Shown here one piece after another: positions 1 to 64,000 of a stretch of DNA of 64,000 nucleotides. Position 1 is the first letter of the stretch. Each line of letters opens with the position of its first letter. The position numbers were made by a program, and so were the translations under genes. Below the pieces are notes generated by a model that was given only the letters and a program-made list of their open reading frames with translations, made no database searches and was not told the DNA's origin. This DNA comes from Thermosynechococcus sp. CL-1 (GTDB lineage Bacteria; Cyanobacteriota; Cyanobacteriia; Thermosynechococcales; Thermosynechococcaceae). The stretch is taken from contig NZ_CP040671.1 in NCBI RefSeq assembly GCF_008386235.1, forward strand, positions 2,172,001 to 2,236,000, read 5' to 3'.

Positions 1-1
1 G

Positions 2-889
2 CAACAAAAAGCCTTCCTCAGTTGGATTGCGCCGCGGGGAATTGTTGCGGCTTCAGTGGCTTCGCTATTTTCGATTACCCTCACCAATGCGGGAATTAGT
101 GGGGGGGATGCCATTAAAGGACAAGTGTTCCTGACGATTTTGATGACGGTTTTCGGCCAAGGCCTAACGGCGCGCTGGGTGGCAACCCAACTGAATGTGC
201 GTGCCCAAGGGGCTTCAGGGGTGATGATTGCTGGCTGTACGCCCTTGGGTCGTTTGTTGGCGCGGATCTTGCGCGATCGCGGCGAAGAGGTGGTGATGAT
301 TGACACCGATCCTGAGGCCGTTGAACAAGCCCGCCGTGAACACCTACCCGTCTATCTCAGTAGTGCCCTTGACCTGAATATTTTGCAGGAGGCCGGCATT
401 ACTGAATTGGGCACCTATCTGGCTGTGACTAGTAATACTGAGGTGAATGCGGTGCTGGCACAGCGCGTCCTCGAAGAATTTCACCCGCCACGGGTCTTGG
501 CCGCCCTTGAGGTAGAGGATTGTCCCCTAGGTCTGAGTCCAGCCTTTGCTCGGCAACTGTCCATCAAAAAATGGAACCAATATATCAACACTGAGGCGGT
601 TCGTTTGGGGGAACTGGTGATTGAGGAGGAGCGATCGCAATTGCAACGCCAGCACCTTGACGCCTTGATCCGCTCTGGGAAAGTGCTTCCCCTGCTTGTG
701 GAACGGCCAGAGGGATTGCGGGTGGTGCGAGCCAATGAAGAGTGGCAAGTGGGCGATCGCCTGATTTACCTGCTCCACAGCCCCAAACCCCATACCCTAC
801 CCGCCGCCTTAATTTCGGGCTGGCAAATGAATACCCAAGTAGAATCGGTTCTTGTCCCCAGTGAAACCCCTACGCCCAAGGGAACCTAA
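2..889 (+). CDS. Na+/H+ antiporter, C-terminal part (membrane end + TrkA-N/RCK domain), truncated by window
   Basis: The reading frame is open from base 2, so the 5' part lies outside the window; the GTG at 56 is internal. The first visible residues contain APRGIVAAS, the typical last-helix motif of CPA1-type Na+/H+ exchangers. After the membrane part comes a Rossmann TrkA-N (RCK) domain with GCTPLGRLLARIL and an acidic strand end (VVMIDTD), as in nucleotide-regulated exchangers and K+ uptake systems. The last third resembles a TrkA-C type tail. Antiporter function in the plasma or thylakoid membrane is inferred from the family; the ion is not visible. The GxGxxG loop is slightly degenerate (GCTPLG). 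Confidence 0.8.
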   Translation, partial: QQKAFLSWIAPRGIVAASVASLFSITLTNAGISGGDAIKGQVFLTILMTVFGQGLTARWVATQLNVRAQGASGVMIAGCTPLGRLLARILRDRGEEVVMIDTDPEAVEQARREHLPVYLSSALDLNILQEAGITELGTYLAVTSNTEVNAVLAQRVLEEFHPPRVLAALEVEDCPLGLSPAFARQLSIKKWNQYINTEAVRLGELVIEEERSQLQRQHLDALIRSGKVLPLLVERPEGLRVVRANEEWQVGDRLIYLLHSPKPHTLPAALISGWQMNTQVESVLVPSETPTPKGT

Positions 890-954
890 TCTCCGGCACT
901 GCGTCCATAGGCATCAGCAGAGTCAACGATTGACGTGTTTTCCCAATCAAAATT

Positions 955-981
955 GCTGAGGGGTATCCAAAACCCTCTCAG
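955..981. repeat. Inverted repeat upstream of the SLH gene
   Basis: CTGAG-GGG at 956-963 faces CCC-T-CTCAG at 973-981, an 8-bp stem with one bulged T and a 9-nt loop. It lies 37 nt before the SLH start codon and 66 nt after the antiporter stop. There is no T-run, so it is not a classic terminator. It could be a leader hairpin or an operator. Confidence 0.45.
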
Positions 982-1017
982 ATAACTTGAATACCCTCTT
1001 ACTTGGAGAGATTTGCT

Positions 1018-2382
1018 ATGCAAAGCCTCGCACAGCGCAGCTTGGCTGTTTTGAGCTGCGGTTTAATGAGTTCTGGTACCCTTGCCCTTGTAGCGGCTGT
1101 TCCGGTCCAAGCCCAATCCCGTTTTACCGATACCCAAGGCATCTGGGCACAGGCCTGTATTGACCACCTTGCCAGTCGCAACATTATCAGCGGCTATCCC
1201 GATGGCACCTTTCGCCCCTTTGCCCCCGTCACTCGGGCTGAATATGCGGCCATGCTGGGGAAGGCGTTTCCCAATGCCCCAGTGGTGCGTACCCCCAGTA
1301 CGTTTAACGATGTCCCCAGCACATTTTGGGCAGCGAGTGCGATTCAAAATGCCACCCGTACCGGCTTCTTGAGTGGTTACCCCGGCAATGTTTTTCAGCC
1401 CAATCAAAATATTCCGCGTGTTCAGGCGATCGTGGCCTTGGCCAGTGGCTTGCAATATCCCACACCGCCTTCTGTGGAGGGGGTCTTAGCCCAGTTCAAT
1501 GATGCGGCGGCAATTCCCGCCTATGGACGTGCCGGTGTGGCCGCTGCCACCGCTAAACAAGTGGTGGTGAACTATCCCAATGTGCAGTTCTTTGCGCCGA
1601 ACCAACTGGCTACCCGTGCCGATATTGCGGCTTTCCTTTGTCAAGCAACCCGTGCCCCCGCTGCCCAAGCGCTGGTTCCCAGCCAGTACATTGCTGGTGC
1701 AGCCACCGCTTCCCCGTCACCCCTTGCTCTACCCGCCGGTCAGCAAATTCCGGCTCGCTTCCCCGATGCAGAGCGGATTGTCGTCAGTCCCAATGAAACC
1801 GTGGCGATTCGCTTGGTGACGGCGGCGGATGTGCGCGATGGCCAAGGGCGGGTTGTCATTCCCCTAGGCAGTGAAGTTTTTGGTCAGATTCAGCCGGCCC
1901 AAGGGGGGGCGCAATTTGTCGCCAACACGGTGGTGATCAATAACCGACAGCTGCCGATCGCCGCCAATTCCCAAGTCATTCGTACGATTCGCGATGCCCG
2001 TGATCCCAACATTGGCAATATTTTCCGTAATGCGGCCATTGGTTCCGCTGTTGCTGCGGGGATTTCTGGCTTGGCGGGAGACCGCAGGATTACGCCCCTG
2101 AAGGTTCTCACAGGAACCCTGACCGGTACAGCCATTGAAACCAACCAAGGACGGCCTGCTACCTCCATTATTCGCGATACGCTGATTGGTGCCGCTTTGG
2201 CCACGGGTGCTTCTGCAGTGATTGGCGATCGCAAGATTACGCCCGAAAAAGTGATTACCGGTGCAGCCGCCGGTGCCACCATTGGTGGTGCGATTGATCC
2301 AGCCGTGCAGCGACTAGTGGTGATTGATGCCAATACGGATTTGGGCTTGACCCTGACTCAACCCTTTACTGTCTCGCAATAG
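1018..2382 (+). CDS. SLH-domain envelope protein with Gly-zipper-like C-terminal repeats
   Basis: The product is 454 aa. I chose ATG 1018 because the upstream TTG (1003) overlaps the Shine-Dalgarno-like TTGGAGAG; from 1018 the spacing is normal and a signal peptide ending near VQAQS is left. Three S-layer-homology repeats follow, each starting FTDTQ, FNDVP or FNDAA and carrying motifs such as GYPDGTFRP and TRAEYAAML. SLH domains bind peptidoglycan-linked polysaccharide. The C-terminal part contains two 49-residue repeats (GDRRITPLKV and GDRKITPEKV) rich in small residues, like Gly-zipper membrane segments. It ends 3 bases before the convergent malic enzyme stop. An outer-envelope tether is likely; the exact role is unknown. 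Confidence 0.85.
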   Translation: MQSLAQRSLAVLSCGLMSSGTLALVAAVPVQAQSRFTDTQGIWAQACIDHLASRNIISGYPDGTFRPFAPVTRAEYAAMLGKAFPNAPVVRTPSTFNDVPSTFWAASAIQNATRTGFLSGYPGNVFQPNQNIPRVQAIVALASGLQYPTPPSVEGVLAQFNDAAAIPAYGRAGVAAATAKQVVVNYPNVQFFAPNQLATRADIAAFLCQATRAPAAQALVPSQYIAGAATASPSPLALPAGQQIPARFPDAERIVVSPNETVAIRLVTAADVRDGQGRVVIPLGSEVFGQIQPAQGGAQFVANTVVINNRQLPIAANSQVIRTIRDARDPNIGNIFRNAAIGSAVAAGISGLAGDRRITPLKVLTGTLTGTAIETNQGRPATSIIRDTLIGAALATGASAVIGDRKITPEKVITGAAAGATIGGAIDPAVQRLVVIDANTDLGLTLTQPFTVSQ

Positions 2383-2385
2383 AGA

Positions 2386-3774
2386 CTAGGCACGCGCTAA
2401 CCCCAGCGATCGCGCGCAGTCCTCGACAGCCTTGGCCACTGCCGGTGCCACCCGTGGATCAAACACTGAGGGGATAATATAGGCTGAGTGCAGTTCCGAG
2501 GGACTGACCAAGGCCGCGATCGCTGCTGCCGCCGCGAGGAACATCTCCTCCGTCATGCGGGGTGCCCGACAGGCAAGGGTACCCTTAAACACCCCCGGAA
2601 AAGCGAGCACATTGTTGATTTGATTGGGATAGTCACTGCGGCCAGTGGCCACCACCGCCACATGGTCATAAATGAGTTCGGGTTGGATTTCCGGAACGGG
2701 ATTGGCCATCGCAAAAACAATCGCTTTTGGGGCCATGCGCTGCACCATTTCCAATGTCAGGACGCCGGGGGCACTCAAGCCAATAAAGACATCGGCACCC
2801 TCTAGAGCATCAGCCAGCGTTCCTGTTTCAGCGACGGCAAATTCCTGCTGTGCTGGTGTTTGTGCTTTGTCTTTTGAGAGGATGCCTTGGCGGTTGCAGA
2901 GAGTTAGATGGTGGGCGCCGGCTTTGCGCAGGAGCCTAGCCACGGCGATGCCGGCTGCCCCCGCACCGTTAATGACAATGCGCACCGTATCTAAGGATTT
3001 AGCCACTAGTTGCAGGGCATTTTTAAGGGCGGCAAGGGTGACAATGGCCGTGCCGTGCTGGTCATCGTGAAACACAGGGATATCCAATTCCGCTTGCAGA
3101 CGGGCTTCGATTTCAAAGCAGCGGGGGGCGCTAATATCCTCTAGATTGATGCCACCAAAGACGGGGGCGATGTGCTTCACGGTGGCAACAATTTCATCCA
3201 CCTCCTGCGTGCTCAAGCAGATGGGAAAGGCGTCCAGACCGGCAAATTCCTGAAAGAGCATAGCCTTGCCCTCCATCACCGGTAGAGCAGCCTCTGGGCC
3301 GATATTGCCCAATCCCAAGACCGCACTGCCATCACTGACAATGGCCACCGTATGGCTTTTGATCGTCAGTTTGTGCACCAATTGAGGATCGTCAGCGATC
3401 GCCTGGGACACCCGACCGACGCCCGGTGTATAGGCCATCGCCAGATCGTCGTACTCCTGAAGGGGATGCTTGCTTCTAACGGTGATTTTGCCGCCCTCAT
3501 GGAGCCGAAAGGTGCGATCGCTCACCTCTAGCACCGTGGCTTGGGTGTCAGATTTCACAGCATTGACAATGGCCGCAGCATGATCGCGGCTGGCAGCCAC
3601 CACCACCAGTTCCCGTAGGATTTTATTAGCGGTTTTCTCGATCAGGGTGATGGAACCCACTTGCCCCTGTTGCCCACCAATGATCTGGAGAACGGTTCCC
3701 AATTCCGTTGGATCTAAGGAAGTCTTCAATCGCAGCGTCAGACTATAGGCAGGCGTCGGGGTCAGCTTAACCAT
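2386..3774 (-). CDS. NAD(P)-dependent malic enzyme with N-terminal ACT domain
   Basis: The product is 462 aa. It carries out oxidative decarboxylation of malate to pyruvate and CO2 in the cytosol. Residues 1-90 form an ACT-like regulatory domain, followed by the malic N-domain with YTPGVG (115-120), FHDDQHGTA (235-243) and the Rossmann loop GAGAAG (270-275). The ACT-malic arrangement is normal for short bacterial malic enzymes. In cyanobacteria this enzyme supplies pyruvate from C4 acids. Cofactor preference cannot be read with certainty. It converges with the SLH gene with almost no spacer and no visible terminator. Confidence 0.92.
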   Translation of the reverse strand: MVKLTPTPAYSLTLRLKTSLDPTELGTVLQIIGGQQGQVGSITLIEKTANKILRELVVVAASRDHAAAIVNAVKSDTQATVLEVSDRTFRLHEGGKITVRSKHPLQEYDDLAMAYTPGVGRVSQAIADDPQLVHKLTIKSHTVAIVSDGSAVLGLGNIGPEAALPVMEGKAMLFQEFAGLDAFPICLSTQEVDEIVATVKHIAPVFGGINLEDISAPRCFEIEARLQAELDIPVFHDDQHGTAIVTLAALKNALQLVAKSLDTVRIVINGAGAAGIAVARLLRKAGAHHLTLCNRQGILSKDKAQTPAQQEFAVAETGTLADALEGADVFIGLSAPGVLTLEMVQRMAPKAIVFAMANPVPEIQPELIYDHVAVVATGRSDYPNQINNVLAFPGVFKGTLACRAPRMTEEMFLAAAAAIAALVSPSELHSAYIIPSVFDPRVAPAVAKAVEDCARSLGLARA

Positions 3775-3830
3775 TCAGACTTAACCAAAAGTTAACGGCA
3801 AAAGGTACCGTCTGATGATAGCACCTCTGC

Positions 3831-4271
3831 CTAGCTTCCGGTTTGGGTGGCAATGGGCAGGGACTCGGCTTTGCAGGCGGCCAAAATGGCGCGATCGCTA
3901 GCACTAATACGACGCAAACTATAGAAACTGGGTAAATCAATTTCTGCTTGGTAGGGTTCCTCCTCATAGGTGGGTAGAACCGTCACCTGCAACTGGCGAT
4001 CCCCCACGGTACCCCGAAAACAATCAAAGGAGGAATTGGGCATGTAAAACGCCCCATAGACCTTCTGATCTTTGACTTCAAAGACAATATAGCTATGACC
4101 CACCTGTTGGGGTTGGGGCGACTCGCCAAGGAGATACAGGCCATTGACCAATGGAGATTGATTTTGTCGGGCCAAGAGCGGTTGAGCGATCGCCAGCCCA
4201 TTGGTGAAACCAAGGGTAACAACTCCCAATACAACTGAAAGTGACCAACCCAAACGTGCCAACGAAATCAT
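3831..4271 (-). CDS. Small secreted protein of unknown function
   Basis: The product is 146 aa. The N-terminus is a clear Sec signal peptide (hydrophobic stretch from about residue 8 to 26, then LAIAQP). The mature part has only two cysteines and no motif I recognise; it includes HSYIVFEVKDQKVYGAFYMP, a pattern seen in other small exported cyanobacterial proteins. It sits alone upstream of malic enzyme on the same strand, 56 bases from that gene's start. Export to periplasm or lumen is inferred; the function is unknown. Confidence 0.65.
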   Translation of the reverse strand: MISLARLGWSLSVVLGVVTLGFTNGLAIAQPLLARQNQSPLVNGLYLLGESPQPQQVGHSYIVFEVKDQKVYGAFYMPNSSFDCFRGTVGDRQLQVTVLPTYEEEPYQAEIDLPSFYSLRRISASDRAILAACKAESLPIATQTGS

Positions 4272-4460
4272 TCTATTTCCCTACCTGAAACGCGAAGTGG
4301 CCTAAACCAGCGTTTTGAAGCGTCAACCGTAGCGAAGGGCGGTGTCGTTACGCTGATACTTTGATCCTGACAGGTGAATAGCCGTTTTTCGTTGGAACTA
4401 TGCCAGTAGTGGCACAGGCACAAATTGACCCCTAAAGAGGATAGTCCTTGCTAGCGTTCC

Positions 4461-4491
4461 CATTTAGTCCACTGCCTTGAAGGGAAGGGAG
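4461..4491 (+). repeat. Imperfect direct repeat, copy 1
   Basis: This starts CATTTAGTCCACT and continues into a GAAGGGAAGG run. About 24 of 31 positions match the second copy at 4649, 188 bases downstream. The spacing and divergence suggest an old duplication or a decayed element end. Confidence 0.4.
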
Positions 4492-4648
4492 TTTATACCA
4501 TTATTTGCTGAGCAGTAGAAGATGGCAGATTGTTTGAGTTCGCTGGATGAACAGAGTTCAAGCGACAAGAGGTGATATCTTAACACTACCAATAACTAAA
4601 GAACAAAAGAACAACTACTGTTTTTGATTGATAAACTGTCAGAATTCT

Positions 4649-4681
4649 CATTTAATCCACTTCCCCGAAGAGAAGCAAGAG
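4649..4681 (+). repeat. Imperfect direct repeat, copy 2
   Basis: This starts CATTTAATCCACT and continues GAAGAGAAG; it matches the copy at 4461 with a few substitutions. It lies just before the C-rich hairpin at 4718-4749. Confidence 0.4.
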
Positions 4682-4717
4682 CACCTTCAACATAGCCTCT
4701 CCCAGAGCGGATTGCAA

Positions 4718-4749
4718 CCCCCTGTTCCGAGGGATCCCTTGCGAGGGGG
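4718..4749. repeat. C-rich/G-rich hairpin
   Basis: CCCCCT (4718-4723) faces AGGGGG (4744-4749). The intervening 20 bases contain the palindrome AGGGATCCCT (4730-4739), so a compound stem-loop can form. There is no T-run on the plus side. It may be the end of a vanished mobile element or part of an RNA. Confidence 0.4.
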
Positions 4750-5055
4750 GTGAAATTATTTTCTACAAGGCCACTGAAAATACTCAAATCCTCTCCTAGA
4801 GAGACTCCGGTGGATTCCACGAGAGAATGGGCTTGGCGGCAATTTGCTGAATCTGTCGGACGCGGCTCAAACCCTGTGCAAAGGGCTGTAGGTGACATCA
4901 AGGGAGGAATTAATTTCTTTTTAACCTTGGTATATTTTGGGCTGATAGAAAACGTTAATTTTCTTTGCAAGGTGTTGGGGTCTGTAGTCTGGATCGCATG
5001 GATAAGGGAAAGCGAGAGGCTATGATGATTGTCAAATTGCTTCTGAGTTCGGGTT

Positions 5056-5328
5056 ATGACACTGTACATCGGCAACCTCTCCTATGAGGCGACAGAAAAC
5101 GATCTTCGCGAAGTTTTTGAAAAATATGGTGCTATTCGCCGGATTGTGTTGCCGGTGGATCGAGAAACAGGCAAACGGCGTGGCTTTGCTTTTGTTGAAC
5201 TGGTGGATGAAACTCAGGAGGCCGCTGCCATTGATGATCTCGACGGTGCAACATGGCTAGGACGGGTGCTCAAGGTCAACAAGGCGAAGCCCAAACAAGC
5301 GGGGGGGCAGTCAAACCCTGCCTTCTAA
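5056..5328 (+). CDS. RRM-type RNA-binding protein (Rbp family)
   Basis: The product is 90 aa, a single RNA-recognition motif. RNP2 is LYIGNL (3-8) and RNP1 is RRGFAFVEL (about 42-50). The C-terminus is short and lacks the long Gly-rich tail of RbpA-type proteins, so it is nearer the tail-less class. Such proteins bind single-stranded RNA in the cytoplasm; in cyanobacteria several are cold-regulated or affect mRNA localisation to thylakoids. The long AT-rich upstream stretch is compatible with a regulated 5' leader. The upstream SD is weak. Confidence 0.92.
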   Translation: MTLYIGNLSYEATENDLREVFEKYGAIRRIVLPVDRETGKRRGFAFVELVDETQEAAAIDDLDGATWLGRVLKVNKAKPKQAGGQSNPAF

Positions 5329-5367
5329 GGGCATACTGGTAGGGAAGTGCTGTTCACTCTTCCTGCT

Positions 5368-5919
5368 ATGCCTCGACGTTCGCCATCGCCACCGCGTCCC
5401 CGTCCTCAAACTCGTCGTCCCCCACAGCCAGAATCAAAGTCAGCGGTGAATACCCGCACTCTGGCGGTGTTGGGAGGGGTCTTTATTATTGGCGTCGGTG
5501 TGGGTGTCACCTTTAGCAAAACGACCACCCTCAATCCTGATAACGTGGCTTCAACGCAGTTTATTGATCAGGCGGCGCCCAATCCCGATATTTGTGTGCA
5601 ATTTGGCGCGAGCGCGATCGCGGTGGATACGCGGATTTTTGTCACCTTTAACCCCTTCTCGGTCTTTGTTTCCCAACCTGTGATGCAACCGGGCTGTGTG
5701 ATTCGCGCCAATAACGTCGCCCTCTTAGAACAGCGACAACTCATTACGGGTGAGCAATTGCGCAGTTGTCGGCAACGGCTGAATACCTTTGGCTATGTGG
5801 GCAACTTGGAGAGTAACCCGGAAATAAGCTGTGTCTATCAGAGCACAACAGATAAAAACCTCTTCCTCAAACTCTCAGGCTTGGGCAATGGTGCTGCGGG
5901 TGAAACCGGTAATTTCTAG
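5368..5919 (+). CDS. DUF3172 family membrane-anchored protein
   Basis: The product is 183 aa from ATG 5368; a GTG at 5347 with AGGGA directly before it is a possible longer start. A Pro/Arg-rich N-terminus is followed by one transmembrane helix (about residues 28-48), then a soluble domain with paired cysteines (PDICVQFG, QPGCVIR, LRSCRQRL, PEISCVYQ). This matches DUF3172, a family confined to cyanobacteria and relatives with no assigned function. It is followed after 9 bases by the MlaE-type permease, so co-transcription is likely. Confidence 0.75.
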   Translation: MPRRSPSPPRPRPQTRRPPQPESKSAVNTRTLAVLGGVFIIGVGVGVTFSKTTTLNPDNVASTQFIDQAAPNPDICVQFGASAIAVDTRIFVTFNPFSVFVSQPVMQPGCVIRANNVALLEQRQLITGEQLRSCRQRLNTFGYVGNLESNPEISCVYQSTTDKNLFLKLSGLGNGAAGETGNF

Positions 5920-5928
5920 GACGCAACA

Positions 5929-6732
5929 ATGAAGGCGATGAAGTGGCCACGGCTGCGCTGGCGTGCAAGTCAGGGTGTACAACGCTTGGGTACAGCCTTT
6001 CTCTTGGCGGGTCAGGTGATCTTTTATCTGGTGCGGGGGCGAATTGCGCTGCGCAACTCAATTGAGCAAATGGCTTTGGTGGGGCCTGCCTCCCTTAGTG
6101 TTGCCCTGATTACAGCGGCCTTCGTGGGTATGGTGTTTACGATTCAGGTCGCCCGTGAATTTATTACCTTTGGTGCCACCTCTGCGGTGGGTGGCGTACT
6201 GGCGATCGCCCTAGCGCGGGAACTAGGGCCAGTACTGACAGCGGTGGTACTCGCCGGGCGAGTTGGCTCTGCCTTTGCGGCTGAAATTGGCACCATGAAA
6301 GTCACTGAGCAAATTGACGCCCTCTATATGTTGGGCACGGATCCTGTAGATTATCTGGTGGTGCCACGGTTTATTGCCTGTGTGCTGATGTTGCCCATTC
6401 TCAATATCTTGGCACTCGTAACGGGGCTGTGGGGGGGCTTGATGATTGCCGATTATCTCTACGGCATTCCCCGTGGGGTCTATATTGAGTCCATTCAGAA
6501 CTTTCTGCAAACTTGGGATCTGTGGAGTTCAATTATCAAGTCAGGCATTTTTGGCGGTGTGGTGGCCATCATTGGCTGCAATTGGGGCATTACAACCACA
6601 GGGGGCGCCAAGGGGGTCGGTCAATCCACTACGGCGGCTGTGGTGATCTCGCTATTGGCAATCTTTATTCTCAACTTTTTCCTGTCTTGGGCCCTCTTTG
6701 GCGGCAGCAGTAGCCTCGTACCCACGTTTTAG
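5929..6732 (+). CDS. MlaE/YrbE-family lipid ABC transporter permease
   Basis: The product is 267 aa with five or six membrane helices. The family signature is clear in LARELGPVLTAVVLAGR followed by GSAFAAEIGTM and VTEQIDAL. Such permeases work with an MlaF-type ATPase and an MCE-domain substrate-binding protein to move lipids between membranes; in plants and cyanobacteria the counterpart is TGD1. The ATPase and MCE partners are not in this window, so the complex is encoded at separate loci. It is co-directional with the DUF3172 gene upstream and the DUF1818 gene downstream. Confidence 0.93.
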   Translation: MKAMKWPRLRWRASQGVQRLGTAFLLAGQVIFYLVRGRIALRNSIEQMALVGPASLSVALITAAFVGMVFTIQVAREFITFGATSAVGGVLAIALARELGPVLTAVVLAGRVGSAFAAEIGTMKVTEQIDALYMLGTDPVDYLVVPRFIACVLMLPILNILALVTGLWGGLMIADYLYGIPRGVYIESIQNFLQTWDLWSSIIKSGIFGGVVAIIGCNWGITTTGGAKGVGQSTTAAVVISLLAIFILNFFLSWALFGGSSSLVPTF

Positions 6733-6743
6733 AGGGCTAGTCT

Positions 6744-7124
6744 GTGGAACTGCGGGTGGGGGAAGGCTGGCGGGTGGGCTGGCGCAATGATCAATTCTAT
6801 GCCGCTCTGGTGGGCGCTGAGGATTGGGCCACGGAACTCACCGCAGTAGAATTCAAGGCATTTGTGGATTTATTTTGCCAACTTCACGGGCAGCTTCAGG
6901 CGATCGCCCCCGAATTGATGGCAGAGGAAATGATTACCCTCAGTGGCAGCAACGATGCTGTGCATTTGGAATTGGAGGGCTATCCCCATGCCTATAGCCT
7001 GCATCTAATTGTGTTGGGCGATCGCCGAGTTGAGGGGACATGGCCTGCTCCTGTGCCCCCAGACTTTCTCCTTGCCTGCTGTGAGTTGCAGCACAGGATT
7101 GCGGAGGGGCAAAGTTTAGAATAG
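6744..7124 (+). CDS. DUF1818 family protein
   Basis: The product is 126 aa, starting at GTG 6744, 11 bases after the permease stop. It is soluble and acidic, with no signal peptide or membrane segment. The pattern VGEGWRVGWR at the N-terminus and the conserved GYPHAYSLHLIV core match DUF1818, a cyanobacterial/plastid family without known activity. Position suggests the same transcript as the lipid permease. No catalytic residues can be named. Confidence 0.75.
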   Translation: MELRVGEGWRVGWRNDQFYAALVGAEDWATELTAVEFKAFVDLFCQLHGQLQAIAPELMAEEMITLSGSNDAVHLELEGYPHAYSLHLIVLGDRRVEGTWPAPVPPDFLLACCELQHRIAEGQSLE

Positions 7125-7154
7125 AAGACATCCTTCTCGGTTGCGATCGCCCCT

Positions 7155-10043
7155 ATGACCTCTGCCAAATCCTCGAAGGTCAGCCCCGCTTTGGCGGCAC
7201 TGGTTAACACCATTAAGCAACTGCAACAGCAAGAGCAAATTGGCGGACTCATTGCTCCCTTGGTCAGCTTTGTCCAAGAAACCCTCGGCATGTCCTTTGT
7301 CTGGCTGGGACTATACAATGAAGCCGCCAAACAACTCATTGGCCAAGGGGGAACCACACCCGTTGGTGATCATCCCTTCCTCAAGCAGAAACTGACCCTT
7401 GCTGCCGGCAGCCTTCTCGATCAGGTGTTGATGAACCGCAAGCCGATTAGTTTGCCCAGTCTCAAGGAGGAAGTACGTCTAGCAGAGTTACGGGAAGCCG
7501 CTACCCGTTTGGGCATTCAAGGCACGGCCATCTATCCCATTATCCGCCATCGTCAACCCCTCGGCATTCTCATGATCGGTTCCACCACATGGGGCGATAC
7601 CCTGCGGGGGGATGATTTGGCCCACATGAGCCTCTTGGTGAGTGCCCTTGGCGCCGAACTGGAACGCCTAACAGCCACGCCAGCAACGAAAGCAGCACCA
7701 GAAGCAAAGCAAGCGGCTGCTCCCACAATTACTAGTGATGACCCCGTACGCCATCTGCTTCAGGAGGCCAGTCGTGCGCCTAGCTTGGGTCAACGCATTG
7801 AAGCCCTGTTGCGGGCAGTGCACCAATTCTGTCAACCTCAACGTACCAGCCTCTTTTGGCGAGATTTGGAGCAACCCCTCTATCGGCGGCGCAGTTACAC
7901 CGTTGGTAAACCCCAGAGCCGCGAGAGCCAGCGGCAACCCTTAGCGATTACACAGCAGGAGTTAGCAGGTTGTTATACTGCCCTTGCCAGCGGCCAAACC
8001 GTGAGTGTCAGCGATAGTCAAAGTGTGGTCAGTGCTACCGCACCCTTACGGTTAATGCAAATGCTGAATTGCCGTGCCCTAGTGGCGACCCCGATTCTGG
8101 TGGGCACCGATGTCGTGGGCTTTCTCACATTCGAGCGCAGTGAGCCTTACCCTTGGAATGACAATGAAAAGAAACTTCTCCAAGTCACCGCAGAGCTATT
8201 GGCCTTGGCAGCCCCCACTGAACGCCTTGAACACCTCTTGGCACAGACCCAGCAGGCCCAAAGCTTGGTGAGTGAGTTGGCGCAAGCGATTTGTGATGAG
8301 CAGGACTGGAAGCAAGTGCTCCACCATGCGGGCGAAAGGTTAGCGGCAGATTTAGGGGCACAGTGGGTCTTTTTGTTAAGCTACAACTCCCTGACCCAAG
8401 TCTTTGATGTCCTGTTTCAGTATCCAGCGCCCCGGGGGCGCGATCGCCATCCGCCCTTCCCGCCATTACAAAAAATGGATTGGCAACTTTTGGAAACGGC
8501 CACCACAGCCATTGCCCTTGAGGACTATAGCCATGAACTGCGCCTCTACTCTTGGAAAGAGGTTCTCGACAAGCTGCATATCCAGTCCCTTGTGGTAGCA
8601 ACCACCACCCCCGGCCATTCCTTGGAAGCACTGCTGTTAGTGGGGCGCACTGAACCCACAGTTTGGAGCAAAAGTCAGCAAACCCTGATCCAGGAGGTGG
8701 CGCGCACCCTTGGCCTCATTAGCCATCAGTGGCAACTGCAAACCACCAATACGCAGCAGGAGCAGGTGCGATCAGCGATGTTAGCGGGTTTTACGGCACT
8801 GCAACGCACCCAAAACCTCGAGCGCATTGAACTGACGGGCTTACAGCAGCTCATGAACTTAATGCAGGTGCCCCTTGTGGCCTTAGTGACTTGGCGACCC
8901 GGTCAGACGGTTGGTTCGATTGTGGCACCGCCCCCCGGCCATCCCAAATTTGCCATTCGCAACGATGCTGAGATTGCCCTCTATGAGGATCCGCTGATCC
9001 ACAGTGCCCTGATGGCCTCCCAAGCCGATGTCAGCAGCAATCCCTACGCTTGGTTAATTCAAACCACAGCAGCAGAACTGGATCCGCGTACGCGGGAATG
9101 GCTATCAGGACCAGACATTGGCCAAATTTTGGCGATCGCCCTGCGCACTGATCCGGAATACGAACCCTCTGGGGTTCTCATTGTCGCCGATCGCCGCGAT
9201 CGCCGGTGGTCAACCTTGCACCTAGAGGCCTTCCTTACCCTTGTCAACCATTTGGCTTGGGCACACCGCAGTACTTCCCTCATTCAAATGCTCACCCAAG
9301 GCTGGCAAACCCTTGAAACCCTCAACTGGTACAAGCACCGTCGCCTTGAACAGGTCTATAGTCAACTTGCGAGTCTCTGCAATCAGTTGACGCAATGGGT
9401 TCAGCAACACCCTGAGGCGGCTCCCCTGCTGCGGCGGTTGGGCACACTCCTGCAAACCCAGTTGGAATCCCTCCATCCCCTCTTGAGTCATGAGGTATGG
9501 CAACTGGACAAAACGACTGACACAGCAGGCCTAGCGGTGCTCCTCAAGCGAGTGATGGATCGCATCGAAAATTGGAAGCAGCGCAAACAACTGTGGATTC
9601 AAGTTCACAATCAACCTGTCCTCACCCTCAATGGTGACATTAGCAAGCTGGAGTTAATCCTTTACGAGTTGTTGCTTTTTGCCTGCCAGCGATCGCCCTC
9701 CCAAGGCCGCATTGACATCTGGTGCCAACAAATTGAAGGCATGGGTCAGGGGGGCAAAATGCAGTCTTGGCTGGAACTGTCAATCACCGACAATGGGGAA
9801 ATAGAGCCACAGTTACTCATTAAACTGCACCAACTCGAACATCTCGACTGGCTTGCTCCCTCCAGCCTTGATCAGCCCCCCGGACGACACCTCAAAGTCT
9901 GCTTTAACCTGTGTCAACGCCTAGGCTATAACCTCGATATGTATAAATTAGAGGATGGCCGCTTCCTGAGTCGTCTGCTCATTCCCCTGAATAGTGGCGA
10001 CACGGGTACCTTTGAATTGCAATCCTCACAGCCGCGCCAATGA
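7155..10043 (+). CDS. Multi-GAF sensor protein with degenerate histidine-kinase-like C-terminus
   Basis: The product is 962 aa. Residues 20-690 look like four successive GAF modules, each ending in a hydrophobic strand such as GILMIG or VGFLTFER. After residue 704 comes a helical dimerisation-like stretch and then a GHKL-ATPase-like fold with an N-box relative (ELLLFACQ, near 838) and a G1-like loop (SITDNGE, near 876). No canonical HExxT/P H-box is visible, so phosphotransfer is doubtful. It is cytosolic. It overlaps the downstream feoB start by 4 bases (ATGA), so translation is coupled. The ligand is unknown; no bilin-binding Cys motif is obvious. Confidence 0.7.
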   Translation: MTSAKSSKVSPALAALVNTIKQLQQQEQIGGLIAPLVSFVQETLGMSFVWLGLYNEAAKQLIGQGGTTPVGDHPFLKQKLTLAAGSLLDQVLMNRKPISLPSLKEEVRLAELREAATRLGIQGTAIYPIIRHRQPLGILMIGSTTWGDTLRGDDLAHMSLLVSALGAELERLTATPATKAAPEAKQAAAPTITSDDPVRHLLQEASRAPSLGQRIEALLRAVHQFCQPQRTSLFWRDLEQPLYRRRSYTVGKPQSRESQRQPLAITQQELAGCYTALASGQTVSVSDSQSVVSATAPLRLMQMLNCRALVATPILVGTDVVGFLTFERSEPYPWNDNEKKLLQVTAELLALAAPTERLEHLLAQTQQAQSLVSELAQAICDEQDWKQVLHHAGERLAADLGAQWVFLLSYNSLTQVFDVLFQYPAPRGRDRHPPFPPLQKMDWQLLETATTAIALEDYSHELRLYSWKEVLDKLHIQSLVVATTTPGHSLEALLLVGRTEPTVWSKSQQTLIQEVARTLGLISHQWQLQTTNTQQEQVRSAMLAGFTALQRTQNLERIELTGLQQLMNLMQVPLVALVTWRPGQTVGSIVAPPPGHPKFAIRNDAEIALYEDPLIHSALMASQADVSSNPYAWLIQTTAAELDPRTREWLSGPDIGQILAIALRTDPEYEPSGVLIVADRRDRRWSTLHLEAFLTLVNHLAWAHRSTSLIQMLTQGWQTLETLNWYKHRRLEQVYSQLASLCNQLTQWVQQHPEAAPLLRRLGTLLQTQLESLHPLLSHEVWQLDKTTDTAGLAVLLKRVMDRIENWKQRKQLWIQVHNQPVLTLNGDISKLELILYELLLFACQRSPSQGRIDIWCQQIEGMGQGGKMQSWLELSITDNGEIEPQLLIKLHQLEHLDWLAPSSLDQPPGRHLKVCFNLCQRLGYNLDMYKLEDGRFLSRLLIPLNSGDTGTFELQSSQPRQ

Positions 10044-11830
10044 CCCTAAGCACGATCGCCCTTCTTGGCCTCCCGAACACTGGTAAATCCACATTTTTCA
10101 ATCGCATTGCCGCTGCCCGTGCCCATGTAGGCAACTGGCCGGGGATTACGGTGGACTTAGCAGAAGCCGAGATTTCCCTCAATGGTGAAATGGTTAAACT
10201 GGTGGATTTGCCGGGCATCTACGATCTGGCGGGGACGGCTGCCGATGAAACCCTTGTGCGTGAGTTTTTCCAACGGGTGCCGGTGCGGCTGGTGTTGGTT
10301 ATTCTCAATGCCAGTCAGATTCAGCATCAATTGCGCTTAGCCCTTCAGGTGAAGGCTTGGGGACTACCAATGGTGGTGCTCCTGAATATGGCCGATGAAG
10401 CGCGGCAACTGGGGATTCAGATTGATACCGAGAAATTGAGCGATCGCCTTGGGGTGCCGGTGGTGGCCCTGAGTGCCAAATATGGTGGTGGTTATTGGGA
10501 GGCCTACGAAACGATTTGCCATGCCCTCAAGGAAGCACCGATTCCCCAAGCCCCGCTCTTCAAGCCAACGTTGCCAGAAATTGAACCGGGGGCGATCGCG
10601 CCCCTATTGGCGGGCACCGTTACTTTCCCCAGTCGCACCGTTCGCAGACTAACAGAACAGTTGGATCACTGGTTGCTACACCCTTTGTGGGGACTGCCCC
10701 TCTTTTTTGTAGGGCTATACCTTGTCTTTCAAGTGGTATGGGTGCTAGGGCTGGGGGTTCAAGGCTGGCTTAGTGATGCGTTTGAAGCCTTTCAGGGACA
10801 GGTGCTGGAGCCATTCCTCGCGGGGCTGCCCCCCTTGCTCAGCAGTTTGCTCATTGAGGGCATCTATGGCGGTATGACCACGGTGGCAGCGTTTGTGCCC
10901 TTAGTCACCATCTTCTTTATTGTGATGGCGATCGTTGAGGACAGTGGCTACCTTGCCCGTGCCGCCTACCTGATGGATGGCCTGATGGCACGCTTGGGTT
11001 TAGATGGACGCAGTTTCGTCCTCAGCTTGATGGGCTTTGGCTGCAATGTCCCCGCCCTGATGGCCACCCGCATTATTCGCTCGCCGGGGCTGCGGCTACT
11101 GACGATGCTGATCATTCCCTTTTCCCTCTGCTCAGCGCGGCTACAGGTGTTTGTCTTTCTCATTGCCTGTTTGTTTCCCCCGCAGTGGGGGGCAGTCGTC
11201 CTGCTGTCTCTCTATGGCTGGAGTATTCTGGCGGCCTTGCTTACTGCCCTCTGTTTCCAGGGCTATTTCCCGAATACGGATCCCTTTTTGCTGGAGTTGC
11301 CCCCCTATCGCTGGCCGACGGGGCGACAGGTGATTCTGCGGGCGTGGGGCGAGGTGCGGCATTTTCTCTCGCGAGCCGCGGGCTTCATTATGATAGGTGT
11401 CTTGGTGGTGTGGGCATTGACCCATTTACCCCTGAATGCAACGCCCTCAAGTCCAGAAACGTGGGCGGGTCAACTGGGGATAGCGCTACAGCCGCTTTTG
11501 GCACCGGTGGGCATTACACCTGCCCTAACGATCGCCCTGATTGTCGGCTTTGTGGCCAAGGAGATTGTGATTGGCGCGTTGGCGGTAATCTATCACCTTT
11601 CGGGTACCTCGTTACAGCAGGCGATCGCCCAAGATTTAACGCCCCTACAGGCCTACAGCTTTATGCTTTTTACTCTCCTGTACACCCCCTGCTTGAGCAC
11701 CCTTGCCACCCTCTGGAGTGAATCGAAACGCGGGCAGTTTACGATTTTTGCGACCCTCTATGCCTTGGTGATGGCGTGGGTGGTGAGTGGCAGTGTCTAT
11801 CAACTGGGGCACTGGTGGGGATGGGGCTAA
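10040..11830 (+). CDS. feoB: Ferrous iron transport protein B
   Basis: The product is 596 aa, shorter than the roughly 770 aa of E. coli FeoB but normal for a version with a short linker. The G domain has G1 GLPNTGKST, G3 DLPGIYDL and G4 NMAD. The membrane part has both inverted gate motifs (GFGCNVPA and the CSARL loop) and YTPCLSTLATLW near the end. It takes up Fe2+ across the plasma membrane. No feoA is adjacent. The start ATG overlaps the stop of the GAF-protein gene, and its TAA overlaps the ATG of cobI (TAATG), so three proteins are translationally coupled. Confidence 0.96.
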   Translation: MTLSTIALLGLPNTGKSTFFNRIAAARAHVGNWPGITVDLAEAEISLNGEMVKLVDLPGIYDLAGTAADETLVREFFQRVPVRLVLVILNASQIQHQLRLALQVKAWGLPMVVLLNMADEARQLGIQIDTEKLSDRLGVPVVALSAKYGGGYWEAYETICHALKEAPIPQAPLFKPTLPEIEPGAIAPLLAGTVTFPSRTVRRLTEQLDHWLLHPLWGLPLFFVGLYLVFQVVWVLGLGVQGWLSDAFEAFQGQVLEPFLAGLPPLLSSLLIEGIYGGMTTVAAFVPLVTIFFIVMAIVEDSGYLARAAYLMDGLMARLGLDGRSFVLSLMGFGCNVPALMATRIIRSPGLRLLTMLIIPFSLCSARLQVFVFLIACLFPPQWGAVVLLSLYGWSILAALLTALCFQGYFPNTDPFLLELPPYRWPTGRQVILRAWGEVRHFLSRAAGFIMIGVLVVWALTHLPLNATPSSPETWAGQLGIALQPLLAPVGITPALTIALIVGFVAKEIVIGALAVIYHLSGTSLQQAIAQDLTPLQAYSFMLFTLLYTPCLSTLATLWSESKRGQFTIFATLYALVMAWVVSGSVYQLGHWWGWG

Positions 11831-12564
11831 TGGCCACCCTTTGTGGCATTGGCGTAGGCCCCGGCGATCCCGAACTCATTACCCTCAAGGGTTGGCGACG
11901 CTTACAGCAAGCAAGGGTGATTGCCTTTCCGGCGGGACTACAAAGACGGCGCGGCATTGCCGAGGAGATCATTTCCCCCTACAAAGACCCCCAGCAAATT
12001 TATCTGCCCCTCGAATTCCCCTATGTCCTTGCAGAAGATGTTCTAGAACAGGCATGGCAAAAGGCGGCAGAGCAAGTCTATGCCTACCTCGCTCAGGGCA
12101 TTGATGTGGTCTTTGTCTCTGAGGGGGATGTCAGTTTCTACAGTACGTTTTCCTATCTAGCGGCAGCCATCCAGAGCCTTGACCCCCATATTGCGATTGA
12201 AGTGATTCCGGGAATTTGCTCGCCTTTGGCCGCAGCAGCTAGCTTAGGGGTGCCCCTGACCTTGGGGAGCGATCGCTTGGCAATTTTGCCAGCAATGTAC
12301 CACGTGGAGGACTTGACGCGGGTATGGGCATGGGCGGAGGTGGTGGTTTTAATGAAGGTGCGATCGGTCTATGGCCACGTCTGGCATTGGCTCAAGGAAC
12401 AAGACTTGTTCGATCAAGCAGCAGTAGTGACTTGGGCAACAACCCCCAAACAGCAGATTTACGCCTCCCTTAGGGACTATCCAGAATTGGAATTGCCCTA
12501 CTTTTCGCTGCTCATTGTTTGGAAGCGGCGCCTGCAGGCTTGGGGAGTAGGGGGAAGGGAATAA
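11830..12564 (+). CDS. cobI: Precorrin-2 C20-methyltransferase
   Basis: The product is 244 aa. I chose ATG 11830 (MATLCGIGVGPGDPEL) because it overlaps the feoB stop as TAATG; an in-frame ATG at 11821 is the alternative. The SAM-dependent tetrapyrrole methylase fold is shown by GVGPGDPELITLKG at the N-terminus, SEGDVSFYSTF mid-protein and EVIPGICSPLAAAASLG. These are the CobI/CbiL signature rather than CobA, CobJ or CobM. It methylates C20 of precorrin-2 in the cobalamin/pseudocobalamin pathway. Other cob genes are not nearby. Confidence 0.9.
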   Translation: MATLCGIGVGPGDPELITLKGWRRLQQARVIAFPAGLQRRRGIAEEIISPYKDPQQIYLPLEFPYVLAEDVLEQAWQKAAEQVYAYLAQGIDVVFVSEGDVSFYSTFSYLAAAIQSLDPHIAIEVIPGICSPLAAAASLGVPLTLGSDRLAILPAMYHVEDLTRVWAWAEVVVLMKVRSVYGHVWHWLKEQDLFDQAAVVTWATTPKQQIYASLRDYPELELPYFSLLIVWKRRLQAWGVGGRE

Positions 12565-12726
12565 AAGCTTGTACCTGTTCCCCAGCTACTTGGGTTATTG
12601 CATACTATCCTGTTAGCCCACGCCCCATAGCCGGTTGGCATATCTATGATTTGTTAAATAAGCCTAGACTCTATTCAACGAAAGTGCTCTGTCGTTAAAT
12701 AAGACTTAACAACCTAGCTTTGGTGT

Positions 12727-13182
12727 TCATGACAATCCTAGATGTCCACTCAAATAGTCCTGTAACTGTTGGGCATGGTCGTGGGCGAGATCGGCTAAGG
12801 GGAGGTCACTGAGGGGAAAGGCTTGTACTGCACGCACTTCCTTGACATCCAAAACCTGCGGCTCACCAACAACGCGGGCAGCGATCGCGATACACACGGC
12901 ATGAACACGGGGATCTCGCTTCGGGTCGGAGTAAACCCCCACTAGGCCTTCAAAGCTCTTGAGGCGCAGCCCTGTTTCTTCCGCCAGTTCGCGGGCACCC
13001 GTATCAAGAATCGTTTCTCCCCAGTCCATCATGCCCCCCGGCAGTGACCATTGGCCGGTATCGCGGCGTTGAACCAAAATTAGGTGATCGCCCGCTGTCA
13101 AGGCAATCACCGACACTGCCACAAAGGGGTGCCGCCAGAATCGCTTCAGGAAAAAACGGACAACTCGCCAGAACCAATTCAC
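12727..13182 (-). CDS. Nudix hydrolase
   Basis: The product is 151 aa. The Nudix box is complete: G50 MMDWGE then RELAEETGL ending at 72, matching Gx5Ex7REUxEExGU. A basic, aromatic N-terminus (FWRVVRFFLKRFW) precedes the fold and could touch membranes. The GTG start overlaps the prxQ stop (GTGA), so the two are translated together. Substrate is not predictable; an NTP- or ADP-ribose-type pyrophosphatase is likely. The pairing with a peroxiredoxin suggests house-cleaning of oxidised nucleotides, which is inference. Confidence 0.88.
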   Translation of the reverse strand: MNWFWRVVRFFLKRFWRHPFVAVSVIALTAGDHLILVQRRDTGQWSLPGGMMDWGETILDTGARELAEETGLRLKSFEGLVGVYSDPKRDPRVHAVCIAIAARVVGEPQVLDVKEVRAVQAFPLSDLPLADLAHDHAQQLQDYLSGHLGLS

Positions 13183-13649
13183 GCTTGTAGCTGCTCCAGA
13201 TCTGCCAGCACTTGTGCCACATGGGCATCGGGCTTCACCCGCCGATAAATAGCCGCAATTTTGCCCGTGGGATCGATGAGAAACGTATCCCGATAAACAC
13301 CGAGATATTCCTTGCCCATGAACTTTTTCAGACCATAGCTGCCGTAGGCTTGGGCAACGCTGGTGTCCACATCGGCCAGCAGACGAAAGGGCAAGTTAAG
13401 CTTTTGCTGAAATTTGGCGTGGGAGGCGACGCTATCGGGGCTAATGCCTAGGATAACGACGTTGCGATCGCCCAAAGTAGCACTGACATCGCGGTAGGCA
13501 CAGGCTTCTTTGGTGCAGCCGGGGGTATTGTCACGGGGATAAAAGTAGAGAATCACCCACTGACCTTGAAAGTCCGCCAAACGCACCCGCTCACCCGTAG
13601 CATCCGCCAGTTCAAAGGAAGGGGCGATCGCCCCAACGGTCAGGGACAT
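13179..13649 (-). CDS. prxQ: Peroxiredoxin, PrxQ/BCP type
   Basis: The product is 156 aa. The peroxidatic Cys45 and resolving Cys50 are five residues apart (TPGCTKEAC), the hallmark of alpha-type PrxQ/BCP with an intramolecular disulfide. Upstream FYPRDNTPG is the conserved active-site loop. It reduces hydroperoxides with thioredoxin as donor. There is no signal peptide, so it is probably cytosolic. The stop overlaps the Nudix start. Confidence 0.95.
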   Translation of the reverse strand: MSLTVGAIAPSFELADATGERVRLADFQGQWVILYFYPRDNTPGCTKEACAYRDVSATLGDRNVVILGISPDSVASHAKFQQKLNLPFRLLADVDTSVAQAYGSYGLKKFMGKEYLGVYRDTFLIDPTGKIAAIYRRVKPDAHVAQVLADLEQLQA

Positions 13650-13729
13650 TTCTGAGCAATTTCCAATGGTTGGCCATATCTATCTTCCCCCAGTTTGGCT
13701 CCTGCTGTGGTGGCTAAGGGGCGTAGCCT

Positions 13730-14854
13730 TTAGCCCTCAGAGATAAAGAGGCGAATGAACAGGTACAGCATGAGCTGGCGATAACGATAGAGCAGGAAGG
13801 CGATCGCCGGTGTCAGAACCACAAAAAAGCCGTACAGCCCCACCACGGTGGCTAAGTCCGTGTGAAAAAAGTCGCGAGCCAGACGCACAAAATCGTGATC
13901 AATGCCCCCTTTGCCCATCAGGTACATCTCTCGAAACACAGGATTAAACTGCAACTGCCAAGCAAAGCGCATATTAAAAAACACAATGAAAAACCCCACC
14001 ATACCGTAGAGGGGACGTTCAATGGGATAGCGGCAGCCCCAACCACTGAGGGCACGGTAGAGAAAAACGACGGCAAAAATGAGTTCAAAGCCATGCCCCA
14101 TCGCTACAAAGAGCATTTCATGGACTGGACTAAAGGCCACAAGGGTATAAAGCAGCGTAAAGACCCCAAGGCAAATAAGGGTCAGCCGATTGTGACGGTA
14201 GAAATAGACCAAGGCCAGCAATCCCGTATAAATGAGCAGGACGATGCCGCCCGCGCGATCGCCATGGAGAGTGACGCCACCACCGTAGCGAAAATCAAAG
14301 GCGGGAACCGCTGGATAGCCAAAGAGCCACGCCATTACTGCATGACCCATTTCGTGGACAAGGGTAATCAGCGGACTGAGCAAAAACGTCACCTGCTCTG
14401 ACGTAAGAAGAAGGAGCGATAGACCCAACCCCGCCGCGATCACTTGCCAATCTTTGGTGCTGAGGGGTTGGACAGGAATGCCGAACTCTTCCTTGCGAGG
14501 AGGAGAAGGGAGGGAGAGAGTCTGACGTAGATGCTCCCCCTTGGCAAGGCGTTGTAACTCATGGCGACTGGTGAGATCAAGCACCTCTTCCCAGAGTTCA
14601 TGGCTGTCTTGGCAGGCCGTGATCAGGATGCTGCTGTGGGCATAGCTTGGCCAGTGGATCAGTTCGCGAGCGAGTAGCGTTAGCACAATTGCAGCTGGGA
14701 CACTCGTTGGACACTGGAGGTGCAACAAGAGACATTCGCGCCGCTGGCTCACCGTGACGGTTATCCCCTTGGGAGCAAGGGCCGCTTCTAGGAGGGCTTG
14801 AATGGCCTTGAGATCTCCAGTGGCAGCCGCTGGGCGCAGGGAGGAGCGGGTCAT
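13730..14854 (-). CDS. M50-like integral membrane metalloprotease / HExxH membrane protein
   Basis: The product is 374 aa. Residues 1-135 are soluble. About six membrane helices follow from residue 137. The first contains H167-E-M-G-H171 in LVHEMGHAVMAW, a zinc-binding HExxH within a hydrophobic segment, as in intramembrane M50 proteases. The second zinc ligand motif (NxxPxxxxDG) is not evident, so activity is uncertain. It lies 3 bases from the upstream membrane protein gene and is probably in the same transcript. Confidence 0.65.
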   Translation of the reverse strand: MTRSSLRPAAATGDLKAIQALLEAALAPKGITVTVSQRRECLLLHLQCPTSVPAAIVLTLLARELIHWPSYAHSSILITACQDSHELWEEVLDLTSRHELQRLAKGEHLRQTLSLPSPPRKEEFGIPVQPLSTKDWQVIAAGLGLSLLLLTSEQVTFLLSPLITLVHEMGHAVMAWLFGYPAVPAFDFRYGGGVTLHGDRAGGIVLLIYTGLLALVYFYRHNRLTLICLGVFTLLYTLVAFSPVHEMLFVAMGHGFELIFAVVFLYRALSGWGCRYPIERPLYGMVGFFIVFFNMRFAWQLQFNPVFREMYLMGKGGIDHDFVRLARDFFHTDLATVVGLYGFFVVLTPAIAFLLYRYRQLMLYLFIRLFISEG

Positions 14855-14857
14855 GAT

Positions 14858-16156
14858 CTACTCCGATTCCAGTCGGCGTAACCATTCGCGATCGATGGCT
14901 TCCGATTGGGCGAGTTCCTGCTCCACTAAATCCTGATCTGAGCGATAGATAACATCCTGTTCACGGATTTGCCGCTGCTGGGCATAGGCTTGAGCTGCCC
15001 GTAATTTGGCACGCAACTGCGGTGTGGGATTGGTCAGAATATTGGCGTAGTGGTAGCGGCGGGCATTGCGATCGCGAATGCGTTGATTTTGCCACAGTAA
15101 CCAGTAGTACCGCCCCAAGGGAATACCCAAAAAGCCAATACCATAGCCCAGCAAAATCCAAAAGATGGAGGCCACAAAGGCCACCAGCCCCCCCAGTTCT
15201 TGGGCGATCGCCCCATCTCCCAAGAGGTACCACAGCATCAGCGCCCCGATCAGATTGACACAGCCCAAGCCAATGGCCACCATAATTTGCCAAGCGGGTG
15301 CCCGACTAAAGCGCCAGCGGTGCTCTTCCAAGATGGGGGGAAGCGTCTGCCGTTGACCTTTGCGAGTTTGAGCCGTCGTTTGTAACTCAGGAAAGCGATA
15401 GATAATCTGCCCTGTCTCTGTGACTTCGGGGCGACCGTTAAAGTGGGTGAGCACCGGCAGCATATACCACTCATCGTCCCCCGGATCTGTTTCTAAATCG
15501 AGATAGGGGGCAATTTGCTCTGCCGTGACTGCCCCGCCATTGTTGCGGATCACTTGGCCAATGAGTTGCCAGCGGCGTTCTTCGAGGTCGGCATTGGGAT
15601 TGCCATCGCCAAAGAGGAAAGAATAGACCCCCTCAAAGAAGTTCATTTCCTCGTCATTGTCCTGTGACCGGGGGCGCGATCGCTGGGGAGAGGGATCGCC
15701 AAAGAAATACCAAAAGTCGGGAAAGACCCAAAAATTGATGCCACCGCCCCCCCAAGAGCCGCCTTGGCCGCGATCCTCACCGTCTCGCCCTTGACTGGAA
15801 AGGGCAATCAAAATGATGGCGATCGCCAGAAAAATCAGAACTATCGAAACAATGAGAAAAATACCAAAGGAAATGCGAATCAGATAGAAAACAACACCCC
15901 AAACCCGCTGCGCCACCGCCCGCAGTCGCAGTTGCCAGTATTTTGCTTGCAGGATACTGCGAAAATTTCTCGGGAAGACGTAGGCAATATCGCCGCTTTC
16001 GGCCACTTGTAGCGTGCCGCCAACATCGGCAGCCAAGGCCATTAATCCTTTTTCAGCCGTTTGCAGTGGTAATCCCACCGTACCCGCCACATCCCCTGCG
16101 GTCACTCGGTACCCCAGTGTTTCTACAGCTTGCATTAGGCGGCGATCGACCGTCAT
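14858..16156 (-). CDS. Conserved multi-pass membrane protein, possible homologue of plant At5g03900
   Basis: The product is 432 aa. A winged-helix-like N-terminus (about 1-70) precedes one helix pair (about 85-120), a Gly/Trp-rich loop (GGSWGGGGINFW), a second soluble module that looks like a repeat of the N-terminal one (WQLIGQVIRNNGG), and two more helices (about 290-345). The C-terminus is charged and helical. From memory it resembles the chloroplast protein At5g03900, but I cannot confirm this. It is coupled to the HExxH protein gene just downstream. Function unknown. Confidence 0.6.
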   Translation of the reverse strand: MTVDRRLMQAVETLGYRVTAGDVAGTVGLPLQTAEKGLMALAADVGGTLQVAESGDIAYVFPRNFRSILQAKYWQLRLRAVAQRVWGVVFYLIRISFGIFLIVSIVLIFLAIAIILIALSSQGRDGEDRGQGGSWGGGGINFWVFPDFWYFFGDPSPQRSRPRSQDNDEEMNFFEGVYSFLFGDGNPNADLEERRWQLIGQVIRNNGGAVTAEQIAPYLDLETDPGDDEWYMLPVLTHFNGRPEVTETGQIIYRFPELQTTAQTRKGQRQTLPPILEEHRWRFSRAPAWQIMVAIGLGCVNLIGALMLWYLLGDGAIAQELGGLVAFVASIFWILLGYGIGFLGIPLGRYYWLLWQNQRIRDRNARRYHYANILTNPTPQLRAKLRAAQAYAQQRQIREQDVIYRSDQDLVEQELAQSEAIDREWLRRLESE

Positions 16157-16225
16157 GTTTGCCTCCCTCTTCGGTAAAAGGCCTCCTGTTCCACCCTAAC
16201 GTTTTCCCACAGGTCTTGGCGAGAC

Positions 16226-16255
16226 AAAAAAAGAACCCACCCCAAGGGCAGGTTC
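16226..16255 (-). terminator. Intrinsic terminator of the 2-Cys peroxiredoxin gene
   Basis: Read on the minus strand, a 10-bp stem (GAACCTGCCC with GGGTGGGTTC, two G-U pairs) is followed by seven T. It lies 32 bases after the peroxiredoxin stop and before the next minus-strand gene. Confidence 0.75.
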
Positions 16256-16287
16256 ACAGCACGGATCAGTCTGAGACAGAGGGGCAA

Positions 16288-16881
16288 TTAGCCCACCGCT
16301 TCAAAATAGACTTTGGATTTGACAGGGTCAGGGTTCATCGTTTTGTCGCCGGGTTGCCAGCCCGCAGGGCAGACTTCGTCGGGGTGAGCTTGGACGTATT
16401 GAATCGCTTGTAGCACCCGCAGGGTCTCATCGACGCTGCGGCCAAAGGCCAGGTTATTGATCGTTGCGTGTTGGATAATCCCTTCTTTGTCAATGATGAA
16501 GAGACCGCGCAGTGCCACCCCTTCCTCGGTCAGCACGTTGTAGGCGGTGCTGATTTCTTTTTTCAGATCAGACACGAGGGGATATTTGAGATCGCCCACA
16601 CCACCAGCTTTGCGATCGGTTTGCGTCCACGCCAAGTGGGAGAACTGGCTATCCACAGACACGCCAAGGATTTCGGTGTTCAGTTTGGCGAATTCATCGT
16701 AGCGATCGCTAAAAGCGACAATTTCTGTGGGGCAAACAAACGTGAAGTCCAAAGGATAGAAGAACAAAACAACGTACTTACCGCGATAGTCCGAGAGCTT
16801 GACGGTTTTGAACTCTTGGTCATAAACAGCAACCGCTTCAAAATCCGGGGCGGGCTGACCAACACGCAGACAGTCAGACAT
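16288..16881 (-). CDS. 2-Cys peroxiredoxin (AhpC/TSA family)
   Basis: The product is 197 aa from the ATG at 16881 ([12 protein letters not shown]); a longer frame upstream lacks family similarity. Peroxidatic Cys50 lies in FTFVCPTE and resolving Cys171 in DEVCPAGW. The GGVG loop and C-terminal YF (KVYFEAVG) are the features associated with sensitivity to over-oxidation in typical 2-Cys enzymes. It removes H2O2 and alkyl peroxides using thioredoxin. It has its own terminator, and a perfect inverted repeat lies upstream at 16920-16943. Confidence 0.95.
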
Positions 16882-16919
16882 AGAAAACCTCGTACTCCTA
16901 ACTACGACAGGTTGAATAG

Positions 16920-16943
16920 AGCTGTTCACATTTTTTAACAGCT
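16920..16943. promoter_or_regulatory. Perfect inverted repeat upstream of 2-Cys peroxiredoxin (candidate operator)
   Basis: AGCTGTT (16920-16926) and AACAGCT (16937-16943) are perfect inverted arms with a 10-base AT-rich centre. It is 39 bases before the peroxiredoxin start. On the minus strand a TATAGT, a possible -10, lies just upstream of it. A dimeric regulator site is possible; an RNA hairpin is the alternative. Confidence 0.4.
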
Positions 16944-16976
16944 ATGCTTACTATATCATACTCATAACGGTTTTGA

Positions 16977-17822
16977 TTATGAAATAGCTGATCGCTGCCA
17001 CCGTTGCTCAAGGAAGCGGGAGAGCCGTGACAGAGGAAAACAGAGGGCAAAGTAGAACATCGCACCCAAGACATAGATAAAGAGCTTCCGCTGCGGATCG
17101 GTAATGGGATTGGCAAAGGTGCTCGTCATGTTTTGCAGTTCGGGCACACCAATCACCACCAAGAGGGCGCAGTCCTGCATCAGCGTAATGAAGTTATTGG
17201 TAAAGGGGGGCAGGATAATCAAAATGGCTTGGGGCAGAATAATCCGCCATAGGGTTTGCCGACCCGAGAGGCCAAGGCTGAGGCTGGCTTCTGTTTGTCC
17301 CTTGGGAACCCCCTCTAGGCCACTGCGAAAGACCTCACTCAAATAGGCACCATAGTTAAAGCCCAAGCCAAGAATGCCGTAGAAAATGTAGTTAAAAAGC
17401 GGCGACACCAAGCGGTTGCTTTGCAGCACAGTCATGACATCAAAGGCAATTTGCCGAGGATCAAAACCCCATTGACTCAAGAGCCCACCAATGCCAAAGC
17501 CCCACACCAGCAGTTGCACCAAGGTTGGGGTACCGCGCACAAATTCAATGTAAACCGTACTCAGCCAGCGCAATGGCGGGACAGGATGCAACCTCGCCCA
17601 GGTGGCGATCGCCCCCAGGATGACCGCCAACAGCAAACTAAAGACTGAGATCAAAAACGTCGTAATTGCCGCCTGCAGGAGAAACGGCGCGTACAGTATC
17701 AACGTCTCATGAAAGTAATAAAGGTAGCCACAAAAGGCAAGAATGCCCAGTCCTAGGCACACCAAAAAGATGCCATTGAGCCATTTTGCCCAAGGAGGAA
17801 TAAACGGTGCCACTTGCTGCAT
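16977..17822 (-). CDS. Amino-acid ABC transporter permease (HisM/GlnP family)
   Basis: The product is 281 aa with about six membrane helices. The EAA loop that contacts the ATPase is seen in LEGVPKGQTEASLSLGLS, and FVRGTPTLVQLL is the conserved polar-amino-acid permease motif. It transports polar amino acids with a periplasmic binding protein and a GlnQ-like ATPase. Neither partner is adjacent, so this is an orphan permease gene. It lies just downstream of tlyA, 22 bases away, on the same strand. Confidence 0.92.
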   Translation of the reverse strand: MQQVAPFIPPWAKWLNGIFLVCLGLGILAFCGYLYYFHETLILYAPFLLQAAITTFLISVFSLLLAVILGAIATWARLHPVPPLRWLSTVYIEFVRGTPTLVQLLVWGFGIGGLLSQWGFDPRQIAFDVMTVLQSNRLVSPLFNYIFYGILGLGFNYGAYLSEVFRSGLEGVPKGQTEASLSLGLSGRQTLWRIILPQAILIILPPFTNNFITLMQDCALLVVIGVPELQNMTSTFANPITDPQRKLFIYVLGAMFYFALCFPLSRLSRFLEQRWQRSAIS

Positions 17823-17844
17823 TCTCGAAAAGCCATCATTTTTG

Positions 17845-18639
17845 TCAGGATGATGATACCATCTCGTTCTCTAGGGAAGCATTTTCCACAGCACGACAGA
17901 AAAAATAGGCGAGGAACTCTTGATTGCCCGCAGGCCCTAAAATCGGCGAGGGAGTCACACCGTGGCACTGCCACCCCAACGCTTCGGCGGCGGCAATCAC
18001 CTGATCCACGGCTTCTTGACGCGCCTTGGCATCGCGCACCACACCATGTTTGCCGAGGCGATCGCGCCCCACTTCAAATTGCGGCTTAATTAAGGCAATT
18101 AGCTCTCGCGGCGGCAGCAGTAATTCCCATAGGGCGGGTAAAACTTTAGTCAGGGAAATAAAAGAGAGATCCACCACGCCGAGATCGGGGCGGGGCGCAT
18201 CGTCGGTGTAGAGATCAGCGGGGGTTAAATAGCGCAGGTTGGTGCGTTCCCTGAGGATAACGCGGGGGTCTTGGCGCAGTTTCCAATCCACTTGGCCATA
18301 GCCGACATCAATGCCATAGACCCGTTTGGCGCCCGCTTGCAACAGACAATCCGTAAAGCCGCCCGTGGAAATACCGCCATCTAAACACACGCGATCGCGC
18401 ACCACCACAGGAAAGACCCCTAGGGCATGGGCAAGTTTTTCACCCCCCCGCGAAACATAGGCGGCTTTTGCCTTCACCTGAATCGTGGCATCCACTGCCA
18501 CCAGTGTGCCCGGCTTATCAATGGGGACATGGTTGACCTGCACTTCCCCAGCGCGAATCCAGCGTTGTGCCTGTTGGCGGCTCTCACACAGGTGCCGCTC
18601 CACAAGGAGACTATCCAAGCGTTGTTTGCGGGGACTCAT
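17845..18639 (-). CDS. tlyA: TlyA-family rRNA methyltransferase
   Basis: The product is 264 aa. An N-terminal S4 RNA-binding domain (1-60; RLDSLLVERHL) is followed by an FtsJ-type SAM methyltransferase fold with LDGGISTGGFTDCLL as motif I. Family members 2'-O-methylate cytidines in 16S and 23S rRNA; the old name haemolysin is misleading. The start ATG overlaps the stop of the lipoprotein gene upstream (ATGA). The usual motif I DxGASTGG has Ile for Ala here. Confidence 0.9.
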   Translation of the reverse strand: MSPRKQRLDSLLVERHLCESRQQAQRWIRAGEVQVNHVPIDKPGTLVAVDATIQVKAKAAYVSRGGEKLAHALGVFPVVVRDRVCLDGGISTGGFTDCLLQAGAKRVYGIDVGYGQVDWKLRQDPRVILRERTNLRYLTPADLYTDDAPRPDLGVVDLSFISLTKVLPALWELLLPPRELIALIKPQFEVGRDRLGKHGVVRDAKARQEAVDQVIAAAEALGWQCHGVTPSPILGPAGNQEFLAYFFCRAVENASLENEMVSSS

Positions 18640-20249
18640 AGGTTTTTCCGAAGGGGCGCAAAGGCAAAGAGTTGGTTGACATCCAGTGTTAAACCGTGCA
18701 AGTTCCCTTGAGCAAAGAGGGTGGTTTCACTCTGCCACAGGGGTATAAAAGCAACTGCCGCGGCATTGAGTTCCTGAAGCTGGCGCAAGAGCTGTCCACG
18801 GCGTTGGGGATTGACCTCACGGCGACTGGCAACAATGAGGTCATTGGCCTCAGGACTGTAGAAAAAGGATCCCCACGCCGCACTGGCACCACTGGCGCAG
18901 CCTGTTTCCACAGAACCGCGATCGCAACTCAGGAAGGGTTCAAGGTAGTTATCAGCATCGTAAAAATCACCATACCAATCGAGCAAGACCAAGGGGTAAG
19001 CCCCACTGTCTAAATTGCGGTAGATCGTAGCCGAGTCAGCGCTGTCCAATTGCACCTGCACGCGATCGCCCAAATCCCGCTCTAATGAGGCTTTAAGAAC
19101 CGTTGCCGCCAAGACATTACTGGGAACATTGGCACGGTACCAAAGGTTGACCACCAAGGGCTGCTGTGGTGAAATGGTCGTGTTCTCCAACCAGTGGTCT
19201 ATTTGGCTCGAATCGCCGTCTCCATAGCGATCGCGAAAAACAGGCTCACTCTCAGGAAATAAACTGGGCACCAGGGAGTACAGGGGTTCTGCTTCCCCCA
19301 AAAAGACCCGTTCCGCGAGGCGTTGACGATTGACACTGGCGGCCAACACCTGCCGCGCCGCCAATTGATCCCAAGGGGGCTGGCGCAAATTAATGCTTAA
19401 GACGGTGACAGCATTACCTGCCCCGGTAATGACCTGCCAGTGCTTTGTTGCTGCTTGAGTCTTGAGGGCGCGAATTTGATTGGGATCCAATGAGCCGATG
19501 GCCACATCCACTGCCCCCGTGCGAAAGGCATTGTAGAGATTAGCGCTACTGGAAAAGATTTGCAGGCGAATCCCCGTATTTTGGGGCTTGGTTCCCCAAT
19601 AGTCGGCAAAGGGTTCAAGGCGTACCCCATCGCTACCGTAGGCCGCTAAACGGTAAGGGCCTGTGCCCACAAACTGCGTCGGCAAAAAGCCATTGCCCGC
19701 TGCACCATAGGCCGTCGGCGAAACGGCACACAAGCCGCTAAAGGCCAACAAATGGGGAAAAGCCACAAAGGGTTCCTTGAGGCGAATTTCCAGTAAGTCC
19801 TCCGCGATCGCCTGAATTTCCTTAACGCGCCCGGCCAAGAGGGAGGCGGGTTGGCCACCACTATTCATAAATCGCTCAAGGGAAAAGGCCATGGCGGCTG
19901 CATTAAACGGTGTGCCATCGTGGAAGCGAACCCCCCGCCGCAGGGGAATGCGGTAAGTCAGGCCATCCTCGCTCACTTCAGGTAGCGCTGTGGCCAGTTG
20001 GGGAATGAGGTCTTTGCCTTCGTAGCTATAGAGGCGATCGCCCAAATTCAACAGCAGCAGTCCCGCCAAATTTTCGTAGGCATCAGCGGGGTCTAGGGTG
20101 CGCAGGCGAGCCGTGGTACCAATGACAATACTGTCATCCCCTTGGCGAGGCTGATCACCGCCACAGGCAACCAGCAGCAGGCTCAACAACAGTACCAGAC
20201 ATCCCCACAGTAACCGTCGTGTCACGGATACACCCGCTCGGTACATCAT
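18636..20249 (-). CDS. ABC transporter substrate-binding lipoprotein, family 5 (peptide/nickel type)
   Basis: The product is 537 aa. A lipobox is clear (LLLVACGG, Cys near residue 29), so it is a membrane-anchored lipoprotein. The SBP family 5 signature spans LTYRIPLRRGVRFHDGTPF. Family members bind oligopeptides, nickel-chelates or glutathione. No permease or ATPase genes of that system are adjacent. Two ATGs open the frame (20249 and 20246), only 14 bases from the end of tRNA-His, and no SD is visible. Confidence 0.9.
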   Translation of the reverse strand: MMYRAGVSVTRRLLWGCLVLLLSLLLVACGGDQPRQGDDSIVIGTTARLRTLDPADAYENLAGLLLLNLGDRLYSYEGKDLIPQLATALPEVSEDGLTYRIPLRRGVRFHDGTPFNAAAMAFSLERFMNSGGQPASLLAGRVKEIQAIAEDLLEIRLKEPFVAFPHLLAFSGLCAVSPTAYGAAGNGFLPTQFVGTGPYRLAAYGSDGVRLEPFADYWGTKPQNTGIRLQIFSSSANLYNAFRTGAVDVAIGSLDPNQIRALKTQAATKHWQVITGAGNAVTVLSINLRQPPWDQLAARQVLAASVNRQRLAERVFLGEAEPLYSLVPSLFPESEPVFRDRYGDGDSSQIDHWLENTTISPQQPLVVNLWYRANVPSNVLAATVLKASLERDLGDRVQVQLDSADSATIYRNLDSGAYPLVLLDWYGDFYDADNYLEPFLSCDRGSVETGCASGASAAWGSFFYSPEANDLIVASRREVNPQRRGQLLRQLQELNAAAVAFIPLWQSETTLFAQGNLHGLTLDVNQLFAFAPLRKNL

Positions 20250-20263
20250 CCACTAGAATAAAG

Positions 20264-20336
20264 GGCGAGCGATGGGACTCGAACCCACGAATGGTGGAAC
20301 CACAATCCACTGCCTTAACCACTTGGCTACGCTCGC
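20264..20336 (-). tRNA. tRNA-His (anticodon GTG)
   Basis: The minus strand folds into a full cloverleaf: acceptor GCGAGCG/CGCTCGC, anticodon stem GTGGA/TCCAC with loop TTGTGGT (anticodon GTG), and T-arm with GTTCGAGT. The extra 5' G-1, at 20337, is encoded and can pair with C73, the histidine identity pair. CCA is not encoded. Confidence 0.96.
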
Positions 20337-20382
20337 CATGCTTCCTGAGCTAGTCCTCTAGCATAGCATAGAGAACTCTCCT

Positions 20383-20766
20383 ATGAAAGTGCCTCTCCTT
20401 TCCCAAGTCGTGGCACGCCCTCTTTGGTGGGGCGGTGGCGCCTTCTTGCTCTTGGGGATTATTGCGGCCTGTCTCACTAATCCCACCCCTGCCGACTATC
20501 AACGCCGCGCCGCAGCGGAAATGAACACCTTCCTTTTGACTCAAGTGTGTCCAGAGATCATCAATCGCGATAGCGCGATCGCCCTAGTGGCTTTGGAAGT
20601 CTGCGATCAACTGGAATCCCGCCCAGCAGAAGACATTGAACGCTACATCGCCTACAACACCCAATCCTATAACCTTGGCGTCGCCACCCTCTTTGTAACC
20701 GAACTGCCAATTCAAACCATCTGGAGCCTCGGCCTCTTTGGTCAAATTATTCCGCTAACGCTATAA
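20383..20766 (+). CDS. DUF4359 family protein
   Basis: The product is 127 aa. One N-terminal membrane helix (about residues 15-30) is followed by TNPTPADYQRRAAAEM, the conserved DUF4359 opening. The soluble part has two cysteines (TQVCPEII and LEVCDQL). It is probably anchored with the domain outside the cytoplasm. Function unknown. It starts a run of four plus-strand genes ending in the kinase-TIR-AAA protein. Confidence 0.75.
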   Translation: MKVPLLSQVVARPLWWGGGAFLLLGIIAACLTNPTPADYQRRAAAEMNTFLLTQVCPEIINRDSAIALVALEVCDQLESRPAEDIERYIAYNTQSYNLGVATLFVTELPIQTIWSLGLFGQIIPLTL

Positions 20767-20785
20767 AGCCCCCTTCAGGTGCCAA

Positions 20786-21595
20786 ATGCAAGAATCCATC
20801 GCCCAAGATATCAACCTAGTTCTTTGGGGAAATGCTGTCCTAGGGGCAATCGCTGCCGATGACCCCTCAAGGGAGGAGTTGGAGTTCCCCCAGCCCGCGA
20901 CATTTCTTGATCTGCGTAAAGAGGATTCCTCGTGGCGGCAAATGCCCTATGCCCCTGACCCCATGACTTGGTTGGAACGCCTGCGGGGGGAGGGTGCTGA
21001 AGCCTTGCAGTTATTCTACGAAGCCTCCCAAAATCCAGAGATTCCCGATCGCATAGCGATTGTCTTTCCCGGCGGTGGTGGCCACTGGTTAGTTGAGGTG
21101 GTGAAGTCCACGGGGTGTGACTATTGGCGGAGCCGCTGGCGGTGGAGTGAACGCGATCAACGCTGGGAGGTGGCCTATGGGCGTATTCTCTGCAATCATC
21201 CCCGCTTAGCCTCGCCGATGAGAACGATTCCCCCAGACACCATCCGTGCAGAGTTACTGACCCACCTCGACCGAATGACTGAGTTTGCGGCTAACCATGA
21301 CCAAGAGACCTTTGCCCGCACCTTTGACCTTGCCCGACAAATGCTCAATAGCTGTGGTTCACTCACGGGGGAGGAAAGGCCTTGGCCAGTGAGTCGCTTA
21401 GCCGAGCTTTGCCAACAACTCCTGAGTGCCGTAGAGGTGGCTTGGGTCTTTGGCGGCATGGGGTCGTGGAATGATCTGACCTTTAGCGGTGACAGCCAAA
21501 CGGAATACGAAACCCTATCGGATACCCTCTATCAGTTACTGAATACTGCCATTGTTGTCGCTGTTAATTCCAGCGCGATCGCCCCCGTTTCCTGA
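20786..21595 (+). CDS. Protein of unknown function, 269 aa
   Basis: I do not recognise this family. It is soluble, without signal peptide or membrane helix. Visible features are a Gly-rich turn FPGGGGHW, many Trp residues in the middle (YWRSRWRWSERDQRW), and a helical C-terminal half ending with a region that may pack as a bundle. It starts 20 bases after the DUF4359 stop, and a small membrane protein follows at 21624, suggesting one transcript. Confidence 0.65.
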   Translation: MQESIAQDINLVLWGNAVLGAIAADDPSREELEFPQPATFLDLRKEDSSWRQMPYAPDPMTWLERLRGEGAEALQLFYEASQNPEIPDRIAIVFPGGGGHWLVEVVKSTGCDYWRSRWRWSERDQRWEVAYGRILCNHPRLASPMRTIPPDTIRAELLTHLDRMTEFAANHDQETFARTFDLARQMLNSCGSLTGEERPWPVSRLAELCQQLLSAVEVAWVFGGMGSWNDLTFSGDSQTEYETLSDTLYQLLNTAIVVAVNSSAIAPVS

Positions 21596-21623
21596 ACCTC
21601 ATCGTCGGACAGGGAGTATCTTT

Positions 21624-22016
21624 ATGACCTCTAATCGTTCACTCCTGTTGCTGCTATTGCTCCTCCTCCTTGGGGCGCTAGGGTTGACCTTGATTGCCCA
21701 TTGGCGGCGCATCTCCCTCTGGAGCTATTGGGCTGTCCCTTTGGGAGCTATCCTGCCTTGGCTACTGGTCACTGCGCTGCTCCTTTTTAGGATTAGCTTC
21801 ATCCAAGACGCCGATACCAAACAGGCAGCGATCATGACCGCCCTCTTTCCGATCCTAGGGAGCATGGGCTGTTTCCTGCTGAGCCTTGTGATCAGTCTAG
21901 TGATTGATCCGATGATGACGGCAACGAGTCGTTTTATCTCGTCCTTTGTAATTTCTGGGGGTGCAGGGCTGGTTTTCCTATCTCCTGTGCTGTACGCCGT
22001 CTTTACTGCTGAATAG
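21624..22016 (+). CDS. Small integral membrane protein, unknown function
   Basis: The product is 130 aa. ATG 21624 was chosen because AGGGAG (21611-21616) lies 7 bases upstream; a longer frame from 21552 overlaps the previous gene. Four membrane helices are predicted by hydrophobicity, the first containing a run of leucines. No motif is recognised. It ends about 90 bases before the kinase gene. Confidence 0.65.
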   Translation: MTSNRSLLLLLLLLLLGALGLTLIAHWRRISLWSYWAVPLGAILPWLLVTALLLFRISFIQDADTKQAAIMTALFPILGSMGCFLLSLVISLVIDPMMTATSRFISSFVISGGAGLVFLSPVLYAVFTAE

Positions 22017-22091
22017 CCGCTGTATCAAGGGAACACTGTCATGGTGGAGCAGGGAAAGGCTGTGTCAAGATATATCAACGAGGAGAAGCCG

Positions 22092-22139
22092 GTGAAAGAT
22101 AATTATCATGATCGGGAAAACCCTTGGCGGGCGCTATAA
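22092..22139 (+). CDS. Putative SD-led 15-codon mini-ORF overlapping the kinase start
   Basis: GTG 22092 is preceded by AGGAG (22081-22085) at an ideal 6-base spacing. The frame reads VKDNYHDRENPWRAL and stops at TAA 22137-22139, inside the kinase gene in another frame. The kinase ATG at 22108 has no good SD of its own, so translation may reach it by coupling or re-initiation from this frame. The peptide itself may have no function. Confidence 0.35.
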   Translation: MKDNYHDRENPWRAL

Positions 22140-24726
22140 ACTCATTCGAGTCTTGGGGGCTGGGAACTTTGGCCAAACGTTTCTTGCTGAGGATGTTCAT
22201 CGCCCCATTCGTGCCAAGTGTGTGGTTAAGTACCTGCGCCCTGCCCGTACGGATGCGGCCTTTCTCCCTTTGGCGCGATCGCTCTTTCAGCGGGAGGCAC
22301 AAATTCTAGAGCGGCTGGGCAGTCACGAGCAAATCCCCCGCCTCCTTGCCTACTTTGAGGAGGACAACGAGTTTTACCTTGTCCAAGACTTCATTGAGGG
22401 TCAAGTCCTACGGCAGGAATTGTTGCCGGGCTGTGCGTGGTCAGAGGCACGGGTGATGGCGTTGCTCCAAGATGCCCTTGGCATTCTGGCCTTTGTGCAT
22501 CAATGTGGTGTCATCCACCGCGATATTAAACCCGATAATCTGATTCGTCGCCAATCGGATCACCGCTTAGTGCTCATTGATTTTGGGGCAGTGAAGGAGA
22601 TGGGGGTCTCCATTGGTGGCGGTACCTTGGTGGGAGAGACCAATCCACAGACAATTGCCATTGGCACACCAGGGTATATGGCCCCAGAGCAAGCCCAAGG
22701 GCGTCCGCGTCCGGCCAGCGATCTCTATGCCTTGGGGATGGTGGCGGTACAGGCATTGACCGGGTTGAGTCCTCTGCAACTCACCCAAGACCCCTACGGT
22801 TGTTGGTGTTGGCAAGCTGCTGAACCAGTGAGCGATCGCCTAGTGCAGTTTGTCAATAAACTAATTCACCCTTCTCCCTACGAGCGCTTTGCCACGGCTA
22901 CCGATGCCCTTGCCAGCCTGCAACAGGTGGAGGTGCCCAAATCCTTTTGGTTTCGCCTTGGCAAATTTCTCAAAACTCCTGTTCAAGACCTCTGGCGATC
23001 GCCCGAAGGGCGCGCTGCGCGATCGCCAAGGGAGGATCAGGGTGCTTCTACAGTGCCGCCCCGTCCACTACCCGCTGTTTCCCCGCTGCCGCCACAAGTC
23101 ACCGAACCGAAACCAGTGTCCTCTCCAGCGGCAGCCACCGCCGCCCTTTCCAACCAAGGTCGCCATGTTTTTATCAGTCACTCCAGTGACGGCACCGATT
23201 TGCAGTTGGCCAGTGCCCTCCAAGAGGTGTTGCAAAAAGCGGGTCACCAACCCTTTATGGCCAGCCAAAGTATCCGCCTTGGGGAGGCATGGGCACAGCG
23301 GATTGATCAGGAGCTAAAGCGGTGTGATTTCTTTGTTCTGTTGCTCTCACAAACGGCGGCGCAAAGTGAAATGGTGCTTGAGGAAGTCCGCACGGTCAAG
23401 CAGTTGCAAGCCCAACGGAGCGATCGCCGTCCCTTTATTCTGCCGGTACGGGTCAATTTTCCGCTAGATATGCCCTTGAACTATGAGTTGCGGGGCTACC
23501 TGCATCGCCTACAACAGCGCTTCTGGCGATCGCCAGCGGACACCGACACCCTGCTGCAAGAGATTCTCGACTTGGTGAATGCGACTACTGCCCCTGTAGC
23601 CACCAGTAGCGATGCCGCCCAAGAAACCATTGCTGAATCTGCGCAAATTGGCACATTGGTGGGTGATGGTGCGCCTGTTCCCGTGGCTGAGCCAGAACTC
23701 CCAGAAGGGCAGGTGGAAGTGGCCTCGGCGTTTTATATTGAGCGCCCCCCCATCGAGCAACGCTGTCGTGAAACCCTCTTGCAACCCGGCTCCCTGATTC
23801 GCATCAAAGCCCCCCGTCAAATGGGCAAAACCTCACTCATGGCACGGCTGCTGTACCGCGCGACCCAAGAGGGCTATGGCATTGTTCCCCTCAGTTTTCA
23901 GCTGGCGGATGCCCAAGTCTTCAGTGATTTGGAAAAACTCCTGCGCTGGCTCTGTGCCAGTGTGGGGCGGCGATTAGGGCTAGAAAACCGCCTCAATGAG
24001 TATTGGGATGACATTTTTGGCAGTAAATACAACTGTACCGCCTACTTTGAGGAGTATCTCTTACCCAATTGCCAAAAAGCGGGGACACAGTTTGAGGGTC
24101 GTCCCCTTGTCTTGGGTCTCGATGAAGTGGATCGGGTGTTTGAGTATCCGGAAGTGGCCAGTGACTTCTTTGGCTTGTTGCGGGCATGGCATGAAGAGGG
24201 CAAAAACCGCGATATTTGGCGCAACCTGCGCTTAATTGTGGTTCATGGCACCGAGGTTTATATTCCCCTTGACATCAACCAGTCCCCCTTTAACGTTGGC
24301 TTAGCCGTTGACCTGCCCGAATTTAATCAAGAACAAATCGCCGAGTTGTGTCGCCTCCATGGTTTGACCCTTTCAGAGGCGCAGATCCAAGAACTTCAGC
24401 ACTTGGTGGGGGGGCATCCCTATCTGATTCGCCTGAGCCTTTACCATCTTGCTCGCCAAGACTTGACATGGCAGGCGTTAATAGCCAATGCGGCCTCAGA
24501 AACGGGGTTATATCGAGATCACCTGCGGCGGCAGTGGTGGCATCTCCAGCAGCAGGCGGAACTGGTGCCTGCTTTTAGGAATATTTTGCAAGTGGAGAGT
24601 GGCAGTGTCGTGGACAGCACTGTTGGCTTTAAGCTCCACAGTTTGGGACTGATTACCCTAGAGGGAAATTTAGCTAAGGTGCGCTGTGATCTTTACCGCC
24701 GCTATTTTGGCGATCGCCTGCACTAG
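22108..24726 (+). CDS. Ser/Thr protein kinase - TIR - AAA-like ATPase fusion
   Basis: The product is 872 aa, cytosolic. Residues 10-275 are a Hanks-type kinase with Gly loop GAGNFG (17-22), Lys41, HRDIKPDN (137-144), DFG (158-160) and APE (192-194); all key residues are present. A Pro-rich linker follows. Residues 351-490 are a TIR domain (RHVFISHSS at 352-360) with the candidate NADase glutamate E426 in SEMVLEEV. Residues 530-872 are an AAA-like NTPase (AAA_35 type) with Walker A around APRQMGKTS (568-576) and Walker B LVLGLDEVDRVF (672-673 D-E). Kinase, TIR and AAA-like modules are common separately in cyanobacterial signalling and immunity; all three together suggest a sensor-effector switch. 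Confidence 0.88.
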   Translation: MIGKTLGGRYKLIRVLGAGNFGQTFLAEDVHRPIRAKCVVKYLRPARTDAAFLPLARSLFQREAQILERLGSHEQIPRLLAYFEEDNEFYLVQDFIEGQVLRQELLPGCAWSEARVMALLQDALGILAFVHQCGVIHRDIKPDNLIRRQSDHRLVLIDFGAVKEMGVSIGGGTLVGETNPQTIAIGTPGYMAPEQAQGRPRPASDLYALGMVAVQALTGLSPLQLTQDPYGCWCWQAAEPVSDRLVQFVNKLIHPSPYERFATATDALASLQQVEVPKSFWFRLGKFLKTPVQDLWRSPEGRAARSPREDQGASTVPPRPLPAVSPLPPQVTEPKPVSSPAAATAALSNQGRHVFISHSSDGTDLQLASALQEVLQKAGHQPFMASQSIRLGEAWAQRIDQELKRCDFFVLLLSQTAAQSEMVLEEVRTVKQLQAQRSDRRPFILPVRVNFPLDMPLNYELRGYLHRLQQRFWRSPADTDTLLQEILDLVNATTAPVATSSDAAQETIAESAQIGTLVGDGAPVPVAEPELPEGQVEVASAFYIERPPIEQRCRETLLQPGSLIRIKAPRQMGKTSLMARLLYRATQEGYGIVPLSFQLADAQVFSDLEKLLRWLCASVGRRLGLENRLNEYWDDIFGSKYNCTAYFEEYLLPNCQKAGTQFEGRPLVLGLDEVDRVFEYPEVASDFFGLLRAWHEEGKNRDIWRNLRLIVVHGTEVYIPLDINQSPFNVGLAVDLPEFNQEQIAELCRLHGLTLSEAQIQELQHLVGGHPYLIRLSLYHLARQDLTWQALIANAASETGLYRDHLRRQWWHLQQQAELVPAFRNILQVESGSVVDSTVGFKLHSLGLITLEGNLAKVRCDLYRRYFGDRLH
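22993..23028. repeat. HIP1-bounded palindromic insertion inside the kinase linker
   Basis: Two HIP1 octamers (22995-23002 and 23019-23026) flank a short GC-rich centre (CCGAAGGGCGCGCTGC), so the segment can fold back on itself. It encodes RSPEGRAARSPR in the disordered linker between kinase and TIR. HIP1-flanked hairpins of this kind are dispersed elements in several cyanobacteria. Confidence 0.5.
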
Positions 24727-24871
24727 TGGACTGAATCATTGGCAGGACAGGCAGCGGTTGTGCGAGCAACAACTCCCTTGCTAAGCTAGAGGAAGAGGGG
24801 TTCGGTTATCCGCCAATGACTCTCGTCAGTCTCGGAACTGTATCCCGCTGCCCAGTTATCCTTCGCGGGTT

Positions 24872-25294
24872 ATGCCGTCTATGACGTTAATGTACGTTGC
24901 GCCTCAGTGGCAAACCCTAGCATTTCCCTCGACACTTTTTCTCCAACCCATCCTAGAGATTCTACTCAGTGATCTTCCCCCCCAGTACAAAGATGAAATT
25001 AGGCTAGGTCTCCAAGAAGCCCTCGTCAATGCGGCTCGCCACGGCAATCAACTCAATCCCGAAAAGCTGGTGTCTGTCCGTTATACCTTTTCTCCCGATC
25101 AATGCTGGTGGGTGATTACAGATCAGGGGGATGGTTTCTCTCCTCCTAGTAATGTTTCTGAGACCGCTGATGAGTTGTTGCCAGCCGCCGACTGTGAATG
25201 TGGTCGGGGCTTATTTTTGATCTATGCCATCTTTGATGAGGTCTATTGGAACCCGAAAGGAACTGAATTAAGTCTGTGTAAGTACCTCACCTAA
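24872..25294 (+). CDS. RsbW-like anti-sigma regulatory factor (GHKL ATPase)
   Basis: The product is 140 aa. The GHKL fold is shown by the N-box LQEALVNAARHGN (about 47-59), DQGDGF and CGRGLFLI. In this family the kinase phosphorylates an anti-sigma antagonist or binds a sigma factor. Alternative start ATG 24881 (MTLMYVAP) is possible. It follows the kinase-TIR-AAA gene after 145 bases and may be part of the same signalling neighbourhood, but its own promoter is likely. It converges with ilvE. Confidence 0.87.
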   Translation: MPSMTLMYVAPQWQTLAFPSTLFLQPILEILLSDLPPQYKDEIRLGLQEALVNAARHGNQLNPEKLVSVRYTFSPDQCWWVITDQGDGFSPPSNVSETADELLPAADCECGRGLFLIYAIFDEVYWNPKGTELSLCKYLT

Positions 25295-25314
25295 GCGGAT
25301 TACGAACCTTTGAG

Positions 25315-26226
25315 CTAGAGGGGAATGACATCAACCCAGTGGCGATACTGTGGCTCCCGGCCTTCAACAATGGCCTGTAATTGTTTTTGCAGTTGGCGTG
25401 TCAGGGGGCGATCGCTCGGCAGCGTGTAGGTCTCAATCCGACTGACGGGCACAATTCGCGCAGCCGTGCCGGTTAAAAAGACCTCATCGGCGATCAACAG
25501 TTCCGTACGATCCACAGGCCGCTCAATCACCTTGACACCGGCTGCTTGCCCTAGTTCAATCACACTGCGGCGCGTAATCCCCTCCAGAATATCCTGATCC
25601 ACGCTCGGCGTAATCAATTGCCCATCCCGCACCAAGAAGAGATTCATCCCCGACGCTTCACAGACTTTCCCTTGATCGTTGAGGAGAATCGCCTCATCAA
25701 AGCCAGAGGAAACAGCCTCTGTTTTTGCTAGTGCCGAGACAATATAGGAGGTGGTCAGCTTGCCCCGCAACGGGAAGGAGCGATCGCACTGCCGCTGCCA
25801 TGAACTAATGCGACAGGTAACGCCTGCAGCTGACAGGTAATCGCCAAGGGGCATGCCGTAAATAAGAAAATCCTTCTCAATGTCATGGAGCCGTGGCGCA
25901 ATGCCTAGCCCAGAGGTATAGACCAAAGGCCGAATATAGAAGGGCACGCTGGGTTGGTTTTTTTGCACCCATGCAACAATTTTCGACTTAATCTCGCTGG
26001 TGGGCAATTCATAGCCCAAATAGTGGGCACTGCGACTGAGGCGACGACAGTGATCCTCCAGCCGAAAGAGGAGAATTTCCTTGGAATTGGCCGGATTGGG
26101 GAGACCGCGCAAGCCTCCTAGGGCGGCTGTTCCGTAGTGGAGGGCATGGGTGGCCACAGAAATTTTGGCCTCTGCAAAGGGAACAAACTGACCGTTGAGA
26201 TAGGCGTAGGGGAGAAAGTCACTCAT
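25315..26226 (-). CDS. ilvE: Branched-chain amino acid aminotransferase
   Basis: The product is 303 aa, class IV PLP aminotransferase. Features are the PLP lysine in LRGKLTTSYI, the phosphate and cofactor loop CEASGMNLF, and FLTGTAARIVPV near the end, all typical of IlvE. It interconverts Leu, Ile and Val with their 2-oxo acids using glutamate in the cytosol. A D-amino-acid aminotransferase or aminodeoxychorismate lyase is less likely given the length and these motifs. Confidence 0.92.
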   Translation of the reverse strand: MSDFLPYAYLNGQFVPFAEAKISVATHALHYGTAALGGLRGLPNPANSKEILLFRLEDHCRRLSRSAHYLGYELPTSEIKSKIVAWVQKNQPSVPFYIRPLVYTSGLGIAPRLHDIEKDFLIYGMPLGDYLSAAGVTCRISSWQRQCDRSFPLRGKLTTSYIVSALAKTEAVSSGFDEAILLNDQGKVCEASGMNLFLVRDGQLITPSVDQDILEGITRRSVIELGQAAGVKVIERPVDRTELLIADEVFLTGTAARIVPVSRIETYTLPSDRPLTRQLQKQLQAIVEGREPQYRHWVDVIPL

Positions 26227-26317
26227 GCGTCAATGGGAAGCGTTGACAAAAGACAGATGCAACCAAAGATCAGCTGCAATCTCAATAGTCTAACATTTTG
26301 GCTTAACGCTCAAAAAA

Positions 26318-27328
26318 TTAGGGCAACGGCTCCCCTGAGGTGACCTCTTCAATGCTAGACACCTGTAGGACTAAACGAAAAGAGCGATTCATCCGCTGTT
26401 GGATAAACTCTTCCATGAGTGCCACTTGTTTTGGGGTGACCGGCTCGCGGGCACGCACATTGACCCGAATCACGGGTGGGTTACTGACCCAATTCGTCTC
26501 CATGCCCAACAGATCGAGGCGTTGAAATGTCAGCGTTCCGCGAATGAGCGCCTCTCGTACTTGCTGTTGCAACCGCGCTTGTTCAATGAGCCGACTGAAG
26601 CTAATGGCAAGGGGAATCACCAACAGACCGGTGAGGGCAGCGGCAATGGTGAGGGGACGGCGCCCTTGATGCAAAGGGATATAGCCAACAATGACAAAAA
26701 CTACCATGCAGGCCAGCGTAATTCCTAGCAGGTTTGTGAAATATAGCAGCGTTGCCCCCACACTCAGACTCGTATTCAACTGCGCTATCCCAAGGCCAAC
26801 GGTGCAAACGGGCGGCATGAGCGCAACGGCGATCGCTGTCCCCGCCAAGGTGTTTGAAACACGGGGTTCCGCCACCGCATAGGCACTCACGGCACCTGCG
26901 GCCACCGCAATGCCCAAGTCCAGCAGATTGGGTTGGGAGCGGGCCATGATCTCACTGCCATAGATCTCAAGACCCACCATGACACCAATCGTCCAAGACA
27001 TGCCAATGGCCATGAGGGTGCCGACAATCAAGGCAATCGCTGCCTCACGAAACATCTTGAAATCACCAATGAGAGCGGCTAAGGCCAATCCGCGAATCGG
27101 CAGCATCAGCGGTGCAATCACCATCGCCCCAATAATCACAGCGGCACTGTTGGCGAGCAAACCAAAGGTGGCGATTGCGCAGGACGTAACAATCAAGACC
27201 ACATAGGGAACATTCAAATGGGATTCAGCATACAGTATGCGAATCAATTGATTGAGGCTTTCTGGCGTGCGGCGATGATAGCGGAAGGCTTGAACCTGAT
27301 GCAACCAATGGGCAAGGAGTTCTTTCAT
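26318..27328 (-). CDS. DUF389 (TIGR00341) family membrane protein
   Basis: The product is 336 aa from ATG 27328 (MKELLAHW), preceded by AAGG; a TTG two codons upstream is the alternative. Six to seven membrane helices carry the conserved SAAVIIGAMVIAPLMLPIRG and GTAIAVALMPPVCTVGLG motifs of DUF389. The C-terminal 90 residues are soluble. The family is found in many bacteria without established transport activity. It is separated from ilvE by 91 bases. Confidence 0.85.
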   Translation of the reverse strand: MKELLAHWLHQVQAFRYHRRTPESLNQLIRILYAESHLNVPYVVLIVTSCAIATFGLLANSAAVIIGAMVIAPLMLPIRGLALAALIGDFKMFREAAIALIVGTLMAIGMSWTIGVMVGLEIYGSEIMARSQPNLLDLGIAVAAGAVSAYAVAEPRVSNTLAGTAIAVALMPPVCTVGLGIAQLNTSLSVGATLLYFTNLLGITLACMVVFVIVGYIPLHQGRRPLTIAAALTGLLVIPLAISFSRLIEQARLQQQVREALIRGTLTFQRLDLLGMETNWVSNPPVIRVNVRAREPVTPKQVALMEEFIQQRMNRSFRLVLQVSSIEEVTSGEPLP

Positions 27329-27373
27329 GGACAACCTTGTACAGCAACTTACACGCGAGTGGTTAGATCAATG

Positions 27374-27838
27374 CTACAGGAACTGCCATTGATTAAACGT
27401 TGCTGCTTGTCCTATGGGATTGCCCGTCTCATCCAAAACCGTCCAAATCCAAGCATTTTCAATGCGAAACCGCCGCCCAGAACGAGAAATGCGAACACCA
27501 CTGTAGTTGTTGGCATAGCCTTGGCGGGCTGCTGCAGCAAGAAGTCTCGCGCGTTCTTCTTGAGCCATGGGTTCCGCCGTCAACCGCGAAGGCAGTTGCA
27601 CCAGTTCTGGCCAAGAGAGTTCCCACAGGGTGAGAGCGGCGTGGTTGCCATAGTTGAGAACGGGATCCGTCTCACAGCCGTGGGACAGCACTGGTTGTGA
27701 CCAGTGGAACAACTGTTGCGCCAAACCCAAATCATCCTCAGCAGGATGCGGCAGGAGCGATCGCCCTGTCCACTGTTGAAAACTGGCGCAAATGCGTCGT
27801 GCCTGCTGGACGGCCAGTGGTTGTAACCAAGGCTCCAT
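27374..27838 (-). CDS. MEKHLA-domain protein
   Basis: The product is 154 aa, made up almost entirely of a MEKHLA domain (LNYGNHAALTLWELSW and NYSGVRISRSGRRFRIENAWIW). The domain was named from the C-terminus of plant HD-ZIP III proteins and is related to PAS folds; in cyanobacteria it occurs alone. A small-molecule or redox-sensing role has been suggested for the fold. The ATG lies 3 bases after the aminotransferase stop, indicating a common transcript. Confidence 0.85.
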   Translation of the reverse strand: MEPWLQPLAVQQARRICASFQQWTGRSLLPHPAEDDLGLAQQLFHWSQPVLSHGCETDPVLNYGNHAALTLWELSWPELVQLPSRLTAEPMAQEERARLLAAAARQGYANNYSGVRISRSGRRFRIENAWIWTVLDETGNPIGQAATFNQWQFL

Positions 27839-27841
27839 CAC

Positions 27842-28996
27842 TTAGGCCGTGGTCAATACACGACTGGCGGCGGCTACCCCAGCGCCGGGGCTAAAGTTGC
27901 TGTACCCCAATTCGCCAAGCACGGCTTCAAGCGCACTGATGGCTGCCAAAATATCGCGATCGCTGACAAAGCCCAAGTGACCGACTCGGAAAATTTGCCC
28001 CTTGAGATGATCTTGACCGCCAGCTAGGGCAATGTCAAAGCGTTTTTTCATCAGGCTGCGAATCTTTTCGGCCTCCACCCCTTGGGGTGCCACCGCCGTA
28101 ATCGCGGGACTGGCACAGTGATCCGGCGCATAGAGGGGCAAGTTGAGCGCCTTCATGGCGGCGCGGGTGGCCTGCATCAAGCGCTGGTGACGGGCAAAGA
28201 TATTCTCTAAGCCCTCCGCTTGCATCATCTCCAGTGCGGTCTTCAGGGCAAAGAAGAGATTCACCGGTGGCGTAAAGGGGGTTGTGTTCTTGGCGGCATC
28301 TTTGCGGTATTTGCCAAGGTCAAGATAGAACTTCGGTAGTGTAGCGGTTTTGTAGGCTTCCCATGCCTTGGCACTCACACTAACAAAGGCTAACCCCGGC
28401 GGAATCATATAGCCCTTTTGGGAGCCAGAGCCAACTACATCCAACCCCCACTCATCAACGGGGACATTGACTGCTCCTAGGCTGGTGACGGCATCCACAA
28501 TGATCAGGGCTTGGCCGTGGGCTTTGACATGGCGGTTGATCGCCTCTAAGTCGTTGATCACCCCTGTGGAGGTTTCACTGTGGGTAATGATGACCGCCTT
28601 AATCGTTTTGGCACTGTCCGCCTCAAGGGCGGCTTTGAAGTCATCGGGGTTGAGGGGTTGTCCCCAAGGGGCGCTAATGCGCTCGGTTTTGAGGCCGTAG
28701 GCATCGCACACTTCCCCCCAGCGATCGCCAAACTTACCGTTACAGCCCACAAGGACGCGATCGCCCGCACTGAGAAAGTTAATGATCCCGGCCTCCATTG
28801 CCCCTGTGCCACTGGCGGTCAAAATCAGCACATCGTTCGTAGTCTGATGCAGCCATTTCAACCCTGCCGTCACCGCCGCCATGATCTCGCTAAAGTCACC
28901 GCTGCGATGGCCAATGGGATGTTTGCTGAGGGACAGAAGAACTGACTCCGGTACCGGCGTCGGACCCGGAATCATTAACATCGATTTATCTTGCAT
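27842..28996 (-). CDS. Alanine-glyoxylate / serine-pyruvate aminotransferase
   Basis: The product is 384 aa, class V PLP aminotransferase. The PLP lysine lies in GSGSQKGYMIPPGLAF, and the start MLMIPGPTPVPESV is characteristic. In cyanobacteria this enzyme serves the photorespiratory route, turning glyoxylate to glycine or handling serine. Older databases call it the soluble hydrogenase 42-kDa subunit, which is a misnomer. It is the first gene of the pair with the MEKHLA gene. Confidence 0.92.
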   Translation of the reverse strand: MQDKSMLMIPGPTPVPESVLLSLSKHPIGHRSGDFSEIMAAVTAGLKWLHQTTNDVLILTASGTGAMEAGIINFLSAGDRVLVGCNGKFGDRWGEVCDAYGLKTERISAPWGQPLNPDDFKAALEADSAKTIKAVIITHSETSTGVINDLEAINRHVKAHGQALIIVDAVTSLGAVNVPVDEWGLDVVGSGSQKGYMIPPGLAFVSVSAKAWEAYKTATLPKFYLDLGKYRKDAAKNTTPFTPPVNLFFALKTALEMMQAEGLENIFARHQRLMQATRAAMKALNLPLYAPDHCASPAITAVAPQGVEAEKIRSLMKKRFDIALAGGQDHLKGQIFRVGHLGFVSDRDILAAISALEAVLGELGYSNFSPGAGVAAASRVLTTA

Positions 28997-29030
28997 CGTG
29001 AGTTGCGAACCAATCCTTAAAATGAAACGA

Positions 29031-30044
29031 CTAAGCCCAGTGAGCGGCCATGTGCTCTGCCAAGTCCAGAACCCGCTGGCTATAGCCCCACTCGTTATCG
29101 TACCAAGCCACCACTTTCACTAGATTGCCCCCCATCACCATCGTGAGGGACGCATCCAAAATCGAGGAGGCGTTGTGACCGCGATAGTCGGAAGACACCA
29201 GTTCCAATTCACTGTAGTGGATAATCCCCTTCATGGTGGTTTCAGAGGCTTCTTTGATCACTTGGTTCACCTGCTCAGCAATGGTGGGTTTTTCCACCTG
29301 AGCAACAAAGTCCACTACAGAAACATTGGGGGTGGGTACCCGCAGGGCAATCCCGTTCAGCTTACCTTGCAACTCGGGAATCACCAATCCGACTGCCTTA
29401 GCAGCCCCCGTAGAGGTGGGCACAATGTTCATCGCTGCTGCCCGTGCCCGCCGCAGATCGCGGTGACTGGCATCGAGTAGGCGTTGATCCCCCGTGTAGC
29501 TGTGGGTCGTCGTCATCATCCCCTGCTGAATGCCAAAGGTTTCATGGAGCACCTTGACAATCGGCGCCAAGCAGTTGGTGGTGCAACTGGCATTGCTGAC
29601 GATGTCTTCACTGGGATTGTAGGTGTGGTGATTCACCCCGACCACATAGGTGGGGATATTGCCTTTGCCGGGCGCGGTAATCAGAACTTTTTTTGCCCCT
29701 GCACTTAAGTGTTTGCTCGCGCCCTCGCGGCTGGTAAAGACCCCCGTGGCCTCAATAACGAGGTCAATTCCCCAGGAGCTCCAGGGCAGATTTTCAGGGT
29801 TGCGATCGGACACACATTTGACCGCATGGCCACCGGCATAGATGCAGTCGTCGTCAGCACTGATTTCGGCATCGTGGAAAATGCCCAACATCGAGTCATA
29901 CTTCAGCAAATGGGCATTGGTGCGGGGATCGGAGGTATCGTTGATGCCTACAATCTCTAGCTTGCTATTGGCTTTCCGCTGTAACCAGCAACGCATGAAG
30001 TTCCGACCGATGCGCCCAAAACCATTGATAGCGACTCTAACCAC
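29031..30044 (-). CDS. gap2: Glyceraldehyde-3-phosphate dehydrogenase, anabolic type
   Basis: The product is 337 aa, from GTG 30044 with GGAAGGG upstream. Catalytic Cys154 lies in SNASCTTNC and His181 in [10 protein letters not shown]. The sequence resembles cyanobacterial Gap2, the NAD(P)H-dual enzyme used in the Calvin cycle and gluconeogenesis and controlled by CP12, rather than the glycolytic Gap1. It acts in the cytosol. Confidence 0.92.
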
Positions 30045-30131
30045 CTGATCCCTTCCTCTGTTTACTAACTCATTGCCAGAAATGATCTAGGAAACATTCT
30101 AAGGGGGAATGGTCATTTTATCGCGCTTTTT

Positions 30132-31694
30132 TTAACGATGCACCAAAGGGCGTTCCTCAAGAGGCGCAGACAAGGCCTCCGCCAAGGGGGCACAGCCAAA
30201 GCGCTCCTCCAGTAGATCCATGACGGTGCGGCCAAAGTCATTGGGATTGAGGCGCCAAGCCGCAAGGCACACTTCCCCAAAGACGGATCCCATCGGTTCG
30301 GGGTTCCAAAGCAATTTCTTAGCAGTCCAAGGCATGAGGCTCATGGGGTTGTAGCCGGGGCGCAGAATGCCGCGCTCGAGGGCATATGCCTCAAGGTGGG
30401 TATGGGGTTGCAGGCCAATAAAGAAAATGGCTGGCTCAACGTTATCTGCACCAAAAATGCGTTCCAGTTCGCGGTGGTAGGCAATGGTCTGGGCAATCGT
30501 TTCAGGGCGTTCGTCAATGACATTGAAGGAGTAATTCACAGAAACGAGGGCGTTGAACCCGGCGGCTTTCAAATCACGACAGTTTTGCAGCACCGTTCGC
30601 AGGTTGTAGCCCATGCGCATTTTCCGCACCAGTTCTTGGGAGCCACTGGTAATGCCGATTTCAAAGTAGTTCATCCCCGTTTGCACCATTAGCTCAGACA
30701 ATTCGGGGGTGAGGTTGTCGGCACGGATGTAGGCTGCCCAGTGAATATCCTTCATGCCTGCTTTCAGGATTTCCCGCAGCAGGGCGATCGCGTCGGGGAT
30801 AAATTTGCGAGCGGGGATAAACTGGGCATCGGTAAACCAAAAGTTGCGCACACCGCGATCGTAGAGCTGGCGCATTTCGGCGACGACTTCTTCAGCAGGG
30901 TTAATGCGCACCTGTTTGCCTTCAACCACGGTATAGACGCAGTAGCAGCAGTTGTGGGGACAGCCGCGCTTGGTTTGCACCCCAATATAAAAGTCGCCCC
31001 CCTGAAGGTAATACTCAAATTCTGGCCAAATCGTCTCGATGTAGTCGTAGTTGCAGGCGGTTTTTTCGATGGGGGTTGGCCATTCGTGGATGAGGCGATC
31101 GCGGGGCTTTTCCACACCCGCAATGTAGCAACGCTCCCCGGCAATTGGCTGGCTCGTTAGGACTTTGTGCAGCAGCGTTTCCCCTTCACCAACGGAAACA
31201 ATGGTGCCTTTGGGCAGTTGAGAACCCAATTGTTCATAAAAGACACTGACCGCACCGCCACCGACGATGGTTGTGACTTGCGGATGGTGACGCTTGGCAT
31301 GGTGGCGTCCCAAACGGATTAAATTGAGGTTTCGCCAGAGTTCACCATAGTAGGCACTCATCACCCGCAGACCCCCGATCGCCCCCCGCAGCTTCACCAA
31401 GGGATTGCGGGCGTAATAGACCTCAAAGGCATGTTGCAGTGGATTGCCCCCCCGTCCCCCCACAGGGGCATAGATTTGAATATCCCGCCAAGAAAAAACA
31501 AGATGCGTGGGTTCAAAGTCATCAATCACTTGGGCAAGAGCACGGCGAAAATCAAGGGGGGGCACCGTTCCCAAATCAAAAATGCGTTGTTCAACACTGG
31601 GTAATTGCTTATGGATATAATCCGCAAGATAGACGACACCAATGGGAAAAATGGGATTGCAGGGGAGACGGACGTAGAGGACACGCGGGGACAT
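30132..31694 (-). CDS. B12-binding domain radical SAM protein
   Basis: The product is 520 aa. The N-terminal half has a cobalamin-binding-like fold (about 1-200, with TTIVGGGAVS and SVGEGETLLHK). The radical SAM cluster motif is C245-x3-C249-x2-C252 (RGCPHNCCYC). The rest is a TIM-barrel-type core (YFEIGITSGS) and a C-terminal extension. It resembles BchE/P-methylase-type enzymes, but the substrate is unknown. It is divergent from the DUF1830 gene across a 213-base region that holds the NtcA box. Confidence 0.82.
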   Translation of the reverse strand: MSPRVLYVRLPCNPIFPIGVVYLADYIHKQLPSVEQRIFDLGTVPPLDFRRALAQVIDDFEPTHLVFSWRDIQIYAPVGGRGGNPLQHAFEVYYARNPLVKLRGAIGGLRVMSAYYGELWRNLNLIRLGRHHAKRHHPQVTTIVGGGAVSVFYEQLGSQLPKGTIVSVGEGETLLHKVLTSQPIAGERCYIAGVEKPRDRLIHEWPTPIEKTACNYDYIETIWPEFEYYLQGGDFYIGVQTKRGCPHNCCYCVYTVVEGKQVRINPAEEVVAEMRQLYDRGVRNFWFTDAQFIPARKFIPDAIALLREILKAGMKDIHWAAYIRADNLTPELSELMVQTGMNYFEIGITSGSQELVRKMRMGYNLRTVLQNCRDLKAAGFNALVSVNYSFNVIDERPETIAQTIAYHRELERIFGADNVEPAIFFIGLQPHTHLEAYALERGILRPGYNPMSLMPWTAKKLLWNPEPMGSVFGEVCLAAWRLNPNDFGRTVMDLLEERFGCAPLAEALSAPLEERPLVHR

Positions 31695-31823
31695 AGGCTA
31701 GCCCAAGATCTATGGAAACGCTAAATTCTTAATAAATCTCTATCGCTGTTTAGGTTGTAACACATTTGCGCCTTTCCAGCAGGGGATCACGGGAACTCAA
31801 GGAAAGGATTAACTGTCCATCCT

Positions 31824-31865
31824 GTAGTTGAGTTTACAACTGGATCGAATTGGCAATGTTAGGCT
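31824..31865 (+). promoter_or_regulatory. NtcA-activated promoter: GTAN8TAC box and -10 element
   Basis: GTA (31824-31826), 8 bases, TAC (31835-31837) fits the NtcA consensus; flanking bases extend it to TGTAN8TACA. Exactly 22 bases after it, TAGGCT at 31860-31865 matches the TAN3T -10 that goes with NtcA-type class II promoters. The DUF1830 start is at 31908, 42 bases further on. No comparable -10 points the other way. Confidence 0.7.
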
Positions 31866-31907
31866 AACAAGGGTAAAGACACGTCCTATAACAAACCATT
31901 ACTTCCT

Positions 31908-32264
31908 ATGCCGCAAATCTTTGATCCTGTCCCTAGCGATAGTTGCGATCGCATCCTCTGCTGTTATGTCAACGCCACCAGCAAAATTCAGGTGGTGCGG
32001 ATTACAAATATTGCCAACTGGTATTTCGAGCGGGTTGTTTTTCCGGGGCAGCGACTGGTATTTGAATCGCCACGGGCAGGACAACTGGAAGTTCACAGCG
32101 GCATGATGGCAAGTGCAATTCTCTCCGACATGATCCCCTGTACGGAGCTACTGGTGCAAGAGGGGAGAGATAATTTTTTTCCCAGTGATCCCGTCAGCCA
32201 GCAACGGCTAGAATTGCTCAATGAGACGCCTGCGCCAGCGACTGAAAAAGTCATGATCCCTTGA
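31908..32264 (+). CDS. DUF1830 family protein
   Basis: The product is 118 aa, soluble. The conserved opening CDRILCCYVNATSKIQVVRI and the FPGQRLVFESP stretch identify DUF1830, a cyanobacterial family with no known function. The upstream NtcA-type promoter suggests nitrogen control. Its stop (TGA 32262-32264) overlaps the TTG start of the reductase gene that follows, so the pair is translationally coupled. Confidence 0.8.
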   Translation: MPQIFDPVPSDSCDRILCCYVNATSKIQVVRITNIANWYFERVVFPGQRLVFESPRAGQLEVHSGMMASAILSDMIPCTELLVQEGRDNFFPSDPVSQQRLELLNETPAPATEKVMIP

Positions 32265-32941
32265 GCCAGCTCCAGCCGATTTCTCGCCCCTACACAATTG
32301 CAGTTTTGGCCAGTAGTTTAGATGGCCGCCTTGCTCGCGCCGATGCTTTGGGTCAGCGCATTGCCTCGGCCTATGACTTTCAGCACCTTGAACAGCAGGT
32401 GGCACAGGTGGATGCCGTACTCTTTGGGGCGACAACATTGCGTTTGGGGGGGACAGCGATGCGCCTTCAGTCTCCCCATCTGATTGCTGAGCGTGAGCAC
32501 CAAGGGCAATCGCCCCAACCGCTGCAAATTGTCTGCTCCGCTAGTGGTGAATTCGATCTCAATCTCCCTTTCTTTCGCCAGCCGATTCACCGTGCCTTAC
32601 TGACCACCGAGAAAGGCGCCAGCCGCTGGCAAGGATCCACTGCCTTTGATCACTGTTGGTCTGCTGGGGTGGCGGAGATTGACTGGCCGCAGGCGTTTAG
32701 GCACATTCAAGGGGCTGGTGTGCAAACCTTGGCCGTGTTGGGAGGAGGACAGCTTTTCGCCTCCCTGTTGCAGATGGCTGCCATTGACGAGTTGTGGTTG
32801 ACCCTCTGCCCCCTCCTCCTAGGGTCGGTAGCGCCTAGCCTCTATCCAGAGGAGATTGCCTTCTCAGGGAGGTTGATGCTCCTGAATGTCTTGCCCGTGG
32901 GCAATGAGGTTTATCTCCACTACCGCCTTAATTATGCTTGA
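32261..32941 (+). CDS. RibD C-terminal-like / dihydrofolate-reductase-fold protein
   Basis: The product is 226 aa, TTG start 32261 overlapping the previous stop. The fold is that of RibD-C (AVLASSLDGRLAR at the N-terminus, VLGGGQLFASLL and ELWLTLCPLLLG later). Such proteins reduce riboflavin or folate pathway intermediates or unknown pteridine substrates; no N-terminal deaminase domain is present, so it is not a complete RibD. Activity must be tested. Confidence 0.8.
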   Translation: MSQLQPISRPYTIAVLASSLDGRLARADALGQRIASAYDFQHLEQQVAQVDAVLFGATTLRLGGTAMRLQSPHLIAEREHQGQSPQPLQIVCSASGEFDLNLPFFRQPIHRALLTTEKGASRWQGSTAFDHCWSAGVAEIDWPQAFRHIQGAGVQTLAVLGGGQLFASLLQMAAIDELWLTLCPLLLGSVAPSLYPEEIAFSGRLMLLNVLPVGNEVYLHYRLNYA

Positions 32942-32985
32942 CTCATTGCGAGTAACCCTCAATCACCACTGAGTCTAATTAGTTC

Positions 32986-33729
32986 TCAGTCAGCACTAAT
33001 CTGCATCTCCAAGGGTGAGGCAAGGATGCAATCACAGTAATTGAGCACTGGTGGCCGATGCCAACCCCACGTAACACCAATGCTGCCCGCTGCACCCCCC
33101 CGCTGTGCCATGAGGCCATCACTATCGGCATCGCCAATAACCACGGTTTGATTGGGTCGCACCCCAAGGCGATCGCACACCCTCAGGAGTACCTGCGGAT
33201 CGGGCTTCGTGGGTGGCTCATCTCCCCCCTGCCAGCATTGGAAAAAGGGCTTCAGGTGATAGGTGTCTAAAAAAGCCTCGATTTCCGACCTGCGATCGCT
33301 AGAGATAATCGCCAACGCGCATCCTCGCCCATGGAGCCGTTGCACGAGTTCAATGACCCCCGGCAGGGGTGGGGTTAACTCTGCTTTAGCAGTAAATTCT
33401 CGCTCTGCGGCAGTAAAGGCGGCATTTGCCTGTTCTAAGGCAGCAATCCAAGGAATTCCCTGTGTGGCCACAAAGGCTGCGGCGGCAATTTGGTTCTCCT
33501 GCCGTGTCCCCACCGCTTGTAATCCAGTGGGATCGAGATGGTCGCCGATCACCCCAAAGGCCTGAAGTAGCAACGCTTTGAGATTGGGAAAGTGTTCAGC
33601 AATTTTCACAGCGCGGGCGATCGCCAGCTCTTTCAAGTACTCAGCAACATCTGCGAGGGTGCCATCCTTATCAAACACCACCGCTGCCACAGGTTCAAAA
33701 GCGTGTCCGCGACAGGAGAGCCGTACCAT
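32986..33729 (-). CDS. HAD-family phosphatase (phosphoglycolate phosphatase-like)
   Basis: The product is 247 aa. HAD motif I is DKDGTLADV (Asp20 nucleophile), motif II IISSDRR, motif III the Lys in PTKPDPQ, and motif IV VIGDADSD. A cap domain lies between I and II. Likely substrates are phosphoglycolate or small sugar phosphates. It is convergent with the RibD-like gene and divergent from the glutamine amidotransferase gene. Confidence 0.9.
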   Translation of the reverse strand: MVRLSCRGHAFEPVAAVVFDKDGTLADVAEYLKELAIARAVKIAEHFPNLKALLLQAFGVIGDHLDPTGLQAVGTRQENQIAAAAFVATQGIPWIAALEQANAAFTAAEREFTAKAELTPPLPGVIELVQRLHGRGCALAIISSDRRSEIEAFLDTYHLKPFFQCWQGGDEPPTKPDPQVLLRVCDRLGVRPNQTVVIGDADSDGLMAQRGGAAGSIGVTWGWHRPPVLNYCDCILASPLEMQISAD

Positions 33730-33789
33730 TCAGAAAACCTCTGGGTAGTAGGATTATAAAGAATAAAAAAGATAGAGGACGTTGCCCCC

Positions 33790-34392
33790 TTGCTTATCGT
33801 TATTGATAACTACGACAGCTTCACCTACAACCTTGTCCAGTACCTAGGAGAGCTAGCGCAGGAGTTCCCAGTTGCTGCGGATCTGCGGGTCTTTCGCAAC
33901 GACAAGATCACCCTCGATGAGATCGCTGCCCTCGCCCCTGCGGGTATTGTGATTTCTCCTGGTCCGGGTCGCCCTGCGGACGCTGGAATTTCCGAAGCCC
34001 TGATCCGCACCTATGCTGGCACACTACCCATCTTGGGGGTTTGCTTGGGACATCAAGCGATTGGTGAAGTTTTCGGCGGCACGGTGACGCTCGCACCAAC
34101 CCTCATGCACGGCAAAACGTCAGAAATTTACCACAGTGGTGTGGGGGTGTTCCAAAATTTGCCCCAACCCTTTACCGCAACCCGCTACCACAGCCTTGTT
34201 ATTGATCGTGACAGTTGCCCTGATGTATTGGAAATTACGGCTTGGACAGAGGATGGCCTGATTATGGGGGTGCGCCACCGCCAATATCCGACGCTGGAAG
34301 GGGTGCAATTCCATCCGGAGAGCATTCTCACCACCTGCGGCAAAGACCTGCTACGGAACTTTTTGCGACGGCTGTCCAGTCCATCGTTGTGA
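33790..34392 (+). CDS. Glutamine amidotransferase component of anthranilate/aminodeoxychorismate synthase
   Basis: The product is 200 aa, TTG start 33790 ([14 protein letters not shown]). The class I triad is Cys85 (GVCLGHQ), His175 and Glu177 (FHPES). It supplies ammonia to TrpE or PabB. In cyanobacteria one amidotransferase often serves both, so TrpG and PabA cannot be separated here. No trpE is adjacent. Confidence 0.92.
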
Positions 34393-34443
34393 GCCAGCCA
34401 CTTTTCGGTACACTGAGCTGGAATAGGAGTGTGGGGAGAGAAA

Positions 34444-35193
34444 ATGGAACGGCGGCAGTTCTTGCGTTTGGCTCAAGTTGGGGCGATCGCCAGCCTGAGT
34501 GGACACTGGGCAGCCCATGCCCAAGGGGGGGGTCTCTCTCTGCAATGGTTTGGCCACACCTGCTTTCTCTTCACCGGCAGTGGTCAGCGGGTACTGGTGA
34601 ATCCCTTCCGTCCCATTGGTTGCACCAAAGGATTGCGGCCTCCCCGTGTCACTGCGGATATTGTCATGATCAGTAGTCGCCTCCTAGACGAGGGCTACAT
34701 CGAAGGCTTACCCGGTCGGCCTAAACTGCTTTTTCAACCCGGTTCCTATAAAGTCAATGGTTTGAGTATTCAGGGCATCCGCACCAGTCATGATCGCGTC
34801 GGTGGCTTTCGCTTTGGCGTCAACGTGGTTTGGCGCTGGCAGCAGGGGGGCATCAATCTCCTGCACATGGGCGGCATTGCCATGCCAATCACGATTGAAC
34901 AACGCATTCTCATGGGACGGCCTGATGTGATGATTGTGCCAGTGGGAGGAAGTGACAAAGCCTATAGGGCTGAGGAGGCCAAGGCAGCCGTTGAAGTTTT
35001 GCAACCCCGTTTGGTCATTCCTTCCCACTATCGGACGGCAGCGGCTGACCCCAATAATTGTGATCTGACAGGGCTAGAGGACTTTTTGAAAGTTATGGAG
35101 GGAACCCCGGTTCGCCGCAGTGGGGGTGCCTCCCTCAGTCTATCGGCAGCCAATCTGCCCCAAAATACCACTATCCAAGTCCTCAGTATTTGA
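34444..35193 (+). CDS. MBL-fold metal-dependent hydrolase, possible Tat substrate
   Basis: The product is 249 aa from ATG 34444, with GGGGAG upstream; a GTG 15 bases earlier is in frame. The N-terminus has ERRQFLRL, a twin-Arg-like motif, before a signal-like stretch ending HAQG. The beta-lactamase fold starts at WFGHTCFLF, and the end has IPSHYRT. It resembles UlaG-type hydrolases but several ligands differ. Exported location is inferred. Confidence 0.75.
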   Translation: MERRQFLRLAQVGAIASLSGHWAAHAQGGGLSLQWFGHTCFLFTGSGQRVLVNPFRPIGCTKGLRPPRVTADIVMISSRLLDEGYIEGLPGRPKLLFQPGSYKVNGLSIQGIRTSHDRVGGFRFGVNVVWRWQQGGINLLHMGGIAMPITIEQRILMGRPDVMIVPVGGSDKAYRAEEAKAAVEVLQPRLVIPSHYRTAAADPNNCDLTGLEDFLKVMEGTPVRRSGGASLSLSAANLPQNTTIQVLSI

Positions 35194-35252
35194 TGAGGAA
35201 AACGGCTATATTGTGTGTCAATGTTTCCCGTAGAACGAGTTGAGGAAACGCC

Positions 35253-36212
35253 ATGATTCAGGTCGAACACCTGACCAAGGTTTACGGTACAACCGTCGCG
35301 CTGCGGGATGTCAGCTTTTCAGCGGCCAGTGGTGAGATTCTCGGTCTCCTCGGCCCCAATGGCGCAGGCAAAACCACCACAATGCGGATTTTGGCGGGGT
35401 ATCTACCGGCAACGAGTGGCACAGCATCTATTGCAGGCTATGAAGTCCACACGAATCCGATGGCGGTGCGGCAGCGCATTGGCTATCTGCCAGAAAATCC
35501 CCCCCTCTATACGGAAATGACGGTGGCGGGCTATTTGCACTTTGTGGCTCGCATCAAGGGCGTCAGTGCGGGCGATCGCCCCCAGCGGGTGGAATATGCT
35601 CTCAAAAGCTGCGGCCTCTGGGATCGGCAACAGACCATTATTCGCAAACTCTCGAAGGGCTATCGGCAGCGGGTCGGCATTGCCCAAGCGATCGTTCACG
35701 ATCCGCCAGCCATCATTCTGGATGAACCCACGGTGGGTCTCGATCCGCGGCAAATTATTGAGGTGCGCAACCTGATTAAAAACTTGGCGGGACAGCATAC
35801 AGTGATTCTTTCCACCCATATTTTGGCGGAAGTGAGCATGACCTGCGATCGCGCCGTGATTATCAATAAAGGCGAAGTGGCGGGCATTGGCAAACTGGAT
35901 GAACTGCTGCAACGCCTCAGCGGTAGCTACACCTATGACCTCGAACTCTTGGGCGATCGCGCCGCTATTGAATCCCTCCTCCAACAGTTGCCTGCTCTGC
36001 AACAGATCACATGGGGCAATAGCACTCCCCAAGGGCGACAGCAACTGCAAGTCAGCAGTCCTTCAGAAATCGGTGCCGATCTCGCCACTCTCCTTGTCCA
36101 AAATGGGGTGCAACTCTTTGAAATGCGCCGCTCCCGTGCCAACCTAGAGGAGGTGTTCTTGAAGCTAACGACCGATGAACCCAGCGATACCACCGAAGAA
36201 GCCCGTGCTTAG
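35253..36212 (+). CDS. ABC transporter ATP-binding protein (GldA-like)
   Basis: The product is 319 aa. Walker A GPNGAGKTT, signature LSKGYRQRVG, Walker B AIILDEPTVGLD and switch His in STHILAE are present. About 90 residues follow the ATPase, as in the CcmA/GldA group. It forms an operon with the next two genes (permease and GldG). The substrate is unknown; in gliding bacteria the Gld set is a motility system, but cyanobacteria carry it without that motility. Confidence 0.92.
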   Translation: MIQVEHLTKVYGTTVALRDVSFSAASGEILGLLGPNGAGKTTTMRILAGYLPATSGTASIAGYEVHTNPMAVRQRIGYLPENPPLYTEMTVAGYLHFVARIKGVSAGDRPQRVEYALKSCGLWDRQQTIIRKLSKGYRQRVGIAQAIVHDPPAIILDEPTVGLDPRQIIEVRNLIKNLAGQHTVILSTHILAEVSMTCDRAVIINKGEVAGIGKLDELLQRLSGSYTYDLELLGDRAAIESLLQQLPALQQITWGNSTPQGRQQLQVSSPSEIGADLATLLVQNGVQLFEMRRSRANLEEVFLKLTTDEPSDTTEEARA

Positions 36213-37032
36213 CGTTTTCCTCCACGGGCTGCGTGTCCTCCTTGCTAACATTCTTGCCATCTATCGCCGCGAACTCCAGAGTTACTTTAGTGCCCCCTTC
36301 TACTATGTGATTGCCGGGGTGTTCTGGCTGCTCAGCGGCCTGTTTTTCCTCGTTGTGATGACGACAATTATTAGCCAAGTGGCTCAGCAGGATTTGCTGC
36401 AACAACAGTTTGGGGCGCCGAGCCAAGCCATTGACGTTCCCAAGCTCATCCTCGAAAGTTTCCTTGGACTCCTCGGCTCCATTTCCCAAGTCATTTTGCC
36501 CATGCTCTCGATGGGACTCTACACCGAAGAGCGCAAACGCGGCACCCTCGAACTTTTAGCCACTTCACCGATTACGAACTGGTGTGTGGCAACGGGTAAA
36601 CTCTTGGCAGTGCTGACGTTTTATACCACGCTGTTGCTGCCTGTGATTGTCTATCAGTTTGTGGCACTCCAACAGAGTACGCCCCCCCTCTCCCCTTGGC
36701 TAATTCTTGCGGGCAATGGCGGATTGATTCTTTTAGCAGCAGCCATTCTCTCCTTGGGGATGTTTCTCTCATCCTTGACCGATAGCACGATCCTAGCGGC
36801 CATTTTGGGGTTTGCGGTGTTGCTGATTCTCTGGGTACTCGATGTCTTGGCTAAAAATACCGGCGGGAATCTCAGTGATATCCTCACCTACGTCTCACCC
36901 CTAGAGCACTTTACCAACCTGACACGGGGAATTTTCCGCAGCAGTAGTCTTGTTGTCTTTGGTAGTTATATTTTCCTCGGCATTTTCCTCACGGCACAGT
37001 CCATTGATGCCTTTCGTTACCAGCGCAATTAG
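36175..37032 (+). CDS. ABC-2 type permease (GldF-like)
   Basis: The product is 285 aa, with start 36175 overlapping the ATPase gene by 38 bases. Six membrane helices are visible; YRRELQSYFSAPFYYV opens the first and TEERKRGTLELLATSPI is the ABC-2 signature. It forms the membrane channel with the preceding ATPase. A GTG at 36208 could give a shorter protein. Confidence 0.85.
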   Translation: MNPAIPPKKPVLSVFLHGLRVLLANILAIYRRELQSYFSAPFYYVIAGVFWLLSGLFFLVVMTTIISQVAQQDLLQQQFGAPSQAIDVPKLILESFLGLLGSISQVILPMLSMGLYTEERKRGTLELLATSPITNWCVATGKLLAVLTFYTTLLLPVIVYQFVALQQSTPPLSPWLILAGNGGLILLAAAILSLGMFLSSLTDSTILAAILGFAVLLILWVLDVLAKNTGGNLSDILTYVSPLEHFTNLTRGIFRSSSLVVFGSYIFLGIFLTAQSIDAFRYQRN

Positions 37033-37044
37033 GGGGTACCGGTC

Positions 37045-38586
37045 ATGAAACGCTTTGCCCTAGGCTCACCTGAACGATTGACCACGGTATTGCTGTGGGC
37101 GGCGCCACTTTTGATCATTGCTGGCTTGAGTGCTGGCATCGTCACCAATCGCTGGAATTGGTTACCCTTGAGCCTTTTAGCTTTGGGGGGGATTGCCCTA
37201 CTGCTGTGGCTGATCCAGCAAAGTCGTGTCTCCACAGGGTTTTGGGGGCGGCGTTCTACCCAAACCAGTACGAATGCCATCCTGACTGTGATTGCGGTGA
37301 TTGCTCTATTGGGCATCGTCAATTTTTTGGCCGATCGCTACAGGGTTGAAATCGATCTCACCGAAAACCGTGCCTTTACCTTAGCAGCGGAAACCCGTGA
37401 TGTTCTGCAAACTCTGGAGCAGCCGGTGCGGGTATTGGTGTTTGATGCCAATGCCGCCAGTCGCGATCGCCTGCTGTTGGAACAGTACCGCCGTCAGGCC
37501 AACAACCAATTTTCCTTCGAGTTCATTGACCCCCAAGAGCAACCCGCCCTTGCTAAAAAGTACAACGTGACGCAAGTGGGGCAAGTAATTGTTGTGGCGG
37601 GCGAGAAAACGCAGCGCATTGATGAAGACCTTTCCGAAAGTAACCTCACCCCTGCCCTGATTCGGGTGACGAGCGATCGCACGATCCGTGCCTATTTCAC
37701 CACGGGGCACAATGAACTTCCCCTCACAGGTGGCTCCGCCAGTCTCAGTGAAGTGGCTAAACTTCTTGAGCAGCGAGATGTGGAACTCCTGCCCCTGAAT
37801 TTGCTGGAGAAGGGCAAAATTCCCGAAGATGCCAATGTCATTGTGGTCGCTGGACCGCGGCAACCCTTTTTGCGTCTGGAGCAGGATCTGCTCAAGGCGT
37901 ACCTGAATCGGGGTGGTAGCCTGTTGCTAATGCTCGATGTTGATGTCAACGCCGGTCTGGATGATTTACTGAAAAACTGGGGACTCACCCTCGATAATCG
38001 CTGGGTGATTGACGGCTCTGGTGTGGGTCAACAGGTGGGACTCGGTCCCGATACGATTATTGTCACCACCTATGGCAATCACCCGATTACTCAACGCTTT
38101 GCCCAAGGTCCGAGTGTCTTTCCCCGCGCGCAAGCCATTCGCATTGATCCTGTGAAGGATGATGACATTGTGGAAATTGCCCTCTCGGGCCCGCAAACTT
38201 GGGCGGAAACCGACTGGCAGTCGGGCAACCTTGAATTCACTGAAGGTGTAGATACCAAAGGGCCGCTGCCGATTGGTGTAGCGATTACCCGTCAGTTGAG
38301 TGATAACCCACCGAAGGAAGCCCGCTTGGTGGTCTTTGGGGATTCGGAGTTTGCCACCGATGGCGTGATTGCCTACCAAGGGATTAATAGTGATCTCTTT
38401 GTCAATTCCGTGCTCTGGTTGGGCGATCGCGACCAAAAGGCACTCTCCATTCGTCCGCGTGAAACCACCAATCGCCGCCTGCAACTCAATGTCACCACCA
38501 GTCGTTGGCTAGAGATTATCAGTGTCTTTCTGCTGCCCCTTGTCGGGTTTGGCTCAGCCGTTTTTGTCTGGTGGCGGCACCGCTAA
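37045..38586 (+). CDS. GldG-family ABC auxiliary protein
   Basis: The product is 513 aa. Two N-terminal helices, a large extracytoplasmic ABC_transp_aux-like domain (starting RYRVEIDLTENRAFTL), and one C-terminal helix before a short basic tail. It is 12 bases after the permease gene and completes the GldA-F-G-type set. This domain is thought to bind or gate extracytoplasmic polymer or lipid substrates. Confidence 0.88.
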   Translation: MKRFALGSPERLTTVLLWAAPLLIIAGLSAGIVTNRWNWLPLSLLALGGIALLLWLIQQSRVSTGFWGRRSTQTSTNAILTVIAVIALLGIVNFLADRYRVEIDLTENRAFTLAAETRDVLQTLEQPVRVLVFDANAASRDRLLLEQYRRQANNQFSFEFIDPQEQPALAKKYNVTQVGQVIVVAGEKTQRIDEDLSESNLTPALIRVTSDRTIRAYFTTGHNELPLTGGSASLSEVAKLLEQRDVELLPLNLLEKGKIPEDANVIVVAGPRQPFLRLEQDLLKAYLNRGGSLLLMLDVDVNAGLDDLLKNWGLTLDNRWVIDGSGVGQQVGLGPDTIIVTTYGNHPITQRFAQGPSVFPRAQAIRIDPVKDDDIVEIALSGPQTWAETDWQSGNLEFTEGVDTKGPLPIGVAITRQLSDNPPKEARLVVFGDSEFATDGVIAYQGINSDLFVNSVLWLGDRDQKALSIRPRETTNRRLQLNVTTSRWLEIISVFLLPLVGFGSAVFVWWRHR

Positions 38587-38596
38587 CTCTTCTTCT

Positions 38597-39859
38597 ATGG
38601 CCAGAGCCTCCTGCCCTTACCCTTGTTTGCTCCTGTATGCCCTAATCATTGGTCTGCTTGGTGGCTGCGTGGCCACGGCCTTTTATCTCGCTCTTAAGCT
38701 GGGGTTTGCGCTGTTGTGGGGGACTGATCCTAGCCAAGTGAGCATTGGCACGTGGGCGCACCTCTATCCTTACATGCCGCTTTTGACGGCCTTTGGTGGC
38801 TTGTTGGTGGGCTTATCGGTCAAATTCTTGGGGGCAACGGAGGGACTCGCGGATGCGATCGCAGAGTTACACCACGAGGGTCGGTTAAGTTATCGCTTTC
38901 TACCGGGTATGGCATTAGCTTCTAGCCTATCTTTGCTGTTTGGCAGTAGTGCTGGCCCTGAAAGTCCCATGATTGATATCAATGGCGGCTTGGGCAGTTG
39001 GTTCGCGGAGCGTTTGCATCTACCCCCAGAGAGCACCCGTATTCTCACCCTCTGCGGTATGGCAGCGGGCATGGGCGTGTTTTTTGAGTCCCCCCTCGGC
39101 GCCACACTGTTTGTTTTGGAAGTCCCCCATCGCCGCAGTGTGGAGTTTTATGAGGCAATCATTCCAGCCCTGATTTCTGCGGCTGCTGGGTTTACCCTTT
39201 TTCGGGTCATTACAGGCACAACCATTGGTGACATTTATCGGTTCCCTGCCTACGATACGCTGCGTCCTGAGGATATTGGCTTTGCAGTGTTGCTCGGCAT
39301 CATTGGTGCGGCGGTGGGAACACTCTTTATCCTTGTAGATCGGCAGATTCAACGCTGGCTGAACCCCTATCGACAATATCCTCTTGTCTTAATTGTGGCG
39401 GTGGGTTTTCTGATTGGTTTGATTGCCCTGATGCATCCGATCACCCTGTTCTACGGTGAGCGGCAAATTGAACAAGTCATCCAAGTGGTCAACCGCTACA
39501 GCATTGGCATTCTGCTGAGCGTCGCTTTCTTTAAGCTGGTTGCCCTAAGTCTCTGTCTGCGGGGGGGCTTCCGTGGGGGGGTCGTCTTTCCCCTATTTTT
39601 TGTAGGTGCTTGTGTGGGCATGGCCGTACATGAGGCACTCCCGAATACACCCTTGAGTGTGGCCTTGGCTGGCATGATGGCGGCAATCACGGTGGTGGTG
39701 ACCAAAACACCTTTGGGGCTGGCGGTGATTCTGACGGTGATTTCCCATACATCAATGCTGCCCTTGATTACGATCGCCACCTTAACCAGTTATCTATTGA
39801 CCTTACCCATTACTTGGATTCCCAGCCAGCGATCGCGCGAGGACACCCCTGATCCCTGA
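38597..39859 (+). CDS. ClC-family chloride channel/antiporter
   Basis: The product is 420 aa from ATG 38597; earlier in-frame starts overlap the GldG gene. About ten helices are present. The selectivity loop corresponding to GREGP is SAGPESP and retains the gating Glu. GGFRGGVVFP matches the GxFxP segment. It moves chloride across the plasma membrane as a channel or H+ antiporter. No CBS domains are attached. It is 11 bases after GldG, so it could be co-transcribed. Confidence 0.87.
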   Translation: MARASCPYPCLLLYALIIGLLGGCVATAFYLALKLGFALLWGTDPSQVSIGTWAHLYPYMPLLTAFGGLLVGLSVKFLGATEGLADAIAELHHEGRLSYRFLPGMALASSLSLLFGSSAGPESPMIDINGGLGSWFAERLHLPPESTRILTLCGMAAGMGVFFESPLGATLFVLEVPHRRSVEFYEAIIPALISAAAGFTLFRVITGTTIGDIYRFPAYDTLRPEDIGFAVLLGIIGAAVGTLFILVDRQIQRWLNPYRQYPLVLIVAVGFLIGLIALMHPITLFYGERQIEQVIQVVNRYSIGILLSVAFFKLVALSLCLRGGFRGGVVFPLFFVGACVGMAVHEALPNTPLSVALAGMMAAITVVVTKTPLGLAVILTVISHTSMLPLITIATLTSYLLTLPITWIPSQRSREDTPDP

Positions 39860-39929
39860 GAAATCATTAACAGAATATAAAATTCAGACACAACCCTTTA
39901 CATTTTCCTAAGAGATTGATTAATATAAG

Positions 39930-39947
39930 GTTACATTCCGTTGCACA
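39930..39947 (+). promoter_or_regulatory. HLR1-like element (RpaB site) upstream of psbA
   Basis: GTTACATT (39930-39937), 2 bases, GTTGCACA (39940-39947) fits the HLR1 rule of two 8-base repeats spaced by 2, with the first arm perfect and the second imperfect. RpaB at HLR1 represses or activates high-light genes, psbA among them. The site is about 100 bases before the start codon. A hairpin (CCTGAG-GTCT-CTCAGG, 39963-39978) lies between it and the gene. Confidence 0.55.
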
Positions 39948-40043
39948 ACACCAGCGGGTGCGCCTGAGGTCTCTCAGGGACTCGATTTGGGAGTGTAAAC
40001 GGTTTGTAACATTCATTCATCTTGTTCAACAGGACTTATCACT

Positions 40044-41126
40044 ATGACGACTGTTTTACAACGTCGCGAGCAACTGAACCTGTGGGAGCAATTTTGTAGC
40101 TGGGTTACCAGCACCAACAACCGCCTCTATGTGGGCTGGTTCGGTGTGTTGATGATCCCCACTCTGCTCGCTGCTACCATCTGCTTCGTGATTGCTTTCA
40201 TCGCTGCTCCCCCTGTGGACATCGATGGCATCCGTGAGCCTGTCGCTGGCTCCTTGCTCTATGGCAACAACATCATCACGGGTGCGGTTGTCCCCTCCAG
40301 CAACGCCATTGGCTTGCACTTCTACCCCATTTGGGAAGCTGCTTCCCTTGATGAGTGGCTCTACAACGGTGGCCCTTACCAACTGATCATCTTCCACTTC
40401 TTGATCGGTGTCTTCTGCTACATGGGTCGTGAGTGGGAACTCAGCTACCGCCTCGGTATGCGCCCTTGGATCTGCGTGGCCTACTCCGCTCCTGTGGCTG
40501 CCGCTACCGCTGTGTTCTTGATCTACCCCATTGGTCAAGGCAGCTTCTCTGACGGGATGCCCCTCGGTATCTCTGGTACCTTCAACTTCATGCTTGTGTT
40601 CCAAGCGGAGCACAACATCCTGATGCACCCCTTCCACCAACTGGGTGTGGCTGGTGTCTTTGGTGGTGCCCTGTTCTCCGCTATGCACGGTTCGCTGGTG
40701 ACCTCCAGCCTGATCCGTGAAACCACCGAAACCGAGTCTCAAAACTACGGTTACAAATTCGGTCAAGAGGAAGAAACCTACAACATCGTGGCTGCCCACG
40801 GTTACTTTGGTCGCTTGATTTTCCAATACGCCAGCTTCAACAACAGCCGTGCGCTGCACTTCTTCCTCGCCGCTTGGCCGGTGATCGGTATTTGGTTCAC
40901 CGCTCTGGGTATCAGCACGATGGCCTTCAACCTCAACGGTTTCAACTTCAACCACTCCGTTGTGGATGCACAAGGCAACGTGATTAACACCTGGGCTGAC
41001 ATCATCAACCGTGCCAACTTGGGTATGGAAGTGATGCACGAGCGCAATGCTCACAACTTCCCCCTCGACTTGGCCAGCGCTGAGTCTGCTCCTGTGGCCA
41101 TGATTGCTCCTAGCATCAACGGCTAA
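40044..41126 (+). CDS. psbA: Photosystem II reaction-centre protein D1 (PsbA3 type)
   Basis: The product is 360 aa with five transmembrane helices. Redox and ligand residues are present: Tyr161, His190, His198, His215, His272 and the Mn ligands Asp170, Glu189, His332, Glu333, His337, Asp342 and Ala344. The tail after Ala344 is the C-terminal extension removed by CtpA. Glu130 with Cys144, Ser212 and Ala270 points to the PsbA3 form of Thermosynechococcus, used under high light. Upstream is an HLR1-like element; downstream is a strong terminator, so it is monocistronic. Confidence 0.98.
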
Positions 41127-41163
41127 TTCCTAGAGCAACTCTAACTAGCGTTTAGTTAAAGGA

Positions 41164-41194
41164 ACCGCCTCTTCATCGGGGGCGGTCTTTTTTT
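41164..41194 (+). terminator. Intrinsic terminator of psbA
   Basis: An 8-bp stem (ACCGCCTC with GGGGCGGT, one G-U pair), 7-base loop and a run of seven T at about 41188-41194. It lies 37 bases after the psbA stop codon. Confidence 0.85.
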
Positions 41195-41226
41195 ATGATG
41201 ATGGTCAAAGGGTAGAGACTTTGTTA

Positions 41227-42033
41227 ATGAATGGTTGGACATCCCTCTTGGCAGTGGCAGTGCCTCTTGTGGTGCAAGCAGCAACACCAGCTCCAGAGAT
41301 CATTACGCGGGCGATCGCGATCGCTGCCGAGCAGTTTGGTGAGGAACCAGAGCAAATTAGCGTGGTTCAAGTTCAGCCCAAAGTTTGGTCCGATGGCTGT
41401 TTGGGCTTGGGGGGATTGCGGGTTGATTGTGCTGAGCGTTTAACCCCCGGTTGGGAAATTACCCTGACGAATCCTAATGCTCCCTATCCCCAACAGTGGG
41501 TCTATCGCACCAATCAAAGTGGTTCCCTGATTCTTTGGGATGCCGCTGGCAGTCGGATGATCGGCACCCTGATTCAGCGCCCCCAACGCCTGAGTCTAGA
41601 GGAGTTACCGCCCCCCCTTCCTGAGGGCGTGAGTTTTCGCGTGATTCGGCAAAGTGATGCCTCTGGAAATCGTTCACCCTCAACGACAACAACACTGCTC
41701 TATAACGATGGTCGGATTGTGCAGCAAACCACCAATGCTCGCGGGGAAACCCTCAGCCGCACCCTACGCACAGTGACACCTGCTCAAGTCAGTCAATTTA
41801 ATCAATTGTTGAGCGATCGCCGGTTTGAGCGCTTCAATGGCTTTGATTTTGTACCCACACCCGTAGAACGACCGGTGCCTATTCATCTCGTCTCGACCCC
41901 CACCGCAACGGTGCGCTTTGCTGAAGCCAATGAATACCGCCTTGCCTCTGATTTGGTCGCTGTTTTGCGGGCATGGGAGCTATTGGTTGCCAAAGGTCGG
42001 CTGCCTAGCCAGATTTCATCACAAACCAGTTAA
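41227..42033 (+). CDS. Secreted protein of unknown function
   Basis: The product is 268 aa, ATG 41227. A signal peptide ends near VVQAATPAP. A motif with two Cys, WSDGCLGLGG then CAERLTPGWEITLTN, followed by WVYRTNQSGSLI, recurs in exported cyanobacterial proteins. The C-terminal half is different and not recognised. It lies between the psbA terminator and hemW; its stop is 7 bases before hemW, so it may be the first gene of that transcript. Confidence 0.7.
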   Translation: MNGWTSLLAVAVPLVVQAATPAPEIITRAIAIAAEQFGEEPEQISVVQVQPKVWSDGCLGLGGLRVDCAERLTPGWEITLTNPNAPYPQQWVYRTNQSGSLILWDAAGSRMIGTLIQRPQRLSLEELPPPLPEGVSFRVIRQSDASGNRSPSTTTTLLYNDGRIVQQTTNARGETLSRTLRTVTPAQVSQFNQLLSDRRFERFNGFDFVPTPVERPVPIHLVSTPTATVRFAEANEYRLASDLVAVLRAWELLVAKGRLPSQISSQTS

Positions 42034-42040
42034 GAAAACA

Positions 42041-43240
42041 ATGACTAGAGCCGCATACATTCATCTACCCTTTTGTCGGCGCCGCTGCTTCTACTGTGAC
42101 TTTCCGATTACGGTAGTGGGGGATTCTCCGACACTGGCAGAATCACTTATCCAAGAGTATGTGGCTGCACTCTGTCAAGAAATTGCCCATACCCCTGCTG
42201 AGCGGCTACCGCTCCAAACGATTTTTTTTGGGGGGGGAACACCGTCTCTAATCCCGCCGCAATACATTGGCCAACTGCTGGAAGCCCTCGATCGCCAAAT
42301 AGGTATTGCCCGAGGGGCAGAAATTTCTATGGAAATGGATCCGGGAACCTTTGACTTAAAACAATTGCAGGGCTATCTCAAAGTAGGGGTGAATCGCGTC
42401 AGCTTGGGTGTACAGGCCTTTGACGATGAGCTATTGCAAGTGTGTGGCCGTAGTCACGATGTAGCCGATGTTGAGCAGGCAGTTGCGATGCTTCATAGGG
42501 CGGGGGTAGCAAACTGGAGCATGGATCTCATTTCAGGCTTGCCGCAACAATCCTTAGCAGATTGGCAGTTCTCCCTCGAGCGAGCGATCGCCCTCAACCC
42601 TGCCCATCTATCCATCTACGACCTGATCATTGAACCCAAAACCGTCTTTAGCAAACGCTATCAACCCGAAACAGACTCCCTACCCACTCAAGAGCAAGCC
42701 GCTGCCGCCTACTGCCTTACCCACAAGAGGCTAACAGCAGCAGGGTATGAGCACTATGAAATTTCCAATTATGCCCGACCGGGGTTTGCCTGTCGTCACA
42801 ATCAAGTCTATTGGCGCAATCAACCCTACTATGGCTTTGGCATGGGCGCCACCAGTTATCTCGGGCATCGTCGCCTCAGCCGTCCGCGTACCCGCCGGGA
42901 ATACTATCAATGGCTGCAAAGTTTACCCGAGAGCCTCAATCAAGTCAGTCCAGATGCCCTGTGGGATCGCTGGTTGGAAACCCTGATGCTGGGCTTGCGC
43001 CTCAGGGATGGCCTCTCTTTAGCTGCTCTAGCGGATGAATTTCCTCAGTCGTGGGTTGAAGCCCTACAAGCAGCAGCGGCAAACATGTCTCCAGAGATGC
43101 TTTCTTTGACGGGCGATCGCCTGCACTTGACCCAGCCAGAAGGATTTCTGATGGCCAATACCGTCATTGTCACTCTTTGGGAGGCGATGGAGAGATCGGT
43201 TTTCCACCAACAGCAAGGGCAACCCCTACCGATACACTAG
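42041..43240 (+). CDS. hemW: HemW-type radical SAM heme chaperone
   Basis: The product is 399 aa from ATG 42041; a longer frame upstream overlaps the secreted protein. The radical SAM motif is C12-x3-C16-x2-C19 (FCRRRCFYC). Compared with true HemN it is shorter and lacks its N-terminal extension, and the family is now regarded as HemW, a heme-binding chaperone rather than coproporphyrinogen oxidase. The HemN HemW tail is present at the C-terminus. It is followed by htpG after 37 bases. Confidence 0.88.
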   Translation: MTRAAYIHLPFCRRRCFYCDFPITVVGDSPTLAESLIQEYVAALCQEIAHTPAERLPLQTIFFGGGTPSLIPPQYIGQLLEALDRQIGIARGAEISMEMDPGTFDLKQLQGYLKVGVNRVSLGVQAFDDELLQVCGRSHDVADVEQAVAMLHRAGVANWSMDLISGLPQQSLADWQFSLERAIALNPAHLSIYDLIIEPKTVFSKRYQPETDSLPTQEQAAAAYCLTHKRLTAAGYEHYEISNYARPGFACRHNQVYWRNQPYYGFGMGATSYLGHRRLSRPRTRREYYQWLQSLPESLNQVSPDALWDRWLETLMLGLRLRDGLSLAALADEFPQSWVEALQAAAANMSPEMLSLTGDRLHLTQPEGFLMANTVIVTLWEAMERSVFHQQQGQPLPIH

Positions 43241-43277
43241 AGGTTGTCTGACCAAGAATACACTCACGGGAAGCATC

Positions 43278-45206
43278 ATGTTGGAACAGGGAACCATTTC
43301 AATCCATACTGAGAACATTTTTCCAATTATTAAAAAGTGGCTCTACTCCGATCATGAGATTTTCCTGCGGGAACTGGTCTCCAACGCCGTAGATGCCATT
43401 CAAAAACTGCGGATGGTGGCACGCTCTGGGGAATATAGCGGCGATGTGGATCACCCGGAAGTGACGATCACGATTGACAAAGAAAATAAAAAGCTGGCGA
43501 TCGCCGACAACGGCATTGGCATGACCGCCGAGGAAGTCAAAAAATACATTACCCAAGTGGCCTTTTCCAGTGCCGAAGAATTCGTTCAAAAGTACAAAGG
43601 GGAAGGGGAAAACGCAATCATTGGTCACTTTGGGCTGGGGTTTTACTCTGCCTTTATGGTGGCAGATCGCGTGGAAATTGATACCCTCGCCTATCAGCCA
43701 GGCGCTGTGCCGGTGCATTGGACCTGTGATGGTTCCACTGAATTTACCCTCTCCGATGGTCAGCGCACCAGTGTTGGTACAACCGTCACCCTAACCCTGC
43801 AAGAGGGTGAGTTGGAGTACCTAGAACCCGGCCGCATTCGCGAATTGGTACGCAAATACTGTGACTTTTTGCCGGTGCCAATTAAGCTAGGGGGTGAGCA
43901 AATTAATAAGCAAATTGCCCCTTGGAAGAGTGCCCCCAATAGCCTCACCAAAGAAGACTATCTCGAGTTTTACCGCTATCTCTATCCCTTTCAAGAAGAC
44001 CCGCTGCTTTGGGTTCACCTCAATACCGACTATCCCTTTGTGGTCAATGGCATTCTCTACTTTCCCAAGCTGCGCCCCGATATTGATGTCACTAAGGGGC
44101 AAATTAAGCTCTACTGCAACCAAGTCTTTGTCAGCGATAACTGCGAAGAGGTGATCCCGCGCTTTTTGCTGCCTTTGCGGGGGGTCATTGACAGCAGCGA
44201 CATTCCCCTGAATGTGTCCCGCAGTTTCCTGCAAAACGATCGCACGGTGCGCAAAATTGCCGACTACATTGCCAAAAAGGTGGGCGATCGCCTGAAGGAG
44301 CTATACCGCGAAGACCCGGCGGCCTACGTACGCTCGTGGCAAGACTTGGGCACCTTTGTCAAATTCGGTTCCATCAACGATGAGAAGTTCAAAAAGCAGG
44401 TGGAAGATATTCTCATCTACCGCACCACGGCCGAACTCACCTTCAAAGAGAGCGAGGATGTCTGGGCCAGTGAGGGGGGCATCCAAGTGGATGGCAAAAC
44501 CTACACCACCCTCAAGGAGTACCTCGAGCGCAACAAAGAGCGCCAAGGCAAGCGCGTCTATTACTGCACCGATGAGGTCGGCCAAGCCACCTACGTGCAA
44601 CTGCTTAAAAGCCAAGGGATTGAAGTCCTGTTTATGGACAGTTTCATTGATACCCACTTTGTGCCGTGGCTGGAGCAGAACTACAGCGATGTCAAGTTTC
44701 TGCGGGTGGATGCAGAACTCGATGAGACGCTCATTGACAAAAACAAAGAGAGCGAACTAGTGGATCCCACCACGAAGAAGACCCGCAGCGAGCAGATCAA
44801 ATCCCTCTTTGAATCCGTGCTGAAAAAGCCGAAACTGACCATTCGCACCGAAGCCCTCAAGGCCGATGCCCCCCCGGCAATGATCCTGTTGCCCGAAACC
44901 AGTCGGCGGATGCAGGAGATGATGGCGATGATGCAGCAGCAACCCAATGCGCAGTTGCCGGAGGAGCATACCCTTGTTGTCAATACCGCCCATCCCTTGG
45001 TGCAAAATCTCCTTAGCTTCAACCAAGGCACGATTATTCAAACCAGCGGCACCTCAGAAACGGGTGCATTGGTCGAAAAGCTGTGTCAGTATATCTACGA
45101 TTTGGCTCTATTGTCACAGCGGGGCTTTGATGCCAATGGTATGCAGCAATTTACAGAGCGTGCCAGTCAAGTTCTGACCCAACTGACCACGATGGCCACG
45201 CGCTAA
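43278..45206 (+). CDS. htpG: Hsp90-family chaperone
   Basis: The product is 642 aa from ATG 43278 (MLEQGTISIHTENIF). The N-terminal GHKL ATPase has the Hsp90 motifs LRELVSNAVDA, ADNGIGM and GHFGLGFYSAF; the middle domain starts around PWKSAPNSLTKEDY. Cytosolic HtpG helps fold linker polypeptides and other proteins under heat and light stress, which fits the thermophilic host. No CIRCE element is visible upstream. Confidence 0.96.
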   Translation: MLEQGTISIHTENIFPIIKKWLYSDHEIFLRELVSNAVDAIQKLRMVARSGEYSGDVDHPEVTITIDKENKKLAIADNGIGMTAEEVKKYITQVAFSSAEEFVQKYKGEGENAIIGHFGLGFYSAFMVADRVEIDTLAYQPGAVPVHWTCDGSTEFTLSDGQRTSVGTTVTLTLQEGELEYLEPGRIRELVRKYCDFLPVPIKLGGEQINKQIAPWKSAPNSLTKEDYLEFYRYLYPFQEDPLLWVHLNTDYPFVVNGILYFPKLRPDIDVTKGQIKLYCNQVFVSDNCEEVIPRFLLPLRGVIDSSDIPLNVSRSFLQNDRTVRKIADYIAKKVGDRLKELYREDPAAYVRSWQDLGTFVKFGSINDEKFKKQVEDILIYRTTAELTFKESEDVWASEGGIQVDGKTYTTLKEYLERNKERQGKRVYYCTDEVGQATYVQLLKSQGIEVLFMDSFIDTHFVPWLEQNYSDVKFLRVDAELDETLIDKNKESELVDPTTKKTRSEQIKSLFESVLKKPKLTIRTEALKADAPPAMILLPETSRRMQEMMAMMQQQPNAQLPEEHTLVVNTAHPLVQNLLSFNQGTIIQTSGTSETGALVEKLCQYIYDLALLSQRGFDANGMQQFTERASQVLTQLTTMATR

Positions 45207-45231
45207 CGTTTGCAAACGCGGGAGGTAACGC

Positions 45232-46698
45232 ATGATTATTACGGTAGGCCTATTGGCGGGGGCGATCGCCCTACTGGCGTGGGGACTGTACCGCAACCTG
45301 CCCTACGGCAAGCTGGGGATTGTGGCTTGGTTGCAAACCCTTGTCCTGATGCTCCCTTGGCTAGTGGTTTTTGGCAGCCTCAGCTTTGGGATTGTGATTA
45401 ACTTTGCTGCCGTGCTCTTTGGGCTGGTGTTCTCGATTGTGGCCTATGTTGCCCTTGGCCGTTGGTTGCGATCGCTGGCGGCCACCGCCGAATTGCCCCT
45501 ACCCTCTGCTCCCTCTGGCCGTTCGGAACTAGAGCAAGCCACCACAGAGCAGACGACCCCAGCCCAGCCTACTGCACGACCCAGCCTTCCCGCTGAAGAC
45601 CTACAAGCCATTCAAAATATCTTTAGCGTTGATACCTACTTCGCCACCGACTACATTCCCTACAAAGGGGGCGTGATCTGCCCAGGGAATCTGCGGGGAG
45701 AGGCCAAAGTGGTGCATCAGCAACTCACTGAACGCCTACAGGCCGCCTTGCCCGATCGCTATCGCCTCTTTATGGTGGCCAATGGGGATGGCAAGCCGAT
45801 GGTCGTGATTTTACCGATGACGACCGAACCGATTCGCGCGGGCAATCTTCAGAAGCTGGCAGCGGTTTTCTTGGCGGTGGCCACCCTTGGAACCTGTCTC
45901 GAGACCAGTGCCATCCTGCAGGGGTTTAGCTTACTGGGAAATCCGACAGCAGGACTTTTCCAGCGATCGCTCCCCTTTGCCTTGGGTCTCTTTGGCATTG
46001 CCGCTATACGGGAAGGGGGTCACTGGCTAATGGCCAACCGCTATCGGGCACGCTTAGGGCCGCCCATTTTCTTACCCGCGTGGCAGTTGGGGACTTTTGG
46101 GGCCATGACCCGCATTGAATCCTTCCTTGCCAATCGCAGTCAACTCTTTGACATTGGTGCAGCGGGGGCGATCGCCGCCGGTAGTGTTTCGCTGCTGCTG
46201 TTGGCCATTGGCCTTGTTCTCTCGCCCACGAGTCAGGGGTTAGAGGTGCCGACCCTCTTTTTCCAAGGCTCGATTTTGGTGGGGACGATCGCCAAGCTCT
46301 TTTTGGGGCAGCAGTTGCAAAGTGAAGTGGTGATGGTGCATCCCTTTGTGATTCTGGGCTGGCTGGGCTTGATCATGACGGCCTTAAACTTGATGCCCGC
46401 AGGACAACTGGATGGGGGGCGGATTATTCAAGCCATTTACGGTACCAAAACCGCCAAACGACTGACGATTATGACCCTTGTGGTCTTGGGCTTGGTGGCG
46501 ATCGTCAACCCCTTGGCCTTGTATTGGGCGTTGGTGATTCTGCTGTTGCAGCGGGATATGGATCAGCCCAGTCTCGATGAGATCACCGAACCCGATGATA
46601 CCCGTGCTGGTCTTGGTCTGCTGCTATTGTTCCTGATGGCCGCTACCTTGATCCCGATGGCACCGGGGCTAGCGGGTCGCTTGGGAATTGGAGGCTAA
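45232..46698 (+). CDS. EGY-type site-2 protease family membrane protein, zinc motif altered
   Basis: The product is 488 aa. Two N-terminal helices, a linker with a soluble domain (about 120-205), then the M50/EGY core. The motif expected as HExxH reads R260-E-G-G-H264 (nucleotides cgg gaa ggg ggt cac at 46009-46023), so the first zinc His is absent. The second motif NLMPAGQLDGG (386-396, Asp394) is intact. FLPAWQLGTFGAMTR is the conserved loop of plant and cyanobacterial EGY proteins. It may be a pseudoprotease, as known for EGY3 in plants. Confidence 0.85.
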   Translation: MIITVGLLAGAIALLAWGLYRNLPYGKLGIVAWLQTLVLMLPWLVVFGSLSFGIVINFAAVLFGLVFSIVAYVALGRWLRSLAATAELPLPSAPSGRSELEQATTEQTTPAQPTARPSLPAEDLQAIQNIFSVDTYFATDYIPYKGGVICPGNLRGEAKVVHQQLTERLQAALPDRYRLFMVANGDGKPMVVILPMTTEPIRAGNLQKLAAVFLAVATLGTCLETSAILQGFSLLGNPTAGLFQRSLPFALGLFGIAAIREGGHWLMANRYRARLGPPIFLPAWQLGTFGAMTRIESFLANRSQLFDIGAAGAIAAGSVSLLLLAIGLVLSPTSQGLEVPTLFFQGSILVGTIAKLFLGQQLQSEVVMVHPFVILGWLGLIMTALNLMPAGQLDGGRIIQAIYGTKTAKRLTIMTLVVLGLVAIVNPLALYWALVILLLQRDMDQPSLDEITEPDDTRAGLGLLLLFLMAATLIPMAPGLAGRLGIGG

Positions 46699-47460
46699 AT
46701 GCCCGATCCACTGCGGCAAATTTTGACGGCGATCGCCCAAGGGCAACTGAGCGTAGAGACCGCCTATCGCCAACTGCAACACCTGTCCTACGAACCCATT
46801 GGCGATTTTGCACGCATTGATCACCAAAGGCAGCAGCGCACTGGCTTTCCAGAGGTGATTTGGGGACCCGGCAAAACCCCGCAGCAGATTGCCGAGATTT
46901 TGGAGCGGATGCGTCCCCACTATCCCTGTGTAATGGCCACACGTATTTCTCCCGAGGTGTTTGAGGCCCTGCGATCGCGCGTTGGTGGACTGCACTATTT
47001 TGAAAAGGCACGGATTTGCAGTACAGCCCCCATTTTGCCGCCGCAGTTTCCCCTGCCGGTGGGCTTGGTCTGTGCGGGCACAGCGGATCTGCCCGTGGCC
47101 GAAGAGGCAGCAGTGACGTTGCAACTGTCAGGATTTGGGGTTGAGCGATTTTGGGATGTGGGGGTGGCGGGGATTCATCGGCTGTTGAGTGTGCGCGATC
47201 GCCTAGAGGAGATGGCCGTGCTCATTGTGGTTGCCGGCATGGAGGGGGCACTGCCCAGTGTGGTGGCGGGGCTAGTCTCAGTGCCCGTGATTGCTGTGCC
47301 CACCAGTATTGGCTATGGCGCGAACTTTGGCGGTTTGGCAGCGCTACTGACAATGCTCAACTCCTGTGCCCCCGGCATTGGTGTCGTCAATATTGACAAT
47401 GGCTTTGGGGCGGCAATGCTGGCAGCCAAGATCTTGCGATCGCTCAGTCAACGGTTATAA
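46699..47460 (+). CDS. larB: LarB-family nickel-pincer cofactor protein
   Basis: The product is 253 aa, ATG immediately after the EGY stop. The PurE-like fold is shown by LVCAGTADLPVAEEAAVTL and VVAGMEGALPSVVAGLV. LarB carboxylates and hydrolyses nicotinic acid adenine dinucleotide to P2CMN in lactate racemase cofactor synthesis. LarC, LarE and LarA genes are not in the window. Confidence 0.92.
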   Translation: MPDPLRQILTAIAQGQLSVETAYRQLQHLSYEPIGDFARIDHQRQQRTGFPEVIWGPGKTPQQIAEILERMRPHYPCVMATRISPEVFEALRSRVGGLHYFEKARICSTAPILPPQFPLPVGLVCAGTADLPVAEEAAVTLQLSGFGVERFWDVGVAGIHRLLSVRDRLEEMAVLIVVAGMEGALPSVVAGLVSVPVIAVPTSIGYGANFGGLAALLTMLNSCAPGIGVVNIDNGFGAAMLAAKILRSLSQRL

Positions 47461-47502
47461 TGGTTGTTTGTTCTTAATGTGTGATTGATCATCAGGTGAC
47501 CT

Positions 47503-47799
47503 GTGGCTAACATCAAATCTGCCGCTAAACGTGCCCAAATTGCTGAGCGCAACCGTCTTCGCAACAAAGCCTATCGCTCGGCAGTGCGGACGCTGATTAA
47601 AAACTACTTGACGGCTATTAGTCAGTATGCTGCCGATCCCACTCCGGAAAAACTGGCGGAAGTCCAGCAGCGACTCAACTTGGCCTTTAGCAAAATTGAC
47701 AAAGCCGTTAAGCGCGGTGTTCTCCATCGCAACACCGGTGCCCGTCGTAAAGCGCGGCTGACCCGTATCCTCAACAAAACGCTGCAACCGGCTGCCTAA
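47503..47799 (+). CDS. rpsT: 30S ribosomal protein S20
   Basis: The product is 98 aa, GTG start with AGGTGA upstream. It is basic and all-alpha; the N-terminus [17 protein letters not shown] is the typical S20 opening. It binds 16S rRNA in the small subunit. tatD follows after 5 bases. Confidence 0.97.
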
Positions 47800-47804
47800 T
47801 CCCC

Positions 47805-48602
47805 ATGTTGGTGGATACCCACGTCCATCTCAACTTTCCAGAGTACGCGCCCGATCTCGACTCAGTGGCTAAACGCTGGCGATCGGCGGGAGTGGTGCGG
47901 CTGGTTCACTCCTGCGTTGAACCCAGTGAATTTCCCACCATTCAGAGCCTTGCCGCGCAGTTTCCCGAACTCTTTATGGCAGTGGGTCTCCATCCCCTAG
48001 ATACGGAGCAGTGGCAGCCGGATCTCAAGGAAAAAATTGCCCGCCTTGCCGCCAGTGATCCTAAAGTGGTGGCCATTGGCGAAACGGGTTTAGATTTTTA
48101 CAAAGCCACGAATCGCGAAGAACAGGAAGCGGCCTTTTGGGCACAGTTGGAGGTTGCCCACAGCTTGAATCTGCCAGTGATTATCCACTGTCGGGAAGCA
48201 GCTGCTGCCGCGCGGGATTTGCTTCAACAGTTTGTTCGCGATCGCGGGCAGGTGCAAGGAGTGATGCACTGCTGGGGCGGTACCCCCGAAGAAACGGAGT
48301 GGTTTCTCGATCTGGGTCTTTTTATCAGCTTTAGCGGCACCGTCACGTTTAAGAACGCCAAACAAATTCATGCCTCGGCACAAATGGTTCCCAGCGATCG
48401 CCTACTGGTGGAAACGGATTGCCCCTTCCTTGCCCCTGTGCCCAAACGCGGCGAAAAACGCAATGAACCCAGCTATGTGCGCTTTGTGGCTGAAGCCGTC
48501 GCCCGTCTGCGACAATGTGACCTCTTGGAATTAGAACAGCAAACCACCCTCAACGCCTGTCAGCTCTTTCGCCTCCCCCTGCCCCCAGAAGTTGCCGCAT
48601 AA
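47805..48602 (+). CDS. tatD: TatD-family metal-dependent hydrolase
   Basis: The product is 265 aa. Metal-binding HxH appears at [22 protein letters not shown] holds the Glu, and VIIHCRE, MHCWGG and [10 protein letters not shown] follow in order. Members are DNases or D-amino-acid hydrolases. It is in the same transcript as rpsT. In many cyanobacteria rpoB follows this pair; here it does not. Confidence 0.93.
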
Positions 48603-48657
48603 ATTGCTCAGGCATTGGGAAGTTTACTGAATTGAATCAACGTTAAAAAATCTAGCG

Positions 48658-48745
48658 CATTTGCGAGCCTAGCCATTTCAGCATCCTAGGATGGGGCTGT
48701 AGGCTAAAGACGGCTGTTTAGGATGTGTCCTTAATTAGCAAATGC
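48658..48745. promoter_or_regulatory. Nested palindromes upstream of phosphoketolase
   Basis: GCATTTGC (48658-48665) and GCAAATGC (48738-48745) are perfect inverted arms 72 bases apart. Between them AGCCTAGCC (48667-48675) nearly matches GGCTGTAGGCT (48696-48706) inverted, and CATCCTAGGATG (48683-48694) is a perfect 12-base palindrome. No T-run follows. It may be the leader of phosphoketolase or end structure of the rpsT-tatD transcript. Confidence 0.35.
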
Positions 48746-48850
48746 TTTTAGTAACCTGTGGACTCTTTTGAATGCCGTTGGCACTTTACTTTGATCTATT
48801 GATCTAAGTTGATTTTCCTGATACTCATGCTGACTTGACGAGGATACTGT

Positions 48851-51289
48851 ATGGTTAGCTCTCCTCCCCGTCCCACCGAACTCACCGCTGATATTCATGC
48901 CTTTGGGCCGGCTCGCGCCACGATTCAAGGACAGCCCTTGAGTGATAGTGAAGTTGAGGCCATGGATGCCTTCTTCCGTGCCTGTAACTATCTGGCCGTG
49001 GGCATGATCTATTTGCTCGATAACCCCCTACTCAAGGAACCCCTCAAGCCTGAACACATCAAAAAACGCCTCCTTGGTCACTGGGGATCGAGTCCAGGTC
49101 TGTCCTTTTGCTACCTTCACCTCAATCGCATTATTAAAAAGTACCAACAGGAGGTGATTTTCCTAGCGGGTCCCGGTCATGGGGCACCGGGGGTCTTGGC
49201 ACCTGTTTACCTTGAAGGCAGTTACACCGAGATTTACCACAACATTAGTGAGGATGCCCACGGCCTCAAAAAATTCTTCAAGCAGTTCTCCTTCCCCGGT
49301 GGCATTGGGAGCCACTGCACCCCAGAAACGCCCGGCTCGATACACGAAGGGGGAGAATTGGGCTATGTCCTCTCCCATGCCTGTGGTGCTGCCTTTGACA
49401 ATCCTGATTTAATTGTGGCGGCAGTGGTTGGCGATGGGGAAGCAGAAACGGGGCCTTTGGCCACCTCATGGCACATCAATAAATTCCTCAACCCGGCGCG
49501 CGATGGGGCAGTCTTGCCGATTCTCAACTTGAATGGCTACAAGATTAACAACCCGACGATTTTGGCACGGATTCCCCATCAGGATTTGGAAAACTTCTTC
49601 CGGGGCCTAGGGTATGAACCCTGCTTTGTGGAAGGTTCCGATCGCCCCTCAATGCACCAAGCAATGGCCGCCACCCTCGACTACTGCGTGACTAAAATTA
49701 AGGAGATTCAACGAGCAGCTCGGGAAGAGGGCGTCACCACCTTGCCCCGTTGGCCGATGATTGTGCTGCGCACCCCCAAAGGGTGGACAGGCCCCGCGGA
49801 AGTGAATGGCCACAAAGTGGAAGGCTTCTGGCGAGCACACCAAGTGCCCATGGCCGATGTCCACACCAACCCTGAAAACCTTAAGCTCCTTGAAAATTGG
49901 CTGCGCAGCTACCGCCCCGAAGAACTCTTTGATGAGAATGGCACATTTCGTCCTGAACTCAAGGCCTTGGCGCCAACCGGCAACTACCGTATGGGCATGA
50001 ATCCCCACGCCAATGGTGGGCTATTGCGCAAGGATTTGAAAATGCCCGACTTTCGGCAGTACGGCATTACGTTTGAGAAACCCGCCCAAATTGAGGTGGA
50101 AAATACCCGTCCCCTTGGGGTCTTCCTGCGGGATGTGATGCGCAATAACATGACCAATTTCCGTGTCTTTGGTCCCGATGAAAATACCTCGAATAAGCTC
50201 AATGCCATTTACGAGGTCAGCAAGAAACTCTGGATTGCGGAATACTTTGAGGAGGACGCCGATGGCGGTGAATTGTCCCCCAATGGTCGCGTCATTGAAA
50301 TGCTCAGCGAGCACACCATGGAGGGGATGCTGGAGGGCTACCTGCTGACGGGTCGCCATGGCTTCTTCTCCACCTATGAGTCCTTTGTCCATGTGATTGA
50401 CTCGATGTTTAACCAACACGCCAAATGGTTGAGCATCTGCAATGAACTCTCGTGGCGGGCGGATGTGGCCTCATTGAACTTGCTGATTACGTCCACGGTG
50501 TGGCGGCAGGATCACAATGGCTTTACCCACCAAGATCCGGGATTTTTGGATATTGTCTGCAACAAGAGTGCGAAGGTTACGCGCATTTACTTACCGCCTG
50601 ATGTGAACTCACTGCTGTCGGTGGCGGATCACTGCCTGCGCAGCAAAAATTATGTGAATGTGATTGTCTCCGACAAGCAGTTGCACTTGCAGTACCTGAC
50701 AATGGATCAGGCAATTATCCACTGCACCAAGGGAGTCGGCATTTGGGATTGGGCCAGCAATGATCAAGGCTGTGAACCGGATCTGGTGATGGCCAGTGCG
50801 GGGGATATTCCTACCCAAGAGGCGTTGGCGGCGATCGCCCTCCTGCGGCAGGAGTTTCCAGAGCTGAAGATTCGCTATATCAATGTGGTGGATCTCTTTA
50901 AGCTGCAACCGGAAACCGAACACCCCCACGGCCTCAGCGATCGCGACTTTGATAGTCTCTTTACCCTCGATCGCCCGATTATCTTTAACTTCCATGGTTA
51001 TCCGTGGTTGATCCACCGTCTCACGTACCGCCGTCACAATCACCGTAATTTGCACGTGCGCGGCTACAAAGAAAAGGGCAACATTAACACCCCCCTTGAG
51101 TTGGCCATCAATAATGAGATTGATCGCTTTAGTCTTGCCATTGATGCCATTGATCGCCTCCCCGGTCTTCAAGTGGCGGGTGCCCATGCCAAGGAGAAAT
51201 TCCGCAACATGCAAATTGAAGCCCGCAACTACGCCTACGAGTACGGTGTGGACAAGCCGGAGTTTAGCCACTGGACTTGGCCATTTTAG
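48851..51289 (+). CDS. xfp: Phosphoketolase (Xu5P/Fru6P)
   Basis: The product is 812 aa. SD GAGGA is 8 bases from ATG 48851. TPP-binding motif [16 protein letters not shown], and active-site loops GPGHGAPG and [17 protein letters not shown], are all present. It cleaves xylulose-5-phosphate to glyceraldehyde-3-phosphate and acetyl phosphate, a route active in cyanobacteria at night or under carbon shift. Length is normal. A hairpin terminator follows at 51315. Confidence 0.97.
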
Positions 51290-51314
51290 CTTGATCCTCT
51301 AGGTTGATGTTCTG

Positions 51315-51353
51315 CCCCTCTCTTCGCTTATCGGCAAGGGAGGGGTTCTTCTT
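51315..51353 (+). terminator. Terminator of phosphoketolase, overlapping the hisF stop
   Basis: CCCCTCTCTT (51315-51324) pairs with AAGGGAGGGG (51336-51345) with one G-U, followed by TTCTTCTT. The stem spans the hisF stop codon (51328-51330), so its opposite strand encodes the end of HisF. Confidence 0.65.
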
Positions 51354-52122
51354 GGCGCACGGGCACTTGGTGCTGATGGAGATAGTCCTTGATCTGGGCG
51401 ATCGTCAGTTGGCCATAGTGTAGGAGCGAAGCCAACAGTGCCGCCTCTGCTTTCCCTTCCACAAGAGCCGCGCGAATATGCTCACAGGTACCCGCCCCCC
51501 CAGAGGCAATCACAGGAATCTCCACCCGCTCAGCGATCGCCCGCGTCAATTCGAGGTCGTAGCCCGCCTGTGTCCCATCGGCATCCATACTGGTCACCAG
51601 CAGTTCGCCCGCACCCCGTTTAGCCATTTCCACCGCCCATTCAATCGCATCTAGCCCCGTAGCTTCCCGTCCGCCGCGCACATAGACTTGCCAACGGGGG
51701 TTTTTAGGATCCCAATGGGGTTCGCGCCGCGCATCAATGGCGACAACAATACATTGGGCACCAAAGCGATCGCTGGCCTGATTCACGAGATCGGGTTGCC
51801 GCACTGCCGCCGAATTCAGGCTGACTTTATCTGCCCCGGCGCGCAATAGGTCTTTGATCATCGTCAGGGACTGAATCCCGCCCCCCACCGTCAGGGGAAT
51901 GAACACCTGATCCGCGGTGCGATAGACGACATCAATAATAATGTTCCGCTCTTCATGGGTGGCCGTAATATCGAGAAACACCAGCTCATCCGCACCCGCT
52001 GCATTGTAGGCTTGAGCCAGTTCAACCGGATCGCCGGCATCGCGCAGGTTGACAAAGTTCACGCCCTTGACGACGCGACCCGCCTTCACATCCAGACAGG
52101 GCAAAATTCGTTTGGCAAGCAT
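51328..52122 (-). CDS. hisF: Imidazole glycerol phosphate synthase, cyclase subunit
   Basis: The product is 264 aa, start ATG with SD AAGGAGG. TIM barrel with catalytic Asp11 ([13 protein letters not shown]) and the VVAIDARR Asp on strand 5; phosphate-binding GGGIQS and SGGAG loops are intact. It makes IGP and AICAR using ammonia from HisH, which is not in this window. Confidence 0.96.
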
Positions 52123-52137
52123 TTAGCCTCCTTGGGA

Positions 52138-52797
52138 CTACTGCACAGTGACACGGCGACCCCCGCCACTGACAAAGATAATGGCGCGACCCTCCGCCAT
52201 CGGTTCCCAACCGACATCAAAGCCACTGCGCCAAGCCACCGCACGGGCTGCCCGGAAACAATCAAAGCTATCGGGACGCACAAAAAAGACAAGGGAATAG
52301 CGGCTGGGGGAGAGGCGATCAATGGTACGCCGAAAGTTGGACGCGGGTTTTTCCAGCGTGCTAAAGGATTCGCCACCGCTGCGATCGCGGGGTTCAAAAA
52401 GGGTTTGCAAAATTGGTTGCCCTTGGCTGTGCACCAGACTCAGGCGCACATCGTAGTAGCGGGTACGGTGGTGAAAGGACTCTAGTTGTTGCTGAATTTG
52501 GCGGGGATCTGCAAAGGGATTTTCTGTAATGCGCCGCAGGTGGCGATCGATGGCCTCACTGGCTTGATCCTCCTCAAGGGGCAGGGCGCGATTTTCACGA
52601 CACTCAAAGAAATACACCTGCTTGCGGGTTTCGCGGGCAATGGGCGTGCGCACAAGAGCAGGAGACACTGCTGCTGTCAAGCTGGCAAAGAGGCAGACAA
52701 AGATCATCACCCCCACGGTATTGGTGAGGACATCGAGGAACGAGTCCAGATTTTGACTGGGGGCTTGGACTTGGGGACGGCAGCGCGATCGCTTCAT
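52138..52797 (-). CDS. Orphan ExbD/TolR-like single-helix protein
   Basis: The product is 219 aa. The N-terminal helix carries LDSFLDVLTNTVGVMIFVC, close to the ExbD/TolR helix with its Asp proton residue. The rest is extracytoplasmic and unrecognised. ExbD-like proteins usually pair with an ExbB/MotA-type channel, but none is adjacent (hisF on one side, PBP2 on the other). Partner and role are unknown. Confidence 0.6.
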   Translation of the reverse strand: MKRSRCRPQVQAPSQNLDSFLDVLTNTVGVMIFVCLFASLTAAVSPALVRTPIARETRKQVYFFECRENRALPLEEDQASEAIDRHLRRITENPFADPRQIQQQLESFHHRTRYYDVRLSLVHSQGQPILQTLFEPRDRSGGESFSTLEKPASNFRRTIDRLSPSRYSLVFFVRPDSFDCFRAARAVAWRSGFDVGWEPMAEGRAIIFVSGGGRRVTVQ

Positions 52798-52916
52798 GAA
52801 GCGGCAGTACAGAGACTTCTTCTAGGTTATCGGAATTCTTGACCTCTGGTCTTAGCGCATCTGATAGAGTGGCAATTGAATAGCCTCAGTGATCAATTCC
52901 TCAACTCCCCCTGCCT

Positions 52917-54695
52917 ATGGCAATGCTAAAAACCCGTCCCCCTCGTCCCCTCACCTACCAAGCCTACGATCGTGTGGTTGGCAAACAGGGTCGGGTCTTG
53001 GTGTTGCTCTCGATCATGACCATATTTTTGCTGGGGGGCATTGGTGCCCGCTTGGGGTATCTGCAAATTGTTGAGGGCGATCGCAACCGCCAGATGGCCG
53101 ATGAAAACCGCATTCGCCTAATTCCCAAACCGCCGGAGCGGGGGAAGATTTTGGATCGCAAAGGGCGGATCCTCGCGGGAAATAAGTTCTCCTACTCGGT
53201 ATTTCTCTGGCCCCTTGCGGCGAAAAAGCCCGAATGGCCGCAGACGGTGAACATTCTCTCGCGGGTGCTCAATATCCCTGCCAGTGAGATCGAAGCGCGG
53301 GTCAAACAAGCAGGGGTGAATTCTCCTTCGTTGATTCGCATTGCCCAAGGGATTAGCCAAGCGCAAATTGTTGCCCTTGAAGAACACCGCAATTTCCTGA
53401 CGGGGGTCGAAATTGACCGCGAGGCCATGCGCTTTTATCCCCACGGCGAAACGGCAGCTCACATCATTGGCTACATCGGCGAACTGAATGAGGAGGAACT
53501 AGCAGCACGCCGGGATCAGGGCTACCGCCTTGGCGATGTCATGGGCAAAATGGGCGTCGAAGCCACCTATGAAAAGGTACTACGGGGGACATGGGGCGGT
53601 CAGCAGGTGGAGGTGGATGGTCAAGGTAAAGTGATTCGCATTCTAGGCCAAAAGGTGGCTCGACCGGGAAATGACATCACGCTGTCAGTGGATTTGGACT
53701 TGCAAAAAGCGGCGGAAGCAGCCCTAGGGAGTCGGCCGGGGGCGATCGTGGCCATGGATCCCCGCGATGGTTCGATTCTTGCCCTTGCCAGCTATCCTGC
53801 CTTTGACCCCAATTGGTTTGCCCGCCGCATGACCCAAGCCCAGTGGGACGAGCTACAACGGCGGCAATTTCCCTTTGTCAACCGTGCCCTCCAAGGGTTC
53901 CCTCCCGCGAGTACGTTCAAAATCGTAACGACGGTGGCGGGTCTGGAGTCTGGGAAGTTTAGCCCTGATACGGTACTGATGACCTATCCTGCCCTCTACA
54001 CAGGTGGCTTTGCCTTCCATGATTGGAACCGGGCAGGCTTTGGCCCCCTTGGCTTTGCGGGTGCGATGGCGTGGAGTAGTAACACCTTTTTTGGTCAAGT
54101 GGCGCGCCGTATTGGTCCTGAGACCCTCATTGAGTGGGCACGGCGCTTTGGCATGGGGTCTAAAACCGGCATTGACTTACCCGGTGAAGCTCCCGGATTT
54201 GTGCCAACCCCCCAGTGGAAGCAAGAAACCTTTGGCGAGGGGTGGTACGACGGCGATTCCTTGATTACCGCCATTGGTCAAGGAGCCTTGCAGGTGAGTC
54301 CACTTCAGGCAGCAGTGATGTTTGCAGTGCCCGCCAATGGGGGCTATAAAGTGCGGCCGCACCTAATTGCTTCAGACCATCCCGATCGCTGGCGACAATC
54401 ATTGAACTTAAAGCCCTCTACCATTCAAGTGCTGCGCCAAGGGTTACGGCAGGTGGTGACCAGTGGTACAGGGGCTGCCCTGAATGTTCCTGAGGTCGCG
54501 ATCGCCGGCAAAAGTGGTACCGGGGAAGACCCACCTCGCCCTAACCACACTTGGTTTGGTGCCTATGCCCCTGCAGACAAACCGGAAATTGTGGTCGTCG
54601 CCTTTGCCGAAAACTCTGGTGGTGGGGGTGGGTCTGTGGCAGGTCCGATGGTGCTCAAAGTGATTCAGACCTATATGAAAATTCGCGATCGCTAG
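52917..54695 (+). CDS. mrdA: Penicillin-binding protein 2 (transpeptidase)
   Basis: The product is 592 aa. One N-terminal membrane helix (25-50), a dimerisation domain, then the transpeptidase: S332-T-F-K335 (SxxK), S387-S-N389 (SxN) and K532-S-G-T. These features match class B PBPs; the sequence fits PBP2 (elongation) better than FtsI. It crosslinks peptidoglycan in the periplasm. An M23 peptidase gene follows 77 bases downstream. Confidence 0.92.
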   Translation: MAMLKTRPPRPLTYQAYDRVVGKQGRVLVLLSIMTIFLLGGIGARLGYLQIVEGDRNRQMADENRIRLIPKPPERGKILDRKGRILAGNKFSYSVFLWPLAAKKPEWPQTVNILSRVLNIPASEIEARVKQAGVNSPSLIRIAQGISQAQIVALEEHRNFLTGVEIDREAMRFYPHGETAAHIIGYIGELNEEELAARRDQGYRLGDVMGKMGVEATYEKVLRGTWGGQQVEVDGQGKVIRILGQKVARPGNDITLSVDLDLQKAAEAALGSRPGAIVAMDPRDGSILALASYPAFDPNWFARRMTQAQWDELQRRQFPFVNRALQGFPPASTFKIVTTVAGLESGKFSPDTVLMTYPALYTGGFAFHDWNRAGFGPLGFAGAMAWSSNTFFGQVARRIGPETLIEWARRFGMGSKTGIDLPGEAPGFVPTPQWKQETFGEGWYDGDSLITAIGQGALQVSPLQAAVMFAVPANGGYKVRPHLIASDHPDRWRQSLNLKPSTIQVLRQGLRQVVTSGTGAALNVPEVAIAGKSGTGEDPPRPNHTWFGAYAPADKPEIVVVAFAENSGGGGGSVAGPMVLKVIQTYMKIRDR

Positions 54696-54772
54696 CCCCT
54701 TGCGGCCAAGCAGATTGTCATTCCCCAAGGTTGCGCCTAGAATTTGAAGGAATGCGTGTGATGGGGTGAACC

Positions 54773-55732
54773 ATGATCGAGCAGCGCGTCCTTGCCCTTG
54801 GGCTGACAATAGGTCTCTTGACAACCGCCTTGGGGACTCGCCAGAGTGTTGCTGAAACGATTCTTGCTGAACCAGAAGCGGCTGCACCGATCCTTGTCAA
54901 TCCTGTTCAACCGGTGGACAGTGAGCCTCTTGTTTTCTCCACAGACCCCGTGGATCCACCTCCCGGCAGCGAACCCCTTGAAAACCTGAAGCCTGCCCGC
55001 TCTATCCCCGTGGTGATCCAAGAACGCTCGACAGGCTGTCAAGCGATCGTTAGCGAGGGCGTTCCCCCCAACATTTGCCAAGCCCAAGGTGCTCCACACC
55101 CCCTAGTGACCCCCACGGCTACATCACCTTCTGCTCCAGCTTCCCATCGCCCCTTGGTGGCTGCAAACCCAAGAAATTTTGTGCCATCTGCCCAAACGGC
55201 TGCGCCGGCCTATGTACGCCAGCCCTTTCCGGGACCGAATCCCTTGCGTTGGCTAAAGGTCAACAATGGCCAAATGCTCTTTCCCTTGCCGTTTCCGGTG
55301 CCCATTACCTCAACTTTTGGCTGGCGCATCCATCCCATTTTTGGCGATCGCCGCTTCCATTCGGGAACCGATTTGGGCGCTCCTGAAGGGACACCCGTGT
55401 TGGCAGTTTTTGATGGTCGTGTGGTTGAGTCGAACTGGCTGGGGGGCTATGGCCTCACCGTCATTTTGCAACACCTGCCAGAACAGCACCAAACCCTCTA
55501 TGCCCACCTCTCACAGCTTTTTGTCAATCCCGGTCAATGGGTGAAGCAGGGGGATGTTATTGGCCTTGTCGGCAGTACTGGCAACTCCACAGGTCCGCAC
55601 CTGCATTTTGAAATCCATGAGATGACGGCTCAGGGGTTGATTCCCGTTGCCCCCGAAGCGCGGTTAGAATTGGCCTTAGCACAGTTAAAGCAGGCGATCG
55701 CCCAAGCGCGTCAGCAATCGAATCGCAGTTAG
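54773..55732 (+). CDS. M23-family peptidoglycan metallopeptidase
   Basis: The product is 319 aa. Signal peptide, a Pro/Ala-rich spacer of about 170 residues, then the LytM fold with HxxxD (FHSGTDLG) and HxH (GPHLHFEIH), the two zinc motifs. It likely cleaves stem-peptide crosslinks or activates an amidase. It stands between PBP2 and M3 peptidase genes. Confidence 0.9.
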   Translation: MIEQRVLALGLTIGLLTTALGTRQSVAETILAEPEAAAPILVNPVQPVDSEPLVFSTDPVDPPPGSEPLENLKPARSIPVVIQERSTGCQAIVSEGVPPNICQAQGAPHPLVTPTATSPSAPASHRPLVAANPRNFVPSAQTAAPAYVRQPFPGPNPLRWLKVNNGQMLFPLPFPVPITSTFGWRIHPIFGDRRFHSGTDLGAPEGTPVLAVFDGRVVESNWLGGYGLTVILQHLPEQHQTLYAHLSQLFVNPGQWVKQGDVIGLVGSTGNSTGPHLHFEIHEMTAQGLIPVAPEARLELALAQLKQAIAQARQQSNRS

Positions 55733-55742
55733 TAGGATACCG

Positions 55743-57851
55743 ATGGTTATTGCGACTTCCCCTCACACCGATAATCCCCTCTTGCGGGGCGATGGTTTTC
55801 CCCCCTTTGATCAGATTGAGGTGAGCCATGTTGAGCCAGCCGTGCGCCAACTGTTGCAGGAACTCACCCAAGAATTAGAGACCCTCGAGCAATCCTTCAC
55901 GCCCACGTGGGAAGGGCTAGTGGAACCCCTCGAACGTTTGAGCGATCGCCTCGGTTGGACATGGGGCATTGTCAGTCATCTCACCGGCGTCAAAAATAGT
56001 CCCGAATTGCGTCAAGCCTACGAAGCCGTTCAACCCCAAGTAGTGGAGTTTTACACCCGTTTGGGTCAATCGCGCCCCCTCTATGAAGGCTTTAAGGCAC
56101 TGGCTGCCAGTCCTGAGTTCCAAACCTTTTCCCCTGCGCGTAAACGCATTGTCGAAGCCGCCATTCGCAACGCCGAACACAGTGGTGTCAGCCTAACGGG
56201 TGCTGCCAAGGAACGCTTTAATGCCATTCAACTGGAATTGGCCGAGCTATCCACCCAGTTTTCCAATAACCTTTTGGATGCCACCAAGGCCTTTCGCCTC
56301 AAGCTCACCCAACCCGATGAAGTGGCTGGACTTCCCCCCAGCCTACTGGCGCTGGCTGCCCAAACCGCTCGCCAAGATGGCATTGAGACCGCCACCCCCG
56401 AAACAGGGCCATGGCACATTACCCTCGACTTCCCCAGCTTTGGCCCCTTTATGCAGCACAGCCAACGGCGGGATTTGCGGGAGCAGCTCTATCGCGCCTA
56501 CATTTCCCGTGCCAGCAGTGGTGAGTGGGATAACCGTCCCATTCTTGAGCGCATCCTTGCCCTGCGGGTCGAAGAGGCACAGCTTTTGGGATTCAACACC
56601 TATGCTGAACTCAGCCTTGCCAGCAAAATGGCCGATAGTGTGGCCAGTGTGGAAAAGCTCCTCGAGGAACTGCGGCAAGTCAGCTATCGTGCGGCGGCGC
56701 AAGAACTGGAAGAACTGAAAGCCTTTGCTGCTGCCCAAGGGGCACCCGAAGCCACCGATCTGCAGCACTGGGATATTCCCTATTGGGCTGAACGGCAGCG
56801 GGAGGCGCTCTTTGACTTCAATGATGAGGAACTGCGTCCCTACTTTCCTCTCCCCCAAGTGCTGGAGGGCTTATTTGGCCTAGTGAAGCGACTGTTTGGG
56901 GTGACGGTGGTGCCTGCGGATGGTCAAGTACCCGTTTGGCATCCTGATGTGCACTTTTTTGCCATCCTCGATGAAAATCATCTGACGATCGCCCACTTTT
57001 ACCTTGACCCCTACAGCCGTCCTGCCGAAAAACGCAGTGGGGCATGGATGGACGATTGCCTTGGCCGTGCCAAATATCGCATTCAGGGGGAATGGCGCAC
57101 CCGCTTACCCGTTGCCTACTTGGTCTGCAATCAAACCCCCCCAGTGGATGGCAAGCCCAGCCTGATGACCTTTAGCGAAGTGGAAACCCTCTTCCATGAG
57201 TTTGGGCATGGTTTGCACCACATGCTGACGCGGGTGGATGAAGCGGGGGCAGCGGGCATCAACAATGTGGAGTGGGATGCCGTCGAACTTCCCAGTCAAT
57301 TTATGGAAAACTGGTGCTACCATCGGCCAACGCTCTTTGGCATGGCACGCCACTATGAAACGGGGGAACCCCTGCCAGAACACTACTATGAAAAACTGGT
57401 TGCTGCCCGTACCTATCGCGCAGGCAGTGCCCTATTGCGGCAGTTGCACTTTAGTTTGTTAGATTTAGAACTGCACCATCGCTATCAACCGGGGCAAGGA
57501 GAAACCCCCCAACAGGTGCGCGATCGCCTAGCGCAGACAACAACCATTTTGCCCCCCTTGCCCGAGGATGCCTTTCTCTGTAGTTTTGGCCACATTTTTG
57601 CTGGGGGGTATGCTGCGGGTTACTACAGCTATCTGTGGGCAGAAGTTCTCAGTGCCGATGCCTTTGCCGCCTTTGAGGAAGCAGGCCTAGACAACGAGCA
57701 AGCCATTGCTGAAATGGGACGACGCTATCGCGAAACCGTGCTTGCCCTTGGCGGCAGCCAACCCCCGATGGAGATCTTCAAAGCCTTCCGCGGCCGTGAA
57801 CCCATTACTGAACCTCTACTACGGCACCGAGGATTGTTGTCGAAAACTTAG
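55743..57851 (+). CDS. M3-family oligopeptidase (PrlC/OpdA type)
   Basis: The product is 702 aa, ATG 10 bases after the M23 stop. Zinc motif is H485-E-F-G-H489 (LFHEFGHGLHHML). It degrades short peptides, including signal-peptide fragments, in the cytosol. No signal peptide. It ends 8 bases before the convergent DUF2949 gene. Confidence 0.93.
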   Translation: MVIATSPHTDNPLLRGDGFPPFDQIEVSHVEPAVRQLLQELTQELETLEQSFTPTWEGLVEPLERLSDRLGWTWGIVSHLTGVKNSPELRQAYEAVQPQVVEFYTRLGQSRPLYEGFKALAASPEFQTFSPARKRIVEAAIRNAEHSGVSLTGAAKERFNAIQLELAELSTQFSNNLLDATKAFRLKLTQPDEVAGLPPSLLALAAQTARQDGIETATPETGPWHITLDFPSFGPFMQHSQRRDLREQLYRAYISRASSGEWDNRPILERILALRVEEAQLLGFNTYAELSLASKMADSVASVEKLLEELRQVSYRAAAQELEELKAFAAAQGAPEATDLQHWDIPYWAERQREALFDFNDEELRPYFPLPQVLEGLFGLVKRLFGVTVVPADGQVPVWHPDVHFFAILDENHLTIAHFYLDPYSRPAEKRSGAWMDDCLGRAKYRIQGEWRTRLPVAYLVCNQTPPVDGKPSLMTFSEVETLFHEFGHGLHHMLTRVDEAGAAGINNVEWDAVELPSQFMENWCYHRPTLFGMARHYETGEPLPEHYYEKLVAARTYRAGSALLRQLHFSLLDLELHHRYQPGQGETPQQVRDRLAQTTTILPPLPEDAFLCSFGHIFAGGYAAGYYSYLWAEVLSADAFAAFEEAGLDNEQAIAEMGRRYRETVLALGGSQPPMEIFKAFRGREPITEPLLRHRGLLSKT

Positions 57852-57859
57852 TTTGCCAC

Positions 57860-58072
57860 TTACGGAGCCTTAGGCAGGCGATCGCCCCGCGTTTGATCCA
57901 GCCACTCAAAAATCCGATCCAACTGCTCCAAGGTAATGAAGCCATACTGCCAAAGAATAATCGGCAAAGATCCGCGCTGCTGTTGCCACTGACGCAAAGC
58001 CATCGCAATACTCTCTGGCGGCAGTGCCAGTTCCTGTTCAAGGTATTGCAGTAGTTGAGGAGAGTAGGGCAT
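57860..58072 (-). CDS. DUF2949 family small protein
   Basis: The product is 70 aa, helical and soluble. The pattern LPPESIAMALRQWQQQ and LPIILWQYGFITLEQLD matches DUF2949, a cyanobacterial family. No function known. A longer frame on this strand is not used because it lacks the family pattern. It diverges from psb32 across a 196-base spacer. Confidence 0.7.
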   Translation of the reverse strand: MPYSPQLLQYLEQELALPPESIAMALRQWQQQRGSLPIILWQYGFITLEQLDRIFEWLDQTRGDRLPKAP

Positions 58073-58268
58073 CGCACGTGAGGAGTGACTGATGAGGCAG
58101 GGACAACAAAACTTTTAGACTTGCAGTATAGCAATGGGATTCTCAGGATAGGGTGAGTTTAACAAAAGCTGCATATTATCTGAGAAGACGCCGAGGCTGA
58201 TTGCAATGTTTCGCAGCATACCCTTAAGATAATTAAAAAAGATGCCCTATTTGTAAATTTTTATTACG

Positions 58269-59078
58269 ATGCTTCAACAAGTTCGGCGCTGGTTTCGCCA
58301 AATTGGTTTAGTGATGGTGCTTGTGAGCTTCTGCTGGTTGGGAGCGATCGCCCCTGCCCACAGCTTCAACAATCCAGAGTTGTTGCCCGCGGAGCCAACC
58401 AATGTCGTTGACTTAGCGCAGATTCTGACACCCGTTCAAAAGGAACGCCTTGACAGCGAACTGGCAGAATTTGAAGCACAGACGGGCTGGAAGTTGCGCG
58501 TCCTCACCCAGTACGATCGCACCCCCGGCCTAGCAGTGCGGGATTTTTGGGACTTAGACGATCGCAGTATTCTGCTGGTGGCCGATACGCGCGGCGGCAA
58601 TCTTTTGAACTTCAATGTTGGTGACACCGCCTACCGCGTCCTCCAGCGCACCTTTTGGGTTGAGTTGCAAACCCGCTTTGGCAATCAATACTTTGTCCGT
58701 GACAACGGCGAAGATCAGGCCATCCTGCAATCGCTTCATGCCATTGAAACCTGCCTTGCCCAAGGGGGGTGCCGTGCCGTACCGGGATTACCCCAAGAGC
58801 AATGGCTTCTCACCCTTGCCACCTCCATCTTTGGCGGCATCATTTTGGGCTTTGTGGCTCGTCCCCGCCGTGCGGATCAAAAAGTGGCTTGGACGTGGAT
58901 TCTCCTCTTTTCGCCCCTGTGGGGGATGCTTTTCTTTGCCTTTGGCCTTGGTCCTGTTCTAGTGCGCACCCAAGAATGGCTACCCGTTCTGCGCAATGTT
59001 GCTGGTTTTGCCTTGGGTGCCATTGTTGCCTTTTTAATTCCTGCCCCCAGTGGGCCGCCGCCAGTGCTTGAGGAATAG
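58269..59078 (+). CDS. psb32: Psb32 / TLP18.3-like TPM-domain protein
   Basis: The product is 269 aa. A signal sequence (to about residue 31, APAHSF) precedes the TPM domain (residues 40-180), with a C-terminal pair of helices. Homologues aid photosystem II repair or protect it from photodamage in the lumen. No acidic phosphatase motif can be proven here. It is likely under its own promoter in the divergent spacer. Confidence 0.85.
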   Translation: MLQQVRRWFRQIGLVMVLVSFCWLGAIAPAHSFNNPELLPAEPTNVVDLAQILTPVQKERLDSELAEFEAQTGWKLRVLTQYDRTPGLAVRDFWDLDDRSILLVADTRGGNLLNFNVGDTAYRVLQRTFWVELQTRFGNQYFVRDNGEDQAILQSLHAIETCLAQGGCRAVPGLPQEQWLLTLATSIFGGIILGFVARPRRADQKVAWTWILLFSPLWGMLFFAFGLGPVLVRTQEWLPVLRNVAGFALGAIVAFLIPAPSGPPPVLEE

Positions 59079-59163
59079 GCACCTTGCAGACCCTTGATCA
59101 GAAAATCGCGTAGGATTGGGGTTAACTACACTACACCCTTGGTTGGGGAACCCGTCCCGTGCT

Positions 59164-60864
59164 ATGAATAGTCATCATTCCTCGCGTCACATTGTCGGCA
59201 TTGTCAAAGGCCCCGGAGACAGCGGTAGCGAGTACGTCTTTATTACTGCCGATGCCCAGCCTGTGCGAATGGGTGAATTTGTCTATTATGAGTTGAGCCA
59301 TTCCCCAAGTGTGGCCTCAAACTCCCATGCTGCTGCTGTTCACCAAGTCTTGGGCAAGATTACTGGCTGCCGTCTGATTGAGCATCTACCGGATCGGATG
59401 TTTGCTGATCACGAACTGAATCCCGGTGCGGTGGCTGCCCTGATTGGTTTTACCTGTGAACCGGCGGAACTCTACGAAATGACCGTAGAAGTGATGGGGG
59501 AATTTCATGAGGTCTTTGGCTTTAATAATTTGCGGCGGCTTCCCCTGCCGGGTGCCAAGGTCTATTTAGCTGACGATGCGCTGTTGCGGCATGTCCTCAA
59601 TAAGAAAAAGCCAGAGGAGGTGGGGGCTGCCCATATCGGTTCACTGTTGTTGCGGCAGGAGGGTGCTGTGCCCATTGCCCTCGATGTCAAGGAACTGGTG
59701 AGTACGCATGTGGCCATTCTAGCCGGCACAGGTTCCGGGAAATCCTATACCGCAGGGGTATTGGTGGAGGAATTGCTGTCGCCGAAAAATCGCGCCGCAG
59801 TGCTGATCCTCGACCCCCATGGTGAATACCACACGCTGGCGCAGCTGAGGGGACACCCCGCTTTTCAAGGGGCGGATGGCTATCAACCCCAAGTGAGAAT
59901 TATTACGCCCCAAGAGGTCAAAATTCGTGTTTCTTCCCTAGAGTTTTACGATATTCTGACGCTGCTCCCCCCGATGAGCGATCGCCAGCAGGCCATTCTC
60001 AAAAAAGCCTATGACGAAGTACGCGGTCGTTTCAAAGATGGCCGTTGGAGTACCGAAGACTTGATTGCAGCGGTCTATGCTGTGGATCGCGTTGAGGATG
60101 AAGAGGGCAATGTCAAGCAGGGTTCCTCGGCTGATGCCTTGGCTTGGAAGCTAGAAAAAATGCAGCGCTCTGACTATTTCCATGCCTACAAGCATTTGCC
60201 CCCCTGCGAGTTGTTTGCCCCCGGCCAAGTCACCATCCTGCAAATGAATGAGATTCCCCTTGAAGAGCAGCAGGTGATTGCCACGGCAATTTTGCGCCAA
60301 ACCAACCATGCCCGCATGAATACCCAAAAAGACCGCGTCTCTGAGGGGGATGAGCAGTACCTCCCCTACCCGGTGTTCATCTTAATTGAGGAGGCGCACC
60401 GCTTTGCCCCCGCCCATGAACCTTCCCAATGTAAGCGGGTGCTGCGCACGATTCTCAGTGAGGGCCGTAAATTTGGCCTTGGGGTGGGACTGATTACTCA
60501 GCGTCCCGGCAAACTGGATAGCGATGTGCTCTCCCAGTGTATGAGCCAGTTTATGCTGCGGATTGTCAACCCTGTCGATCAAGAGAGCCTTAAACATGGG
60601 GTGGAGGCCGCTGGCCGAGATCTGCTCAAGGAACTGCCTGCCCTGAGTAAGGGGCAAGTGATTATTGCGGGTGCCTGTGTGAATACGCCTGTCCTCTGTC
60701 GGGTGCGGGAACGCTTAACAACTCATGGGGGTGACACGCTGGATGCCTCTGCCCTGTGGCAAGAGTATTTTGCCCACCACAAACAGTTGGATCGCATGGT
60801 GGCGATGGCAGGCCCGGCGCCCCGTCCTAAACCGCGAACCATTGACCGGCGATCGCTCGAATAA
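59164..60864 (+). CDS. HerA-type (DUF87) P-loop ATPase
   Basis: The product is 566 aa from ATG 59164 (an in-frame start 48 bases upstream lacks family similarity). The N-terminal HAS-barrel-like part precedes Walker A AGTGSGKSYT (about 186-195). Walker B and the Glu lie in VFILIEEAHRF, and arginine-rich segments follow. HerA is a hexameric DNA translocase that usually works with nuclease NurA, but no nurA is adjacent. Confidence 0.85.
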   Translation: MNSHHSSRHIVGIVKGPGDSGSEYVFITADAQPVRMGEFVYYELSHSPSVASNSHAAAVHQVLGKITGCRLIEHLPDRMFADHELNPGAVAALIGFTCEPAELYEMTVEVMGEFHEVFGFNNLRRLPLPGAKVYLADDALLRHVLNKKKPEEVGAAHIGSLLLRQEGAVPIALDVKELVSTHVAILAGTGSGKSYTAGVLVEELLSPKNRAAVLILDPHGEYHTLAQLRGHPAFQGADGYQPQVRIITPQEVKIRVSSLEFYDILTLLPPMSDRQQAILKKAYDEVRGRFKDGRWSTEDLIAAVYAVDRVEDEEGNVKQGSSADALAWKLEKMQRSDYFHAYKHLPPCELFAPGQVTILQMNEIPLEEQQVIATAILRQTNHARMNTQKDRVSEGDEQYLPYPVFILIEEAHRFAPAHEPSQCKRVLRTILSEGRKFGLGVGLITQRPGKLDSDVLSQCMSQFMLRIVNPVDQESLKHGVEAAGRDLLKELPALSKGQVIIAGACVNTPVLCRVRERLTTHGGDTLDASALWQEYFAHHKQLDRMVAMAGPAPRPKPRTIDRRSLE

Positions 60865-60918
60865 TTAGCCGTTGTCAACTCCAAAAAAATGCGCTAGCTT
60901 AGGAGTAGCTCTACACAA

Positions 60919-61301
60919 GGGGCTGAAACGGCTTCGACGTCCTAGTGAAAGTTGGGCTGTGATGCAGGTCGAGAGTGGGCTATCTCTCGTTAATCCAGAG
61001 TCCAAACCAAAAGTAACTGCGAACAACATCGTTCCTTTCGCTCGTAAAGCTGCTGCGGTAGCCTAAGACCTCTAAACAGGTTCGAGCACTCGTTGTCCGA
61101 CTCCGTTAAGGGCAGCGGGTTGACCCCAACGGATGCGCTAGGCAGTTCTCTCTGGTGGGCTGTTTAGCAAAGACTCTACCAGAGCATCCTACTGTTCGGG
61201 ATAAGGAACAGTTCCCGCCTGAGGGTCAGAAAGGCTAAACCTGTGAAGGAGCAGTCGATGAATAGCTAGGGCGGACACGGGTTCGACTCCCGTCAGCTCC
61301 A
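60919..61301 (+). ncRNA. ssrA: Transfer-messenger RNA (tmRNA)
   Basis: Standard one-piece order. The acceptor is GGGGCTG/CAGCTCC with a G3-U70 pair (the alanine identity) and the T-loop is GTTCGACTC. The resume codon GCG (61019) starts the tag ANNIVPFARKAAAVA, ended by TAA 61064-61066. CCA is not encoded. The 3' end touches the stop codon of the amidase gene on the other strand. Confidence 0.97.
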
Positions 61302-63104
61302 TCATCTTCCATGCAAAAAGTTCAAAATGCCTTGGGCGATCGCCCGTGCCATCTGCGTCCGCCACGCAGGATTCTTGAAGTTTGCGGCATCCTCTGCGCC
61401 CGTGACAAATCCTGTCTCGACAAGGGCAGAATCCATTGACGTATTGCGAATCACATAGAATCGTGCCGCCCTCACCCCGCGATCGCGAATGTTCAAGGAA
61501 TTGAGAATACTATTGTGAATGGCAGATGCCAAACGACTTGAGCGTCCGGGGGCATAGTAGGTTTCTAAACCATTGACATCGGGGCGAGCCAGACTAATAG
61601 CATTGGCGTGAATACTCACAAAGGCATTTGCCCGTGCCCGTTCCGCAATGGCGACCCGAGGAGCCAAGTCTAAGTCAATGTCTGTGGTGCGGGTCAGAAT
61701 CACCTGTACCCCCTGCTGCTGCAAAAATTGGGAAACTTGCAGGCTGATATCGAGAACAATATCCTTTTCACGAATACCGCCAATGCCAATGGCACCGGGA
61801 TCGCGTCCGCCATGTCCGGGATCAATGACCACCACAAACCGGCCGCGGGGGACGGGCTGATTGGGGGGCTGAGGGGTTGCTGTGGGGGGAACATCAATTG
61901 GGGTGGGCGTACTGCTCGGAGGGTCATTTGCTCCCTGAATTTGCACCACAAACGCTTCAGCTGACAGGGGACGAGGGCCAAGGATGCGAAAGTTGGGCGC
62001 TGGGGTGAGCAGAATCGAGACGGTTTGGTTATCCTCTTGACGAAATTCAATGTTGCTTAAGGGACTACCGGTAACTAGGCGGGGTTCGCGCAGATTACTG
62101 TCCAACTGTGCTTGCCGTAGGCGAATGCGATAGCGATTGCCTTCCCAGCCCACGTTATAGAAAACGGTGCGATCGCCCTGAATCAGCAACTCTCTTCCCC
62201 CCAAGTCAACGCGCTGAATCGTTGTGACAGGAGTTTGAGCACTGGCTGCAGGAGTCACACTAGGGCGTTGGGACGGTGGCGGAGGTGGGGGTGTAATGGC
62301 CGTGGTTGAAGGCACAATCACAAAGCCATCATTACGGGGCGTCACTTGCCAATCGGCATCTTGAGGGTCAATGTCGAGGGTAATTTGGACTTGGCGATTG
62401 CTCTGAGTCCGTACCTCTGCCCGGACACGATCCCGACCAAAGCGGCGCAGTTCCAAGCGCCGCGGACTAAAGTTGCGAATCAATTCACTATTGCTGAGGA
62501 GAATTTCAATGCGATCGCGCCGAGGGCGGCGAATAGTGTAGCTTCCTTCGGGCAGGGGGCGATCGGCTAGCACTAGAAAACCTGTGGCATCTGCCCGCCA
62601 ACTTCGCACTTGCAGCGGCCCTGTGGGCGTTACGGGAGGAGCAGAAGGAGGAGACGGTGGGGGTGGCGGCGGTAGCGAAACTGTTTGCTGCTGGGGGGTA
62701 GGCAGTTGCACCAACCAGTTATTAGCCGTGACTCCCCGAAAGCGCACCTGCTGCGGCTCAATTGTAAAACCAGCCGCATATTCCACCACAATCCGCGTCG
62801 TTTGGGGGTCAAACTGAGCAACCCGCACTTGGCGAATGGCACCACTGTAGTTTTGACTGATCTGGGGGCTACCGAGAACGACACCCGGCAAGTCAATGAC
62901 AAGGCGGGTCGGGTTATAGACCAACTCAGCACGGGGCTGAACAGCGCGTTCGGTGCGAATTTCTAGTTGATTGGTGGCGGGGTTGAGTCGCCACAATTGT
63001 AGGCGGCTGGCTGAAGCAGGCTGAGCCATGACCAGTGCAGCGGCAGGTGCCCATAGCAAACTCACTACAGCTCGAAATTGCCAAGAACGCCACGGTTGAT
63101 CCAT
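61302..63104 (-). CDS. N-acetylmuramoyl-L-alanine amidase with AMIN domains
   Basis: The product is 600 aa, SD GGAGGAAG before ATG. Signal peptide, an AMIN domain (about 35-130), Pro-rich linker, a second AMIN-like stretch, another Pro-rich linker, then Amidase_3 (about 414-598). Zinc and catalytic residues are in DPGHGG, REKDI, SIHAN and VETGF. It splits septal or peripheral peptidoglycan. In filamentous relatives this type (AmiC) also drills septal pores; in a unicellular host daughter-cell separation is the likely job. Confidence 0.93.
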   Translation of the reverse strand: MDQPWRSWQFRAVVSLLWAPAAALVMAQPASASRLQLWRLNPATNQLEIRTERAVQPRAELVYNPTRLVIDLPGVVLGSPQISQNYSGAIRQVRVAQFDPQTTRIVVEYAAGFTIEPQQVRFRGVTANNWLVQLPTPQQQTVSLPPPPPPSPPSAPPVTPTGPLQVRSWRADATGFLVLADRPLPEGSYTIRRPRRDRIEILLSNSELIRNFSPRRLELRRFGRDRVRAEVRTQSNRQVQITLDIDPQDADWQVTPRNDGFVIVPSTTAITPPPPPPSQRPSVTPAASAQTPVTTIQRVDLGGRELLIQGDRTVFYNVGWEGNRYRIRLRQAQLDSNLREPRLVTGSPLSNIEFRQEDNQTVSILLTPAPNFRILGPRPLSAEAFVVQIQGANDPPSSTPTPIDVPPTATPQPPNQPVPRGRFVVVIDPGHGGRDPGAIGIGGIREKDIVLDISLQVSQFLQQQGVQVILTRTTDIDLDLAPRVAIAERARANAFVSIHANAISLARPDVNGLETYYAPGRSSRLASAIHNSILNSLNIRDRGVRAARFYVIRNTSMDSALVETGFVTGAEDAANFKNPAWRTQMARAIAQGILNFLHGR

Positions 63105-63144
63105 TCACGCTTCCTCCACCAGCGATGCACAATACACTGCCGAG

Positions 63145-63156
63145 TTGGCTAGCCAA
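63145..63156. repeat. 12-base palindrome in the spacer upstream of the amidase gene
   Basis: TTGGCTAGCCAA is a perfect palindrome. The 270-base divergent spacer around it has no other recognisable element, and it may be coincidental. Confidence 0.2.
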
Positions 63157-63374
63157 GCCGCTCGCTCAAACGTGCTCAGCATACTTGATCGGGGACAGGT
63201 ATGTGAACTGGCACACCCTGCGATTTAGTTTTGCGCGATCGCCCTTCATCAGATTCAAATTTCAGCTTGGTTCAAGTCCACTTAGACGCACACGGGTGCC
63301 AATGAGTTCTCCGATTGCATGATCTAGCCCGTTTTGCCGTAGCTTTGCCCTAGGAAATATCTGCGGAATCCTCA

Positions 63375-63866
63375 ATGCCCAGTGGCCCTACCCACGATCG
63401 CCTGACTTGGATCGGCATGCCCCTTGTGGGCTTCACCGCCAGTGCCCTCACCCGTGATTGGATCTGGGGGGCAATTGCCAGCAGTAGCTTTGGTATTGGC
63501 GGCTTTCTCCTCAGTCCAGACCTCGATACCGCCTCTTTACCCTACTACCGTTGGGGCTGGTTGCGGGCAATATGGCTACCCTACCAAAAAGCCTTTCACC
63601 ATCGCTCCTTTTGGACCCATGGCCCAGTGGTGGGCACGGTGATTCGGTTGCTCTATCTCAGCTTTTGGTTGGGGTTAGGACTGGGTCTTGTGGCCGGGGT
63701 CGCCGCATTCACAGGCCACCTTTCCCTTGTGCAGGAATGGCTACATCGTTGGCCGGGAATTGACTGGCGCTGGGGAGTTGCGATCGCCCTTGGCCTAGAG
63801 CTATCGGCACTGCTTCATGTCACCAGCGATCTGGTGGTTTCCCAGTGGCGACGCTGGCACCGCTAA
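63375..63866 (+). CDS. DUF2227 membrane metal-binding protein
   Basis: The product is 163 aa with about four helices. The pattern HDRLTWIGMP, SPDLDTASLPYYRWG and HHRSFWTHGPV is the YdjM/DUF2227-like membrane metal-binding pattern. The substrate is unknown. Its stop codon overlaps the stop of the partial minus-strand gene. Confidence 0.8.
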   Translation: MPSGPTHDRLTWIGMPLVGFTASALTRDWIWGAIASSSFGIGGFLLSPDLDTASLPYYRWGWLRAIWLPYQKAFHHRSFWTHGPVVGTVIRLLYLSFWLGLGLGLVAGVAAFTGHLSLVQEWLHRWPGIDWRWGVAIALGLELSALLHVTSDLVVSQWRRWHR

Positions 63867-64000
63867 TGGTGGTGCGTAGGGCAAGGCGGCGCACTAATGG
63901 AGCGATCGAGCCAACCCACTGCCTGTTGGAGATGCGCCAGTGCCTCAGCATCATTTTCCTTGAGGAGATAGACCAGAGCGGCAGCCGCCTGTTCGAGGGC
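63863..64000 (-). CDS. C-terminal part of a small cyanobacterial protein, truncated by window
   Basis: Read from 64000 toward 63863 the frame is open and ends in TAG (63863-63865). It gives 45 residues including LVYLLKEND, LQQAVGWLDRSI and SAPPCPTHHH. The ending with His-rich tail resembles a small family I recall as DUF6439, but this is uncertain. Its stop shares bases with the DUF2227 stop. Confidence 0.6.
   Translation of the reverse strand, partial: ALEQAAAALVYLLKENDAEALAHLQQAVGWLDRSISAPPCPTHHH

Follow-up and report, generated by a model that had tools for sequence, protein, structure and literature searches.

The locus was analysed in a window of 64,000 nucleotides (the whole stretch of DNA under study) from Thermosynechococcus sp. 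CL-1. It holds a DUF1830 gene that is preceded by an NtcA-type promoter and flanked by a divergent gene for a radical SAM protein and by a reductase gene. The features are given below, with their basis in brackets; the gene at 31908 is called pirC throughout, and numbers beginning with L, G, C and f are our handles for loci, genomes, contigs and families.

30132-31694, minus strand: gene for the radical SAM protein rSAM_slr0320, divergent neighbour (NF045585, 1031.8 bits)
31824-31837, plus strand: NtcA box GTAGTTGAGTTTAC, an exact GTAN8TAC (direct reading)
31838-31859, plus strand: spacer of 22 bases ending in TGT, without GGGATC (direct reading and promoter comparison)
31860-31865, plus strand: -10 box TAGGCT (TAN3T), extended by TGT at 31857-31859 (direct reading)
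31860-31879, plus strand: genus-conserved block TAGGCTAANNAGGGTAAAGA, covering the -10 and the predicted start (ten of ten genus loci)
31872, plus strand: predicted transcription start (inferred from the class II geometry in PMC3898017)
31908-32264, plus strand: putative pirC/cfrA orthologue, 118 aa, DUF1830 (PF08865, E = 1.3e-33; tree; synteny)
32261-32941, plus strand: gene for a RibD_C-family reductase, its start overlapping the pirC stop (PF01872, E = 6e-26)

NtcA class II promoters have a gap of 22-23 bases between the box and the -10 element. Direct reading of the plus strand from 31824 to 31908 confirmed the exact GTAN8TAC, the 22-base gap, the TAN3T hexamer and the ATG at 31908, 42 bases past the -10, all of which had been described in an earlier note on this DNA. 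The class II geometry claimed there was likewise borne out, as the layout agrees with the NtcA-activated class II promoter described in PMC3898017, in which GTAN8TAC stands ∼41.5 bases before the start and the -10 has the form TAN3T. The box is centred at 31830.5, which is 41.5 bases upstream of 31872, the start inferred in that note. A promoter scan of 31000-33000 returned neither a sigma-70-type -35/-10 promoter nor a terminator, no Rfam match was found in the leader region (31600-32400), and the fold of the leader (31872-31920) was not unusual (z = -0.06). The stretch AGGGTAAAGA at 31870-31879, around the predicted start, was identical in all ten genus loci and steadier than the spacer. The DUF1830 domain is present at full length in the open reading frame.

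Motif counts by themselves do not exclude chance. In the 64-kb window GTAN8TAC occurs six times where 3.48 would be expected, and six or more were counted in 13 of 100 shuffles; in the 2.65-Mb genome the pattern GTAN8TAC-N22/23-TAN3T gave 13 matches, against 26 for the reversed control pattern. Among the genes behind these 13 matches are the window gene, glnA, the gene for ferredoxin-nitrite reductase (nirA) and that for glycogen phosphorylase; others code for a sigma factor of the SigA family, a response regulator of the OmpR type and a fragment of UrtE. Another four matches (L047, L051, L052, L053) fall within long open reading frames, and at two (L055, L056) no gene is evident. The UrtE fragment (L046:1096-1500, minus strand, near G000:C1:48150-48596), which has the NtcA class II pattern upstream, matches residues 112-230 only of the 230-residue UrtE model and is perhaps the remnant of a urea transporter gene. 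The OmpR-type regulator (L058:647-1396, minus strand, near G000:C1:2301726-2302622) starts 147 bases behind the pattern; its best NCBIfam model is RpaB, with a score under the model cut-off, and it may be the nrrA/rre37 counterpart.

The conservation of the promoter was analysed in 120 loci, comprising ten from the genus, 30 from a phylum sample and 80 named records, one of which repeats a genus genome. The named records were the best 80 of 528 and are rich in Nostocales; in the phylum, DUF1830 matches were obtained in 138 of 291 genomes. With 20 further loci selected from unicellular and deep lineages the set grew to 140, and removal of seven whose last 110 bases were identical left 133 distinct promoters; loci picked by the composite pattern described below (L139, L197-L228, L264-L269) were excluded from this count. 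L076 showed no ATG, so its start was assigned by position. From the phylum sample, the upstream stretches compared were those of the 30 loci, the 20 chosen loci, 17 second DUF1830 copies and 11 copies from family f19.

Within the genus, the gene was present in ten of 11 genomes, and the box, the 22-base gap and the -10 were kept in all ten while the spacer varied. The record of Thermosynechococcus sp. M46_R2017_013 showed the same promoter, and the eleventh genome (G004, an assembly of 100 contigs) gave neither a DUF1830 match nor the promoter. An exact box was found at -77 to -101 in 119 of the 120 loci, and 104 of the 105 distinct promoters with a box in this set carried TGNTAN3T 22 bases (30 promoters) or 23 bases (74 promoters) past it, the best 80 of 528 named records being part of both counts. 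Among the 133 distinct upstream regions, the same 80 best records included, an exact box was located at -60 to -130 in 126, and a box with TAN3T at 22 or 23 bases within -260 in 127; dinucleotide shuffles gave means of 1.6 (maximum 7) for the box and 0.37 (maximum 3) for the box with TAN3T, and two control patterns had no match in the 133 promoters. Because the promoters are related by descent, the counts cannot be treated as independent observations. The earlier note had given a box lost in close relatives as grounds for refutation; no such loss was seen, the box being retained in every genus orthologue and, with TAN3T, in nearly all of the distinct promoters.

Six of the 133 lacked the box and -10 at 22 or 23 bases: three from f12 genomes with a single mismatch in the box, L151 without an exact box, L124 with the box present and TAN3T absent at that place, and L154. 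In two f26 genomes the promoter was placed further upstream, at -210 and -220. L154 (G150:C1:2090011-2090855), from a genome of 2.8 Mb, is a pirC copy interrupted by a stop codon and preceded by a broken NtcA box; here, gene and promoter decay together. The combination of box and -10 was found before none of the 17 second (paralogous) DUF1830 copies and none of the 11 divergent f19 copies, one of which had a lone box at -62. Its absence before all 17 second copies implies that the conservation follows the pirC-type gene and not the DUF1830 domain.

The radical SAM gene, whose product is named 'photosystem II high light acclimation radical SAM protein' in NCBIfam, is separated from pirC by 213 bases and is divergent to it in 104 of the 120 loci, window included (80 of the loci being the best of 528 named records). 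In each of the ten genus genomes, the RibD_C reductase gene either overlaps the pirC stop or adjoins it; outside the genus, none of the 120 loci, with their best 80 of 528 named records, showed it beside pirC. It is possible that the reductase is an operon partner of pirC and shares its nitrogen-controlled message.

To place the window protein, a tree of 84 DUF1830 domains was used, in which it grouped with all 53 pirC-type rows (SH-aLRT 91), two proteins with glgA downstream among them. The alignment was short and two fast-evolving second copies fell inside the pirC group, so that the tree is moderate evidence. In two of the 120 loci (L031, L033; best 80 of 528 named records included) glgA lies 140 bases downstream, and both have the divergent radical SAM neighbour. 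Because pirC is reported to stand upstream of glgA1 in Synechocystis (PMC11257934), these two loci link the group to Sll0944, which is described as a DUF1830 protein (PMC6603209) and is the 112-aa protein known as PirC or CfrA (PMC7760959; PMC12077085). The short-alignment tree and the neighbours together argue, with moderate strength, for the window gene being orthologous to pirC/cfrA. To name the Synechocystis protein by sequence, a published primer was looked for in one family; it was found in none of 50 genomes. The DUF1830 search of 14 named control genomes gave no match, Synechococcus elongatus included; gene 0891 of that species is set beside Sll0944/DUF1830 in PMC7344720. Among PDB sequences, no relative of the window protein was found at E up to 1.

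According to PMC7760959 and PMC12077085, PII holds PirC while 2-oxoglutarate is low, and PirC, once released, inhibits phosphoglycerate mutase, which directs carbon to glycogen. Expression of pirC/cfrA is reported to be NtcA-dependent (PMC12853614), and its function is already known (PMC12077085; PMC11257934). The earlier reading thus stands in its NtcA class II layout, through box geometry and conservation, and falls in the idea that a family of unknown function is here tied to nitrogen control, since the function of pirC/cfrA and its NtcA-dependence are already published. A second DUF1830 protein, PirN, had likewise been linked to nitrogen (PMC13205821). The Pfam label DUF1830 lags behind the literature.

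PirN of Synechocystis is described as a DUF1830 protein from an NtcA-regulated nitrogen operon that controls the amount of NarB post-transcriptionally (PMC13205821). The other DUF1830 domain of the genome under study is N-terminal in an 807-aa molybdenum reductase of NarB type (L251:3682-6105, minus strand, G000:C1 about 1881681-1884104; also L253-L257 and L261). The name NarB was given from family matches, all under the equivalog cut-offs and on a 566-aa piece, and from the place of the gene. The fusion gene closes a cluster begun by nirA (the nirA-narB operon at G000:C1 1.88-1.89 Mb). A gap of seven bases separates it from the preceding gene, which encodes an ABC-transporter ATPase and was taken for nrtD on the grounds of order and composition; the NtcA class II pattern stands before nirA. 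Among 146 sampled genomes, seven, every one from the family of the window, had an uninterrupted fusion (five Thermosynechococcus genomes, G280 and G391). A further three Thermosynechococcus genomes of this sample had a NarB match without the DUF1830 part and a fourth, G004, had no match to the fusion protein, while G290 and G187 carried both parts in one frame with stop codons between them. The fusion is probably PirN-NarB, and it suggests that PirN works directly, by physical contact, on NarB. The window gene, with the radical SAM and reductase genes as its neighbours, is not among the nitrate assimilation genes.

NtcA and the partners of PirC are encoded in the genome. NtcA was recognised by TIGR03697 (397 bits against a cut-off of 244.95), and two PII-family matches scored 111.2 and 59.9 bits. 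The single iPGAM carries the loop EGEKRKIPGHATDVSLR, which starts with EGE and has K at position 6 and hydrophobic residues at 14 and 16, followed by R. This agrees with the PirC-linked 17-residue loop of cyanobacterial iPGAM as described in PMC12077085.

If the box were a chance match to a loose consensus, the gene would be expressed from another promoter. The motif counts, with six boxes against 3.48 expected in the window and fewer full matches in the genome than for the reversed control, could not reject such a match. It was ruled out because of the conservation, the box being kept in all ten genus loci despite a varying spacer, and the box with TAN3T in 127 of 133 distinct promoters (best 80 of 528 named records included) against a shuffle mean of 0.37 and maximum of 3; further, no sigma-70-type site was seen in the scan of 31000-33000. 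We therefore give a chance match hardly any weight. The radical SAM gene diverges from pirC out of the same intergenic stretch and might itself be served by the box, and CRP-family proteins are able to bind related palindromes. Besides NtcA itself, the genome yielded five matches to the NtcA model that are weaker and score under the cut-off, and the CRP-like matches other than NtcA that span at least a full-length DNA-binding part number four, so that another regulator of this family might occupy the site. However, on the pirC side there is little freedom in how far the box stands from the -10 and from pirC, GTAN8TAC is the consensus given for NtcA in PMC3898017, and the box was kept in all 16 of the 120 loci (80 being the best of 528 named records) in which no radical SAM gene was detected upstream. 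We consider both of these assignments of the box very unlikely.

It is equally improbable that the promoter is driven by NtcA and the protein is not functionally PirC, having for example a PirN-like or genus-specific role. Such a role would fit with the presence of DUF1830 in PirN (PMC13205821), with the variable C-terminal tail among orthologues and with the reductase that accompanies the gene in Thermosynechococcus. Against it, the other DUF1830 domain of the genome sits in the nirA-narB operon, which is the place of PirN, the window protein clusters with glgA-linked proteins in the tree, and iPGAM carries the loop. With a probability of about 0.92, we read the site as the NtcA-activated class II promoter of the Thermosynechococcus pirC/cfrA orthologue, for which NtcA binding, the start, induction and PirC activity are predictions from sequence. 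Under nitrogen shortage, with 2-oxoglutarate rising, NtcA and its co-activator PipX would bind at 31824-31837, and NtcA, as a class II activator, would contact and recruit RNA polymerase at the extended -10 TGTTAGGCT, with transcription beginning near 31872. PirC would be synthesised while the same 2-oxoglutarate signal frees it from PII, and the freed protein would inhibit phosphoglycerate mutase and divert newly fixed carbon into glycogen. The amount and the activity of the brake on phosphoglycerate mutase would thereby rise together. In Thermosynechococcus, the message may also take in the RibD_C-family reductase.

Column counts of the 105 promoters from the 120-locus set (best 80 of 528 named records included) showed a further conserved stretch, GGGGATC. 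GGGATC starts 7 or 8 bases past the box in 81 of the 105, and among 129 placements of box plus TAN3T in the wider set 94 had GGGATC, one had GATCCC and 34 had neither, the best 80 of 528 named records again being included in both counts; examples of the forward orientation are L024, L034 and L140. Neither GGGATC nor GATCCC was found in the ten genus loci, window included, all of which belong to the 34 without the element. The composite pattern box-N7/8-GGGATC-N8/9-TAN3T, scanned over 146 class genomes, gave 58 matches in 57 genomes against one control match. The matches were verified by sequence (33 plus six) or by coordinates against DUF1830 matches (19), and 57 of the 58 precede a pirC-type gene, with L216 as the exception. 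GGGATC is, therefore, not a general part of NtcA promoters. A scan for GATCCC in the spacer with looser gaps resulted in 20 matches in 17 genomes against eight control matches. Seven of these were pirC promoters with a consistent GATCCCCAG, from all six of the sampled f25 genomes and from one f50 genome, and 13 were not at pirC; six of the inverted pirC cases were checked by sequence and the seventh, in G180, is L045. The flipped GATCCCC was found in family f25 and in G361 (loci L045, L250 and L270-L274). That the element keeps its position whichever way round it stands suggests recognition by a protein that binds double-stranded DNA.

A tentative interpretation, to which we give slightly less than even odds, is that most of the pirC promoters compared outside Thermosynechococcus carry a second, pirC-specific operator, typically (CT)GGGGATC, through which a further regulator would add an input to the nitrogen signal, and that Thermosynechococcus lost this input. 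The protein bound to GGGATC is perhaps a repressor that sits where the polymerase binds. It is also possible that GGGATC is conserved for another reason, for example an effect on the polymerase itself. No factor for GGGATC was found in the literature searched, nor was a motif for NrrA/Rre37, which was considered as a candidate. The input would perhaps be the repression of PirC at low carbon reported in PMC11257934. In the cyanobacterial papers PMC6603209 and PMC5126843, as far as their text was available, GGGGATC appeared in cloning primers only, and neither the wide footprint of the promoter nor the GGGATC element was found in print in the literature searched, three primary papers aside.

The promoter fronts a gene already known as NtcA-dependent, and the system is not new in kind. 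What had been a DUF gene under nitrogen control becomes a specific claim, namely NtcA control of the PirC-phosphoglycerate mutase switch. As judged from the promoters compared, this control appears to be old and nearly invariant in the sampled cyanobacteria, which include the diazotrophs Nostoc, Anabaena and Crocosphaera. The literature found treats the PirC switch mainly in Synechocystis; the conservation described here reaches far past the genus. The analysis also reveals a second conserved element in the pirC promoter, and the fusion hints at physical cooperation of PirN, the other DUF1830 regulator, with nitrate reductase.

Compared with pirC/cfrA (sll0944) of Synechocystis sp. PCC 6803, by description and synteny, the window gene shares the DUF1830 domain (112 aa there, 118 aa here) and the NtcA-type promoter, and the two groups are linked by the synteny of the divergent gene and of glgA; behind the window gene, however, there is no glgA, and the RibD_C reductase is found instead. 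With the class II promoters of glnA, nirA, urtA and ntcB, as described in PMC3898017, the site has in common GTAN8TAC, a TAN3T at 22 or 23 bases and a box centre 41.5 bases before the start, which is predicted here. Most of the pirC promoters compared add GGGATC in the spacer to this canonical layout, whereas those of Thermosynechococcus do without it. With PirN of Synechocystis, as presented in PMC13205821, the window gene shares DUF1830 and the relation to nitrogen, but PirN lies inside an NtcA-regulated operon with nitrate genes and the window gene outside, and in this genome the DUF1830 domain at the nitrate-operon place is fused to a NarB-type reductase.
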